Notes under the pieces: generated by a model
Seen by the model: only the letters and a program-made list of their open reading frames with translations
Database searches by the model: none
What the model was told of the DNA's origin: nothing
NCBI GenBank assembly: GCA_028720145.1
Contig: JAQYLJ010000055.1
Coordinates: forward strand, 1 to 47,268
Direction of reading: 5' to 3'
Origin: Clostridia bacterium
GTDB taxonomy: Bacteria; Bacillota; Clostridia; Oscillospirales; CAG-272
DNA length: 47,268 bases
Program-made: the position numbers and the translations under genes
In this document: one piece after another, positions 1 through 47,268 of the stretch
Position numbering within the stretch: position 1 is the first letter of the stretch
Layout: each line of letters begins with the position of its first letter

Positions 1-60
1 AGTGTATCGGAAACGCTTTGTTGCGTCAAGGGGATTCCCCCAAAAAACGCTGAAAATATT

Positions 61-89
61 ACGCCTGTCGGTTTCGGCAGGCGTTTTTT
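61..89 (+). terminator. Intrinsic terminator of a gene left of the window
   Basis: A 10-bp stem (ACGCCTGTCG pairing with CGGCAGGCGT, one G-U pair) closes a GTTT loop and is followed directly by a run of T. It ends transcription entering from the left edge; the gene it serves is outside the window. Confidence 0.75.
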
Positions 90-505
90 GCTCCTTCCCC
101 TTGACGAACTGCGGCGTTTCCGATGGAAAAGTGGTGCCGAAAGAAAGGCAAAACCGAGCACGGCTCATGTGCGGGAATGAACTGCGTCCAGTGCTCGGGT
201 TTCATTAGATGTTCTTTGAAACCAGTGATTGCGGCACGGAATAAACCCATAGAGAAACGGGCGGCACAGAGCATGAACGCTTATCAAGATACGGTTGTCT
301 TGGCGTTCGGTTTAGAACGGTTATTCTTTGAGAATTGCCGTGCCGGTTCGGAAGAAGGTGGTGCCGTGCCACTACCATATTGGCTCCGCTTTTCTTATGC
401 TAGGTCTTGCGGACGGCGGGTCTCTCTCCTGCCCGGCGGGCGCGCATAAAAGATTCCGGCGAGGGAATAATCCACTCACTGGGACTTGGAAAGGCAGGTG
501 AACCT
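90..505. other. Stretch without a recognisable gene
   Basis: No open frame here has a convincing ribosome site or family resemblance. What can be seen is an inverted repeat: CCGAGCAC at 154-161 pairs with GTGCTCGG at 191-198, extended by AAAC on one side and GTTT on the other with one bulged base. A GC-rich palindrome lies near 431-441. This may be a remnant of the mobile DNA that carries the recombinase to the right, or a structured RNA. Neither is established. Confidence 0.3.
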
Positions 506-709
506 ATGGAAAAACCGATGACTCCGGCGGAAGAGCGGGAGATGGCGATCGGTATCTGGCTGAACTTCATCAACCGTACGCTTTGGGAAAGGAAGAAGAT
601 TTCCGACACGGAGTATCAAAGGATGTGTGAGAAGATCGCCACGAGGCGGCAAACCTCAGTGAGCGAATCGGATAAAAAAGGAAAGCGGGCTAAAAATGCC
701 CTGCGTTAG
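506..709 (+). CDS. Small SHOCT-like protein upstream of the recombinase
   Basis: A 67-residue protein starting at the ATG that follows AGGTG at 496-500. The core around residues 16-38 has the pattern of a helix, a basic turn and a second helix (LWERKKISDTEYQRM). This resembles the short SHOCT-type motif, in which a hydrophobic helix is followed by G/K-x-I-T/S-x-x-E-[FY]. The C-terminus is basic and rich in Lys, Arg and Ser. Similar small proteins often sit just before large serine recombinases in clostridial mobile elements, so a role in excision or recombinase control is possible, but that is inference from position only. The family assignment is weak because the motif is short. Confidence 0.55.
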   Translation: MEKPMTPAEEREMAIGIWLNFINRTLWERKKISDTEYQRMCEKIATRRQTSVSESDKKGKRAKNALR

Positions 710-737
710 GATTTTGCAAGCAATTCCGGGGCGGTCA

Positions 738-766
738 TTGCCGTTCCCCCCGGGATATGAGATAAT
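738..766 (+). promoter_or_regulatory. Possible SigA promoter of the recombinase gene
   Basis: TTGCCG (738-743), a 17-base spacer and GATAAT (761-766) lie just upstream of the recombinase ribosome site. A CCGGGG/CCCCGG dyad (726-731 and 748-753) overlaps the -35 region and spacer and could be an operator. The -10 would leave only a very short leader, so this is tentative. Confidence 0.35.
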
Positions 767-790
767 AAACTATCAGAAAGGAATATGGAA

Positions 791-2485
791 ATGAATATCA
801 CAGATGTACAAGACCAAATGCGATTCCGCTCCATTGACCGCATCCCCCTGCGCGTGACCTACTACGCACGCGTCTCCTCGGACAAGTCAGAGCAGCTCAA
901 CTCTCTCGAAAACCAAGTCAACTACTATGAGGATCTGATCCGGAAGAACAAAGCATGGACCTTCGTTCCCGGTTATGTGGACGAGGGGATCTCCGCGATC
1001 TCCGTCAAACACCGCAAGCGGTTTCTCGCGATGATCGAGGATGCGAAAACGGGGATGTTCGACCTCATCATCACCAAAGAGATTTCCCGTTTTGCCCGCA
1101 ACACGGTGGATTCCTTGCAATACACGCGGCTCCTGCTCCGATATGGTGTATGCGTATACTTTCAGAACGACAACATCAACACCGCCGACTTCGACAGCGA
1201 ACTGCGTCTGACCATCATGTCCTCCATCGCGCAGGACGAACTTCGAAAGCTCTCCTCTCGCGTCAAATTCGGGCATCAACAGGCAATCAAGTCGGGCGTC
1301 GTCCTTGGGAACAGCCGCATCTTCGGGTACCGCAAGAGCGATAAAAAACTGGTGCTGGACGAAGAACAGGCACCGATGGTGAAGAAACTGTTCGAAATGT
1401 ACGCGACCGACAAATACAGTCTCAAAGAACTCGAACAATACTTTTACGAGCAAGGTTATCGGAACAACCACGGCAACATGATCGCACACAACACCCTATC
1501 GAACATTCTCAGCAATCCGAAATACAAGGGATTCTATGTCGGCAACAAGTACCGTGTGGTCGATATGTTCACTAAGCAGCAGGAAGCCCTCTCCCCTGAC
1601 AAGTGGGTCATATACCGCGACGAAAGCGGAGAGATTGTCCCGGCGATTGTTGACGAGGAGACCTGGGAAAGAGCCAACGAAGTCCTGAGGCGGCGGTCGG
1701 ACGATGTGAAGGGACGGCAAGGCATCTGCAATCATCAGAATCTCCTGACCGGCAAAATGTACTGCCGCCATTGCGGGTCCCCGTATTACCGGCGGGACTC
1801 CAAAGACCGCAAGGGACATCTAAACTCGACTTGGGTCTGCTCCGGCAAAATCAAAAAGGGGGCGGATTCCTGTCCCGCGATCCCAATTTACGAGAGCGAA
1901 ATCAAACCCGTCCTTTTTGAAATCTTTTCGCAAATCGAAGTCAACCTTGACAGCATCAAACGGCTTTACAAGCAACTGTTCAGTTCCCTCTTTGAAGATA
2001 CCAAGCCGAACGCATCCACCGCGGCGCAAAAGAAAACCATCGAGATGGCGGAAAAGAAAAAAGAGAAGCTTCTGACACTTCTCACTTTGGATAAGATCAC
2101 CGCCGAGAATTTTGAGATGCTGACGGGCAAGTGCGATGAAGAAATCGCCGCAGCGAAAAAAGCCTTGGAAACCGAGAGCCAACGCACCGTCACGGAAGAA
2201 GAAATCGACCGGCGTTTGGACGAGTTAGAGGACTCGCTTAGGAAGATGCAGCGAAGTGCGATCAAGGCAGACGCAATAGACGCTTCTTTCGTCGAAAAAT
2301 ATATCGAGCGCATCGAAGTTGAAAAAAAGAGCGAAAACGAAATCCATTTAATGGTATACCTAAAAACGGGTAAATACCTAGAAAACTTGGTACTTTCGGC
2401 TCGTAAAACCCCAAATTTTCGCACGGGTCAAATGTCTAAGAAGATGATCGAGAAGTACGAAAACGAGGCTCAGGCTCGCGGCTAA
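791..2485 (+). CDS. Large serine recombinase (resolvase/integrase family)
   Basis: A 564-residue site-specific DNA recombinase of the large serine type, which integrates or excises mobile elements by staggered cuts with a Ser-DNA intermediate. The N-terminal resolvase domain covers about residues 18-165, with the catalytic Ser in YYARVSSD near residue 29 and the conserved arginine patch in EISRFARN. A 'recombinase' DNA-binding domain follows (about 170-310), then a zinc-ribbon (CRHCG near 325 and a paired Cys set ending GADSC) and a coiled-coil rich region at about 400-480 rich in Glu and Lys. The start at 791 is preferred over an in-frame ATG at 785 because AGAAAGG at 775-781 is then 9 bases away. 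It marks a mobile element whose other genes must lie to the left or have been lost. The attachment sites cannot be placed from one end. Confidence 0.93.
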   Translation: MNITDVQDQMRFRSIDRIPLRVTYYARVSSDKSEQLNSLENQVNYYEDLIRKNKAWTFVPGYVDEGISAISVKHRKRFLAMIEDAKTGMFDLIITKEISRFARNTVDSLQYTRLLLRYGVCVYFQNDNINTADFDSELRLTIMSSIAQDELRKLSSRVKFGHQQAIKSGVVLGNSRIFGYRKSDKKLVLDEEQAPMVKKLFEMYATDKYSLKELEQYFYEQGYRNNHGNMIAHNTLSNILSNPKYKGFYVGNKYRVVDMFTKQQEALSPDKWVIYRDESGEIVPAIVDEETWERANEVLRRRSDDVKGRQGICNHQNLLTGKMYCRHCGSPYYRRDSKDRKGHLNSTWVCSGKIKKGADSCPAIPIYESEIKPVLFEIFSQIEVNLDSIKRLYKQLFSSLFEDTKPNASTAAQKKTIEMAEKKKEKLLTLLTLDKITAENFEMLTGKCDEEIAAAKKALETESQRTVTEEEIDRRLDELEDSLRKMQRSAIKADAIDASFVEKYIERIEVEKKSENEIHLMVYLKTGKYLENLVLSARKTPNFRTGQMSKKMIEKYENEAQARG

Positions 2486-2507
2486 TTCCGACATCTTTCC
2501 CCGCTGT

Positions 2508-2545
2508 GCGGAGGTCCCCCGGGATTCCGGGGGATTTCCGCTTTT
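2508..2545 (+). terminator. Intrinsic terminator after the recombinase
   Basis: GCGGA and TCCCCC pair with GGGGGA and TCCGC around an 8-base loop, followed by TTTT. It lies 22 bases after the recombinase stop codon. Confidence 0.7.
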
Positions 2546-2625
2546 GTTGCTTGTATGAAAATAAAAAGCCGCGGCGTGGCGGCTGCAAAGCGGCAGTCAA
2601 ACGGTCGCGAGCGTTCTGAAAACAG

Positions 2626-2654
2626 AAAAAGGCGCGGGTTTTCCGCGCCTTTTT
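2626..2654. terminator. Bidirectional terminator between recombinase and spoVG
   Basis: AAAAAGGCGCGG pairs with CCGCGCCTTTTT around a short T-rich loop, so a T-run follows the stem on either strand. It sits between the convergent recombinase and spoVG genes and fits the end of spoVG on the minus strand. Confidence 0.75.
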
Positions 2655-2739
2655 CGACAAATGATGAGTGGGTCTCAACGAGAATACAGAACACGGGGGG
2701 GACGAGGGACGCAGAGGACATGCATCCCCTGCCCGGGCA

Positions 2740-3039
2740 TCACGCCTCTGCCGAATCGGTATTCGCCGCCTGTGCCTCCACCTCTGCCAAATGTCTCTGA
2801 TACGCGTCGATAATCGCGGTCTCGACTTCCTCACGGAATGCCGCGTTGATGGGATGTACCATATCGCGGAAAGTGCCGTCGGGATTCTTTCTCGAGGGCA
2901 TGACGACAAAATAGCGATCTCTCGCATAGATTACCTTTACATCGTGAACGGCGAGCTGATCGTCCAGTGTCATGGATACCACCGCACGGAGCGGTCCGTC
3001 GTCAAATGTCTTGCGGATTTTGATGTCAGTGATCTTCAT
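2740..3039 (-). CDS. spoVG: SpoVG, septation/RNA-binding regulator
   Basis: A 99-residue SpoVG family protein. The family pattern is clear: MKITDIKIRK at the N-terminus, then LDDQLAVHDVKVI, then VMPSRKNPDGTFRDMVHPIN near residues 48-68. SpoVG is a small nucleic-acid-binding regulator, first known for effects on septation and sporulation in Bacillus and also present in many non-sporing Firmicutes. The ATG at 3039 is chosen over an in-frame TTG at 3045 because GGGAGA lies about 8 bases before the ATG and the family normally starts MKITD or MEVTD. The short C-terminal tail is Ala- and Glu-rich. The gene is alone, divergent from murC, and ends at a bidirectional terminator. Its presence does not prove that the organism sporulates. 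Confidence 0.95.
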   Translation of the reverse strand: MKITDIKIRKTFDDGPLRAVVSMTLDDQLAVHDVKVIYARDRYFVVMPSRKNPDGTFRDMVHPINAAFREEVETAIIDAYQRHLAEVEAQAANTDSAEA

Positions 3040-3080
3040 CTTCAATTCTCCCGGTTGTTTTTATCGTTCGGATTGCATAT

Positions 3081-3111
3081 AGTATAGCGGAAACCTGTGG
3101 ATATTATTCAA
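3081..3111 (-). promoter_or_regulatory. Possible spoVG promoter
   Basis: On the minus strand TTGAAT (3111-3106) and TATACT (3086-3081) are separated by 19 bases. That spacing is longer than usual, so the site is only suggestive. No clear SigH-type promoter was recognised. Confidence 0.3.
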
Positions 3112-3166
3112 ATTATTTCCCAACAAGGTGTGTCCAATTTGAAAACGATTTGTGAAAGCGGTACCT

Positions 3167-4525
3167 ATGAACAACACCGAACGAGGCGGTAAAACGACGC
3201 GCGCACTTCTCGCGGGGATGAAATCCCTCTACTTTGTCGGCATCTGCGGAATCAGCATGAGCGGTCTTGCGCGTATGGCGCGCGAAGCGGGCCGGCGCGT
3301 GCGGGGGTGCGACCGCGCGAACGGGTCGCGCGAAGCGCATTTGCTCTTCCGCGAGGGGATCGCGGTGGAGCCGGAAAAATCGGCAACTCTCGGTGATGCA
3401 GAGGCGGTCATTTACACCGCTGCCGTCTCGGAGGACTCTCCCGCCGTCGCAGAAGCACGCGCGCGCGGAATCCCGCTCATCTCGCGCGCGGATTTTCTCG
3501 CCGCGCTGATGGAGCCGTATGAGAGCCGCATCGTGGTCGCGGGGATGCACGGGAAAAGCACCACCGTCGGGATGCTCGCGGCGATTCTCACGGAGGCAGG
3601 GCGAAACCCGACCGTCTCCTGCGGCGCGCCGCTCGCCCCGGGGGAACCCTCCTACCGTCTGGGCGGGAATCAAGTCTTCCTCGCGGAGGGATGCGAATAC
3701 CGCGACTCCTTTCTCTCCCTCTCCCCGACCCTCGCCGTGGTCACGAACATCGACCTCGACCATCCCGACTATTTCCCCGACCTCGGCGCGGTGAAGTCCT
3801 CCTTTCTGCATTTTCTCGCCGCGTCAGATGAACGCGTACTGGGCGGGGACTGTCGGGCGCTCCTCGATATCGCACCGCGCGGAGCCGTACTGTTCGGCTT
3901 CTCCCCGTATGCCGATATCCGCGGGCAAATGACAGAACGCGGGTTTGAGGTATGGGAAAAAGAGTTCTTTCTCGGTACCCTTTCCCTCTCGCTCCCCGGG
4001 GCATACAACCGTCAGAACGCGCTCGCCGCCGTAGCGGCAAGTCTCCGACTGGGCATCCCGTTCTCGGTCATACAAAAAGCGCTCCGCGATTTCCGCGGGG
4101 TGGGTCGCCGTATGGAATCCTGCGGCACTTATCTCGGGGCACGGGTCTACCTCGACTATGCCCATCACCCGACCGAAATGACCGCCGCGATTCGCGGCAT
4201 TCAAGAGGACGGCGGCCGCGTCCTATGCATTTTTCAGCCGCACACTTACACCCGCACGCGGGCACTCTGGAACGACTTTATCACCGCGCTGAAACTCCCC
4301 GAGCGCGCCTGCCTTTTGGATATTTACCCCGCGCGGGAACCTCCGCTCCCGGGTATCACCTCCCGCCGCCTGTCCGAAGAAGCGGGAATCTCCTACGCCC
4401 CCGACTTCTCTGCGGCGGTCGAATGGGTGAAAGAAAACGCCCGTCCGGGCGACACCCTCCTCCTCATGGGGGCGGGAGACATCGACGGGCTGGTACGGCT
4501 TTTGGACTGTTCCGAATCCGAATAG
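3167..4525 (+). CDS. murC: UDP-N-acetylmuramate--L-alanine ligase (MurC)
   Basis: Mur ligase of about 452 residues that adds L-Ala to UDP-MurNAc in the cytoplasm at the cost of ATP, the first peptide step of peptidoglycan precursor synthesis. The Rossmann-like N-terminal motif reads FVGICGISMSGLA, the ATP P-loop GMHGKSTT, followed by CEYRDSF and VVTNIDLDHPDYF (central domain) and YDYAHHPTE-like LDYAHHPTEM at the start of the C-terminal ligase domain. The P-loop with Ser and the CEYRDSF segment match a clostridial MurC subgroup rather than the E. coli form. The start is uncertain: GTG at 3152, ATG at 3167 and ATG at 3218 are all in frame and none has a strong ribosome site; family alignment would allow even the last. 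It stands alone rather than in a dcw cluster. Confidence 0.93.
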   Translation: MNNTERGGKTTRALLAGMKSLYFVGICGISMSGLARMAREAGRRVRGCDRANGSREAHLLFREGIAVEPEKSATLGDAEAVIYTAAVSEDSPAVAEARARGIPLISRADFLAALMEPYESRIVVAGMHGKSTTVGMLAAILTEAGRNPTVSCGAPLAPGEPSYRLGGNQVFLAEGCEYRDSFLSLSPTLAVVTNIDLDHPDYFPDLGAVKSSFLHFLAASDERVLGGDCRALLDIAPRGAVLFGFSPYADIRGQMTERGFEVWEKEFFLGTLSLSLPGAYNRQNALAAVAASLRLGIPFSVIQKALRDFRGVGRRMESCGTYLGARVYLDYAHHPTEMTAAIRGIQEDGGRVLCIFQPHTYTRTRALWNDFITALKLPERACLLDIYPAREPPLPGITSRRLSEEAGISYAPDFSAAVEWVKENARPGDTLLLMGAGDIDGLVRLLDCSESE

Positions 4526-4528
4526 AAT

Positions 4529-4562
4529 AGGGACTGTGCGCCTGCACAGTCCCTTTGTTTTT
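4529..4562 (+). terminator. Intrinsic terminator of murC
   Basis: A perfect 11-bp stem (AGGGACTGTGC with GCACAGTCCCT) around GCCT, followed by TTTGTTTTT. It begins three bases after the murC stop. Confidence 0.88.
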
Positions 4563-4579
4563 GTATGAGTAGTATTCTC

Positions 4580-5389
4580 TTAAATGTTTTTTAATGCGAG
4601 ATGCGGGTCGCGGAGCGGAATCTCGCGAAGCGGGGTAAGCCCAAGCGATGCGAGATGCGCCTCCATGTCCTCGATCTCGTCTTTCATCAAATAAGTCTCG
4701 GGGGTATGCGCATCCAAGCCGATGACGACCGTATTCCCGATCTCGCGCACCAACTGCCAAACCATAGGGTTCGGGTAATGCCTGTGTTCACGATACCCGA
4801 GGAAGTTAAACTCCACGGGAATGCCGAGGTCTTTCACGCCCGTAAGCAGGCGGGTCATCTCCCGACGGTAGAACGCCTCGTCCCCCGTAAAATGAATGAC
4901 ATCGGGGTGAGCGAAATAGGTGAACGCCCCCGTCGCGAGCCCCGCGAGCGACTGGTCAACATAGGTCGTAAGAAACGCGGGGTCGTCATTCTCTTTGCCG
5001 CAGTAATCCCGTTTCTCATAGTTATCCTGCTCGTTGTGGATATGGTGCTGTCCCATGATGGTATACTCGATGGGGTATTCGCAGAGAAATGCGAGCGTCT
5101 TCTCAAAACAGAGCGGATAGTATTCGAGTTCCACGCCGAGGTGAATCTCAATGTCGTCCCGATACTCTTTTTTGAGGTCGGTCACGCTCTTCACATATCC
5201 CTCATATTCCTCGGGCTGTATCCGGAATCCCGAGACAAAGCCCTCCTGCGAGAAAATCATGGGGGAATGGTCGGCAAAGCCGAGGGTTTTGATGCCCGCG
5301 CGAATCGCCGCCTCGACATAGTCGCGATCTTCTTTGGTCGCGTGACGGCAACGGAACGTATGGGTATGCAAATTGGTCGTCAGGTTCAT
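4580..5389 (-). CDS. PHP-domain phosphoesterase, histidinol-phosphatase (HisK) like
   Basis: A 269-residue PHP-fold metal-dependent phosphoesterase. Metal-binding signatures visible in order are HTHTFRCRHA near residue 8, FADHSP near 40, the ELEYY/QHHIHN region in the middle, FAHPD near 160 and GLDAHTP near 225. The family includes HisK-type histidinol-phosphate phosphatases, but also enzymes with other phosphate substrates. No other histidine gene is in the window, so the substrate is unproven. Its ATG overlaps the malic enzyme stop by four bases (ATGA), so the two genes are transcribed and probably translated together. Confidence 0.85.
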   Translation of the reverse strand: MNLTTNLHTHTFRCRHATKEDRDYVEAAIRAGIKTLGFADHSPMIFSQEGFVSGFRIQPEEYEGYVKSVTDLKKEYRDDIEIHLGVELEYYPLCFEKTLAFLCEYPIEYTIMGQHHIHNEQDNYEKRDYCGKENDDPAFLTTYVDQSLAGLATGAFTYFAHPDVIHFTGDEAFYRREMTRLLTGVKDLGIPVEFNFLGYREHRHYPNPMVWQLVREIGNTVVIGLDAHTPETYLMKDEIEDMEAHLASLGLTPLREIPLRDPHLALKNI

Positions 5390-6558
5390 TGTCTCGCCAC
5401 CTCCGTTTCTCTCGCGGCACGCATCACCGCTTCCGCCACGGCGGGCGCGACCCGCAAATCAAGGGCGGACGGAATGATATTATTCTCGGATAGTTCCTCG
5501 TCCGAAATCAGTGCGGCAATCGCGCGCGTAGCCGCCATCTTCATTTCTTCGTTCACGCACTTTGCGCGGCAATCGAGCGCCCCGCGGAAAATCCCCGGGA
5601 ATGCGAGCACATTGTTGATCTGATTGGGAAAATCGGATCGACCCGTCCCCACCACGCGGGCACCCGCCCGCAGGGCTTCGTCCGGCATGATCTCGGGCTT
5701 GGGATTCGCCATCGGGAACACGATGGCATCCCGCGCCATCGAGCGCACCATCTCGGGGGAAACCACCCCGGGAGCGCTGACCCCGACCATGACATCCGCA
5801 CCGCGCATGGCATCCGCGAGGGTACCGTGCAGGTGTCCGGGATTGGTGATCTCCGCCATCTCCGCCTGTGCCGCGTTGAGCCACGGCTCCCCTTTCGCGA
5901 CCACGCCGTTTTTATCCACCATGGTCAGGTCCTTGACCCCAAGGTTTATGAGGTGCTTCGCGATGGCAATTCCCGCGCTCCCCGCGCCGTTGATGACGCA
6001 CCGAATCTCCCCGATCTCTTTCTTCACCAATTTGAGCGCGTTGAGCAGGGCGGCGGCGACCACGACGGCGGTGCCGTGCTGATCGTCATGGAACACGGGG
6101 ATATCGCAGAGTTCCTGCAAGCGGCGCTCTACCTCAAAACAGCGGGGTGCGCTGATGTCCTCCAGATTGATGCCCCCGAACGAACCCGAGAGCAGATAGA
6201 TGGTTCTGACGAGTTCATCGGTATCCTGCGTCTTGATACAGAGGGGGAACGCGTCCACCCCCGCAAAGGTCTTGAACAGCACGCACTTCCCTTCCATGAC
6301 GGGCATCCCCGCCTCGGGTCCGATATTCCCGAGTCCGAGAATCGCCGAGCCGTCGGTCACCACCGCTACCAAATTGGAGCGGCGGGTCAGGCGGTACGAC
6401 TCCTCGGGCTCTGCCTGAATTTTGAGACACGGCTCCGCGACACCCGGGGTGTACGCGAGAGACAGGTCTCCTCTCGTCTCCACGGGGCACCGAGGCACCA
6501 CCTCGATCTTCCCCTGCCATTCATAATGCTTTTTGAGTGCGTCCTCGCCGATAGACAT
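5386..6558 (-). CDS. NAD(P)-dependent malic enzyme, short bacterial type
   Basis: A 390-residue malate dehydrogenase (oxaloacetate-decarboxylating) that converts malate to pyruvate and CO2. Hallmarks are the YTPGVAEPC segment with the catalytic Tyr, GKCVLFKTFAGVDAFPLCI with the catalytic Lys, EDISAPRCF for metal binding, FHDDQHGTA and the dinucleotide-binding GAGSAGIA. The length fits the small YtsJ-like form. Start at 6558 is supported by GGGAGG 8 bases upstream; longer in-frame extensions cross the promoter. Cofactor preference cannot be read with confidence. First gene of a two-gene operon with the PHP phosphoesterase. Confidence 0.93.
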   Translation of the reverse strand: MSIGEDALKKHYEWQGKIEVVPRCPVETRGDLSLAYTPGVAEPCLKIQAEPEESYRLTRRSNLVAVVTDGSAILGLGNIGPEAGMPVMEGKCVLFKTFAGVDAFPLCIKTQDTDELVRTIYLLSGSFGGINLEDISAPRCFEVERRLQELCDIPVFHDDQHGTAVVVAAALLNALKLVKKEIGEIRCVINGAGSAGIAIAKHLINLGVKDLTMVDKNGVVAKGEPWLNAAQAEMAEITNPGHLHGTLADAMRGADVMVGVSAPGVVSPEMVRSMARDAIVFPMANPKPEIMPDEALRAGARVVGTGRSDFPNQINNVLAFPGIFRGALDCRAKCVNEEMKMAATRAIAALISDEELSENNIIPSALDLRVAPAVAEAVMRAARETEVARQ

Positions 6559-6586
6559 GGTCTGTCCTCCCGTTTTTACTGCCCAT

Positions 6587-6615
6587 ATTCTAGCACGACC
6601 CAAAACGAGGTGCAA
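6587..6615 (-). promoter_or_regulatory. Promoter of the malic enzyme operon
   Basis: On the minus strand TTGCAC (6615-6610), a 17-base spacer and TAGAAT (6592-6587) lie 28 bases before the start codon. It is divergent from the cca promoter. Confidence 0.55.
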
Positions 6616-6642
6616 GAGGTTTCGGGAATTTCGGTCATTCCT

Positions 6643-6671
6643 TTGACTTTCCCGCGGGCGTGTTGTATAAT
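6643..6671 (+). promoter_or_regulatory. SigA promoter of cca
   Basis: TTGACT, 17 bases, TATAAT. This is close to consensus and lies 47 bases before the cca start. Confidence 0.78.
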
Positions 6672-6718
6672 CAATGGCGTATTGTATCCATATTGAGAAA
6701 TAAGAAAGGAGAAGTCCG

Positions 6719-8083
6719 ATGACACCCGCACCCATGGCACTCCCCCAAGCGGCGGAAACCATTCTCGCGCGCCTGCGCGATGCAGGCTACTCTGCCTATA
6801 TCGTGGGCGGCTCAGTCCGAGACTCTCTCCGCGGGGTCTTACCCCATGACTATGATATGACCACCGACGCGACGCCGGAAGAGATGCACGAGGTATTCAG
6901 AGACTATCGCCTCATTGACACGGGCATCCGACACGGTACGGTCGCCGTGATGATGAACCGAGAGCAGTACGAAATCACGACCTTTCGCGTCGACGGCGAT
7001 TACCTCGACTGCCGCCATCCCGACAGCGTCTCGTTCACCCGCAGTCTGCGCGAAGACCTCGCACGGCGGGACTTCACCATGAACGCCATCGCCTATTCGC
7101 CCGAGGACGGGTACCAAGACCCGTTCGGCGGCATCATGGACATTGAAAGGGGCATCATCCGCGCGGTGGGAGACCCCGAGACGCGGTTCCGTGAAGACGC
7201 ACTCCGCATCCTGCGAGCTCTGCGCTTTTCTGCGACCCTCGGATTCGAAATTGAGGAAGAGACCGCCCGCGCCGCCTCCCACACGCGGGAACTAATCAAA
7301 AATGTCTCGCGGGAGCGCATCCGCGATGAACTCATGAAACTGCTCGCGGGGGAGCACTGTATCGAGGTGCTGCGTCGGTTCCCCGACATTCTCGCGACCG
7401 TGATTCCCGCGCTCGCCCCCCTATACGACTGCCCGCAAAATTCGCTGTATCATCTCTATCCGGTCTGGGAGCACACTCTCCGCGTCGTCGAAGGTCTCGC
7501 GAACCAACCGCCGCTCCTCCGTCTCGTGGGGCTGCTCCACGATGTGGGGAAACCCGCCTGCCGCACGACCGACGCAAAGGGAAAAGACCACTTCAAGGGG
7601 CATCCCGAGGTCAGCGCGGAAATCGTCGAGGGCGTGATGCGCGACCTCAGATTCGATAACAAGAACCGCGAGACGGCAGTCCTCCTGACACGCATCCACG
7701 ATCTGCGGATCCCACCGCGTGAAGCCGATGTTTTACGGCTCCTCTCCGAGATCGGCTATGAGAATTTTCTTTTGTGGAACGACCTGCAACGCGCGGACAA
7801 CAACGCGCACGATCCGAGCAATCCCGTGATTATCCGCGGGAAACAGAACATCGCCGCCATTCGCCGTTTGGGAGAGGAACTCCAAAGTCGCGGCGCGTGC
7901 TACCGTCTCACCGACCTCGCACTCACGGGGAAAGACATTCTCGCGGAAACCTGTCTCACGGGCAAGGCGGTCGGAGAGGCGCTCGGTCTGCTCCTCGGCG
8001 CGGTCATGGACGGGCGCGTCACGAACACGCGCGAAGCACTTCTTCTCTATCTCCGCACCGAGATTCTCCCTACCCTATCGTAA
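6719..8083 (+). CDS. cca: CCA tRNA nucleotidyltransferase with HD domain
   Basis: A 454-residue class II nucleotidyltransferase that builds or repairs the 3' CCA of tRNAs. The catalytic head shows GGSVRDSLRG and the DYDMTTDA metal-binding carboxylates at about residues 25-50, RRDFTMNAIAY near 118, and the RALRFSATLGF neck motif near 163. A C-terminal HD domain (HDVGK near 270) suggests an added phosphohydrolase activity, as in many bacterial CCA/poly(A) polymerase family members. AAAGGAGA lies 7 bases before the ATG. Family knowledge alone does not fully separate a CCA enzyme from a poly(A) polymerase, but CCA addition is the default in Firmicutes. It is a single-gene unit with its own promoter and terminator. 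Confidence 0.93.
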   Translation: MTPAPMALPQAAETILARLRDAGYSAYIVGGSVRDSLRGVLPHDYDMTTDATPEEMHEVFRDYRLIDTGIRHGTVAVMMNREQYEITTFRVDGDYLDCRHPDSVSFTRSLREDLARRDFTMNAIAYSPEDGYQDPFGGIMDIERGIIRAVGDPETRFREDALRILRALRFSATLGFEIEEETARAASHTRELIKNVSRERIRDELMKLLAGEHCIEVLRRFPDILATVIPALAPLYDCPQNSLYHLYPVWEHTLRVVEGLANQPPLLRLVGLLHDVGKPACRTTDAKGKDHFKGHPEVSAEIVEGVMRDLRFDNKNRETAVLLTRIHDLRIPPREADVLRLLSEIGYENFLLWNDLQRADNNAHDPSNPVIIRGKQNIAAIRRLGEELQSRGACYRLTDLALTGKDILAETCLTGKAVGEALGLLLGAVMDGRVTNTREALLLYLRTEILPTLS

Positions 8084-8093
8084 TCTCCTAACC

Positions 8094-8124
8094 CCGCTGT
8101 CGGTCACCGCCGACAGCGGTTTTT
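8094..8124 (+). terminator. Intrinsic terminator of cca
   Basis: A 10-bp stem (CCGCTGTCGG with CCGACAGCGG) and a TTTTT run, ten bases after the cca stop. Confidence 0.87.
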
Positions 8125-8154
8125 CTCTTTTCTTCCCGGAAAACGCGTTTTTCT

Positions 8155-8183
8155 TTCTATGACAAGCCGCGCGCGTCATAGAA
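8155..8183 (+). other. Hairpin in front of the DapF-like gene
   Basis: TTCTATGAC (8155-8163) and GTCATAGAA (8175-8183) form a 9-bp stem with an 11-base GC-rich loop. It lies upstream of the DapF-like start and has no T-run, so it may be an operator or an mRNA leader structure. Its role is not known. Confidence 0.4.
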
Positions 8184-8222
8184 TGGTATCGAATGGTTCA
8201 GAACCTTATTTGCGAGGTACCT

Positions 8223-9029
8223 ATGACGCTGTCTTTTCTCAAATATACCTGTTGTCAAAGGGACTTTCTCTGTCCCTGTTCACGCCTGCCGTGTCCTCCC
8301 GCCGACGCGGCGAAAAAACTCTGTGACCGTAAAAGCGGCATCGGCGCGGAAGGACTGCTCCTCTTTTCGGAGAACGACCCACAGGGCATCTCTCTCACCT
8401 GCTATGCGCCCGACGGCTGTCAGACGCCCGCCCCGCGGGAGGCGATCCTCATCGGTGCGAAATTCCTCTATGACACCGCTGTCATCAATCTGACCGAATT
8501 TTGTCTCTCGGCGGACGGGAATCCCCACCGTCTGCATCTCGAGACCCGCGGCGGGCAGGCATGGGGCGTGACGCTCGACCTCGGATACCCGCGCATGGAC
8601 GCGGGGATTTGGTCCTCCACACGCGCGGGACTCTTGCGGCATCAGCCCTATCCGCGGGAAAACCCGCGCCACCGCCTGACCCTCGTGGGATTTGACACCC
8701 CGTATCTCTTTCTCACGGGAGACGATACCCCGCCGGCGGATGTCGCGTCTCTGATTGGGGAGTTCCCCGCCGGGGCGACCGCCGCTCTACTCGACCCCAA
8801 AGCCGACCCGCTCTCCCCGCGCCTGCTCGCGTTCTCGGGAGAAACCGATTTCACTCATCTCGCCTGTGCGGCGGCGACCGCCGTCACCATCTGCGGGGAT
8901 CGGGATTTCGGGGTGCCGCTCGCGGTGTCTCTTTCTGATGGGAACCGCTATGTTACGGTCACGCCCGCGCTCCGCATCTATGTCACTTTGGAGGTCAAAG
9001 AAATCATCCGCGGAGAAATGAACCTATAA
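8223..9029 (+). CDS. DapF-fold protein without catalytic cysteines
   Basis: A 268-residue protein that aligns along its length with the intact DapF encoded at 27912-28754. For example SFLKYTCCQRDFLCP stands where DapF has QFTKMHGLGNDYVYLD, and CYAPDG stands for MYNADG. A gap-free alignment puts Pro71 at the first catalytic Cys (Cys75 of the intact copy) and Thr211 at the second (Cys220); the substrate-binding GLGND and CGNG motifs are also gone. Epimerase activity by the known two-Cys mechanism is therefore not expected. It may be a ligand-binding pseudoenzyme or have a new activity. The ATG at 8223 is chosen over 8193 because GAGGT precedes it and it matches the DapF N-terminus. The gene has no frame damage, so it appears maintained rather than decaying. 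It is a single gene with its own terminator. Confidence 0.72.
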   Translation: MTLSFLKYTCCQRDFLCPCSRLPCPPADAAKKLCDRKSGIGAEGLLLFSENDPQGISLTCYAPDGCQTPAPREAILIGAKFLYDTAVINLTEFCLSADGNPHRLHLETRGGQAWGVTLDLGYPRMDAGIWSSTRAGLLRHQPYPRENPRHRLTLVGFDTPYLFLTGDDTPPADVASLIGEFPAGATAALLDPKADPLSPRLLAFSGETDFTHLACAAATAVTICGDRDFGVPLAVSLSDGNRYVTVTPALRIYVTLEVKEIIRGEMNL

Positions 9030-9033
9030 GAAA

Positions 9034-9070
9034 CCCGCGACTCGAGCAAGTGAGTCGCGGGAAATTTATT
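9034..9070. terminator. Stem-loop between convergent genes
   Basis: CCCGCGACTC pairs perfectly with GAGTCGCGGG around an 8-base loop. The flanks are AAATTTATT on the plus strand and TTTCTTA on the minus strand, so it can act as a weak terminator in both directions. Confidence 0.6.
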
Positions 9071-9102
9071 GGAATAGATCAGGCGATTCTCCGTCCGACG
9101 GG

Positions 9103-9867
9103 TCAGCGGCTCTCCCACCGTGTACTGCGATACATGGCATAAACCGCGAGGGCGGCGACCACGACCGTATAGCCGAGCGTCACGGCAAGGTGGAGCCCGA
9201 TTTCATCGGCAACGCCCTGCATCGCGCCGCGCGCGAGGGACACCGCGTGAGAGAACGGGAAGACCGAGAACACCTGTTTGAGCTTCGGCATGGTATCGAG
9301 CGGCATCCACACCCCGCCCATGATGCCCGACAGGGTGATGATGACCGAGGAGACCCCGGGTGCCGCCTTCTCCGAGAGGAGCGCACCGAAGAGCAGACCG
9401 CAGGCAATAAAGAACAGAAGTGAGGGGAGCAGCGCGACGGTCGCCCGCAGACAGCCGACAATTGACAAGGGCGTATCGGCAATCGCGCCGAGAATCCCGC
9501 TGACCGCAAAGGTGAGTACCGTCTGAATAACACCGACCGAAAAGAGCGGGAGGAAATACCCGAGAAGAAAATCAAAGGGAGTCATGGGGCTCGCGTACAG
9601 CCGCGTCAGGTACGCGGTCGCGCGGTCTTTCGAGAGGAGCAGCGTACCGAACAGCATGACGAACGAGTACCCGAAAAAGGCGATGCCGGTCGAGATGATG
9701 TCGGGGCGGAAAATCGCCATATTCGCCTGTGCTTCCGCGGGCACATTCTGATAGATGACGAAGAAGAGCAGCATCATGGCGATGGGGGCGGCGATGCAAA
9801 AGATATAACTCAGAGGGTCGCGCGTCAGTTCTTTTGCGACACGCCGGGAAAAGACCAAACCTCTCAT
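9103..9867 (-). CDS. ABC-2 type exporter permease
   Basis: A 254-residue membrane protein of the ABC-2 family. About six hydrophobic segments are visible, starting with YIFCIAAPIAMMLLFFVIY near residue 20, and including a FAVSGILGA helix and SVIITLSGIMGGVW near 175-190. ABC-2 permeases form the membrane half of exporters for drugs, lipids or peptides. The ATG overlaps the stop of the ATPase gene by four bases (ATGA), and the ATPase is the obvious partner. The substrate cannot be inferred; a drug-resistance or bacteriocin-type exporter is possible. It is the last gene of an AbrB-ATPase-permease operon. Confidence 0.88.
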   Translation of the reverse strand: MRGLVFSRRVAKELTRDPLSYIFCIAAPIAMMLLFFVIYQNVPAEAQANMAIFRPDIISTGIAFFGYSFVMLFGTLLLSKDRATAYLTRLYASPMTPFDFLLGYFLPLFSVGVIQTVLTFAVSGILGAIADTPLSIVGCLRATVALLPSLLFFIACGLLFGALLSEKAAPGVSSVIITLSGIMGGVWMPLDTMPKLKQVFSVFPFSHAVSLARGAMQGVADEIGLHLAVTLGYTVVVAALAVYAMYRSTRWESR

Positions 9868-10646
9868 GCCTCTGCCTCCTCTCCGACCAGTTTGATAAAC
9901 GCATCTTGGAACGAGGCGCAACCCGTCGCGGCTTTGAGCCCCTCCGCGGTGTCCACGGCGAGCAGTCTGCCGCGCGCCATCACGGCGACACGGTCGGAGA
10001 GTGCCTCGGCTTCCTCCAAATAGTGGGTGGTCAGAATCACGGTCATTCTGCCTTTCAGTCCCTCGACCAGTTTCCATAGTTGCCGACGGGCGAGGACATC
10101 CAAACCCAAAGTCGGCTCGTCGAGATACAGCACTTTCGGGTCCCCGACGAGTGCCATGGCGATGGAGAGCCGCCGCTGATACCCGCCCGAGAGCAGTTTG
10201 GCGCGGCGGGACGCGACCTCTTCGAGAGAGAAATCGCGAATGAGCGTGTCGGCACAACGCGCTGCCTCCTCCGCATTTTTCCCGAAAATGCGTGCCATGG
10301 TGACGAGATTCTCCCGCACGGTGAGCCCCTCGGAGACCGCAGTCTCCTGCGGAGAAATCCCCGAGACGGTCTTCACCGCCTGCAACTCGGTCTTGAGGTC
10401 ATACCCCGCTACGCGCGCCGTGCCTGCGGTGGGGACGGAAAGTCCCGTCAGCATACGGATGGTCGTGGTCTTCCCCGCTCCGTTGACCCCGAGCAGGGCA
10501 AAGAGTTCTCCCCGATAGACCGTGAGGGTCAGCCCCTCGACCGCCGTCACAGTGCCGTAGCTTTTCCGCAGTCCATCGGTTTGAATCGCGATTTCCCGCG
10601 TGGGGTCGGTCGGAGCCACAGCCCCGCTCAACTCATTTCTCTCCAT
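9864..10646 (-). CDS. ABC transporter ATP-binding subunit (ABC-2 exporter)
   Basis: A 260-residue ATPase powering the adjacent ABC-2 permease. It shows Walker A GVNGAGKTTT, Q-loop SPQETAV, the signature LLSGGYQRRL (S-G-G-Y in place of the usual S-G-G-Q/M), Walker B VLYLDEPTLGLD and H-loop TTHYLEEAE. The start at 10646 is preferred over one at 10676 because AAGGAG precedes it by 9 bases. It overlaps the end of the AbrB-like gene by 14 bases, which implies coupled translation. The regulator-ATPase-permease arrangement suggests expression that answers to a growth-phase or stress signal. Confidence 0.92.
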   Translation of the reverse strand: MERNELSGAVAPTDPTREIAIQTDGLRKSYGTVTAVEGLTLTVYRGELFALLGVNGAGKTTTIRMLTGLSVPTAGTARVAGYDLKTELQAVKTVSGISPQETAVSEGLTVRENLVTMARIFGKNAEEAARCADTLIRDFSLEEVASRRAKLLSGGYQRRLSIAMALVGDPKVLYLDEPTLGLDVLARRQLWKLVEGLKGRMTVILTTHYLEEAEALSDRVAVMARGRLLAVDTAEGLKAATGCASFQDAFIKLVGEEAEA

Positions 10647-10860
10647 GTTTCGTCTCTCCTTCCCCATCGGGCGCATTGGAGGAAAGCGCAGTCGAGTTCA
10701 GGTTCACAATAGCGAGCCCCTGTTTGAGGTCGCCCATGATGAGGAGCAGGTCTCCCGGGTGAATCCCCATGACCTCTCTCGCCTCTTTGGGAATCACGAT
10801 CTGTCCGCGCTCCCCGACTTTCGCCGTCCCGAAAATGTATTTTCCGTCCTGTCCTATCAT
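10633..10860 (-). CDS. AbrB/SpoVT-type transcription regulator
   Basis: A 75-residue swapped-hairpin DNA-binding protein. The AbrB fold signature reads GTAKVGERGQIVIPKEAREVMGIHPGDLLLIMGD in parts (residues 11-44): V-G-x-R-G-Q-I-V-I-P-K followed by a G-I-x-P-G-D-x-L-L strand. The remainder is polar and probably disordered. AAGGAG precedes the ATG by 8 bases. Such proteins bind as dimers or tetramers to AT-rich palindromes; one lies between this gene and its promoter, which suggests autoregulation. First gene of the exporter operon. Not a toxin-antitoxin pair, as no toxin gene is next to it. Confidence 0.9.
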   Translation of the reverse strand: MIGQDGKYIFGTAKVGERGQIVIPKEAREVMGIHPGDLLLIMGDLKQGLAIVNLNSTALSSNAPDGEGETKHGEK

Positions 10861-10918
10861 TTGTCAGCTCCTTTTCTCACGCGGCTGACACCGCGGGATT
10901 GAATGATTTGTGTGAAAA

Positions 10919-10942
10919 GTATGAATTTCATATTTTTCATAC
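10919..10942 (-). promoter_or_regulatory. Candidate AbrB-type operator
   Basis: GTATGAA (10919-10925) and TTCATAC (10936-10942) form an inverted repeat with a 10-base centre, and ATGAATTTCAT inside it is itself a perfect palindrome. It lies just downstream of the -10 box, where a bound dimer would block the operon. The link to the AbrB-like protein is inferred from position and symmetry. Confidence 0.45.
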
Positions 10943-10944
10943 CA

Positions 10945-10972
10945 ATTATACAACCGTTTTTCGGTTTGTCAA
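10945..10972 (-). promoter_or_regulatory. SigA promoter of the AbrB-exporter operon
   Basis: On the minus strand TTGACA (10972-10967), a 16-base spacer and TATAAT (10950-10945). Both hexamers match consensus. The spacer contains an ACCG-AAAAA-CGGT dyad. Confidence 0.8.
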
Positions 10973-10984
10973 GTCTCTTCGTCC

Positions 10985-11190
10985 AAAACACGGCGGAGAG
11001 ACGGATGGGGAGATGAACGGCGAGACAGGTGGAGACAAATCGGAGCGTGAGACGAAACTCTCGGGCGAAAATACGGGCAGAGAAACGGATGGGAGATGTG
11101 TGGGAGAACGGAATCAAACTCTCGGGTGAAAAGCCGGGCGGGGACAAGCAGAGCGGGGGGAGGAAACCGTCGAGGCAAACCGAAAACGAA
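10985..11190. repeat. Purine-skewed imperfect repeat region
   Basis: Between the two divergent promoters the plus strand is strongly purine-rich and made of imperfect direct repeats. The clearest is AAACTCTCGGGCGAAAATAC, which recurs about 70 bases later as AAACTCTCGGGTGAAAAGCC, each copy followed by GGGC. Shorter GAGACGGATGGG-like units also recur. No convincing gene lies here. Confidence 0.5.
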
Positions 11191-11226
11191 CGGGCTACAA
11201 GGGGACGAAAAAATGTCGAATCTCTG

Positions 11227-11255
11227 TTGTCAAATGAAGTGGGATTCGTTATAAT
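11227..11255 (+). promoter_or_regulatory. SigA promoter of malQ
   Basis: TTGTCA, 17 bases, TATAAT. It lies 32 bases before the malQ ATG. Confidence 0.75.
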
Positions 11256-11287
11256 AGAAATGAAATCAAGCACCGAAAGGAGACGAC

Positions 11288-12721
11288 ATGAAACGCGCAT
11301 CGGGCGTCTTATTACACATCACCTCCCTCCCCGGGGCATACGGGTGCGGCGGATTCGGTGAAGAGGCGAAGAGATGGATTGACTGTCTCGCCGCCGGCGG
11401 GTTCACCTACTGGCAGGTCCTGCCCTTCTCTGTCCCGGACGAGTTCTTCTCGCCTTACCGCTCGGTCTCCTCGTTCGCGGGGAATCCCTATCTCATCGAC
11501 TTGAACGCCCTCCGAGACGCGGGGCTGCTCACCGAAGAGGAATGTCAAAGCGCAAGACAGGGAACCCCGTACACCTGCGAGTTCGCCCGTCTCGGGCGCG
11601 AGCGGCTCCCCCTGCTCTTCCGCGCCGCCGAACGGGTCAAGGACAGAAAGCCCGTCGAAGAGTTCCTTACGAAGCAAGGCGAGATTGCGAACTTCTGCCG
11701 CTTCATGGCGCTCAAAGAACAGAACGGCGGACGCGCGTGGACCGAATGGACCGAGAACACCCCCGACCCCGAAAAAGTCTTTGCGTGGGGGTTCATCGAA
11801 TACACCTTCTTCCGTCAATGGGAAGAAATCCATGCGTACGCGCGAAACGCAGGCGTGAAAATCATCGGGGATATCCCCATGTATGTCTCCGACGACAGCG
11901 CCGATGTCTGGGCGCATCCCGACCTCTTCGACCTCGACTCCAAGGGATATCCGCGCTCGGTGGCGGGCGTCCCGCCGGATTACTTCGCGCAAGACGGGCA
12001 ACTGTGGGGCAATCCCCTCTATCGCTGGGATGTCATGGCGAAAGACGGCTATGCGTGGTGGCGGAATCGCATCCGCGCCACCCTCACCCTTTTCGACGGT
12101 GTCCGCATCGACCATTTCCGCGCACTCGACTCGTATTGGTCGATCCCCGCGACCGCAGAGACCGCCAAAGAGGGAAAATGGAAGAAGGGTCCCGGGCGCC
12201 CATTCATACGGATGCTCCGCGAAGAGGCGGGCGACGCGCTCGTGATCGCGGAGGACCTCGGCGACATCACCCCGTCCGTGCGGGATCTCATTCGGTTCAG
12301 CGGATTCCCGGGCATGGGGGTCTTTCAGTTCGCCTTCCTCGGTGACCCGCACTCTCTGCATCTGCCGCATCTGTACGACGAGAACCTCGTCGCCTACTCC
12401 GGCACCCACGACAACAACACCCTACTCGGCTATATGTGGGAATCCTCCCCCGAGACGAGACGGCAGATCCTCGACTACTGCAACTTCGACGGGGACGCAT
12501 GGGACCGCTCGTACGGTCATATCATCAAAACCATCCTTGCGTCTCACGCCGGCATCGCGATCTTCCCCATGCAAGACCTCCTGACCTTCGGCTCGGACTG
12601 TCGCATGAACACCCCGGGACGCTCCGAGGGTAACTGGGCATGGCGGGTCACCGAAGAGCAGATCGCCTCCTGCCCGTGGGAGACCCTGCGGCATCGGAAT
12701 GCACTCTACGGAAGAATTTAG
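11288..12721 (+). CDS. malQ: 4-alpha-glucanotransferase (amylomaltase)
   Basis: A 477-residue GH77 enzyme that moves alpha-1,4-glucan segments between maltodextrins in glycogen or starch use. It begins KRASGVLLHITSLPG, typical of the family. The catalytic triad is visible as the nucleophile Asp in GVRIDHFRA (about residue 275), the acid/base Glu in IAEDLG (about 321) and the stabilising Asp in GTHDNNT (about 374). Its length is close to the usual 490-500. AAAGGAGA precedes the ATG by 6 bases. It is monocistronic, with no glycogen phosphorylase or maltose transporter nearby. Confidence 0.95.
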   Translation: MKRASGVLLHITSLPGAYGCGGFGEEAKRWIDCLAAGGFTYWQVLPFSVPDEFFSPYRSVSSFAGNPYLIDLNALRDAGLLTEEECQSARQGTPYTCEFARLGRERLPLLFRAAERVKDRKPVEEFLTKQGEIANFCRFMALKEQNGGRAWTEWTENTPDPEKVFAWGFIEYTFFRQWEEIHAYARNAGVKIIGDIPMYVSDDSADVWAHPDLFDLDSKGYPRSVAGVPPDYFAQDGQLWGNPLYRWDVMAKDGYAWWRNRIRATLTLFDGVRIDHFRALDSYWSIPATAETAKEGKWKKGPGRPFIRMLREEAGDALVIAEDLGDITPSVRDLIRFSGFPGMGVFQFAFLGDPHSLHLPHLYDENLVAYSGTHDNNTLLGYMWESSPETRRQILDYCNFDGDAWDRSYGHIIKTILASHAGIAIFPMQDLLTFGSDCRMNTPGRSEGNWAWRVTEEQIASCPWETLRHRNALYGRI

Positions 12722-12727
12722 TCATAA

Positions 12728-12757
12728 TGCACAAAATTATTCAATTATTTTTGTGCA
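12728..12757 (+). terminator. Weak stem-loop after malQ
   Basis: TGCACAAAA pairs with TTTTGTGCA around a 12-base AT-rich loop. No clear T-run follows, so it may only stabilise the 3' end. Confidence 0.35.
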
Positions 12758-12775
12758 ATTCATATATTTCCCCTC

Positions 12776-12804
12776 TTGCGTTTTCCTGTATTCTTCCATA
12801 TAAT
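12776..12804 (+). promoter_or_regulatory. Promoter of the small HPr-like gene
   Basis: TTGCGT, 17 bases, TATAAT, followed 35 bases later by the gene start and its AGAAAGGAGA ribosome site. Confidence 0.65.
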
Positions 12805-12838
12805 AAGCTTGAAAACAAGAAGAAAGGAGAAATTGCAT

Positions 12839-13096
12839 ATGTGTTCTGAAATGAAAATGCACGATATCGATGTCGCGGATTTCATTCGCACGGTGGAAAA
12901 ATGCAAAGGGGCGGTATATCTCAAAACCAAGGAGGGCGACTGCTTCAACCTGAAATCCCGCTTTTCGGCGCTTTTGGGTCTGACGGCACTCGTCAAAGGC
13001 GGTATCATCGCCGAGGCGACCCTCAAATGCGAACTCCCCGAGGATGAAACCAAACTGTTCCGGTTCAATCTCTTCCGTGAGATTCCGAAAGAATAA
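12839..13096 (+). CDS. Small protein, possibly HPr-like
   Basis: An 85-residue cytoplasmic protein. The pattern VADFIRTVEKCKGAVYLKT followed later by NLKSRFSALLGL recalls small HPr-like proteins of Clostridia, in which a V-x-x-F-V-x-x-V start is followed by a D-A-K-S-I-M-G-I-F-S-L helix. The active-site His of true HPr is not present, so phosphotransfer would not be expected. AGAAAGGAGA lies about 9 bases before the ATG, which fixes the start over an upstream frame extension. It has its own promoter and terminator. The similarity is faint and a structure comparison is needed to settle the fold; a plain 'hypothetical protein' is the fallback. Confidence 0.6.
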   Translation: MCSEMKMHDIDVADFIRTVEKCKGAVYLKTKEGDCFNLKSRFSALLGLTALVKGGIIAEATLKCELPEDETKLFRFNLFREIPKE

Positions 13097-13116
13097 TTCG
13101 CGATACCCGACTCGTC

Positions 13117-13133
13117 ACCGCGTATAACGCGGT
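13117..13133 (+). other. Short hairpin before the terminator
   Basis: ACCGCG and CGCGGT pair around TATAA immediately upstream of the bidirectional terminator. It may be part of a tandem terminator. Confidence 0.4.
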
Positions 13134-13136
13134 CAC

Positions 13137-13183
13137 AAAAAAAGAAACGCGCAACCGACCTCGGTCGGTTGCGCTTGTTTTTT
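13137..13183. terminator. Bidirectional terminator between convergent genes
   Basis: An 11-bp stem (GCGCAACCGAC with GTCGGTTGCGC, 13149-13074 side paired within 13149-13174) has TTGTTTTTT on the plus side and a T-run on the minus side (13147-13137). It serves both the small HPr-like gene and gpmI. Confidence 0.85.
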
Positions 13184-13210
13184 CGGCGGGTGACCGCCGA
13201 AGACGGAGAA

Positions 13211-14872
13211 TTATTCCGCGAATTCAATCAAGGATTCGTCCCACATGGCGGGGGCTTCATATCCCAACAGATTCACCGTGGTCGCGGCGATGTTCGAGAG
13301 CCCGAACGCGGGGTTCTGTGCTTTCATCCGATATGCCCCTGCGTTCGAGGGGTCGAACAGGATACACGGGACGGGATTCAGGGTATGCGAGGTCTTGGCG
13401 ACGGGGGTACCGCTCTTACTCTGCTTGGGCGCACCCGTCTTCTTGTCGATCTCATACATTTCATCGGCGTTCCCGTGGTCGGCGGTGATGATGGCGGCGC
13501 CGTGGAGCTCCTCGACGACCGCGAGCAGGCGTGCGAGCTGCAAATCCAGCGCCTCCATCGCGCACTCGGTCGCGAGGAACGAGCCGGTGTGACCCACCAT
13601 ATCCCCGTTCGGGAAGTTCACGCGCAGGTAGCGGTATTTCCCGCTGCGCAGGCATTCGATCAGTCGGTCGGTGATCTCCGCGCACTTCATCCACGGACGC
13701 TGTTCAAACGGGACGACATCCGAGGGAATCTCGATATAGGTCTCGAGCTCTTCGGAGAATTTACCCGAGCGGTTCCCGTTCCAGAAATAGGTGACATGAC
13801 CGTATTTTTGGGTCTCGGAAATGGCGAGCTGGGGAATCCCCGTGCCGACCAAATACTCACTCTGGGTATTGGTGATTTCGGGCGGGTTCACCAAATAGCG
13901 GCTCGGCACATGGAGGTCGCCGTCGTATTCCAGCATCCCCGCATATTTCACCTGCGGGACACGCACACGGTCGAAGCGGTCGAAGTCCGCACCGCCCTCG
14001 AACGCCTTGGAAATCTCAATTGCGCGGTCGCCGCGGAAGTTGTAGAACACCACGGCATCGCCGTCCTCAATGGTCCCGACGGGTTTCCCGTCTTTCGCGA
14101 TGACGAACGGGGGGAGGTCCTGGTCAATCACATGATATTCGTTCCGATAGGTCTCGATGGCTTCCGCCGCGGACGCAAATGCGCGCCCCTCGCCGAGCAC
14201 ATGGGTCTTCCATCCCCGCTCGACCATGCCCCAGTTGGCTTCGTAGCGGTCCATGGTGATCTGCATCCGTCCGCCGCCCGATGCGATGCAAATATCGAAG
14301 TCGGGGGAGCGGAGCGCCGCCATATAGTCCTCGAACGGCAACACATAGTCGAGAGCGGAAGTCTCGCCGACATCACGGCCGTCGAGCAGGATATGCACGC
14401 GGACGCGGGCGACCCCTGCGGCTTTCGCCGCTTCAATCAGCGCTTTCAGATGGTTGATATGCGAGTGAACATTCCCGTCGGAGAAGAGCCCGAGGAAATG
14501 CAGGGTACTGCCGTTTTCCTTGACGGAGGAGACGATCTCCTGCCATGCGGCACTCGCGAAGATTTTTCCGCTCTCAATCGACTGAGAGACGAGTTTCGCC
14601 CCTTGTGCGAAGACCTGTCCCGCGCCGAGCGCGTTGTGTCCCACTTCGGAGTTCCCCATATCGTCGTCCGAGGGGAGCCCGACGGCGGTACCGTGGGCGC
14701 GCAGCGTCACCATGGGGTAGTCCCGCATCAGGCGGTCGAGGGTCGGGGTATGCGCGGCTTTCACGGCGTTCCCCGCTTCCCCTTTCGCGATTCCGACACC
14801 GTCCATGACGATGGTGAGCAGGGGTCCTTCCACCCCTTTAAACTGTTTCAAAGGTTGCAATTTCTTTTCCAT
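13211..14872 (-). CDS. gpmI: 2,3-bisphosphoglycerate-independent phosphoglycerate mutase
   Basis: A 553-residue Mn-dependent glycolytic enzyme that interconverts 3- and 2-phosphoglycerate through a phosphoserine. Asp24 in MDGVG binds metal. The nucleophile is Ser75 in MGNSEVGHNALGAG. LLDGRDV, NFRGDRA, NFPNGDMVGHTG and TADHGNADEM are the other substrate and metal motifs in order. It is about 40 residues longer than the common 510-residue form, with the additions spread in the middle region. Last gene of the gyrB-like/gpmI operon, 22 bases behind the upstream stop. A GAGGTTT site precedes the ATG. Confidence 0.95.
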   Translation of the reverse strand: MEKKLQPLKQFKGVEGPLLTIVMDGVGIAKGEAGNAVKAAHTPTLDRLMRDYPMVTLRAHGTAVGLPSDDDMGNSEVGHNALGAGQVFAQGAKLVSQSIESGKIFASAAWQEIVSSVKENGSTLHFLGLFSDGNVHSHINHLKALIEAAKAAGVARVRVHILLDGRDVGETSALDYVLPFEDYMAALRSPDFDICIASGGGRMQITMDRYEANWGMVERGWKTHVLGEGRAFASAAEAIETYRNEYHVIDQDLPPFVIAKDGKPVGTIEDGDAVVFYNFRGDRAIEISKAFEGGADFDRFDRVRVPQVKYAGMLEYDGDLHVPSRYLVNPPEITNTQSEYLVGTGIPQLAISETQKYGHVTYFWNGNRSGKFSEELETYIEIPSDVVPFEQRPWMKCAEITDRLIECLRSGKYRYLRVNFPNGDMVGHTGSFLATECAMEALDLQLARLLAVVEELHGAAIITADHGNADEMYEIDKKTGAPKQSKSGTPVAKTSHTLNPVPCILFDPSNAGAYRMKAQNPAFGLSNIAATTVNLLGYEAPAMWDESLIEFAE

Positions 14873-14894
14873 ATCTAAACCTCGTTATGAAATA

Positions 14895-16922
14895 TCAAAC
14901 ATCGGCATCGGCGCGGTATTTCGCGCCGTTCTCGGCGATGAACTGCTTGCGCTCCTGAATGGCGTCGCCGAGCAGAGTATCAAAGATGCGCGCGGTCTCC
15001 TCGGCATCGGCGGGTGTCACGGCGATGAGACGGCGGGTGGCGGGATTCATGGTGGTCTGCCACATCATTTCCGGCTCGTTTTCACCCAGACCTTTCGAGC
15101 GTTGGAGGGTGTATTTCTTGGTCCCGAGCTGTTTCAGAATCTCGGTCTTTTCGGTCTCGTTATAGGCGAAGTAGGTCTCGTTCCCCGCAGTAATCTCAAA
15201 GAGCGGAGACTCGGCGATAAAGACCTTCTCGCGCGCAAGCAGGGTGGGCAGAAGCCGATAAAAGAGGGTGAGCAACAGGGTGCGAATCTGGAATCCGTCC
15301 TCGTCGGCATCGGTACAGAGAATGATCTTCGACCAGCGCAGGGCATCGGGATTAAACGGAGAAATCTCGCCCTTAATCAGTTTCTTATCGAGTTCCACCC
15401 CGCATCCGATGACGCGGAGCAGGTCGACGATGATCGGGCTCTCAAAGATGCGGTCATACGACGCTTTCAGGCAGTTCAGGGTCTTCCCGCGGACGGGGAT
15501 AATCGCTTGGAAATCGGCGTTTCGTCCGGTCTTACAGGCGGACATAGCCGAGTCGCCCTCCACGATATAGAGCTCTCTGACATTCGGGTCTTTCGACCGA
15601 CAGGCGACGAACTTCTCGACCCGCGAGAGGGCGCTGTCTCCGCTCCCGCCCGAGAGTTTCTTCTTGATATCGACGACCGTGACCTCGGCTTTCTCGCGCG
15701 CCCGCTTGTTGATGAGCACCGCGTTCGCAAACTGGGCGGCAGAGGGATTCTCCACGAAGTAGTAATCGAGCTGCTGCTTCATGAAATCGGTCAGTGCCTT
15801 TTGCACAAAGGCGTTGCTGATCGCCTTCTTGGTCTGGTTCTCGTACGAGGTCACCGTGGATGCCGAACTGATGACGATGAACAGACAGTCCGCAATGTCG
15901 GCAAAGGTGATTTTCGACTCGTTTTTGTTGTATTTGTTTTGGTTTTTCAGATACTTGTCCACCGCGTAGGTGAACGCGATTTTCGTCGCTTTATCGGGAG
16001 AGCCGCCGTATTCGAGGTAACTGGAATTGTGGAAATACTCGGCGCGCCCGTTTCTCTGCATGGGGCAGAAAGCGATATCGGCGAGCACCGTGTATTCCTC
16101 GCGGTCGTCGGAATCGCGCCCGCGCTGCTCTCCCATGTGCCAGACCACGGGAGACCCCATCGAGTCCACCCCTGCCATCTCTTCGGCATACTCGGCGACA
16201 CCGCGCTCGTAGTAATACTCGGTCTCTTCAAACTTCCCGTTCTCGTCCTCGCGGCGGAGAATGAAATGCACCCCCGCGTTCACCACCGCCTGCCGACGGA
16301 GGGTCGCGTCATAGAACTCAAAGGGAATACGGATATCGGTAAACACCTGCTTATCCGGTTTCCACCGAATGATGGTGCCCTGTTTTTTCTTTTCCCGTGC
16401 GTCATACGGACGCACCCGCAGGTCCCCCGTGGGTTCGCCTTTGACGAAATCAATCTCGGAGACCTCCCGCTTTCTCGGCGAGTAGGACGCGACCTGCATA
16501 TATTCGGAGCAGTACTGCGTGGCGCACGCGCCGAGCCCGTTGAGACCGAGAGAGAATTTATAGGCGGAAGACGCGGAGTTGGTGTCATACTTCCCGCCCG
16601 CGTAGAGTTCGCAGAACACGAGTTCCCAGTTCCATCTGCCCTCTTTCTCGTTGAACCCGAGCGGGACGCCCCGCCCGAAGTCCTCGACTTCAATCGAGAG
16701 GTCGCGGAACGCGGTGACAATGATTCTGTCTCCGTAGCCCGCGCGCGCTTCGTCGGCGGCGTTCGCCAAGATCTCGAAGAACGAGTGCTCGCATCCCTCG
16801 AGGCCGTCGGAGCCGAAAATGACCGACGGGCGTTTTCTGACACGGTCAGCACCTTTGAGCGAGGTGATGCTCTGCTCGTCGTATTCTTTGGTTTTCTTCC
16901 CCGTTTTGATTTCCTCTGCCAT
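14895..16922 (-). CDS. Divergent type IIA topoisomerase B subunit (GyrB/ParE-like)
   Basis: A 675-residue ATPase/TOPRIM subunit. The GHKL ATPase has FFEILANAADEA (general base Glu50, Mg-binding Asn54), DFGRGVP near 81 and GLNGLGA near 127. The usual forms are VDNSIDEA, DNGRGIP and GLHGVGA. The TOPRIM half has VEGDSAMSACKTGRN and CTDADEDGFQIRTLLLT, where common GyrB reads VEGDSAGGSAKQGRD and TDADVDGSHIRTLLLT. Metal and ATP residues are thus kept but the surrounding sequence is unlike canonical gyrase. No A subunit is adjacent; gpmI follows directly. The ATG is followed by a typical polar N-terminus. It could be a ParE-like protein with its partner elsewhere or a third paralogue. Confidence 0.88.
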   Translation of the reverse strand: MAEEIKTGKKTKEYDEQSITSLKGADRVRKRPSVIFGSDGLEGCEHSFFEILANAADEARAGYGDRIIVTAFRDLSIEVEDFGRGVPLGFNEKEGRWNWELVFCELYAGGKYDTNSASSAYKFSLGLNGLGACATQYCSEYMQVASYSPRKREVSEIDFVKGEPTGDLRVRPYDAREKKKQGTIIRWKPDKQVFTDIRIPFEFYDATLRRQAVVNAGVHFILRREDENGKFEETEYYYERGVAEYAEEMAGVDSMGSPVVWHMGEQRGRDSDDREEYTVLADIAFCPMQRNGRAEYFHNSSYLEYGGSPDKATKIAFTYAVDKYLKNQNKYNKNESKITFADIADCLFIVISSASTVTSYENQTKKAISNAFVQKALTDFMKQQLDYYFVENPSAAQFANAVLINKRAREKAEVTVVDIKKKLSGGSGDSALSRVEKFVACRSKDPNVRELYIVEGDSAMSACKTGRNADFQAIIPVRGKTLNCLKASYDRIFESPIIVDLLRVIGCGVELDKKLIKGEISPFNPDALRWSKIILCTDADEDGFQIRTLLLTLFYRLLPTLLAREKVFIAESPLFEITAGNETYFAYNETEKTEILKQLGTKKYTLQRSKGLGENEPEMMWQTTMNPATRRLIAVTPADAEETARIFDTLLGDAIQERKQFIAENGAKYRADADV

Positions 16923-16962
16923 TTGTCACTCCTGTTTCGGCTTCTTTACTATCCAAAAGTAT

Positions 16963-16991
16963 ATTTTATCTGTAATTGTAACTTTTGTCAA
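16963..16991 (-). promoter_or_regulatory. SigA promoter of the gyrB-like/gpmI operon
   Basis: On the minus strand TTGACA (16991-16986), 17 bases, TAAAAT (16968-16963), 40 bases before the start codon. Confidence 0.75.
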
Positions 16992-17016
16992 GGGGAGAGA
17001 CAGACGGGTGCCGCCC

Positions 17017-17045
17017 TTGATTTTTGCCATGAAATCGGGTATAAT
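17017..17045 (+). promoter_or_regulatory. SigA promoter of the small Cys protein gene
   Basis: TTGATT, 17 bases, TATAAT, 41 bases before the start. It is divergent from the gyrB-like promoter. Confidence 0.7.
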
Positions 17046-17086
17046 GGAATTGCCCGAAGAGGGGCACGAACGAAAGGAGGAGTACC

Positions 17087-17284
17087 ATGGAATACCGTCA
17101 GAAGAAACGCCCTGCCCGCTGTGAAGACTGTGAATTCTATCAGTATGACCCCGAACTCGACCTGTATTCGTGTGGGCAAAACCTCGACCAGGACGAACTC
17201 GCGCGTATGTCGTACGGCGGAGTGTCCGAATGTCCCTTCTTCCGCTTTTACGACGAGTTCCAATCGACGAGACGCCAAATCTGA
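17087..17284 (+). CDS. Small four-Cys protein, DUF6472-like
   Basis: A 65-residue protein with CEDCEFY near residue 12, YDPELDLYSCGQNLDQDEL in the middle and SECPFFRFYDEF near the end. Two CxxC/C...C half-sites suggest a small zinc- or iron-binding knuckle. The pattern (C-x2-C-x2-Y-x-Y-D, then Y-x-C-x3-L-D-x-D-E, then C-P-[FY]-F) matches a family common in Clostridia and annotated as DUF6472, whose function is unknown. A strong AAAGGAGGAG site precedes the ATG. Single gene. Confidence 0.82.
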   Translation: MEYRQKKRPARCEDCEFYQYDPELDLYSCGQNLDQDELARMSYGGVSECPFFRFYDEFQSTRRQI

Positions 17285-17383
17285 CCGTCTCCCGCGCCGG
17301 TGGGTTATCCTCGGTTTCGTCTCTTGTTTTGTTCTACGCCACGAAGCCCCCGTCGGCTGTCCCGTGAATTGATTTTCCCCGAT

Positions 17384-17422
17384 AAAAACCCCGACTCCCC
17401 ACAAGGAGGAGCCGGGGTTTTT
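17384..17422. terminator. Bidirectional terminator
   Basis: AAAAACCCCG-A-CTCC pairs with GGAG-C-CGGGGTTTTT, with one mismatch. T-runs flank it on both strands, so it can end both the small Cys gene and the repeat-protein operon. Confidence 0.85.
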
Positions 17423-17515
17423 GGGTTTTTTCGGGTTTTCTGCTTTTTGGTTTTTGCATTTCCCGTTGGTTTCGGGTTTCCGTTTTCGGGTGCCGCGTGT
17501 GGTGTGCGGCGGGGA

Positions 17516-20500
17516 TCATTTGGTGCGATTCTCGGTATACCCGAAGCCGAGGTTCGCGACCGTCGGACGCTTGAAGTGGCTGCCGCCGAAGACCCCGATG
17601 CGCGAGGTGTGGGCGAGGTCGCGCAGAAGCTGTGTCGCGCACTTCTGCGCTTCTCTCGCATGGGTGCGGTCAATACCGCCCGTGAGAAGCAACGCGATCG
17701 GCTCAACAATGCCCGCCCGCTCCGCGTACTGTGAAATCATGCCGAGGAGATGCGCCGTCTCGCGGCGAACATCGAAGTTCCTATCGGCGTACGGGAGCGT
17801 GTTCTGCGCCACATATGCCACCTGTCCTCCGATCATGAAGACGGCGGTCACGGCGTTCGGCAGATAGAAGAGACAAATCTGGTTCTCGGTCTGTTCCATC
17901 TTCTTATTCAGTTGCAGATATCGGCTCAAAGACCCGATGAGGGTCGAAGAGGAGGTCACGGTCACGCCGACATGGCGGAACGCCGCGACGAGCGCCCCGC
18001 AGAGCGAACTGTCGAGCATCGAGACGAGCATACGGCTGGTGCCGAGCGACTTATTCTCGGACATCTTGAAGAACTGATAGACCGCGTTCTCCCCGTAGGA
18101 ATTTTCCGAGAAGATTTCGCCCGCTGCCTGATTCAGCATTTCGAGAGAGACGGGTTGGGTATCGAACAGCTGATCGGTCTCGGTCACATCGTTGACGACC
18201 AAGAGCAGTTTCCGCTTGGGCAGACCGTATTTCCGATACGCGCGTCGAAGCGCTTCACAGAGCCCCGTGAAGTCGAAGACGCGCCCGTTGCTCATGCAGT
18301 TCTGCGCGCCCGCGACGGGATAACAGAAATCGTCAATCAAAATACGGAGATAACTGCCGCTGACGAACACAATGCCGTTCGGCACCGCGGGCGGCGCTTT
18401 CAGCACCATGTTATCGCGTCCGTGATGCTCCATGTTATCCGCGCCGATTTCCTTATAGCGGGGTTCATCCGGCAGATAGGTCCCGCTGACGGTCAAGGGA
18501 TGCGGGGGCATGACATCCGGCTCTTCCTGCCAGCCGGCGAACGTGCTCCCGTGGATGGCGGGCGCGCCGATCTGTCCGAGCTTCGCCCCACAGTCGGTCA
18601 TGCCGTCATAGACGACGGTATTTCCTGCGACATAGAGAAGTCGGTACTTCTCGGGGATCATCCGTCCCTTGACCTCCACGTCGTCGGCAGGCATGACGGC
18701 GGGAATCTTACTCCATCCGCCGAAGTGGAATCCCTCCCTCTCGGGCGGATCCGCGGGGTAGATGGTGTCTCCCTCGTTGTAACTGTCCTGGTGATAGAGT
18801 TCTCCGTCCAGACGGTAGAACACCTTGAAGGTATCGGTGACAAATCCGCCGATATACACCACATCCTGCCCGGGCATCACGCCGGTAAATCCGTTCCACC
18901 CTTGGAACGCGAAACCGCTCCGATGCGGCACCTCGGGGGGTGTCAGGGGTTCTCCTTTGCGAGAGACGCCTTCCGCGAGGACATTCCCCTCGAGGACGAA
19001 CGAGTAGTGTCCGTACGCCTCGCTGTACTCCGCGACGCAGGTGAAGTCGTACTCGGGCATCACACTTGTAAAGTTTCGCCACTTGACAAAGGTCTCGTGC
19101 TCATGCTCGGGCGCGTCGGGCGGGACGATGGTCTCCCCGACATCGTAGGTGTCGATGCGGTAGATGATACCGCCGACTTTATAGGTGACGGTGTGCGAGC
19201 GTTCTTCATACTCGCCCACGACAATCAGCTCGTGCTCGGGCATGAACTCCGGCAGGTTCTTCCACCCGCCGAACACGAATCCCTCTCGCACGGGCGGCTC
19301 GGGCGCGGAAATCCTGCTCCCGAGTTCCACATCCTGAAACGAGACGAGCGTCCCGTCGATGAGGTACGAGATACGGAAGAGTTGCCCCTGATACCGTGCA
19401 CTCACCATGAGGTCATGCGCGGGCATGGTCTCGGGCAGCCCCTCCCAACGGCGGAAATCGTAGCGGTCACGCACAGGCGCGGCGGGCGGGAGAATCCGCT
19501 CTCCGAAGGCATACTCCTGTCGGGTCACTTCGGTCTCTCCCGAGAAGTAGGTCACGGTGTATTTCTGCTGACAGTAGGTGCCGTATGCCGTGAAGTTATA
19601 CGGCGGCATCACGCTGACATAGTTCCGCCATCCGTCGAAGCGATATCCGTCTTTTGTCGGCACCTCGGGATTCGGGGTGGGAGCGCCGACCGGAATATCC
19701 GCCTCGGTGAACACGCGGTTTTCGAGCATGAATGTAATGTGATAGGTACGCGCGGCGAACTTTGCCTCGACCGTCAAATTCTCGGCGGGCATCACCTGCG
19801 GCAGGTCGACCCACCCTTGGAAAATCCCCGCGGACGCGGGCGGCTGAATCTTCGGGGTGATGGCATCCCCCATATGATAGGTCTCTTCTCCCAAGACCTC
19901 GCCGCCCGAGAGATAGCGGACGGTATACGGAATCGCGAGGTGACCGCCGTGAATTTCGAGATGCCCCTCGGGCACCGTCTCGGGGACTTTCTCCCACGCG
20001 AAGGTCTCGCCCTCCCTCGAGGGGATATCGGGGAGAATCACGGGCGAACCCACTTCTGCCCGATGGCTCTCGGTGAGAATCCCGTCGACATAGATCTCGA
20101 CCAGGCAGACGGTATCCGCGTACGCGCCGTCCAAAATCACATCTCGGCTCGGCATTTGGGTGAGGTCTTCCGACCACCCCATGAACGGATATTTGTCGCC
20201 TTTCTTCTCGGGGATTTCGGGCGGGGTGAGCGGTGCTTCAAACGGCAGGGTTTCTTCTTTGACGACCGTACCCTCCAACCGATAGGTCACGCGGTAACTG
20301 TTTCTCGCAAACGAGCCGAACACATCGAGGTCGGACGCAGGCATATGTTTGGGCGCGTCCTGCCATCCCTCAAAGGTGAATCCGTCGCGGGGCGCCACGG
20401 CGGGGCAGGAAATCTCATCGCCCTCGTCGAGCGACATGACATACAGCACTTCCTCTCCCACGAGGAACCGCAGGCGGTAGTGGAGCACCCGCACATTCGC

Positions 20501-21979
20501 CTCGATGCGGAGGTCGTGGTCGGGCATGACATCGGGATACTCGCCCCAGTCGAGGAACTCGTACTCGTCCCGCTTCGGCGGGGTGGGCGGGGTAATCGGG
20601 GTACCTGCCGCGACTTTTTCACATCTGATGACCTCGTCCCGCACGACATAGGTCAGCGTATTGGCTTCCTGTCTCCCGTACGAACCGCTGAAAGTCGTCA
20701 CACCGGTTCTGGGATCGAGCTTCATCGCATTCCAACCGCCGAACGGCACGCCGTCTTTCGGAGGCGGCTGCGGCATGGTGAGCTGCTCCCCGTCTGCGGG
20801 GAGAATCTCGGCATATTTCTCACCGTCGATTTCAAAGACATAGCGGGACTGCACCGTCGCGTAAACCGCGTAGAGGTCGAGGTCATGCCCCGGCATCACG
20901 GCGGGCGCGTCCTGCCAGCCGCAGAAAGCGCATCCGCTCTTGGACGGAACCTCGACATCCTGCGGGATGGGGGTGCCTGCCGGAAGTTCGAGACGGGTAA
21001 TCACCTCGTTCTCGGTCATGAAAGTCAGGCTGTACAGTTTCGGAGCGACCGCACCCTCCACGGTCAGATCACGCGCGGGCATGGTCTCGGGCAGTCCGTT
21101 CCAACCGCCGAAGAGCATATTCTCCCCCTGTTCGACCTCGGGGGGAACCACGGGGTCACCAAAGGGATAATAGGTGGTGCGGTAGAGCGCGCCGTTCAGG
21201 TAATAATCAATCTTATAGCGGGCGGGATACATGGACGCGACCGTCGTCACATCTTTGTCCGGCATGACCGCGGGCAGTTTCCGCCATCCGCTGAAATAGT
21301 ATCCCTCGCGCACGGGCTTGATTTTTTTGTCAATCGGGGTGCCGACCGGCAGCTTCTCTTTGCGGAACACCTCGCCGTCCACCACCATGGTGAGGGTATA
21401 GAGTTTCTCGGTGAAGTTCCCGCGGATGACGAGGTCCTCGGCGGGCATGGTCTCGGGCATCTCCTCCCAGCCGCTGAACACATAGTTCGACCGCGTGGGC
21501 GGGTCGAGCACCGGCAGTTTCTCGCCGTAGGCACAGGTGAACGGGAACCGAAGAGTCTCGTCGATAACATAGGTCACACGATAAACTTTCGGAATAAAAA
21601 TCGCCTCATAGGTCGCGTTCTCGCAGGGGGTGACTCCGGTGAAGCCCTCCCAGCCGCCGAAATCGTACCCCTCCCGTTCGGGGGGCGTCGGCGCGGTCAC
21701 GGGTGTGCCGGCGGGCTGTTCGCTCATTCCGTACTGTTCGACCCCCGAGACGAAGAGAATCTGATATTTGTTTTCGGTGAAATGCCCCTCCAAAGTGAGA
21801 TCGCGGGCGGGCATCCGCGAGGGGACCTCGCCCCATCCGGCAAAGGTGCAGCCGGGCTTCGACGGTTTCGGCAGACCCGAGAGCCGCGTCCCCTTCTCCA
21901 CCAGCTCGGTATAACAGGGTTTCCCGTCGATCGCAAAAGTCAGACGGAATGTCTGACGGTCCTGATGTTTCTCCGCCAT
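17516..21979 (-). CDS. Giant InlB-type repeat protein with C-terminal PilM-like domain
   Basis: A 1487-residue protein. Residues 1 to about 1170 are 19 tandem repeats of about 61 residues. Each has a Y-x-[VL]-T-[YF] strand, then D-G-E-V, P-x-G-x-P-[IL]-x-P-P, F-x-G-W and a closing MPAxDLTV motif. This is the InlB B-repeat (Listeria-Bacteroides repeat) pattern. Residues about 1171-1487 are unlike the repeats: GIVFVSGSYLRILIDD, KRKLLLVVNDV, a SLCGALVAAFRHVGVTV helix-turn, NQICLFYLP and GGQVAYVAQ follow in the order seen in PilM/FtsA-type actin-like folds. No Sec signal, lipobox, sortase motif or membrane helix is visible, which is unusual for this repeat. GAGGAGG inside the end of the upstream gene precedes the ATG. 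The function is unknown; the PilM-like reading is inference. Confidence 0.8.
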   Translation of the reverse strand: MAEKHQDRQTFRLTFAIDGKPCYTELVEKGTRLSGLPKPSKPGCTFAGWGEVPSRMPARDLTLEGHFTENKYQILFVSGVEQYGMSEQPAGTPVTAPTPPEREGYDFGGWEGFTGVTPCENATYEAIFIPKVYRVTYVIDETLRFPFTCAYGEKLPVLDPPTRSNYVFSGWEEMPETMPAEDLVIRGNFTEKLYTLTMVVDGEVFRKEKLPVGTPIDKKIKPVREGYYFSGWRKLPAVMPDKDVTTVASMYPARYKIDYYLNGALYRTTYYPFGDPVVPPEVEQGENMLFGGWNGLPETMPARDLTVEGAVAPKLYSLTFMTENEVITRLELPAGTPIPQDVEVPSKSGCAFCGWQDAPAVMPGHDLDLYAVYATVQSRYVFEIDGEKYAEILPADGEQLTMPQPPPKDGVPFGGWNAMKLDPRTGVTTFSGSYGRQEANTLTYVVRDEVIRCEKVAAGTPITPPTPPKRDEYEFLDWGEYPDVMPDHDLRIEANVRVLHYRLRFLVGEEVLYVMSLDEGDEISCPAVAPRDGFTFEGWQDAPKHMPASDLDVFGSFARNSYRVTYRLEGTVVKEETLPFEAPLTPPEIPEKKGDKYPFMGWSEDLTQMPSRDVILDGAYADTVCLVEIYVDGILTESHRAEVGSPVILPDIPSREGETFAWEKVPETVPEGHLEIHGGHLAIPYTVRYLSGGEVLGEETYHMGDAITPKIQPPASAGIFQGWVDLPQVMPAENLTVEAKFAARTYHITFMLENRVFTEADIPVGAPTPNPEVPTKDGYRFDGWRNYVSVMPPYNFTAYGTYCQQKYTVTYFSGETEVTRQEYAFGERILPPAAPVRDRYDFRRWEGLPETMPAHDLMVSARYQGQLFRISYLIDGTLVSFQDVELGSRISAPEPPVREGFVFGGWKNLPEFMPEHELIVVGEYEERSHTVTYKVGGIIYRIDTYDVGETIVPPDAPEHEHETFVKWRNFTSVMPEYDFTCVAEYSEAYGHYSFVLEGNVLAEGVSRKGEPLTPPEVPHRSGFAFQGWNGFTGVMPGQDVVYIGGFVTDTFKVFYRLDGELYHQDSYNEGDTIYPADPPEREGFHFGGWSKIPAVMPADDVEVKGRMIPEKYRLLYVAGNTVVYDGMTDCGAKLGQIGAPAIHGSTFAGWQEEPDVMPPHPLTVSGTYLPDEPRYKEIGADNMEHHGRDNMVLKAPPAVPNGIVFVSGSYLRILIDDFCYPVAGAQNCMSNGRVFDFTGLCEALRRAYRKYGLPKRKLLLVVNDVTETDQLFDTQPVSLEMLNQAAGEIFSENSYGENAVYQFFKMSENKSLGTSRMLVSMLDSSLCGALVAAFRHVGVTVTSSSTLIGSLSRYLQLNKKMEQTENQICLFYLPNAVTAVFMIGGQVAYVAQNTLPYADRNFDVRRETAHLLGMISQYAERAGIVEPIALLLTGGIDRTHAREAQKCATQLLRDLAHTSRIGVFGGSHFKRPTVANLGFGYTENRTK

Positions 21980-21983
21980 GCGC

Positions 21984-22913
21984 TCACGCCTCCTCGGGGT
22001 CGAACAGCGCGTCTACCACGAGGTCTTTATCCGGCATGGTCTCGGGCAGACCCTGCCACTCGCGGAAGCGGAACCCCTGTTTGATGGGTGCGTCGGGCGT
22101 CGTGATCTTTTCGCCCTCCGGCAGCGTGACCCACGCGAACTTCTTGCCGTCCATCATGAAGTTGATCTTGTATTTTCTCTGATAGAATTTGCCCTCGATG
22201 GTGACGTCCTCGTCGGGCATGGTCTTGGGCAGTCCGCGCCACCCGCTGAACACATAGCCGTTCTTCGGGGGCACCGACGCGGGCTTGATCTCCTCGCCGA
22301 AAGACAGCACCGCCGTCTCGAAGACCTCCCCCTCCAGCACATAGGTGAGAGTATGGGAATTGAGGCGGAACGAACCGCGGAAAGTGAGGTCATGGGCAGG
22401 CATGGTCGCGGGAATCTCGCCCCAGCCGCTGAATGTATGATTATCCCATTCGGGCGCGACAATAAAGTCGAGGGGCGCGCCGTACTCGACCATGCGCTCA
22501 AAGGTCATGTCGTCGTCGAGGATAAAGGTCAGGCGATAGCGGTTGACCTTAAACGACCCTTTCAAGGTCAGGTTGGACTTCGGCATTTTCTTATACTTTT
22601 TCGTCCAGCCGCTGAAAGTATAGCCCTCTTTCTCGGGGAGCGGGCGCTCGGTGAGGTCGGTACCGCTCGACAGTTCGGTAGTCTTCCACACCTCGTCGTC
22701 CACCTGCTCGGTCAATATGTATTTGTCGGGCGTGAGGCGTGCCGTCACCGTGATGTCCTCTTTCGGGGCGATGTCGGGTAACCCCTCCCAGCCCGCGAAA
22801 TCAAACCCTTCCACCTCGGGCGGATCGGGCAGGACGGGCGCGGTGCCCGCCGCGCTCTCGCGCGTCGCATAGGTCTCTCCGTTCACAAGATAGGTCACCG
22901 TGATGTTCGCCAT
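21984..22913 (-). CDS. InlB-type five-repeat protein
   Basis: A 309-residue protein made entirely of five repeats of the same 61-residue kind as the downstream gene, starting MANITVTYLVNGETY and closing DKDLVVDALFDPEEA. There is no signal peptide and no anchor. Its stop lies four bases before the downstream ATG, at a natural repeat boundary, and the second gene has its own GAGGAGG site. The split therefore looks real and not like a frameshift. GGAGGA precedes this start. First gene of a two-gene operon. It may associate with the larger protein through like-to-like repeat packing, which is speculation. Confidence 0.8.
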   Translation of the reverse strand: MANITVTYLVNGETYATRESAAGTAPVLPDPPEVEGFDFAGWEGLPDIAPKEDITVTARLTPDKYILTEQVDDEVWKTTELSSGTDLTERPLPEKEGYTFSGWTKKYKKMPKSNLTLKGSFKVNRYRLTFILDDDMTFERMVEYGAPLDFIVAPEWDNHTFSGWGEIPATMPAHDLTFRGSFRLNSHTLTYVLEGEVFETAVLSFGEEIKPASVPPKNGYVFSGWRGLPKTMPDEDVTIEGKFYQRKYKINFMMDGKKFAWVTLPEGEKITTPDAPIKQGFRFREWQGLPETMPDKDLVVDALFDPEEA

Positions 22914-22976
22914 AGTTCCTCCCCGGGGCGCGGGTCTTGAGTCCGCATCTGCCCTTTTTACAATATTCTATTTCAC

Positions 22977-23005
22977 AGTATAACACGCTTCCCTCTCGAT
23001 TGCAA
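22977..23005 (-). promoter_or_regulatory. Promoter of the repeat-protein operon
   Basis: On the minus strand TTGCAA (23005-23000), 17 bases, TATACT (22982-22977), 64 bases before the start codon. Confidence 0.65.
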
Positions 23006-23231
23006 CGGAAAAACGAACGAGTTAGAAACTTTTTTGTGACGAAAAAACGGATTCTCGCGTTTTTTCAGCAAAAACCCCCATCGGAAACCCGGATTCGGGC
23101 GGGGAGCTCCCTCGGGAACCCGTGGGAAGAGGGTTCTCGCAGCGTGTATGCACGTTTTTCTCATTTCGGCTCTTTTCTTTTATGCGATTTTGTGTTATGA
23201 TGGGGGCAGAACGTGCAAAGGAGGTCTCTCC

Positions 23232-24443
23232 ATGAAAGATATGAAAGAAAAGAAATTCTCTCATCTCGCCACCGTACCCGGCTGTCCGGGGTGGGAAGTG
23301 CTGTCCGCGCGCGCTGCGTCGCTCTATGAGCGGGACACCATGCGCGACTGCTTCGAGAGAGACTACACGCGGATTCTGCACTCCTCCGCGTTTCGTCGTC
23401 TGAAACACAAGACGCAGGTATTCCCCCATGTGGAGAACGACCACATCTGTACCCGTATGGAGCATGTGCTCCATGTGGAGTCGGTCAGCGGCGTGATTGC
23501 CGAATCCCTCGGGCTCTCGACCCATCTGACCCGCGCCATCGCCATGGGGCATGACCTCGGTCACGCGCCGTTCGGGCATCAGGGAGAGCAGGTGCTGAAC
23601 CGCATCAGTCTCGATACCCTCGGCGTGCGCTTTTGGCACGAACAGAACGGGTTACATTTTGTCGAGGACATTGAACTGCTCGAAGACCCGTGGCGGGTGG
23701 AGCATAATCTCGACCTGACCTACGCGGTGCGGGACGGGATTCTCTCCCACTGCGGAGAGGTGGACGAGAGCAGTATACGCCCCCGCACGGAATATATCGA
23801 TCTCTCCGACTTCGACAGCCCCGGTGCCTACCAAAGCGCGACCTGGGAGGGCTGTGTCGTCAAACTCGCGGACAAGATCGCCTATCTCGGGCGGGACATT
23901 GAGGACGCGGACTCGCTCGGGATGCTCGGAGACGGCGGGCAGGAGGCGCTCCGCGCGCTCCAAGAGGAGTTCGGCATCGACGCGCTGAACACCACGGGCA
24001 TCATGAACGAGATGATCTGCGATGTCTGCAACTACTCCACGCCCGAGCGTGGGATTGCCCTCTCCCCGCGGTGCGCGGAACTCATGAAGAGAACCAAAGA
24101 CCTCAACTACACCTATATCTATTACAACCCGCGGTTCAAGGCATTTTCACAGTACTCCAAACTCGTCATCACCGAGGTGTTTGAAGCGCTGATGAACGAG
24201 TACACGGGAGAGCCCTATCTCGCGGTGAAGCCCGAGGAGGTCAAGCGGATGCCCACCCTGTGCGGCGGGTTCGCGAACTTCGTCACCCCCTACCTCGACC
24301 GCCCGAATCCGAAGTATGACAACCGCAAGATTTACGGCGACCTGACCGACAAGCGGCTCTACACCCGCGCGGTGCTCGACTATATCTCGGGCATGACCGA
24401 CGCATATCTCATCCGCGCGTTCGGAGAACTCGTCAACTTCTGA
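23232..24443 (+). CDS. dgt: dGTPase-like deoxynucleotide triphosphohydrolase
   Basis: A 403-residue HD-superfamily hydrolase that removes triphosphate from dGTP or other dNTPs. The family pattern is complete: YTRILHSSAFRRLKHKTQVF near residue 45, TRMEHVLHVE (metal His), MGHDLGHAPFGHQGE (HD pair) and VVKLADKIAYLGRDIEDA (last metal Asp). AAAGGAGGT precedes the ATG by 8 bases, which excludes the longer frame extension. It is a single gene with a strong terminator. Preference for dGTP over other dNTPs cannot be told from sequence. Confidence 0.92.
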   Translation: MKDMKEKKFSHLATVPGCPGWEVLSARAASLYERDTMRDCFERDYTRILHSSAFRRLKHKTQVFPHVENDHICTRMEHVLHVESVSGVIAESLGLSTHLTRAIAMGHDLGHAPFGHQGEQVLNRISLDTLGVRFWHEQNGLHFVEDIELLEDPWRVEHNLDLTYAVRDGILSHCGEVDESSIRPRTEYIDLSDFDSPGAYQSATWEGCVVKLADKIAYLGRDIEDADSLGMLGDGGQEALRALQEEFGIDALNTTGIMNEMICDVCNYSTPERGIALSPRCAELMKRTKDLNYTYIYYNPRFKAFSQYSKLVITEVFEALMNEYTGEPYLAVKPEEVKRMPTLCGGFANFVTPYLDRPNPKYDNRKIYGDLTDKRLYTRAVLDYISGMTDAYLIRAFGELVNF

Positions 24444-24464
24444 TTTCTTTCATCTTTTCAAAAC

Positions 24465-24501
24465 AAAAGCAGGACTGCCCGCGGGCTGTCCTGCTTTTTT
24501 T
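24465..24501 (+). terminator. Intrinsic terminator of the dGTPase gene
   Basis: AAAAGCAGGAC-T-GCCC pairs with GGGC-T-GTCCTGCTTTT, followed by a T-run. Confidence 0.87.
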
Positions 24502-24532
24502 CGTGATTTTGTTTGATTGTTTTTATGTTGTT

Positions 24533-25372
24533 TTATTTGGAAAAGAGTTCAAAAGTCGGCGGTCCTTCGAGCAGGCGGGGGTCGGCGAGGTACGCCTTCA
24601 TATGTTGAAACGCGGCGGCGAAGTAACTGCCCGAGGCAATCCGCTCGTCCATGACGACTCCGAGCGGGAGACACCGCTCGGTCGTGACCGCGCCCATCAG
24701 ACCGCGGCGGGGGATCTCCACCAGATTCCCCATCGTGATAAAGACGCTCGTGGTACCGAAATTGTAGCAGTGATGATAGATATGATTCGTCCGAATGGAC
24801 GCGAGGTTGGAGATACAGAGCGAGACATGGAACGGGCTCGCGTCAATCACCTTTTTGGGCAGGAGATTATGTTTGTCGAGATGGCGGAAGAGCCAGACGG
24901 CGAAGCGGACGAGTCCCGGGACCGAGAGCAGTTTCCGGACGAGTTTGTCGGTCGAGTTGGTCTCTCCCGCGGCGCGGTTCTGCGCGATGTACGCGTCCAG
25001 TTTCGCCTGCACCTCGAAAATCCCGTCGGTATAGTCCATGTGCATCTTGTTCATGGTCCCGTCGGAGTCGCCGGGTTTTAAGACCACCATGCCGCAGGTG
25101 AACTCATGACGGCGGTACATCCGTCCGTTCATGACAAAATCGTTCAGATGCCGAAATTCCGCGCAGCAGCGCAGATAGGCGGCGACAATCAGAGCTAGGT
25201 GGCTCACCGTGACGCCCTCTTTCTTTTTCTCGCGGATATAGCGGCTCATCGGCTCAATGGGAATATGCACGGTCACCATGTTCTGCGCGTCGTTCCGCTC
25301 TTTCATCACATAGCACATGACCTGATAATTCGGTTCTGCGTCTTTGACTCTTTTCCCGTCCGGGCGTCCCAT
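24533..25372 (-). CDS. E2/CAT-fold acyltransferase homologue with altered active site
   Basis: A 279-residue protein related to the catalytic domain of 2-oxoacid dehydrogenase E2 and chloramphenicol acetyltransferase. TTSVFITMGN stands where CAT has its VFTMGKY strand. The following strand and helix read LGVVMDERIASGSYF and AYLADPRLLE, aligning with the DHRxxDG motif and L-x-D-P-x-x-L end of E2 enzymes. The catalytic His is replaced by Glu243 and the Asp by Ser247 (DERIASG at 242-248), so classical acyl transfer is doubtful. No lipoyl domain is present. The start at 25372 follows AAGGAG; longer frames cross the promoter. Its role is unknown; such stand-alone proteins occur in Clostridia. Confidence 0.75.
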   Translation of the reverse strand: MGRPDGKRVKDAEPNYQVMCYVMKERNDAQNMVTVHIPIEPMSRYIREKKKEGVTVSHLALIVAAYLRCCAEFRHLNDFVMNGRMYRRHEFTCGMVVLKPGDSDGTMNKMHMDYTDGIFEVQAKLDAYIAQNRAAGETNSTDKLVRKLLSVPGLVRFAVWLFRHLDKHNLLPKKVIDASPFHVSLCISNLASIRTNHIYHHCYNFGTTSVFITMGNLVEIPRRGLMGAVTTERCLPLGVVMDERIASGSYFAAAFQHMKAYLADPRLLEGPPTFELFSK

Positions 25373-25390
25373 TGGTCTTCTCCTTGTCCT

Positions 25391-25408
25391 GTCCGACCTC
25401 GGTCGGAC
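25391..25408 (-). promoter_or_regulatory. Perfect dyad in the E2/CAT-like leader
   Basis: GTCCGACC and GGTCGGAC flank a 2-base centre, between the promoter and the ribosome site of the acyltransferase-like gene. It could be a repressor site or an mRNA hairpin. There is no T-run. Confidence 0.4.
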
Positions 25409-25420
25409 CCGAATAAAGGC

Positions 25421-25449
25421 AGTATAGCATAGAAACGGAAAAAAAGCAA
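25421..25449 (-). promoter_or_regulatory. Promoter of the E2/CAT-like gene
   Basis: On the minus strand TTGCTT (25449-25444), 17 bases, TATACT (25426-25421). It abuts the end of the MFS gene. Confidence 0.6.
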
Positions 25450-25452
25450 GTT

Positions 25453-26691
25453 TCAGGTGTCCTGTGAGACAGATTTTCTCCCGCGGTGTGCGCGGGAGAC
25501 GCCGAAACACCGCCACCAAAGAAGCAACATCGTGAAAAGTGTGAAGAACAGGAGCCAAAGGGATGACGAAAAATTGCCGCTCGCGTCATAGAGGGCACCG
25601 TACAACTGCATGAACAGTACGGTCGCGAGCGGCGCGGAGACCATCACGCGGGAAAGCGCCCGTCCATAGTCTCGTTCGGGCAGGCATTCACGCGCGAGCG
25701 CAGGGACGGTCACCCCGATGGCTGCGGAGACCACGCCGTGTAAAGTACAAGCAATGAGATAGGCAGCAGGGGTCTCGGCACCGAAAAAGAATAAAAGCAC
25801 CGAAATTCCCCCAAACACCAACACCGCGGAGCCGCACCGCGCGGCTCCTCTCCGTTTGGTGAGCGCACCCCACGAGAGCGCGCCGACCGCCGCGCCGATC
25901 ATCGAGAAAGTGAGCGACAGAGAGAGAATCCCTTGAGAGAACCCCGCAGTCTGATGGAACATGGCGAAGCTCTGTCGAAAGTGAGAATACCCGGTCACGA
26001 CCCCCTGGAAGAGAAACAGTGCGAAAAAAACAAGAGTATTCTCCCGTCGCTTGTTTTTCGCGGGGGCGTGTGGGCGGCTTGTCTCCGCAGAGGGTGCCGA
26101 GGGGTCATCCCGTGGCGTGACCGACAGGTGCGGCAACTGTGAAAACCCCAAGAGCATCAGGCAAAACGCCGTCCCGCCGAGCAGGAAATACGCGGTCTGC
26201 CATCCTCGGGAGGCGAGCCAAAAGGCGAGCAGGGGTTGCACCGCCGCCCCGACCGCGCCCGACCCCGCCATGAGGATACCGAGCGCACCTCCCTGCCGTG
26301 TACCGAACAAGCGTTCGGTGAAGAGGGGTGCCATCAGATTGACGAGTAGGACCGTCCCGCACCCGAAAGGCACCGCCAAAAGATAGGTCATCCACAATTT
26401 CCCCGCGACCCCGAAGAGCGCGAAGACGGGCGCGGTCAGAAGAATCCCGCAGAGGGTCATCCGACGGGCACCGTATCGCTCATACATTTTCCCCGCCGCG
26501 GGGAGAAAGACCGCGCCCGAGAGCGCGGCGAGCGAGACCGTCCAAGAGAGTGCGGAAAGGGAGAGACCTCGGGATGCGGCGATATACGGAAAAAACACCC
26601 CCATGGAGGAAAACAGCCCCGGTCCCGCGAGCCCGCGAATCAGCGCGAGCGCGCCCACCGACAGGTACGCTCTTCCTTGTGTCTTCTCCAT
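25453..26691 (-). CDS. MFS transporter
   Basis: A 412-residue major facilitator with about twelve hydrophobic segments in two halves. A charged, Pro/Ser-rich cytoplasmic linker separates them near residues 190-215 (DDPSAPSAETSRPHAP). The GKMYERYGARRM loop after the second helix is the MFS signature position. N-terminal helices are rich in Gly, Ala and Ser, as in the monocarboxylate or oxalate/formate-like families, but the substrate is not identifiable. It lies 48 bases after dapL on the same strand and may be transcribed with the lysine genes, so an amino-acid or diacid substrate is conceivable. Confidence 0.88.
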   Translation of the reverse strand: MEKTQGRAYLSVGALALIRGLAGPGLFSSMGVFFPYIAASRGLSLSALSWTVSLAALSGAVFLPAAGKMYERYGARRMTLCGILLTAPVFALFGVAGKLWMTYLLAVPFGCGTVLLVNLMAPLFTERLFGTRQGGALGILMAGSGAVGAAVQPLLAFWLASRGWQTAYFLLGGTAFCLMLLGFSQLPHLSVTPRDDPSAPSAETSRPHAPAKNKRRENTLVFFALFLFQGVVTGYSHFRQSFAMFHQTAGFSQGILSLSLTFSMIGAAVGALSWGALTKRRGAARCGSAVLVFGGISVLLFFFGAETPAAYLIACTLHGVVSAAIGVTVPALARECLPERDYGRALSRVMVSAPLATVLFMQLYGALYDASGNFSSSLWLLFFTLFTMLLLWWRCFGVSRAHRGRKSVSQDT

Positions 26692-26739
26692 ATCCGCACC
26701 CCCTCTCGATATAGGGAGTATGCCCGAAAAGAGAGAATG

Positions 26740-27924
26740 TTATTTGCTGAACACGCGTCGAAGGCGGCGCACCGCTTCCATGATTTCCTCCCGTCTCGCA
26801 AACGAGGAGAAACGCAGATGCCCCTCGCCTGTCTGCCCGAACCCCACGCCCGGGGTGGTGACCAACCCCACGCGAGTGAGAAGCAGGTCAAATGCCTCCC
26901 ACGAGGAAAGTCCCGCGGGGCATTCGAGCCAGAGATAGGGCGAGGTGTCACCGCCGAGTCCCTGCCAACCGAGATGAAAGAAACAGTCCGAGAGACGCGC
27001 GGCGTTCTCGCGGTAGTACGCGATCTTTCTCTCGCACTCTTCTCTGCCTTTCTCCGAGAGCGCGGCTTCCGCGCCCCGTTGGGTGAGATACGAGACCCCG
27101 TTCGACGAAGTGCTTTTCAGCCGTCTCCACAAGAGAGCGAGCGGCTGTCCATCAAACAAAACCTCTTCCGTGAACACGCTCCACGCGCATCGCACACCTG
27201 TGAAACCTGCGGATTTGGAGAATGAACCGAGTTCCACGGCGCAAAAACGGGCATCGGGAATCTCAAAAATCGAGTGTGGCGCGTCACTTGGGAGATAGAC
27301 GGCATACGCCGCATCCCAGACGAGGAGCGAGCCGCTTTTCCGCGCGTATGCGACCCAAGTTTCCATCCCCGCGCGGTCATACGCCGCACCGGTCGGATTC
27401 CCGGGGGAACAAAGGCAAATGACCTGCGGGATGTCCTCCAAGTCGCCGGGCAAAGGCAGATACCCGTTCTCGCGTGTGGCGGGGAGAAACCGCACCCGAT
27501 GCCCGCTGAGCAGCCCCATATCGCGATAGACGGGGTACCCCGGGTCGGTCACCAAGACGGGCACCTCCGAAAACAACTGCGGGATGATCGCCGCATCGGT
27601 TTTCGCGCCGTCGGAAATATAGATTTCCTCGGGGGAGAGAGTTACGCCCCGTTCGGCATACGCGCCCGCAATCGCCTCCCGCAAAAACGGATACCCGAAT
27701 GCAGGCGGGTACCCGTGGAAACCGCGGAGGGTCCCCATCTCTTTCGCCGCGAGCGCCATCGCGCCCGTCACGCATCTCCCGAGCGGCAGGGTGACATCCC
27801 CGATGCCTAGTGAGATGATTCTCTCAGCGGGGTGCGCCGTTTCATAGGCAACACGCCGTGATTCTATCTCCCGAAACAGATACTCTTCGGAGAGCAGTCC
27901 GAACTTTGTGTTTATTCCTCCCAT
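26740..27924 (-). CDS. dapL: LL-diaminopimelate aminotransferase
   Basis: A 394-residue PLP-dependent class I/II aminotransferase that makes LL-diaminopimelate directly from tetrahydrodipicolinate. N-terminal NTKFGLLSEEYLFREI and IISLGIGDVTLPL are typical of DapL. SDGAKTDAAII, LCSPGNPTGAAY, VWDAAYAVYL and the PLP-lysine motif LGSFSKSAGFTGVRCAW follow, with the Arg for the carboxylate near LRFSSFARRE. Start at 27924 follows a G-run (GGGGGGA) and overlaps the end of dapF by 13 bases. Together with dapB and dapF it covers the route after dihydrodipicolinate, bypassing succinylated or acetylated intermediates. dapA is not in the window. Confidence 0.93.
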   Translation of the reverse strand: MGGINTKFGLLSEEYLFREIESRRVAYETAHPAERIISLGIGDVTLPLGRCVTGAMALAAKEMGTLRGFHGYPPAFGYPFLREAIAGAYAERGVTLSPEEIYISDGAKTDAAIIPQLFSEVPVLVTDPGYPVYRDMGLLSGHRVRFLPATRENGYLPLPGDLEDIPQVICLCSPGNPTGAAYDRAGMETWVAYARKSGSLLVWDAAYAVYLPSDAPHSIFEIPDARFCAVELGSFSKSAGFTGVRCAWSVFTEEVLFDGQPLALLWRRLKSTSSNGVSYLTQRGAEAALSEKGREECERKIAYYRENAARLSDCFFHLGWQGLGGDTSPYLWLECPAGLSSWEAFDLLLTRVGLVTTPGVGFGQTGEGHLRFSSFARREEIMEAVRRLRRVFSK

Positions 27925-28754
27925 AAGTATTCCCCCCGATAGACCGTCGTCGCAGGTCCTGTCAAAATGATTGTTCCGTCCTCCTCCACCGTGACCGAGA
28001 GCGCACCGCCCGGGAGCAGTACGACGAGGGGTGTCCCGCGTCCGACATACCCCTCTTCCACCGCGACCGCCGCCACCGCGCAGGCACCGCTCCCGCACGC
28101 CTGCGTCTCGCCGCTCCCTCTCTCAAAGACCCGCGCCTGTAAGACCCCTGCCCGCACGGGACGCACGAACGAGATATTCGCCCCCTCGGGGAACGCGGGG
28201 TCGTGCGAGAGCCGCAACCCGTACTTCTCGATATCAAAATCCAAATTTGTGAGGAAGGTCACGGCGTGCGGATTCCCGAGCGAGAGTGCCGTGAGCGAAA
28301 AGACGCGATCGAGCGCGGGGAGCATCAGTTTTCGGCTCCCGCCACTCACGGGTATCTTCTCGGGGTTCACCTCGGCTTTCCCCATATCGACCGAAACATT
28401 CGCGATTTTGCCGTCGGCAAGCAACAGGCGCGCGTGGCGAACCCCCGCATCGGTCAGAATGGTCACGGATTCTTTTCGGGCGATGCCCGTATCATAGATG
28501 TATTTTGCCACGCATCTCAGACCGTTCCCGCACACTTCTCCCCGACTGCCGTCCGCGTTATACATCCGCATCCCCGCGTCTGCCTGTTCCGTGGGATACA
28601 GAAAAATAGCCCCGTCCGAGCCGACCGAGAAGCGTCTTTGGCTCATCGCGCGTGCGAGCGCCGACTCGTCTACGCCCGTGAGATCCTGCGTCATCCCGTC
28701 CAAATAGACATAATCGTTGCCGAGACCGTGCATTTTGGTAAATTGCAGTATCAT
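27912..28754 (-). CDS. dapF: Diaminopimelate epimerase
   Basis: A 280-residue epimerase turning LL- into meso-diaminopimelate for lysine and peptidoglycan. It has QFTKMHGLGNDYVYLD at the start, catalytic Cys75 in EVCGNGLRC and catalytic Cys220 in TQACGSGACA, with the substrate Glu in VFERGSGE. All expected residues are present, in contrast to the second DapF-fold protein at 8223-9029. ATGA overlap with dapB and 13-base overlap with dapL show one operon. Confidence 0.95.
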   Translation of the reverse strand: MILQFTKMHGLGNDYVYLDGMTQDLTGVDESALARAMSQRRFSVGSDGAIFLYPTEQADAGMRMYNADGSRGEVCGNGLRCVAKYIYDTGIARKESVTILTDAGVRHARLLLADGKIANVSVDMGKAEVNPEKIPVSGGSRKLMLPALDRVFSLTALSLGNPHAVTFLTNLDFDIEKYGLRLSHDPAFPEGANISFVRPVRAGVLQARVFERGSGETQACGSGACAVAAVAVEEGYVGRGTPLVVLLPGGALSVTVEEDGTIILTGPATTVYRGEYLWEE

Positions 28755-29563
28755 CTGTCACCTCTCCGATATAATAAATCCGCCATGGAATAGAGCCCCG
28801 GGGACGCGCCGATGAGAAAGAGGACGGCGCGCGCCGCGCCCGCAGCGAATACCCGCGGGGTATACGCGGTATGCGTGAGGGTAAGTCCCTCTTCCGGGGT
28901 CGCGAGTAAAACCGAATGGGTCCCGGGGAGCATCCCGAGCCGCAGGGCATGAATCCCCACCTCGTTTTTGGTGCGGAGCCCCTCGCCCCGCCGCCCGGGG
29001 TTTGCCGTTGCGCGCGGACGCGCTTCCCTCACGGCTTGATAGAGCGCGAAAGCCGTTCCGCCCGGGGCATCCCGTTTCCCTGTATGGTGCGCCTCGACGA
29101 TCTCCATATCTCCCTCGGGAAACACCGCGGCGAGGCGACGGGTGAATTCGGTGAGGAGCGCCGCCCCGAGTGAGAAATTCGCCGCGCGAAACACCGGTAT
29201 CTTCTCCGCCGCGCGGAGCATTCGCTCGTTCTCGTCGGGGGTGTGTCCCGTGGTGGCGACCACCAGCGGACAGTCGACCGAGAGCGCGTAGTCTGCCACC
29301 GCTGGGAGCGCGGTATGGTGAGAAAAATCCACGACCGCATCCGGTCGCCCCCGCACAAGGTCAAACGAAGGGTACCACAAATATTCCCCCGCTCCGCGCC
29401 CCGCGGGGTCAACACCCGCGAACAGGCGGAGCACCGCACTCTCCGCGAGATATTCTCGCATAGCCGTCCCCATCTTCCCGCCCGCACCGCTCACGAGCAC
29501 ACGGGGCACACGCAAGGCGGTGTCCGCATCCCTCCGCTCGCCCCCGCGTCTCGCTCGCTCCAA
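28751..29563 (-). CDS. dapB: 4-hydroxy-tetrahydrodipicolinate reductase
   Basis: A 270-residue NAD(P)H-dependent reductase. The nucleotide-binding motif is VLVSGAGGKMGTAM. VVATTGHTPDE, ANFSLGAALL and the catalytic EAHHTGKRDAPGGTA follow. The first 15 residues are basic and atypical. The TTG at 29563, seven bases after a GGGGG run, is used here, but a later TTG or GTG within the next 20 codons is also possible. First gene of dapB-dapF-dapL. Confidence 0.92.
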   Translation of the reverse strand: MERARRGGERRDADTALRVPRVLVSGAGGKMGTAMREYLAESAVLRLFAGVDPAGRGAGEYLWYPSFDLVRGRPDAVVDFSHHTALPAVADYALSVDCPLVVATTGHTPDENERMLRAAEKIPVFRAANFSLGAALLTEFTRRLAAVFPEGDMEIVEAHHTGKRDAPGGTAFALYQAVREARPRATANPGRRGEGLRTKNEVGIHALRLGMLPGTHSVLLATPEEGLTLTHTAYTPRVFAAGAARAVLFLIGASPGLYSMADLLYRRGDR

Positions 29564-29612
29564 ATATCATCCCCCGCTTTCTATCTTTCGGTTTTATCTT
29601 TTCATCTTATGC

Positions 29613-29660
29613 AAAGCCAAAAGAAAAAAGAGCGGATTTGCGTACTTGCAAATCCGCTCT
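29613..29660 (-). terminator. Terminator of the purine transporter operon
   Basis: A perfect 13-bp stem (AGAGCGGATTTGC with GCAAATCCGCTCT) around a 6-base loop. On the minus strand it is followed by TTTTTTCTTTT. It lies 21 bases after the last permease stop. Confidence 0.85.
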
Positions 29661-29681
29661 CAAGCGAACTGAAAATAAAAG

Positions 29682-30662
29682 CTATCTATCCTCGCGGAAA
29701 TAGGTCTGCCCGAGAGCAGCAGGCGGCTGATTCTCGCGTTTTTTACGGATACTGGTCAGAATCAAAGCCAGTATGGTCACAACATAAGGAATCATCTGAA
29801 TGATCGGAATGAGCTGCATACTCGCGTTGATATAGTTAAAGAGAATATAGAGACCGCCGAAGAGATAGGAAGCGAAAATCGCGAGGTTCGGACGCCAAAT
29901 GGCGAAGATGACGATGGCAATCGCAAGCCATCCGCGGTCGCCGAAACCGTTGTTCGACCAAATCCCGCCGGAGTAATCCATGATGAAGTAAAGACCGCCG
30001 AGACCCGCGACCATACCGCCGATACAGGTGGCAAAATACTTGTACCCCGTCACCGGAATCCCTGCCGCGTCTGCGGTAGCGGGGTTTTCACCCACTGCGC
30101 GCAGGTGCAGACCGACTTTGCTTTTTTTGAGCAATACGGTCGCGACAATGGCGAGAATCAAAGCAAGATAAACAAGGAATCCGTAGGAGAAGAACAGAGT
30201 TCCGAACCAACCGAGTTTCTTCGCAAACGGAAAACTGCTGTGATAATATTTCGCGATTTTTGTCAGTGCCACATAGGGGACTTCGCTCTTGGTGATTTTA
30301 ATGAGAGAACCGCCGAAGAAATTGCCGAAGCCCACACCGAAGGTCGTCAGAGCAAGACCCGTCACATTCTGATTTGCGTGCAGGGTAATCGTGAGGAAGG
30401 AGTAAATCAGAGAGACGAGCAGAGACCCGAGTAGGCAGGAAAGCAGCGGAATCATGATTGCCAAAAAGGGATTGACGCTTTTTACGGAACTCTGATAGAA
30501 GAATCCGCCGATAACGCCCGAAATGGCGCCGACATACATGATACCCGGGATTCCGAGATTCAGGTTCCCGGATTTTTCGGTGATGATTTCCCCGGTTGCA
30601 CCGAAGAGAAGCGGCGTGCCTTGGAGAATCGCGCGTTGTAAAAACTGTGCGATGAAATTCAT
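29682..30662 (-). CDS. Nucleoside ABC transporter permease (YufQ-like)
   Basis: A 326-residue inner permease of the BmpA-type nucleoside importer (BPD_transp_2 family). About nine hydrophobic helices are visible. GATGEIITEKSGNLNLGIPG near residue 22 is the family hallmark, and LRAVGENPATADAAGIPV marks the coupling loop. It starts one base after the partner permease, with which it forms the membrane channel. Family members import purine nucleosides or related compounds. Confidence 0.92.
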   Translation of the reverse strand: MNFIAQFLQRAILQGTPLLFGATGEIITEKSGNLNLGIPGIMYVGAISGVIGGFFYQSSVKSVNPFLAIMIPLLSCLLGSLLVSLIYSFLTITLHANQNVTGLALTTFGVGFGNFFGGSLIKITKSEVPYVALTKIAKYYHSSFPFAKKLGWFGTLFFSYGFLVYLALILAIVATVLLKKSKVGLHLRAVGENPATADAAGIPVTGYKYFATCIGGMVAGLGGLYFIMDYSGGIWSNNGFGDRGWLAIAIVIFAIWRPNLAIFASYLFGGLYILFNYINASMQLIPIIQMIPYVVTILALILTSIRKKRENQPPAALGQTYFREDR

Positions 30663-30663
30663 C

Positions 30664-31836
30664 TTATTTCTCCTCCTTTATCCGGCTCTCGCGCGGTTCT
30701 TTCGCAAAGGGACGACGGTCGAAGTGAATCTCGTAATGGATGAAGAACTCACAGCCGATGATGAAGAACAGAATCACACCGGTCAGAATGTCCGAGAAAG
30801 AAGAGTTGAGTCCGAAACGCGTGGAAATCTCATCCGCCCCGCGATCAAGGAAAACCAAGAGGAAGGTCGTCAAAATCATGTAGAGTGGATTAAACTTTCC
30901 AAGCCATGAAACCATGATCGCGGTGAACCCTCTTCCGTCCACAATGTTGGAGTTAATGGAGTGCGACGCACCGCCGACAATCAGAAGACCTGCAAGACCG
31001 CAAATGGCACCCGACAGCAACATGGTACGAATGATGACTCGCGGGACATTGATCCCGATATATCTCGCCGTGTTCTCACTCTCGCCGACCACGGAAATTT
31101 CATAGCCGTGCTTGCTGTACTGTAAATACACATACAAGACGCCTATCAAAACCGCCACCACTAAAATATTGAGCAGATACTGTACGCCGAAAAGGTTGGG
31201 AATCCCGGTCCCGAGCAGTTTCGGTCCCACGACATTGGAGCCGGTCTTGTCCGCAATTTTCAGGAAATACTCCACGAGCTGTATGGCGACATAGTTCATC
31301 ATCAGAGTAAAGAGGGTCTCATTGGTATTCCAGCGTGCTTTGAAAAACGCAGGAACAAAACCCCAAAGGGCACCTGCCGCCACCGCGGCTATCAGCATGA
31401 CGAGCACCAAAACAGCCGTCGGTACTTTATCGTGCAGATTCAGCATCACAATCGCCGTAGCAAGTCCGCCGATGAGGGTCTGCCCCTCTGCGCCGATGTT
31501 CCAGAAACGCATCCGAAATGCAGGCGTGACGGCAAGGGAGATACAAAGCAGAATCGCAATGTCATGCACGGTCACCAGCACTCTTCCCTTTCCGAAAGCG
31601 CCCTCGGCAACGGTCTTGAACACCGAAAAGGGGTTATCACCGGTACACAGAACGGTAATGACGGCGCAAACGACAAGAGCGGCGAGAATCGCAATTACGC
31701 GAATCCCGATTGCTTTTTTCCAACCGATCTGCGCCCGCTTGGTAACATGAAAGAGCGGGGTTCTGACTTTCTTTTCCTGCGGTGCTTCGCCGCTCTCGGG
31801 AGCGGTCACTTCCGCAACAGAATCCTTATCTTCCAT
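30664..31836 (-). CDS. Nucleoside ABC transporter permease (YufP-like)
   Basis: A 390-residue permease partner with a charged N-terminal tail of about 45 residues and roughly eight to ten helices. MRFWNIGAEGQTLIGGL near 110 is the family signature, and SVVGESENTARYIGI marks the coupling loop. The ATG at 31836 is preferred over a GTG at 31845, because AGGGAGT is only one or two bases from the GTG but eight from the ATG. It overlaps the ATPase gene end by 11 bases. The highly charged N-terminus is longer than in many homologues. Confidence 0.92.
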   Translation of the reverse strand: MEDKDSVAEVTAPESGEAPQEKKVRTPLFHVTKRAQIGWKKAIGIRVIAILAALVVCAVITVLCTGDNPFSVFKTVAEGAFGKGRVLVTVHDIAILLCISLAVTPAFRMRFWNIGAEGQTLIGGLATAIVMLNLHDKVPTAVLVLVMLIAAVAAGALWGFVPAFFKARWNTNETLFTLMMNYVAIQLVEYFLKIADKTGSNVVGPKLLGTGIPNLFGVQYLLNILVVAVLIGVLYVYLQYSKHGYEISVVGESENTARYIGINVPRVIIRTMLLSGAICGLAGLLIVGGASHSINSNIVDGRGFTAIMVSWLGKFNPLYMILTTFLLVFLDRGADEISTRFGLNSSFSDILTGVILFFIIGCEFFIHYEIHFDRRPFAKEPRESRIKEEK

Positions 31837-33529
31837 CTCCGACACTCCCTTCTGTTTTTGTCATCATGAGTCCGATTTTCTCTTTTTCGGCGGTTCTGCC
31901 GTCCACAATGCCGGAGACCTTCCCTCCGCACATGACAAGAATCCTGTCACAAAGAGCAATCAAGACATCCAAATCCTCTCCCACAAAGATGACGGCGGCG
32001 CCGTTCTCTTTCTGTTCATTCAAGAGGTTATAAATCATATAAGAAGAATTGATATCCAGTCCGCGCACGGGATATGCCGCCATCAGAACCTTCGGTGCCG
32101 CGGCAATCTCACGACCGACCAGCACCTTCTGCACATTACCGCCCGAGAGCCGTCGGACGGGCGTATGAGCGGACGGGGTCACGACCTGCAAATCATGGAT
32201 GATTTTGTCGGCGAGCGCACCGGGCTTGGTGCGGTCGACAAAGATGGATTTTCCCTTTCGATAACTGCGGAGCATCATATTATCCACGATATCCATATTG
32301 CCGACGAGCCCCATGCCGAGACGGTCCTCGGGGACAAAAGACAGCCGAATGCCGAGTTCCCGAATTTGCAGAGGTGTTTTATCTTTGAGGTCGACAATCT
32401 CGTCTTCTTTAAAAAGTACCTTCCCGTCATTGACCAGTTCTCTGATTTCCTTATCCGTCATCCCGGAGAAGTCGACCGTCTGCCCGTCCTCGTAGCGGAA
32501 GGCACCCTCTGCGGCAAGCTGTTTGACCCGATGCAAATCCTTATGGAAAAAGGTGACGGGTTGATCTTTTTTCGGATTGCGGAAAATTAAGTCCCCGCTC
32601 TCCAAATGTTGAAGCCCCGCAATCGCTTCAAGCAGTTCCTTCTGCCCGCTCCCGGCAATTCCGGCAATCCCGAGAATCTCCCCGCTCCGCGCGGTGAACG
32701 AAACATTGTCGAGGACCTGCGTCCCTTCATGGTTTTTCAGGTTCAGTCCCGTGATGGTCAGGCGGTCCTGCGGATTCTTCGGCTCACTCCGTTCAATGTT
32801 GAGAACCACCTTTTTCCCGACCATCTTTTCGGTCAGTTCGGATTCGGTGGTCTTCGCCGTTTCCACCGTCGCGATATGCTCCCCTTTGCGGAGAACCGCC
32901 ACGCGGTCGGAAATCGCCATGACCTCATGCAATTTGTGCGTGATGATGATGATGGATTTCCCGTCCTCGCGCATACGGTGCAACACGGCGAACAGTTTTT
33001 CGATTTCCTGCGGCGTCAGAACCGCCGTCGGCTCATCGAGAATCAGTATATCTGCACCGCGGTAAAGAACTTTCAGAATCTCCACGGTCTGTTTCTCCGA
33101 AACAGCCATGTCGTAAATCTTCTTTCGCGGGTCAATTTCAAAACCATATTTTTCTGTGATTTCCGCAACTTTTTTCTCGGTTTCCGCGAGATTGAAGCGG
33201 GAACCTTCTTGCACGCCGAGTACAATGTTCTCGGCAGCGGTAAAGACATCCACCAGTTTGAAATGCTGGTGAATCATACCGATTTTGTATTGAAACGCAT
33301 CTTTGGGAGAGTGGATGGCGACTTCTTTCCCGTCCACAAAAATCTGTCCCTCGTCCGGATAATAAATACCGGCAATCATGTTCATCAGAGTCGTCTTGCC
33401 GCTTCCGTTCTCTCCGAGAAGCGCAAGGATTTCCCCGTGGCGTACATTCAGGTCTACATTCCGAACCGCCTGAATACTGCCAAACCGCTTGGAGATATTC
33501 TTTAGCTCCAAAGCAATTTTATCCGACAT
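31826..33529 (-). CDS. Nucleoside ABC transporter ATPase (YufO-like, duplicated)
   Basis: A 567-residue protein with two fused ABC domains. The first has Walker A GENGSGKTTLMN, Q-loop MIHQHFKLVDVFT and LDEPTAVLTPQE. The second has a degenerate Walker A, GIAGSGQKELLEAIAGL, and the signature RRLSGGNVQKVLVGRE, as is usual for the sugar/nucleoside-type importers. Between the domains, in residues about 300-360, there is an extra stretch (DLIFRNPKKDQPVTFF and EGAFRYEDGQTV) longer than in typical homologues. It powers the two downstream permeases. CGGAGG precedes the ATG. Confidence 0.93.
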   Translation of the reverse strand: MSDKIALELKNISKRFGSIQAVRNVDLNVRHGEILALLGENGSGKTTLMNMIAGIYYPDEGQIFVDGKEVAIHSPKDAFQYKIGMIHQHFKLVDVFTAAENIVLGVQEGSRFNLAETEKKVAEITEKYGFEIDPRKKIYDMAVSEKQTVEILKVLYRGADILILDEPTAVLTPQEIEKLFAVLHRMREDGKSIIIITHKLHEVMAISDRVAVLRKGEHIATVETAKTTESELTEKMVGKKVVLNIERSEPKNPQDRLTITGLNLKNHEGTQVLDNVSFTARSGEILGIAGIAGSGQKELLEAIAGLQHLESGDLIFRNPKKDQPVTFFHKDLHRVKQLAAEGAFRYEDGQTVDFSGMTDKEIRELVNDGKVLFKEDEIVDLKDKTPLQIRELGIRLSFVPEDRLGMGLVGNMDIVDNMMLRSYRKGKSIFVDRTKPGALADKIIHDLQVVTPSAHTPVRRLSGGNVQKVLVGREIAAAPKVLMAAYPVRGLDINSSYMIYNLLNEQKENGAAVIFVGEDLDVLIALCDRILVMCGGKVSGIVDGRTAEKEKIGLMMTKTEGSVGDGR

Positions 33530-33556
33530 AAAAACCTCCGAATAATGAAAAGAGGT

Positions 33557-33615
33557 GCCTTGAGAACACCGAGAGTCCCGGTGTTCCCAAGGCCGCGGGA
33601 AAGAACTCTTTCCCG
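33557..33615 (-). other. Two stable hairpins between the lipoprotein and ATPase genes
   Basis: CGGGAAAG/CTTTCCCG (33596-33615) is followed on the minus strand by a long stem GCCTTG-GAACACCG/CGGTGTTC-CAAGGC (33557-33593) with one internal mismatch. Such stems commonly protect the 3' end of a binding-protein mRNA so that it is made in excess over the membrane parts. There is only a weak T-run (CTCTTTTC). Confidence 0.65.
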
Positions 33616-33627
33616 AATACTATAAAA

Positions 33628-34911
33628 TCAGAACATTTCGTTCAGGAAGGTGATCCCGTCGATCTTGATATCGAAGTAAGGAGCCGAACGGAAGCTAACG
33701 GCGTTGGACTCATCGAAGTAACCGTCGTGAATCACATTGGTTTCGCCGGTGAAGTCACCGTCCACATCCGCAAGATAGGAGGTCAGGTGCTCGCCGTTCA
33801 GAGTCCACTTGGAAGTGTCGAACACATGGAGCGTGCCGTTCTTGAACCCTTCGATGGCTTCTCTGATCTTCGCTTCGGTCCCTTCGGCAATGACATCGAG
33901 GTTCAGCCCGGAAAGGACAACGGAGTTCGTTGCAATCGTGCCGCACCAGTCGGTCGCGATTGCTTCGCCCTTGCAGAACTGCTCGATGATGTACTGGAAG
34001 TAAGGAGCCCAGTTGATAGCGGAGGAAATGAGGAAGGTGTTTTCCCCTGCGGAATAGGTGCTGCCGTTGTAGGAGACATTGGGAACCCCTGCCTGCTCGC
34101 AAGCGGTAGGAGCACCGAGGGAGTCGGCGTGCTGGCTGATGAGGACGCACTTGTCGTTGGTGATCAGCGCGCTTGCGGCTTCCTGCTCTTTGCCCTGATC
34201 ATACCAAGAACCGGTGAAACGAACCTTCATGGTAACGGATTCGCAAACCGAACGAGCGCCGAGGAAGAAGGCGGTGAGACCGGAGACCACTTCCGCATAG
34301 GTGAAGGCGCCGACATAACCGATGATCGCCTGATCGGCGGTAATCTCGCCCTTGTTGATCATCTCGTTGAGCTTCATGCCTGCGGCGATACCCGCGCAGT
34401 ATCTGCCTTCATAGATGGACGCAAATGCGTTGTGCAGGTTTGCAATGCCGGCAGTCTTTGCGGAAGTACCGGTCGCATGGCAGAACTGAACCTGGGGATA
34501 ATCGACAGCTACTTTTTTGAGGAACTGCTCATGACCGAAGCTGTCGGCGAACACAATGTTGCACCCCTTGTTGCCCGCAAGGTCTCTTGCAGCGGCTTCG
34601 CAGGTGTCATCTTCACCGATGCCGGTCTTGATGAAGTAATTGTCGCTAGAAATGCCGAGTGCAGTCACAACCTGTTTGAAAGCATCGATAAAGTTCTTAT
34701 CGTAGGTGGAGTTCTCGTCGTGCAGGCAGATGAGACCGATTTTGAAATCAGCGGGAATGGTCACGCCCTCTGTCTTGGTGATTGTTTTTCTCGGAAGGAG
34801 CTCCGCACCTTCGCCGAGTTTCTCGTCGTCTTTTCCGCAAGAAGCGAGGGTGGCAATCATCGTTGCACACATCACTACTGCCAAGACAAGCGCCAGAATT
34901 TTCTTTGCCAT
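33628..34911 (-). CDS. BMP-family purine nucleoside-binding lipoprotein
   Basis: A 427-residue extracellular binding protein of the Bmp/PnrA family. A lipoprotein signal peptide ends in LASC (Cys about residue 25), so the mature protein is lipid-anchored. FKIGLICLHDENSTYDKNF, NIVFADSFGHEQF, FCHATGTSAKTAGIAN and VGAFTYAEVVSGLTAFFLG follow the family layout. The ATG at 34911 is preferred: the TTG at 34926 is part of the ribosome site itself. It delivers ligand, probably a purine nucleoside, to the two permeases downstream. Purine relevance is strengthened by xpt upstream. Confidence 0.93.
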   Translation of the reverse strand: MAKKILALVLAVVMCATMIATLASCGKDDEKLGEGAELLPRKTITKTEGVTIPADFKIGLICLHDENSTYDKNFIDAFKQVVTALGISSDNYFIKTGIGEDDTCEAAARDLAGNKGCNIVFADSFGHEQFLKKVAVDYPQVQFCHATGTSAKTAGIANLHNAFASIYEGRYCAGIAAGMKLNEMINKGEITADQAIIGYVGAFTYAEVVSGLTAFFLGARSVCESVTMKVRFTGSWYDQGKEQEAASALITNDKCVLISQHADSLGAPTACEQAGVPNVSYNGSTYSAGENTFLISSAINWAPYFQYIIEQFCKGEAIATDWCGTIATNSVVLSGLNLDVIAEGTEAKIREAIEGFKNGTLHVFDTSKWTLNGEHLTSYLADVDGDFTGETNVIHDGYFDESNAVSFRSAPYFDIKIDGITFLNEMF

Positions 34912-34990
34912 GTCTTTTTCCTCCAAAAAAATTTGTCTTATTTTTACCGGGCGATGCCCAAAGTAACAAAAGAAAACGGGGTGGCGGCGC

Positions 34991-35566
34991 TCACGCGTGG
35001 GTGAAAGTCAGACTGTCGTCCGTCATGCTTTCCACCATGGCGAGAGATTCTACCCGCAGCCCCTCGGCGCGGAGCTCGTCCCCGCCGCCCTGGAACTTTT
35101 TCTCGATAGCGACCGCACAACCGACAAGGGTCGCGCCCGCGTCCGAAATCATCTTCTTCATCCCGCGAATCGCGTTCCCGCAGGCGAGGAAGTCGTCTAC
35201 AATGAGAATGCGGTCGGTGGCGTGAAGATACTCTTTCGCCACTGCCGCCGTATAGGTATTCTGATGCGTAAAGGATGCGATTTCCGCCGAGTACACTTCC
35301 TTCGACTGGTTCGAGGATGCGTGCTTCTTGACAATGACGGCGGGGACGCCGAGAGAGAGCGCGGCGAGCGTCGCGATGGCAATCCCGGACGCTTCCAGCG
35401 TCATGACCTTCGTCACATTGTCGGAACGAAAAAGGCGTGCAATCTCCTCTCCGACTTCGCGGAGAAACTGCACGTCGAGTTGTTGGTTCAAAAAACTGCC
35501 TACTTTGAGAATACCGCCGGGCAGAACGGTGCCTTCGGAGAGGATCTTATCTTCTAATGCTTTCAT
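34991..35566 (-). CDS. xpt: Xanthine phosphoribosyltransferase
   Basis: A 191-residue purine phosphoribosyltransferase that makes XMP from xanthine and PRPP. MKALEDKIL at the start, SFLNQQLDV, TLEASGIAIAT and the PRPP loop ILIVDDFLACGNA fit Xpt of Firmicutes. It lies 79 bases upstream of the BMP lipoprotein gene on the same strand, so salvage and uptake are probably co-regulated. In many Firmicutes xpt is under a guanine riboswitch; none could be recognised in the leader here. Confidence 0.94.
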   Translation of the reverse strand: MKALEDKILSEGTVLPGGILKVGSFLNQQLDVQFLREVGEEIARLFRSDNVTKVMTLEASGIAIATLAALSLGVPAVIVKKHASSNQSKEVYSAEIASFTHQNTYTAAVAKEYLHATDRILIVDDFLACGNAIRGMKKMISDAGATLVGCAVAIEKKFQGGGDELRAEGLRVESLAMVESMTDDSLTFTHA

Positions 35567-35741
35567 GGGGCGGCTCCCTTTCTTTTTTACTAGCGAGGCG
35601 GTTTGAAAAAGAAAAAAGGCGAAAAAGCGTCAGAGTCCGTTTCTTCACCATTCCGCTTCGTCTAAAAAAGACCTGCGATTCGCACCTGCCTCCCAAACGG
35701 GCGCCGATGCGGTACCGTCCTTTTCTACGAAGGAATCAACT
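35567..35741 (-). other. Long xpt leader of unknown structure
   Basis: This stretch lies between the probable transcription start and xpt. It holds a TGCGATTCGCA palindrome (plus-strand sense) next to a six-T tract on the minus strand, and a GGTACCGC segment. The conserved core of purine riboswitches was looked for and not found. A T-box is unlikely because the leader is too short before GGTACCGC. Confidence 0.35.
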
Positions 35742-35747
35742 GCCTTT

Positions 35748-35776
35748 ATTGTACCCGATACCGACGAGGAAATCAA
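35748..35776 (-). promoter_or_regulatory. Promoter of the xpt operon
   Basis: On the minus strand TTGATT (35776-35771), 17 bases, TACAAT (35753-35748). It gives a leader of about 175 bases before xpt. Confidence 0.65.
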
Positions 35777-35910
35777 CTGTGATTCCCGACAAAAAACGAT
35801 TTGGCTTTTCGCGGGTTTTGTCCGCTTTTACCAAAATTGACCCCTTTCTCGCAAAAAATGCAAAAGTTGCTTTTTTCTTGCGTGCGCTCGTATGGAATCA
35901 CATTGTCCCC

Positions 35911-36018
35911 GAAGGCAACTTCATTTACAGCATAGCCGTAACATGGTTCATTTGTACCGCACGGACGGCGATGATGTTATCCTTTGGATAAATGATGTTG
36001 TGCCTTACGGAATAAATG
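35911..36018. repeat. Degenerate hairpin array with ATGATGTT linkers
   Basis: TTATCC-TTT-GGATAA (35977-35991) is a 6-bp hairpin flanked by ATGATGTT at 35971-35978 and 35992-35999. A second, decayed hairpin (TTGTGCC-TTA-CGG) follows. To the left the approximately complementary linkers AACTTCATTT (35917) and GTTCATTTG (35946) occur. Layout matches the arrays at 38.5 and 46.6 kb. It does not encode protein. Confidence 0.55.
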
Positions 36019-36049
36019 AAAAAATCCAAGTCTTTCAACTTGGATTTTT
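36019..36049 (-). terminator. Terminator after tRNA-Trp
   Basis: AAAAATCCAAG pairs with CTTGGATTTTT and is followed on the minus strand by more T. It begins at the encoded CCA end. Confidence 0.75.
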
Positions 36050-36124
36050 GGCAGGGGCGCTAGGACTCGAACCCAGGACCAACGGTTTTGGAGACCGCGA
36101 TTCTACCAACTGAACTACACCCCT
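36049..36124 (-). tRNA. tRNA-Trp (CCA anticodon)
   Basis: A 76-base tRNA. AGGGGTG pairs with CGCCCCT (one G-U) in the acceptor stem. The anticodon arm GCGGT-CTCCAAA-ACCG(T) gives anticodon CCA for UGG. The T arm contains GGTTCGAGTCC. Discriminator G and CCA are encoded. It has its own strong promoter and terminator and is not in a tRNA cluster. Confidence 0.96.
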
Positions 36125-36142
36125 ATATGTTTTGCGAGGGGT

Positions 36143-36171
36143 ATTATAGCATATCTTTTCCCTCTTGACAA
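36143..36171 (-). promoter_or_regulatory. SigA promoter of tRNA-Trp
   Basis: On the minus strand TTGTCA (36171-36166), 17 bases, TATAAT (36148-36143), about 18 bases before the mature 5' end. Confidence 0.8.
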
Positions 36172-36262
36172 GGGGTTTTTGAAATTTCGCTGTTCTGCAC
36201 GCGATGAAATCCGCGCTAAGCCGAGAGACGACAGACGATTTTTCCATATGTCACAGATTTCA

Positions 36263-36291
36263 TTGAATTTATATAAGAATCATGATAGAAT
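36263..36291 (+). promoter_or_regulatory. Promoter of the choloylglycine hydrolase-like gene
   Basis: TTGAAT, 17 bases, TAGAAT, 78 bases before the start codon. Confidence 0.6.
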
Positions 36292-36369
36292 CATCATGTG
36301 CGACGGCGTGGGAATAATAGAGACAAGCAATCACCAATACAAATGTGCATCAAAGACGGAGAATAAACC

Positions 36370-37344
36370 ATGTGTACTGCGGCAAGTTATAAAACAAAAG
36401 ATTTCTATTTCGGAAGAACCCTCGATTATGAGTTTTCCTACGGGGACGAGGTCACGGTCACGCCGCGGCGCTATCCGCTCGCGTTCCGCTGTGGGAAAAC
36501 GCTCGACGAGCACTATGCCATGATTGGCATGGCGCATGTGGTCTCGGATTATCCCCTCTACTATGACGCAGTCAACGAAAAGGGGCTCTGCATCGCGGGG
36601 CTGAATTTTGTGGGGAACACGTACTATCGGCAAGCCGTCGCGGACAAGGACAATATCGCACAGTTTGAGCTGATCCCGTGGCTCCTCGGACAATGCGCGA
36701 CGGTGGGAGAAGCGCGGGCGCTGCTCGCGGAAATCAATATCACCGACACCCCCTTTTCAGAGAAACTGCCCGTGGCGCAACTGCATTGGATGATCTCCGA
36801 CCGCAACGAGTCGATTACGGTAGAATCGGTGCGCGAGGGGTTACGGGTCTACCCGAACCCTGTGGGGGTGCTGACAAACAATCCCCCCTTTGACGCGCAA
36901 CTGTTCGCGCTGAACAACTATATGCACCTGTCCCCGAAAACCCCGCAAAATCTGTTTTCGGCAGAACTGCCCCTGCACGCATACAGCCGCGGCATGGGCG
37001 CGCTCGGGCTCCCCGGGGATCTCTCGTCGCAGTCGCGGTTTATCCGCGTGGCGTTCGTGAAAATGCACGCAAAATCGGGCGAGAGTGAAGAGGAGAGCGT
37101 CAGTCAGTTCTTCCATATTCTCGGCTCAGTCGACCAACAGCGCGGGTGCTGTGATGTGGGGGACGAAAAATACGAAATCACCCTATACACTTCCTGCTGT
37201 AACGCCGACAAAGGCATCTATTACTACACGACTTACGACAATCACCAAATCACCGCGGTCGACCTGCATCGCGCCGAGCCGGACGGCGCGCGCCTCGTGC
37301 GCTATCCGCTGATTACAGGAGAGCAGATTCGGCGTCAGAACTGA
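36370..37344 (+). CDS. Choloylglycine hydrolase family, bile salt hydrolase-like
   Basis: A 324-residue N-terminal nucleophile hydrolase of the bile salt hydrolase/penicillin V acylase family. Cys2 would be exposed by removal of Met1 and act as nucleophile. Arg16 and Asp19 in FGRTLDYE, Asn79 in GLNFVGN, the Asn pair in GVLTNNPPFD and the Arg in SRFIRVAF match the known catalytic and binding residues. The wording CTAASYKTKDFYFGRTLDYE is close to bile salt hydrolases of gut Firmicutes. It acts in the cytosol, having no signal peptide. ACGGAGAA precedes the ATG. Penicillin V or acyl-homoserine-lactone cleavage remains possible; substrate preference cannot be settled by eye. It is followed by the M14-like gene on the same strand. 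Confidence 0.92.
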   Translation: MCTAASYKTKDFYFGRTLDYEFSYGDEVTVTPRRYPLAFRCGKTLDEHYAMIGMAHVVSDYPLYYDAVNEKGLCIAGLNFVGNTYYRQAVADKDNIAQFELIPWLLGQCATVGEARALLAEINITDTPFSEKLPVAQLHWMISDRNESITVESVREGLRVYPNPVGVLTNNPPFDAQLFALNNYMHLSPKTPQNLFSAELPLHAYSRGMGALGLPGDLSSQSRFIRVAFVKMHAKSGESEEESVSQFFHILGSVDQQRGCCDVGDEKYEITLYTSCCNADKGIYYYTTYDNHQITAVDLHRAEPDGARLVRYPLITGEQIRRQN

Positions 37345-37364
37345 CCCGCGGGAAAAACCGCGGG
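37345..37364 (+). other. GC hairpin between the hydrolase and peptidase genes
   Basis: CCCGCGG and CCGCGGG pair around a short A-rich loop just after the hydrolase stop. There is no T-run, so it more likely limits or protects the mRNA than ends it. Confidence 0.4.
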
Positions 37365-37409
37365 AATCAACCATATTACCATCGTATTTCGGAAAAGAAG
37401 GGGCATGAG

Positions 37410-38459
37410 ATGCGGATTCACGAGGACTTTACGGGCGGCAATATCGTCGTCAAAGAGCAGGTCGGCTCGACCGTTGTGCTCGACAACGAACTGCGCGACA
37501 CGGTGGGCGACTGGTTCTACTGGGCGTTCTGCATCGAGGGCGCGCAAGGGGCCACACTGACCTTTCGCTTTCCCGAGAACCGTCTCGGGTACTCGGGTCC
37601 CGCCGTCAGCCACGACCTCAAAGAGTGGCATTGGCTGGGTGCGGGGGAAGAAAACAGTTTCACCTATCGGTTCGCCGAGGACGAGACAAAGGTCTACTTC
37701 GCGCACCATCTTCTCTACCACCCCGACCGCTTTTTCGCTTTCGCGCAAGAAAATGCTCTTGCGGTATCCGAACTCTGCAAAAGCAGACGGGGGCGCAGCG
37801 TCCCCTGCGTGCATCTCGGGGACGGCGACCGAAGCATCATTTTGACCGCGCGGCATCACGCCTGTGAATCGACGGGCGATTATGTCTTGGAGGGTGTGCT
37901 CAAAGAGTTGACCGCCGCGCCCATCGCACATACGCACATTCTCGCTGTCCCCTTTGTCGATTACGACGGTGTCGTGGACGGGGACCAAGGCAAAGGACGC
38001 GCGCCGCACGATCATAACCGCGATTACGACCCCGACAGCACGCCTCTTTATCCCGAGGTCGCCGCCATTCGTACATATGCCGCGCACAACGGGTGCCACT
38101 ACGGGTTCGACTTCCACTCCCCGTGGCACAAGGGCGGAGAGAACGACCGCGTCTTCATTGTCCGCAACAGCATCGAAAAGCAGGCACGTTTTGACCGCTT
38201 CTCTGCTCTACTGGAACGCGCGTTGACCCCGAACGCCATGCACTATTCCTCCGCGGACGACCGTCTGCCCATGACGGGCTGGAATCAGCCCAAGCCCACT
38301 TTCGGCTATTCCATGATGGATCGCCCCGAATGCGACCTCGCGTTCACGCTGGAAAGCACCTACTTCGGAACCGCCGAGAATCCCGTCACCTGCGAGAGAC
38401 TGGTCGCGCTCGGCGTCTGTTTCGCGAAAGCCCTGAAATCCTATCTCGGGGAAAACTGA
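37410..38459 (+). CDS. M14-type zinc carboxypeptidase-like protein
   Basis: A 349-residue protein. Residues 1-120 resemble the beta-rich N-terminal domain of cytosolic carboxypeptidases (GDWFYWAFCIEGAQG, LTFRF). The catalytic domain has TARHHACESTGDYVLEG with an H-x2-E zinc pair near residue 144, PHDHNRDYDP with the substrate Arg near 198, DFHSPWHKG with the third zinc ligand near 232 and FTLESTYFGT with the probable catalytic Glu near 318. All key residues seem present. No signal peptide is seen, so it acts inside the cell or is released by lysis. AAGGGG precedes the ATG. It lies 65 bases after the hydrolase gene and may be co-transcribed. Substrate unknown. Confidence 0.82.
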   Translation: MRIHEDFTGGNIVVKEQVGSTVVLDNELRDTVGDWFYWAFCIEGAQGATLTFRFPENRLGYSGPAVSHDLKEWHWLGAGEENSFTYRFAEDETKVYFAHHLLYHPDRFFAFAQENALAVSELCKSRRGRSVPCVHLGDGDRSIILTARHHACESTGDYVLEGVLKELTAAPIAHTHILAVPFVDYDGVVDGDQGKGRAPHDHNRDYDPDSTPLYPEVAAIRTYAAHNGCHYGFDFHSPWHKGGENDRVFIVRNSIEKQARFDRFSALLERALTPNAMHYSSADDRLPMTGWNQPKPTFGYSMMDRPECDLAFTLESTYFGTAENPVTCERLVALGVCFAKALKSYLGEN

Positions 38460-38504
38460 CCGAGCTCGTTCCTGTTCCCTCTCCCATGAAAACAAAACGA
38501 AAGA

Positions 38505-38723
38505 GCCGCCCGTTAGCGGCGTAGCGATAGGGATTATCGCTACGCCAACTATATTTGCCTTACGGCAAGTGATATGCCTGCGGCGTGGTATTTTTCCTTA
38601 AGCAAAGTGATATTTCTCTCTTCGAGAGAAGTTAAGGCAAATATAATATAACTTCGGCTGAAAGCCGAAATATAACGCAAGCCCCTTGCATATCACTTTT
38701 AGCCGTTAGGCTAAAAATATAAC
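38505..38723. repeat. Array of short hairpins with constant linkers
   Basis: At least seven short dyads lie head to tail: a 12-bp perfect stem (38518-38546), TTGCC/GGCAA (38555-38568), GCC/GGC (38576-38584), TTCTCTC/GAGAGAA (38614-38630), TTCGGC/GCCGAA (38653-38669), GCAAG/CTTGC (38677-38689) and TTTTAGCC/GGCTAAAA (38697-38716). AAGTGATAT recurs as linker on the left (38567, 38605) and its complement ATATCACTT on the right (38690). AATATAAC recurs at 38645, 38669 and 38716. There is no open frame. It lies downstream of two convergent transcription units. Confidence 0.75.
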
Positions 38724-38747
38724 TTAACTCTAAAATCTTTTGTGGAT

Positions 38748-38792
38748 AAGAAAAGCACACTACATTTCGCATTTGGTGAAGAATAGTGTGCT
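38748..38792 (-). terminator. Probable terminator of mtaB-glyS
   Basis: AGCACACTA (38754-38762) pairs with TAGTGTGCT (38784-38792). On the minus strand the stem is followed by TTTCTTA. It lies about 90 bases after the glyS stop. Confidence 0.55.
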
Positions 38793-38883
38793 ATACTTTT
38801 ATTTCCGACTTAAAATCCCTATGGAAACTGCGCTTTTAGGCGGCTCTGCTTTTTTCGCCGGGGAAAAACCGAGCGAGGGTGCA

Positions 38884-40284
38884 TCAATAGGCGATCTTGC
38901 TCTCGATATACGCCTTGACCTCGGAGAGGGGCATACGCACCTGCTCCATGGTGTCGCGGTCACGCACGGTGACGCAGCCGTCTTTCTCTTTGGTGTCGAA
39001 ATCGTAGGTCACGCAGAAAGGCGTACCGATCTCGTCCTGACGACGGTAGCGTTTCCCGATGGAACCGGTGTAGTCGAACTCGCAGTTCATGGTCTTGACG
39101 AGTTCCTGATACAGCGGGAGGGCATCGTCCGCGAGTTTCTTGGAGAGCGGGAGCACCGCGCACTTGACGGGCGCGATGGCGGGGTGGAAGCGAAGCACCA
39201 CGCGGGTATCTCCCTCGGCAATCTCCTCCTCGTCATACGCGTCGGTCAACAGCGCGAGCACACTGCGCTCGACACCGAGACTGGGCTCGATGACATAGGG
39301 GATATACTTCTCGTTGGTCTCGGGGTCGAAGTATTCCATCGACTGTCCGGAGACCTTCTGATGCTGGGTGAGGTCATAGTCGGTGCGGTCTGCCACGCCC
39401 CAGAGTTCGCCCCATCCGAACGGGAAAAGGAACTCGAAGTCGGTCGTCGCCTTGGAATAGAAGCAGAGTTCCTCGGGCGAGTGGTCGCGGAGCCGCAGAT
39501 TCTCTTCACGAATCCCGATGCCGAGTAGGAAGTCGCGGCAGAACGCGCGCCAGTATTGGAACCACTCAAGGTCGGTGCCGGGTTTGCAGAAAAATTCGAG
39601 TTCCATCTGCTCGAACTCGCGCACACGGAAGATGAAGTTGCCGGGGGTAATCTCGTTACGGAACGACTTTCCGATCTGTCCGATGCCGAACGGCACCTTT
39701 TTCCGCGCGCTGCGCTGAACATTCAGGAAGTTGGTGAAAATCCCCTGTGCGGTCTCGGGGCGGAGATAGACCGTGTTCTTCGCGTCCTCGGTCACGCCCT
39801 GGAAGGTCTTGAACATGAGGTTAAACTGACGGATATCGGTGAAGTTGTGCTTGCCGCAGGTCGGGCAAGGAATCTTGTGCTCATCGATATACGCCTTCAT
39901 CTCCTGCTGGCTCATCGCGTCGACGGCGGTCGGCAGTTCCACTCCCTGCTCGGCGCACCAGTCCTCGATGATTTTGTCCGCGCGGAACCGCTCATGGCAT
40001 TCGCGGCAGTCCATCAAGGGGTCCGAAAACCCCGCGAGGTGTCCCGATGCCACCCAAGTCTGCGGGTTCATCAGAATCGCGGCATCAAGCCCTACATTGT
40101 ACGGGTTCTCCTGCACAAACTTCTTCCACCAAGCGCGCTTCACATTGTTCTTGAGTTCCACGCCGAGAGGGCCGAAGTCCCAGGTGTTCGCGAGCCCGCC
40201 GTAAATCTCCGAGCCGGGGAAGATGAATCCGCGTCCCTTACAGAGGGCGACGATTTTGTCCATGGTTTTTTTGGTGTTTTCCAT
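38884..40284 (-). CDS. glyS: Glycyl-tRNA synthetase, alpha2 type
   Basis: A 466-residue class II aminoacyl-tRNA synthetase charging tRNA-Gly. It is the single-chain form, not the alpha/beta form. Class II motifs are visible: [12 protein letters not shown] and WDFGPLG at the start, [30 protein letters not shown] (motif 2), [11 protein letters not shown] and [11 protein letters not shown] (motif 3). The C-terminal anticodon-binding domain carries [11 protein letters not shown] Cys-rich insertion (CRECH and CPTCGK) near 90-145 is typical of this form. GGAGAC precedes the ATG. It follows mtaB by 61 bases on the same strand. Confidence 0.96.
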
Positions 40285-40345
40285 ATGCTGTCTCCGTTAT
40301 GATGATATTCTGTATATTTGACCGGGTTATCTTGTGAAATACCGA

Positions 40346-41674
40346 TTAAGTACCGAGGGCAGAGGGCGTGTCCGCGGGGCGGCAGAGGAGGATTCCGTCC
40401 CGATATCCGACCGGTAAGACGCTCACCATCTCCCCGTGCCGTCCGTCGGGAAGAGCCACTTCCGTCTCAAAGAAAGCGTCCGAATGTCCGTGCCAGACGC
40501 CGCCGTCGCAGGTCTCAAGGAGGACCCGTAAAACCCGCGCCTCCCGGACGGTCTCCGCGAGAATCTCGTCCCGAATTTCATGTCCGAGGAGCGAGAGCGC
40601 GTGACTGCGCCGTTCCTTCACCTGCTCGGGTACCTGATTCGGATACGAGGCAGCGGGGGTATTCTTTCTCCGCGAATAGGCAAAGACGTGCATGGAGAGG
40701 AACCGCGCCTCGCGGACAAATGCCATGGTCTCGGAAAACTCTTCTTCTCCCTCCCCCGGGAACCCGACCATGAGGTCGGTCGTGAACTGCACCCCGGGAA
40801 TCTCGCGACGAAGGAAGGCGAGCGCGGCGAGCGCGCGCGAGGCGTTATACCGCCGCTTCATCCCGCGCAGAACCGCGTCCGAGCCACTCTGCATACTGAG
40901 GTGAAAATGCGGGGCGAGGTGGGTGAGATGCCCGAGCCGCTCGCAGATGGGTTCGGTCATCATCTCGGGAGAGAGTGAACCGAGACGGATTCTGTCAACC
41001 GGACAGTTCTTATCCAAGTCTTCCAAAAGGTCTATCAGGCGGTAGTCCCCGAGGTCGACCCCGTAGGACGAGGTCTCGATCCCGGTCAGCACCACTTCCC
41101 GCACCCCGCCCGCGGCGAGTGCGGAGACCTCCGCAAAGACATCTTCGGGGCGTTTGGAGCGCACGCGACCGCGCGCACCGGGAATGGCGCAATAGGTACA
41201 GCGGCACTCGCATCCGTCCTCGATTTTGAGGTACGCGCGGGTGCGGGGACTGCCGTTCACCGTCATGTTCTCAAACGGTGCGGTATCGACATCGGTCACG
41301 GCGACCTCCGTTTCGGTGTCGCAAGGCGGAGCCGCCAAATACGCTTCCGCCTTGGAAACGACCTCCATTTTCCCATAGGTGCCCGACACATAGGTGACAC
41401 CCGGAATCCGCGCGATCTCGGCGGCGGAGGTCTGGGCATAGCACCCCATCACAAAGACGAGAGCGTTCGGATTCTGTTTCAGCGCGCGGCGAATACACTG
41501 CCGCGACTTACGGTCCGCCTCGCCCGTGACGGTACAGGTATTGATGACATAGACATCGCAGGGTCCGTCAAAGGGGGCACGGCAAAACCCGCGGCGCTCG
41601 AACTCTTCGGCGACGGCTTCCGTCTCATACTGGGACACTTTGCACCCCAAAGTATAAAGCCCAACAGTGTACAT
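40346..41674 (-). CDS. mtaB: tRNA t6A37 methylthiotransferase MtaB
   Basis: A 442-residue radical-SAM enzyme that adds a methylthio group to t6A at position 37 of tRNAs reading ANN codons. The N-terminal cluster-binding Cys are in LGCKVSQYETE, INTCTVTGEAD and VMGCYAQ. The radical-SAM CxxxCxxC site is CECRCTYC near residue 147. A TRAM-like beta-barrel follows at the C-terminus. The GCKVSQYE form points to MtaB rather than MiaB or RimO. The ATG at 41674 follows GAGGGGG, about 11 bases upstream; upstream extension would cross the promoter. Leads the mtaB-glyS unit. Confidence 0.93.
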   Translation of the reverse strand: MYTVGLYTLGCKVSQYETEAVAEEFERRGFCRAPFDGPCDVYVINTCTVTGEADRKSRQCIRRALKQNPNALVFVMGCYAQTSAAEIARIPGVTYVSGTYGKMEVVSKAEAYLAAPPCDTETEVAVTDVDTAPFENMTVNGSPRTRAYLKIEDGCECRCTYCAIPGARGRVRSKRPEDVFAEVSALAAGGVREVVLTGIETSSYGVDLGDYRLIDLLEDLDKNCPVDRIRLGSLSPEMMTEPICERLGHLTHLAPHFHLSMQSGSDAVLRGMKRRYNASRALAALAFLRREIPGVQFTTDLMVGFPGEGEEEFSETMAFVREARFLSMHVFAYSRRKNTPAASYPNQVPEQVKERRSHALSLLGHEIRDEILAETVREARVLRVLLETCDGGVWHGHSDAFFETEVALPDGRHGEMVSVLPVGYRDGILLCRPADTPSALGT

Positions 41675-41704
41675 TCCGCGGCATCCCCCTCTTTTTACCC
41701 GAAC

Positions 41705-41733
41705 ATTGTACCATATCCCCCCGATTTTGTAAA
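41705..41733 (-). promoter_or_regulatory. Promoter of mtaB
   Basis: On the minus strand TTTACA (41733-41728), 17 bases, TACAAT (41710-41705), with TGG before the -10 as in extended -10 promoters. Confidence 0.6.
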
Positions 41734-41785
41734 GACCCGCAGACGCTTTTTCGCGCGCATATACGATATATTTTATAAAAATCTC

Positions 41786-41814
41786 TTGACAACGAAGAAC
41801 AGTTCCTTTATAAT
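41786..41814 (+). promoter_or_regulatory. Consensus SigA promoter of the rpmH cluster
   Basis: TTGACA, exactly 17 bases, TATAAT. It is the only perfect consensus promoter in the window with ideal spacing, as fits a ribosomal protein gene. The leader is about 65 bases and ends in AGGAGGTG. Confidence 0.92.
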
Positions 41815-41885
41815 ATGTTCGTTGTGAATACGCGGTTTTACGCGGTACCTGTCGGTTACCGACTATCAAAGAGGAGGTGCTAACG

Positions 41886-42020
41886 ATGAAAAGGACTTAT
41901 CAGCCCAAGAAACGCCAGAGAAGCAAAGAGCACGGCTTCCGCAAAAGAATGGCAACTGCCGACGGCAGAAAAGTACTCAAAAGAAGACGCGCCAAGGGTA
42001 GAGCGAGACTCACCTATTAA
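41886..42020 (+). CDS. rpmH: Ribosomal protein bL34
   Basis: A 44-residue, very basic protein reading [18 protein letters not shown] and ending [11 protein letters not shown], the invariant bL34 pattern of the large ribosomal subunit. AGGAGGTG lies 8 bases before the ATG. It opens the conserved rpmH-rnpA-yidD-yidC-jag-mnmE cluster. Confidence 0.98.
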
Positions 42021-42034
42021 GTTCGCGTTCCTAT

Positions 42035-42071
42035 CCCGATAAGCCACTATGGCGCTTTATCGGGTTTTTTT
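42035..42071 (+). terminator. Terminator or attenuator after rpmH
   Basis: CCCGATAA pairs with TTATCGGG and is followed by seven T. It lies between rpmH and rnpA, so it probably lets only part of transcription into the downstream genes, keeping bL34 in excess. Confidence 0.78.
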
Positions 42072-42107
42072 CTTCATTTACGATTCACGGGAACAGGAGG
42101 TTTTGAC

Positions 42108-42485
42108 ATGAAATTGACCGCGATCTGCGAAAATCACCTGTTCCAAAAAGCGTATTCCAAAGGGCAGCGCTATGTCACACCGTCGCTCGCGGTGTATGTT
42201 CTCCCCGACTACATGAAAGAGAGACTGAAACGCGCCCACCCGCAAAAGAAAGCGGTCAATCGAATCGGTCTCACGGTATCCAAGAAACTCGGCGGCGCGG
42301 TGACGCGCTCCCGCTGTCGCAGGATTCTACGAGAGGCCTATTACGCAATCTGTCGGAATTATCCCGTCTCCCCCGGGCATCTCATCGTCATCGCCGCCCG
42401 CGAAAAGGCGACGGGGATGAAGTCGACAGAACTTGAAGGCGACCTTTTACGCGCCTTTCGGAAACTGGGAATCATCGCGATATGA
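42108..42485 (+). CDS. rnpA: Ribonuclease P protein component
   Basis: A 125-residue basic protein that helps the RNase P RNA cut tRNA 5' leaders. It has the [28 protein letters not shown] core (residues about 50-80, given here in two overlapping families of motif: GLTVSKK and the RNR-like TRSRCRR). ACAGGAGG precedes the ATG. It overlaps yidD by four bases (ATGA). Confidence 0.95.
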
Positions 42486-42790
42486 AAAAACTGTTTATCG
42501 CTCTTTTTACGCTCTATCAAAAATGCATCTCGCCGCTCAAACCGCCTTGCTGCAGGTTCTATCCGTCCTGCTCATCCTATGCCATCGAGGCATTCAAGAA
42601 ACGAGGTTTCTTCTCGGCGCTGTTCCTCACCGTGACACGCATTTTAAGATGCCAGCCGTTCTGCCGCGGGGGGTATGACCCCGTCCCCGAGAGCGGATTC
42701 CGCCGCGTCGGAACTCCGAGAAGTGTAATTCAATGCAAGATCATGCGCGCAGATGCCTCCGACAGAGAGAAATGGAAACAATATGCTTAA
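42482..42790 (+). CDS. yidD: Membrane protein insertion efficiency factor YidD
   Basis: A 102-residue protein. [20 protein letters not shown] and a [10 protein letters not shown] segment followed by [13 protein letters not shown] are the YidD family pattern with conserved Cys. It sits at the inner face of the membrane and helps YidC-dependent insertion. The C-terminal 25 residues beyond the core are weakly conserved. It overlaps rnpA at its start and yidC at its end. Confidence 0.94.
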
Positions 42791-43826
42791 CATGAATTTC
42801 AGCAACTTCTGGGATGTATTCGCCATCCCGTTCGGCTATGTCATGCAGTTCTTCACCAAGATCAGCGGCGGTCATTATCTGATCTCCCTGTTCCTCTTTG
42901 CTTTGGCGGTGAAACTCGTGACCCTGCCGCTGGCTATCAAACAGCAAAAGACCCAAATCAAGGGCGCTATGTTGAAGCCGAAACTCATGATGATTGAGAA
43001 AAAATACGCGGGGCGCAACGATCAGGTCACCCAGCGGAAAAAGCAACAGGAAATGATGGAACTGCAACAGAAAGAGGGGTTCTCTCCTCTCTCCGGCTGT
43101 CTGCCTCTCCTCATCCAATTCCCGATTATCATCGCACTCTACCGCATCATTCGCATGCCGCTCAAATATGTCGTGAACCTCGCGGACGAGATCGTCGTGA
43201 AACTCTATAACGCATTCAGCGGCGCTTCTGCCACGGCGTTCAAAGAAATCCCCGATGCGGCGCACATCGACATGGTCGGCTATTGGTCGGCGAACCCCGA
43301 GACCTTTGAGAGCATCTCGGGAGTCAGCGTCGACAAACTGCCGAACTACCGCATTTTCGGACAGATTGACCTCGGTCTGAAACCCGCATTCTCCCTTGAA
43401 AAACTCGATTGGAACAAGTGGAACTATTTTCTTCTGCTGATTCCCGTGCTCTGCTGTGCGCTCGCGTTCCTCACCACCTGGATTTCGCGCCGCATCAATG
43501 ACAACGGAATCAACCAGCAGGTCGCGCCCGAGCAGAAATCCTCTATGATGATCATGAATCTGGTCATGCCGCTCATGCAACTCTGGATCGCGTTCATCGT
43601 GTCGGGTGCCGTGGGTGTGTACTGGGTCTATACTTCGCTCCTCGGGATTCTGCAAATCGTACTTCTCGCAAAGTTCATGCCGCTCCCGAAGTATACCGAA
43701 GAGCAGATCAAAGAGATGCAAAAAGCCGAGAAACAGCATGGCTCGCGTTCGGTCACGGGCTCCAGCGTAGACGAAAACGGAAAACCCAAGTCCCTCCACT
43801 ACGAGGATGACGAGGACGACTATTAA
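42783..43826 (+). CDS. yidC: Membrane protein insertase YidC/Oxa1
   Basis: A 347-residue insertase with about five helices. [22 protein letters not shown] near residue 20 is the first clear core segment, [20 protein letters not shown] the second and [20 protein letters not shown] the third. A charged coil ([14 protein letters not shown]) separates the first two. There is no lipobox, and the C-terminal tail is polar. An ATG at 42783 is chosen over 42753 because the family starts close to the first helix; this overlaps yidD by eight bases. A periplasm-side segment with [12 protein letters not shown]-like polar residues between helices is longer than in B. subtilis SpoIIIJ. Confidence 0.93.
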
Positions 43827-43843
43827 GAAGAGAGGTTCAACCC

Positions 43844-44881
43844 TTGAAAAAAGAAATTATCGCGTCCGGTAAGGACATTAACGAAGCGCGCGAAAACGCG
43901 CGGCTCGCACTCGGTGCGGGCGAACTCGACGACATCAATTTTGAAATCATCGACCTCGGGTCGAAGGGCATTTTCGGCATCATCGGTGTGAAACCCGCAA
44001 AGGTGAAGGCGTGGATGGAAATCCCCGATACCGAGCCGAGAAGAGAGCGCAGAGAGGTGAGACGCCCGCAGGAACCCAAGAATCAGGGCGACTCCCCCAA
44101 GCGTGAGAAACCCGCAAAAGCGGCGGGCAAAGGAAACGGGAAAGCGGCAAAGACCGCACCCAAAGCACCCGAGAAACCCGCGGCAATTCCGGAAGAAGAA
44201 CTCAAATTCACCCATGTGGACGCGAACCCCGGCGACGACCGCGCGTTCGACTTCATCAACACGCTGATTTCCGACCTCGGGCTGACCGATATCGAGACCG
44301 AACTCCTCCGCTGTGAAGACGGCACCCGCCGCGTCAGCATCAAGGGGGAGAACGCTTCCCTGCTCATCGGGCATCACGGGGACACCATGGACGCGCTCCA
44401 ATATCTCGCGAACCTCGCGACCTCGCAGAAGGGTCCGAACGGGGAGAGAGACCGCAGCCGCGTTACGGTGGACATTGAGGGCTATCGTGCCAAGAGAGAG
44501 CAGACCCTGCGTCATCTCGCCCGCAGAATGGCGAACAAGGCGCTGGCGCGCGGCTCCAAGGTCACCCTCGAACCCATGACCCCCTACGAGAGACGCATCA
44601 TTCACTCTGAAGTCCAGTCTATCGAAGGGGTGACGACCCAATCCATCGGCACCGACTCGAACCGTCGGATCGTCATCTATCCGGAACACCCGACCAAGGG
44701 CGGTAAGTCCGCACGGGCGAAAGCGGTGGAGAGCGACGAGTTTTCGGAGACCGAGGAAATCACCGTGACTGTGACCGAAGAGACTACGATTGAAGAGACC
44801 GCGGACGCAGTCGAAGCGGAGCCCGAAAAAACGGCTGCGCCCGCAACCGCGGACACGACCGACGGCGACAACAATGAGTAA
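43844..44881 (+). CDS. jag: RNA-binding protein Jag/KhpB
   Basis: A 345-residue protein. The Jag-N domain is at about 1-50 (IIASGKDINEAREN and GSKGIFGIIGVKPAKV). A Lys/Ala/Pro-rich linker follows at about 60-110. The KH domain (about 125-205) includes NASLLIGHHGDTMDALQYL, and the R3H domain (about 205-270) includes RHLARRMANKA and PMTPYERRIIH. An acidic, Thr/Glu/Ala-rich tail of about 65 residues closes it and is not usual in the family. A TTG start follows AGAGAGG. KhpB proteins bind RNA and affect cell division in Gram-positive bacteria. It overlaps mnmE by eight bases. Confidence 0.93.
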   Translation: MKKEIIASGKDINEARENARLALGAGELDDINFEIIDLGSKGIFGIIGVKPAKVKAWMEIPDTEPRRERREVRRPQEPKNQGDSPKREKPAKAAGKGNGKAAKTAPKAPEKPAAIPEEELKFTHVDANPGDDRAFDFINTLISDLGLTDIETELLRCEDGTRRVSIKGENASLLIGHHGDTMDALQYLANLATSQKGPNGERDRSRVTVDIEGYRAKREQTLRHLARRMANKALARGSKVTLEPMTPYERRIIHSEVQSIEGVTTQSIGTDSNRRIVIYPEHPTKGGKSARAKAVESDEFSETEEITVTVTEETTIEETADAVEAEPEKTAAPATADTTDGDNNE

Positions 44882-46262
44882 TTTTGCATCGACCATTGCG
44901 GCAATATCGACCCCACCCGGTAAGGGTGGGGTTGCCCTTATTCGGGTGAGCGGTCCCGACGCATTCAAAGTGGCGGACAAGTGTTTTCGCCCCGCCGTCG
45001 GGGAGACACAATTCTCTCAGCGGGCAGCGCGCACCGCGGTGCGCGGGTATTTTCTCGCAGACGGCACCGTCATTGACGACGGACTGGCGTTCCGATTCCC
45101 TTCTCCCCATTCCTACACGGGGGAGGACACCGTGGAGTTCACCTGTCACGGCGGGATTCTTATCTCCCATGCCGTTTTGGAGGCGACCTTCGCCGCGGGC
45201 GCGACTCCGGCAGGCGCGGGAGAATTCACCCGTCGGGCATACCTGAACGGCAGAATTTCCCTCACCGAGGCGGACGCGGTCGGACAACTGCTCGAAGCTA
45301 CTTCGATGGGACAGGTCAAACTCGGGGGATATGAGAGCCGCACCCGACTGTCCGAGGCGTTCGACCGTCTGCACACGGGTCTTGTGACCCTGCTCTCTTC
45401 CCTCTATGCCTCCATCGACTATCCGGAAGAGGACCTCGCGTCTCTGACTGATGAAGAGGTCGCAGACGGGCTTCTCGCGCTCTCGGCGGACGCGGACAAA
45501 CTGCTCCGCACCTACAAGACCGGACACAGCATCCGCGCAGGTATTCCGACCGTCATTTGCGGGCGACCCAATGTCGGGAAGTCCTCGCTCTACAATCTAC
45601 TCTGCCGTGAGGAAGCCGCCATCGTCACCGATGTGGCGGGCACCACCCGAGACCTGATCGAACGCACGGTCTCTCTCGGAGACCTGACCCTGCTCCTGAC
45701 CGACACGGCAGGCATCCGCGAGACGAGCGACAAGGTGGAAAAAATCGGGGTTGAGCGCTCCCGCGCCGCGCTTGAAAACGCCTCCCTCGTCCTCGCGGTA
45801 TTCGATCGCTCCGCTTCTCTGACAGACGAGGACAGAGAACTCGTCGAGCGGCTGAAAACCCTCTCCGCGACCGTGATTATCTGTCTGAATAAGACCGACC
45901 TGCCGCAAGCGGATTCGGACGAATTCGACCGTCTGACAAACGCCTTTCCGCATAGTGTTTCTCTCTCCGCGAAAACGGGAGATACCGAAACGCTGACCCG
46001 TCTCATCACAACGCTGTTCGCCGATGGCGCACTCACCGTCGGGCAGGACGCGATCCTCTCGGACGCACGGCAATTCGGCGCGCTCTCCCGCGCGAAAGAA
46101 CTCCTCACCTCCGCCGCAGACGCCATTCGGCAGGGCATGACCGCCGAGGTCGCCTGCTCGGACGCGGAACTTGCGCTCGCCGCGCTCTCGGAGGCGGACG
46201 GACGCGCCGTCTCGGAAGAGGTCGTGAACAGCATCTTCTCGCACTTCTGCGTGGGAAAATAA
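44874..46262 (+). CDS. mnmE: tRNA modification GTPase MnmE
   Basis: A 462-residue GTPase that with MnmG modifies U34 of tRNAs. SNFASTIAAISTPPGKGGVALIR at the start, given here only in outline, is the folate-binding domain; the G domain has GRPNVGKSSL (G1), DVAGTTRD (G2), DTAGIRET (G3) and CLNKTDLP (G4). The C-terminus ends FCVGK, carrying the catalytic Cys of the C-[IV]-G-K motif. The ATG at 44874 overlaps jag by eight bases. mnmG is not next to it, unlike in many Firmicutes. Confidence 0.95.
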   Translation: MSNFASTIAAISTPPGKGGVALIRVSGPDAFKVADKCFRPAVGETQFSQRAARTAVRGYFLADGTVIDDGLAFRFPSPHSYTGEDTVEFTCHGGILISHAVLEATFAAGATPAGAGEFTRRAYLNGRISLTEADAVGQLLEATSMGQVKLGGYESRTRLSEAFDRLHTGLVTLLSSLYASIDYPEEDLASLTDEEVADGLLALSADADKLLRTYKTGHSIRAGIPTVICGRPNVGKSSLYNLLCREEAAIVTDVAGTTRDLIERTVSLGDLTLLLTDTAGIRETSDKVEKIGVERSRAALENASLVLAVFDRSASLTDEDRELVERLKTLSATVIICLNKTDLPQADSDEFDRLTNAFPHSVSLSAKTGDTETLTRLITTLFADGALTVGQDAILSDARQFGALSRAKELLTSAADAIRQGMTAEVACSDAELALAALSEADGRAVSEEVVNSIFSHFCVGK

Positions 46263-46274
46263 GGATGGGGCCGT

Positions 46275-46625
46275 ATGGAAACCAAACGCTTCACGAAAAA
46301 CGACAGCGGATTTATCTGCCAACAATGCGGACGGACAGTCGAGCCGCTCGGCTATACCTCGCGCAACCATTGTCCGTTCTGTCTCGCATCCCTCCATGTC
46401 GATATACTCCCGGGCGACCGCGCGAACCCCTGTGGCGGTCTGATGCTCCCCTACCGTGCGGAGCCCGACCCCAAGCGCGGCTATGTTCTCTATCACCGCT
46501 GTACAAAATGCGGCGCGACCTGCCGCAACAGAGCCGCGCATGAGGCGAAAGTCCAACCCGACGATCTCTCGCTCATCATCGCCCTGACCGCGGGAGAATA
46601 CCTCTGGAAGCCGAATAGCAAATAA
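46275..46625 (+). CDS. RNHCP-domain zinc-finger protein
   Basis: A 116-residue protein. KRFTKNDSGFICQQCGRTVEP starts it in outline; CQQCG (near 17), SRNHCPFCLASLHVD (near 37), CGGLM and HRCTKCGATCRNRA (near 77) are the RNHCP family marks, with enough Cys for two zinc sites. The function is not known; an RNA or ribosome-linked role has been guessed from the fold and context. It follows mnmE by 12 bases and likely ends this operon. Confidence 0.88.
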   Translation: METKRFTKNDSGFICQQCGRTVEPLGYTSRNHCPFCLASLHVDILPGDRANPCGGLMLPYRAEPDPKRGYVLYHRCTKCGATCRNRAAHEAKVQPDDLSLIIALTAGEYLWKPNSK

Positions 46626-46626
46626 T

Positions 46627-46806
46627 CGATGAATTGCAACCTGCGGTTACATGAATTAAAAGCAGAACTTTCATGAATTGCCTGCGGCATGAATTGTGCC
46701 TACGGCGCATGGGTTGCAATTCCATTCATGGAGGCGACGGAACGCCGACGAGAAACCATGGCGAATACCAATTCATGATGCGATAGCATCAAATCATTTT
46801 GCGCGA
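46627..46806. repeat. Hairpin array with ATGAATT linkers
   Basis: ATGAATT recurs at 46629, 46651, 46673 and 46689, alternating with short hairpins: AACC-TGC-GGTT (46638-46648), GCC-TGC-GGC (46680-46688) and GTGCC-TAC-GGCGC (46696-46708). On the right the complementary linker AATTCAT (46770-46776) is followed by GATGC-GATA-GCATC (46777-46790). It has the same left-right symmetry as the array at 38.5 kb but another linker. No gene lies here. Confidence 0.7.
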
Positions 46807-46837
46807 TATGTTTCACAGAGAAATCCCCGAACTAATC

Positions 46838-46877
46838 AAAATTCCCACAGACCAATCAAACGGTTTGTGGGAATTTT
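46838..46877. terminator. Bidirectional terminator
   Basis: AAAATTCCCACA pairs perfectly with TGTGGGAATTTT (12 bp) around a 16-base loop. T-runs lie on both sides, serving the RNHCP gene and cinA, which converge here. Confidence 0.75.
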
Positions 46878-46933
46878 CTATTTGTGGGGATCGTACTATT
46901 GCGGTTCTATATGTCGGTTGAAAGACTGTGCTC

Positions 46934-47268
46934 TTATGCCTTCAAAAGCGTGACGAGAGTCTCAAAGACAAAGTCGCAGGCGGCGGCTCTAACCGCCTGT
47001 CGACCGAGATCGCCAAACTGTTTGGTGGCTGTAAATACCCCGTCGGGGGTCGAAAACCCGAAACAGACCATGCCGATCGGTTTCCGTGGGGTCCCACCCG
47101 AGGGACCCGCGATCCCGGACACCCCGACACCGATCTCCGCCCCGTTCGCACGGGCGACGCCGACCGCCATCTCGCGGGCGACCTCCTCGCTGACGACACC
47201 GTACTTCGCGATGGTGTCCGCGGAGACCCCCAAATACTTGATTTTCGCCTCGTTCGCGTAGGTGACGA
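46934..47268 (-). CDS. cinA: CinA, C-terminal amidase domain (partial)
   Basis: The last 111 residues of a CinA/PncC protein; the gene runs off the right edge without a start. TYANEAKIKYLGVS leads into KYGVVSEEVAREMA, then GVGVSGIAGPSGGTP-like ISGIAGPSGG and KPIGMVCFGF, which are the nicotinamide-mononucleotide deamidase domain. In full-length CinA this follows a molybdopterin-binding-like domain; which form this is cannot be seen. It is convergent with the mnmE operon. Confidence 0.93.
   Translation of the reverse strand, partial: VTYANEAKIKYLGVSADTIAKYGVVSEEVAREMAVGVARANGAEIGVGVSGIAGPSGGTPRKPIGMVCFGFSTPDGVFTATKQFGDLGRQAVRAAACDFVFETLVTLLKA

Follow-up and report, generated by a model that had tools for sequence, protein, structure and literature searches.

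In type IV pili, PilM is located beneath the membrane, where it binds the cytoplasmic tail of PilN. GspL (PulL), a component of the type II secretion machine, contains a membrane helix together with a periplasmic part. Proteins with InlB B-repeats (Listeria-Bacteroides repeats, PF09479) are, to our knowledge, exported and anchored; all uses of such repeats that we know of are extracellular, and a cytoplasmic use would be unusual. By their titles, structures 5eou and 2ych contain PilM with PilN. One account locates PilM at the cytoplasmic membrane, where it forms part of the base of the pilus machine, and regards PulL as a fusion of PilM with PilN (PMC10191384). BT_3980 of Bacteroides thetaiotaomicron (3hrg) has an actin-like fold of unknown function, and no paper on it was found in the open literature. 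A search of that literature by titles and the starts of abstracts, with subscription papers and preprints outside its scope, returned neither a PilM-repeat fusion nor cytoplasmic InlB-type repeat proteins.

We analyzed a 47,268-nucleotide contig of a Clostridia bacterium (JAQYLJ010000055.1, assembly GCA_028720145.1), hereafter the window, which contains two adjacent genes, B and A, with the following features:

22977..23005, minus strand: candidate promoter of the operon, TTGCAA-17-TATACT, its -10 preceded by TG (consensus match only)
21984..22913, minus strand: gene B, 309 aa with five InlB-type repeats and no visible export signal
22545..22730, minus strand: repeat 2 of B, residues 62-123, with a KKYKKMPxSNLTLKG-type signature
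17516..21979, minus strand: gene A, 1487 aa, nineteen InlB-type repeats and a PilM-like C-terminal domain, no export signal seen
18476..21955, minus strand: repeat array of A, residues 9-1168, from the family repeat HMM
21227..21406, minus strand: repeat 4 of A, residues 192-251, with the fixed landmark GYYFSGWR[KN]LP
17519..18472, minus strand: PilM-like domain of A with a predicted actin fold, residues 1170-1487, nucleotide motif 1 missing

B lies upstream of A with a spacing of 4 bases, a purine-rich stretch precedes the start of both genes, and the two are probably transcribed from the same operon. A promoter scan gave 5 sites in the region against 2.2 (sd 1.2) in shuffled sequences, the candidate site being upstream of B; a terminator scan gave 4 sites against 6.4, fewer than in the shuffled sequences. 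The pair is flanked in the window by a gene for an HD-domain protein, which reads as a dGTPase, and by a gyrB-like gene. By reading, the former neighbor is common to the window, G033, and G088, and the latter to the window, G088, and G009; the neighbors vary among clades and indicate no pathway.

Our confidence in this architecture is high, and our confidence in the mechanism is low to moderate. We favor, at a probability of roughly 45%, a two-gene cytoplasmic module in which A would be an InlB-repeat rod with a constant head, a variable stalk, and a degenerate PilM dock, and B its short companion.

A first-pass annotation of the sequence had described two adjacent minus-strand genes with five and nineteen repeats of about 61 residues. 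A repeat HMM built from the repeats of A and B proteins recovered the same numbers, with five in B (residues 4-304) and 19 in A (residues 9-1168) at a spacing of approximately 61 residues. Both proteins belong to PF09479 (A, 3.6e-80, 264.5 bits; B, 1.9e-27, 95.6 bits; curated cut-off, 27), and the B-family profile matched the internalin B structure 2y5p (E 2.3e-5). Repeat identity within a protein averaged 29-30%, which, together with the retention of the pair in 12 genomes, argues against a chance gene pair. Each A protein has 19 repeats in the window, G033, and G088, 23 in the G024 clade, 26 in G009, and 32 in G026, where a weak extra match inside the C-terminal domain was left out of the count; each B protein has 5 or 6 across the family.

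Compared position by position, 18 of the 19 window repeats matched those of G088 and 17 of 19 those of G033, and all 23 repeats of G024 corresponded to those of G083 and of G090. This correspondence between close species indicates that the repeats are not filler. Across clades, repeat 4 of A was 58-65% identical to its counterpart, compared with 35-50% for the best matches of other repeats, and GYYFSGWR[KN]LP occurred once in each A protein, at residue 221-227 (10/10). Only this head landmark clearly persists across clades, and it is fixed in every lineage seen. The signature of B repeat 2 followed the strict pattern in 8 of 12 B proteins, its segment was visible in all six that were aligned, and five aligned orthologs were 43-60% identical to the window B.

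The distinct C-terminal domain that the first-pass annotation had set at about 317 residues was delimited at residues 1170-1487 (318 residues). Searches of Pfam and NCBIfam returned no PilM match for this domain or for three orthologs, only weak unrelated matches, and a sequence search of the PDB gave three chance-level matches only (E 0.7-0.97). The domain profile, in turn, found four stand-alone PilMs in the order, which carry PF11104 matches and, by reading, have pil-type neighbors. Alignment of the domain with 12 PilMs by hhalign gave 98% over 243 collinear columns, with reversed and shuffled controls at 0.1%. Against an FtsA set and an EutJ-like set the domain reached only 0.3% and 4.2%, whereas PilM reached 97.9% and 96.9% with the same sets, which places the domain far from the core of the fold family. 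Identity to the domain in the window ranged from 16 to 45% across the family, and the G024 clade scored just 0.0016-0.53 against the PilM HMM.

Structure prediction and fold search, the check proposed for the suggested likeness to PilM, put PilM first for both domains modeled. The domain of the G009 ortholog (pLDDT 62, pTM 0.61) was used for the main Foldseek search; PilM structures occupied ranks 1-9 (E 1.9e-12 to 1.5e-10, TM 0.37-0.56), followed at rank 10 by chain Ma of a type IVa pilus machine model and at rank 12 by BT_3980, a 257-residue chain related by fold only. The model of the domain from the window itself was of low confidence (pLDDT 51), and its PilM matches at ranks 1-5 superposed poorly (TM at most 0.30). 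Sequence profiles and predicted fold thus agree with the earlier suggestion, the non-actin fold that would have counted against it did not appear, and on both lines the C-terminal domain of A is PilM-related, through homology via intermediates and a PilM fold and with no direct PF11104 match. It differs from PilM in being fused to 19-32 repeats, in lying below detection by Pfam and NCBIfam, and in occurring in genomes in which no pilus genes were found. As in GspL, whose cytoplasmic domain was also matched by Foldseek (1yf5, rank 31; 4pht, rank 32), a PilM-derived domain is placed within a larger protein; however, no membrane helix or periplasmic part was seen in A.

Nucleotide motif 1 (Asp-x-Gly) was missing in all 11 domain sequences, and on reading, motif 2 looked degenerate in each of the 10 sequences that span it. 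Among 14 PilMs of the order, seven likewise lack Asp-x-Gly, four of these seven retaining the Asp. The three best profile matches among PilMs (L025, L026, and L027) had lost both the Asp and the Gly, raising the possibility that the domain descends from such a nucleotide-free PilM line. These losses bear on a cytoskeletal alternative, in which the PilM-like domains would polymerize in the manner of actin and the repeats would decorate or cross-link the filament. The predicted actin-like fold, the very long repeat arms, and the strict pairing with B are consistent with such a filament, but the state of the two motifs does not favor one that is ATP-driven and actin-like, a bulky repeat rod on each subunit would be unusual for a polymer, and we know of no case in which PilM forms filaments. 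We therefore consider a filament unlikely, and less likely than a cytoplasmic rod module.

The maximum hydropathy over 19 residues was 1.44 in A and 0.84 in B; by this crude measure, neither has a signal peptide or a membrane helix. The last 60 residues of both proteins lack a sortase-like motif, no C-terminal hydrophobic segment was present, and Pfam matched neither a leucine-rich repeat nor an anchor in A or B. The hydropathy and motif checks thus uphold the earlier statement that signal peptide, sortase motif, and membrane helix are absent from both. The upstream start with a signal peptide that had been named as evidence to the contrary did not appear: no ATG, GTG, or TTG lies between the start and the nearest in-frame upstream stop (18 codons in B and 11 in A), and the first repeat begins at residue 3-10 in all 22 proteins examined in the genus (10 A and 12 B; starts of the relatives picked by eye).

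With the B profile as query, 78 loci were retained from GTDB species genomes, 8 of them with true orthologs. N-terminal hydropathy was at most 1.1 in all 15 ortholog frames from these 8 loci that were uncut at the 5' end, whereas it was at least 1.7 in 53 of 62 other such repeat frames, the remaining nine being lower and some of them fragments by reading. In the genome of the window, 14 regions encoding repeat proteins were covered, and each of the eight frames that passed the motif filter has a hydrophobic segment at its N- or C-terminus, in several cases with lipobox-like sequences. This 1.9-Mb genome gave 57 PF09479 matches, several of them in large lipoprotein-like proteins. Cysteine content was also tried as a separator, and by it A and B were indistinguishable from exported repeat proteins.

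A and B belong to the same repeat family as the internalin-like adhesins but display neither the N-terminal signal nor the wall or membrane anchor and leucine-rich repeats of these exported proteins. From the lack of recognizable export signals, we infer that both are cytoplasmic. They might instead be surface proteins exported without a classical signal, the PilM part serving as a passive end or an export handle. The export signals of other PF09479 proteins, in this genome and in most of the non-orthologous frames elsewhere, argue for this explanation. The absence of any signal, anchor, or membrane helix in the window proteins, the position of the first repeat, the low N-terminal hydropathy of the orthologs, and the failure to find type IV filament genes argue against it, as does the fact that PilM and the cytoplasmic domain of GspL act on the cytoplasmic side. 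Unconventional export is, in our judgment, improbable and ranks below a cytoplasmic rod module.

PilC, prepilin peptidase (PF06750), and full-length PilB (PF00437) were not found in any of the 12 carriers, so that none has the combination of PilB, PilC, and prepilin peptidase that marks a genome with type IV pilus components. Six carriers had weak partial PF00437 matches, all of them short of the cut-off (E 4e-5 to 9.5e-4). The same searches found PilC, PilB, and prepilin peptidase in 10 other genomes of the genus, all below 1e-29; sensitivity is thus unlikely to explain the absence in the carriers. The PilN family search identified no partner, but it missed the pilus-bearing controls as well and is given no weight. 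Mutual exclusion of the pair and pili was not significant (P = 0.13 with 12 carriers and 0.15 with 11; 10 pilus genomes of 69, species not independent), and only the absence of pilus genes in the carriers is used here as an argument.

On these results, the pair is unlikely to be part of a pilus. A divergent type IV filament system missed by our searches, with the pair as its part or regulator, would account for the PilM homology and for the weak PF00437 matches in six of the 11 domain carriers, and PilM does act in type IV filament machines in the familiar cases; nevertheless, with PilC, full-length PilB, and prepilin peptidase not found in the carriers and found elsewhere in the genus, we hold such a system to be very improbable. 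The pilus operons examined in the genus, those of G059 and G085, encode a divergent, 455-478-aa PilM-like protein that contains an acidic insert (L033:3720-5153 and L034:396-1760). Pfam barely detects these proteins or does not detect them (L034, PilM_2 at E 0.01; L033, no match), and the fusion-domain profile does not find them.

Among 69 genomes of the genus, the C-terminal domain turned up in 11. A match in G012 (E 0.004) was dropped because it lies antisense to what reads as an infB gene. Gene B was found at E<1e-150 in 12 of the 69, namely the same 11 and G021, whose contig ends inside A. The two-gene order, which the first-pass annotation had proposed to look for in related genomes, recurred in all 12 genomes holding B, with B directly before A (in G091 and G021, just the start of A is on the contig). 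The A frame was open over 1268-2304 codons in 10 genomes. A chance or recent functionless fusion in the course of drifting could produce the patchy distribution and the divergence of the domain, but open frames of this length, the positional identity of the repeats, the 43-60% identity of B, and the retention of repeat 4 in all 10 A proteins make it scarcely credible.

No second fusion emerged when samples of 197 genomes from the order and 391 from the class were searched with the profile; each search gave four matches besides the window, and six in all were stand-alone or pilus-operon PilMs. The four class-level matches were weak: L182 and L184 read as pilus PilMs and L183 as a kinase-type frame, and L185 is a 77-residue frame with a stop. 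The eight named ortholog records are metagenome assemblies labeled Clostridia bacterium (5), Ruminococcus sp. (2), and bacterium (1), and their habitat labels include goat cecum and yak rumen (one each).

In the cytoplasmic rod module that we favor, A would be an elongated rod with a constant head marked by repeat 4, a stalk of 19, 23, 26, or 32 repeats, and a PilM-descended end, and B, with its 5-6 position-specific repeats, would bind along the rod or at the head. The rod shape, the docking, and the tether or scaffold role are what we infer from this arrangement. The PilM-like domain may have left the pilus and probably keeps its docking function alone. It would anchor the rod at one end to a partner, the likeliest being a membrane protein's cytoplasmic tail, as proposed from the structures of PilM with PilN and from the position of PilM at the base of the pilus machine. 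The repeats would then keep B and other bound cargo at a defined distance. A constant head, a variable stalk, and a terminal dock would fit a tether or ruler inside the cell. In gene A of G009 (L011:8252-14116), 61-residue tandem units are near-identical (up to 100% identity), a sign of recent stalk growth.

More tentatively still, the pair may represent a previously undescribed intracellular scaffold or ruler that organizes membrane-bound machinery in pilus-less gut Clostridia, built from giant InlB-repeat rods of lineage-specific length, a nucleotide-free PilM (or, in relatives, lysine-rich) tether, and an obligatory short repeat partner. Parts from opposite sides of the membrane are joined in one protein: adhesin-stalk repeats are apparently used inside the cell, and PilM, familiar from type IV filament machines, seems to function in the absence of such a machine. 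If this is true, PilM would be a reusable docking module, and the pair would exemplify a bacterial repeat rod that lies inside the cell and can evolve in length. The pair is also a caution that a surface-adhesin annotation of a PF09479 protein can be mistaken.

Two relatives, G089 (L172:1-4182) and G017 (L173:3411-8120), encode giants with at least 20 and at least 24 repeats, respectively, that have no PilM and end in a lysine-rich tail with a final EIRRRMxxLMR; acidic Glu/Pro/Ala or Glu/Val/Pro linkers separate some of their repeats. Across the genus, only the A and B genes themselves matched the B profile better than these giants (E about 1e-64 for the giants), and in a comparison with A and B only the giants aligned with A proteins over most of their length. 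Their N-termini run off the contigs, so that an export signal is possible for both. A gyrB-like gene (Pfam) one or two genes away points to an equivalent locus, and the replacement of PilM by a lysine-rich tail suggests that the C-terminus of A-type giants is an exchangeable module or dock. A gene of approximately 407-440 codons with no Pfam match follows both giants (L172:4149-5468 and L173:1980-3200). The gyrB/parE-like gene of the window (14895..16922, minus strand) scored 458 bits against 740 for the best NCBIfam model, well under the cut-offs.
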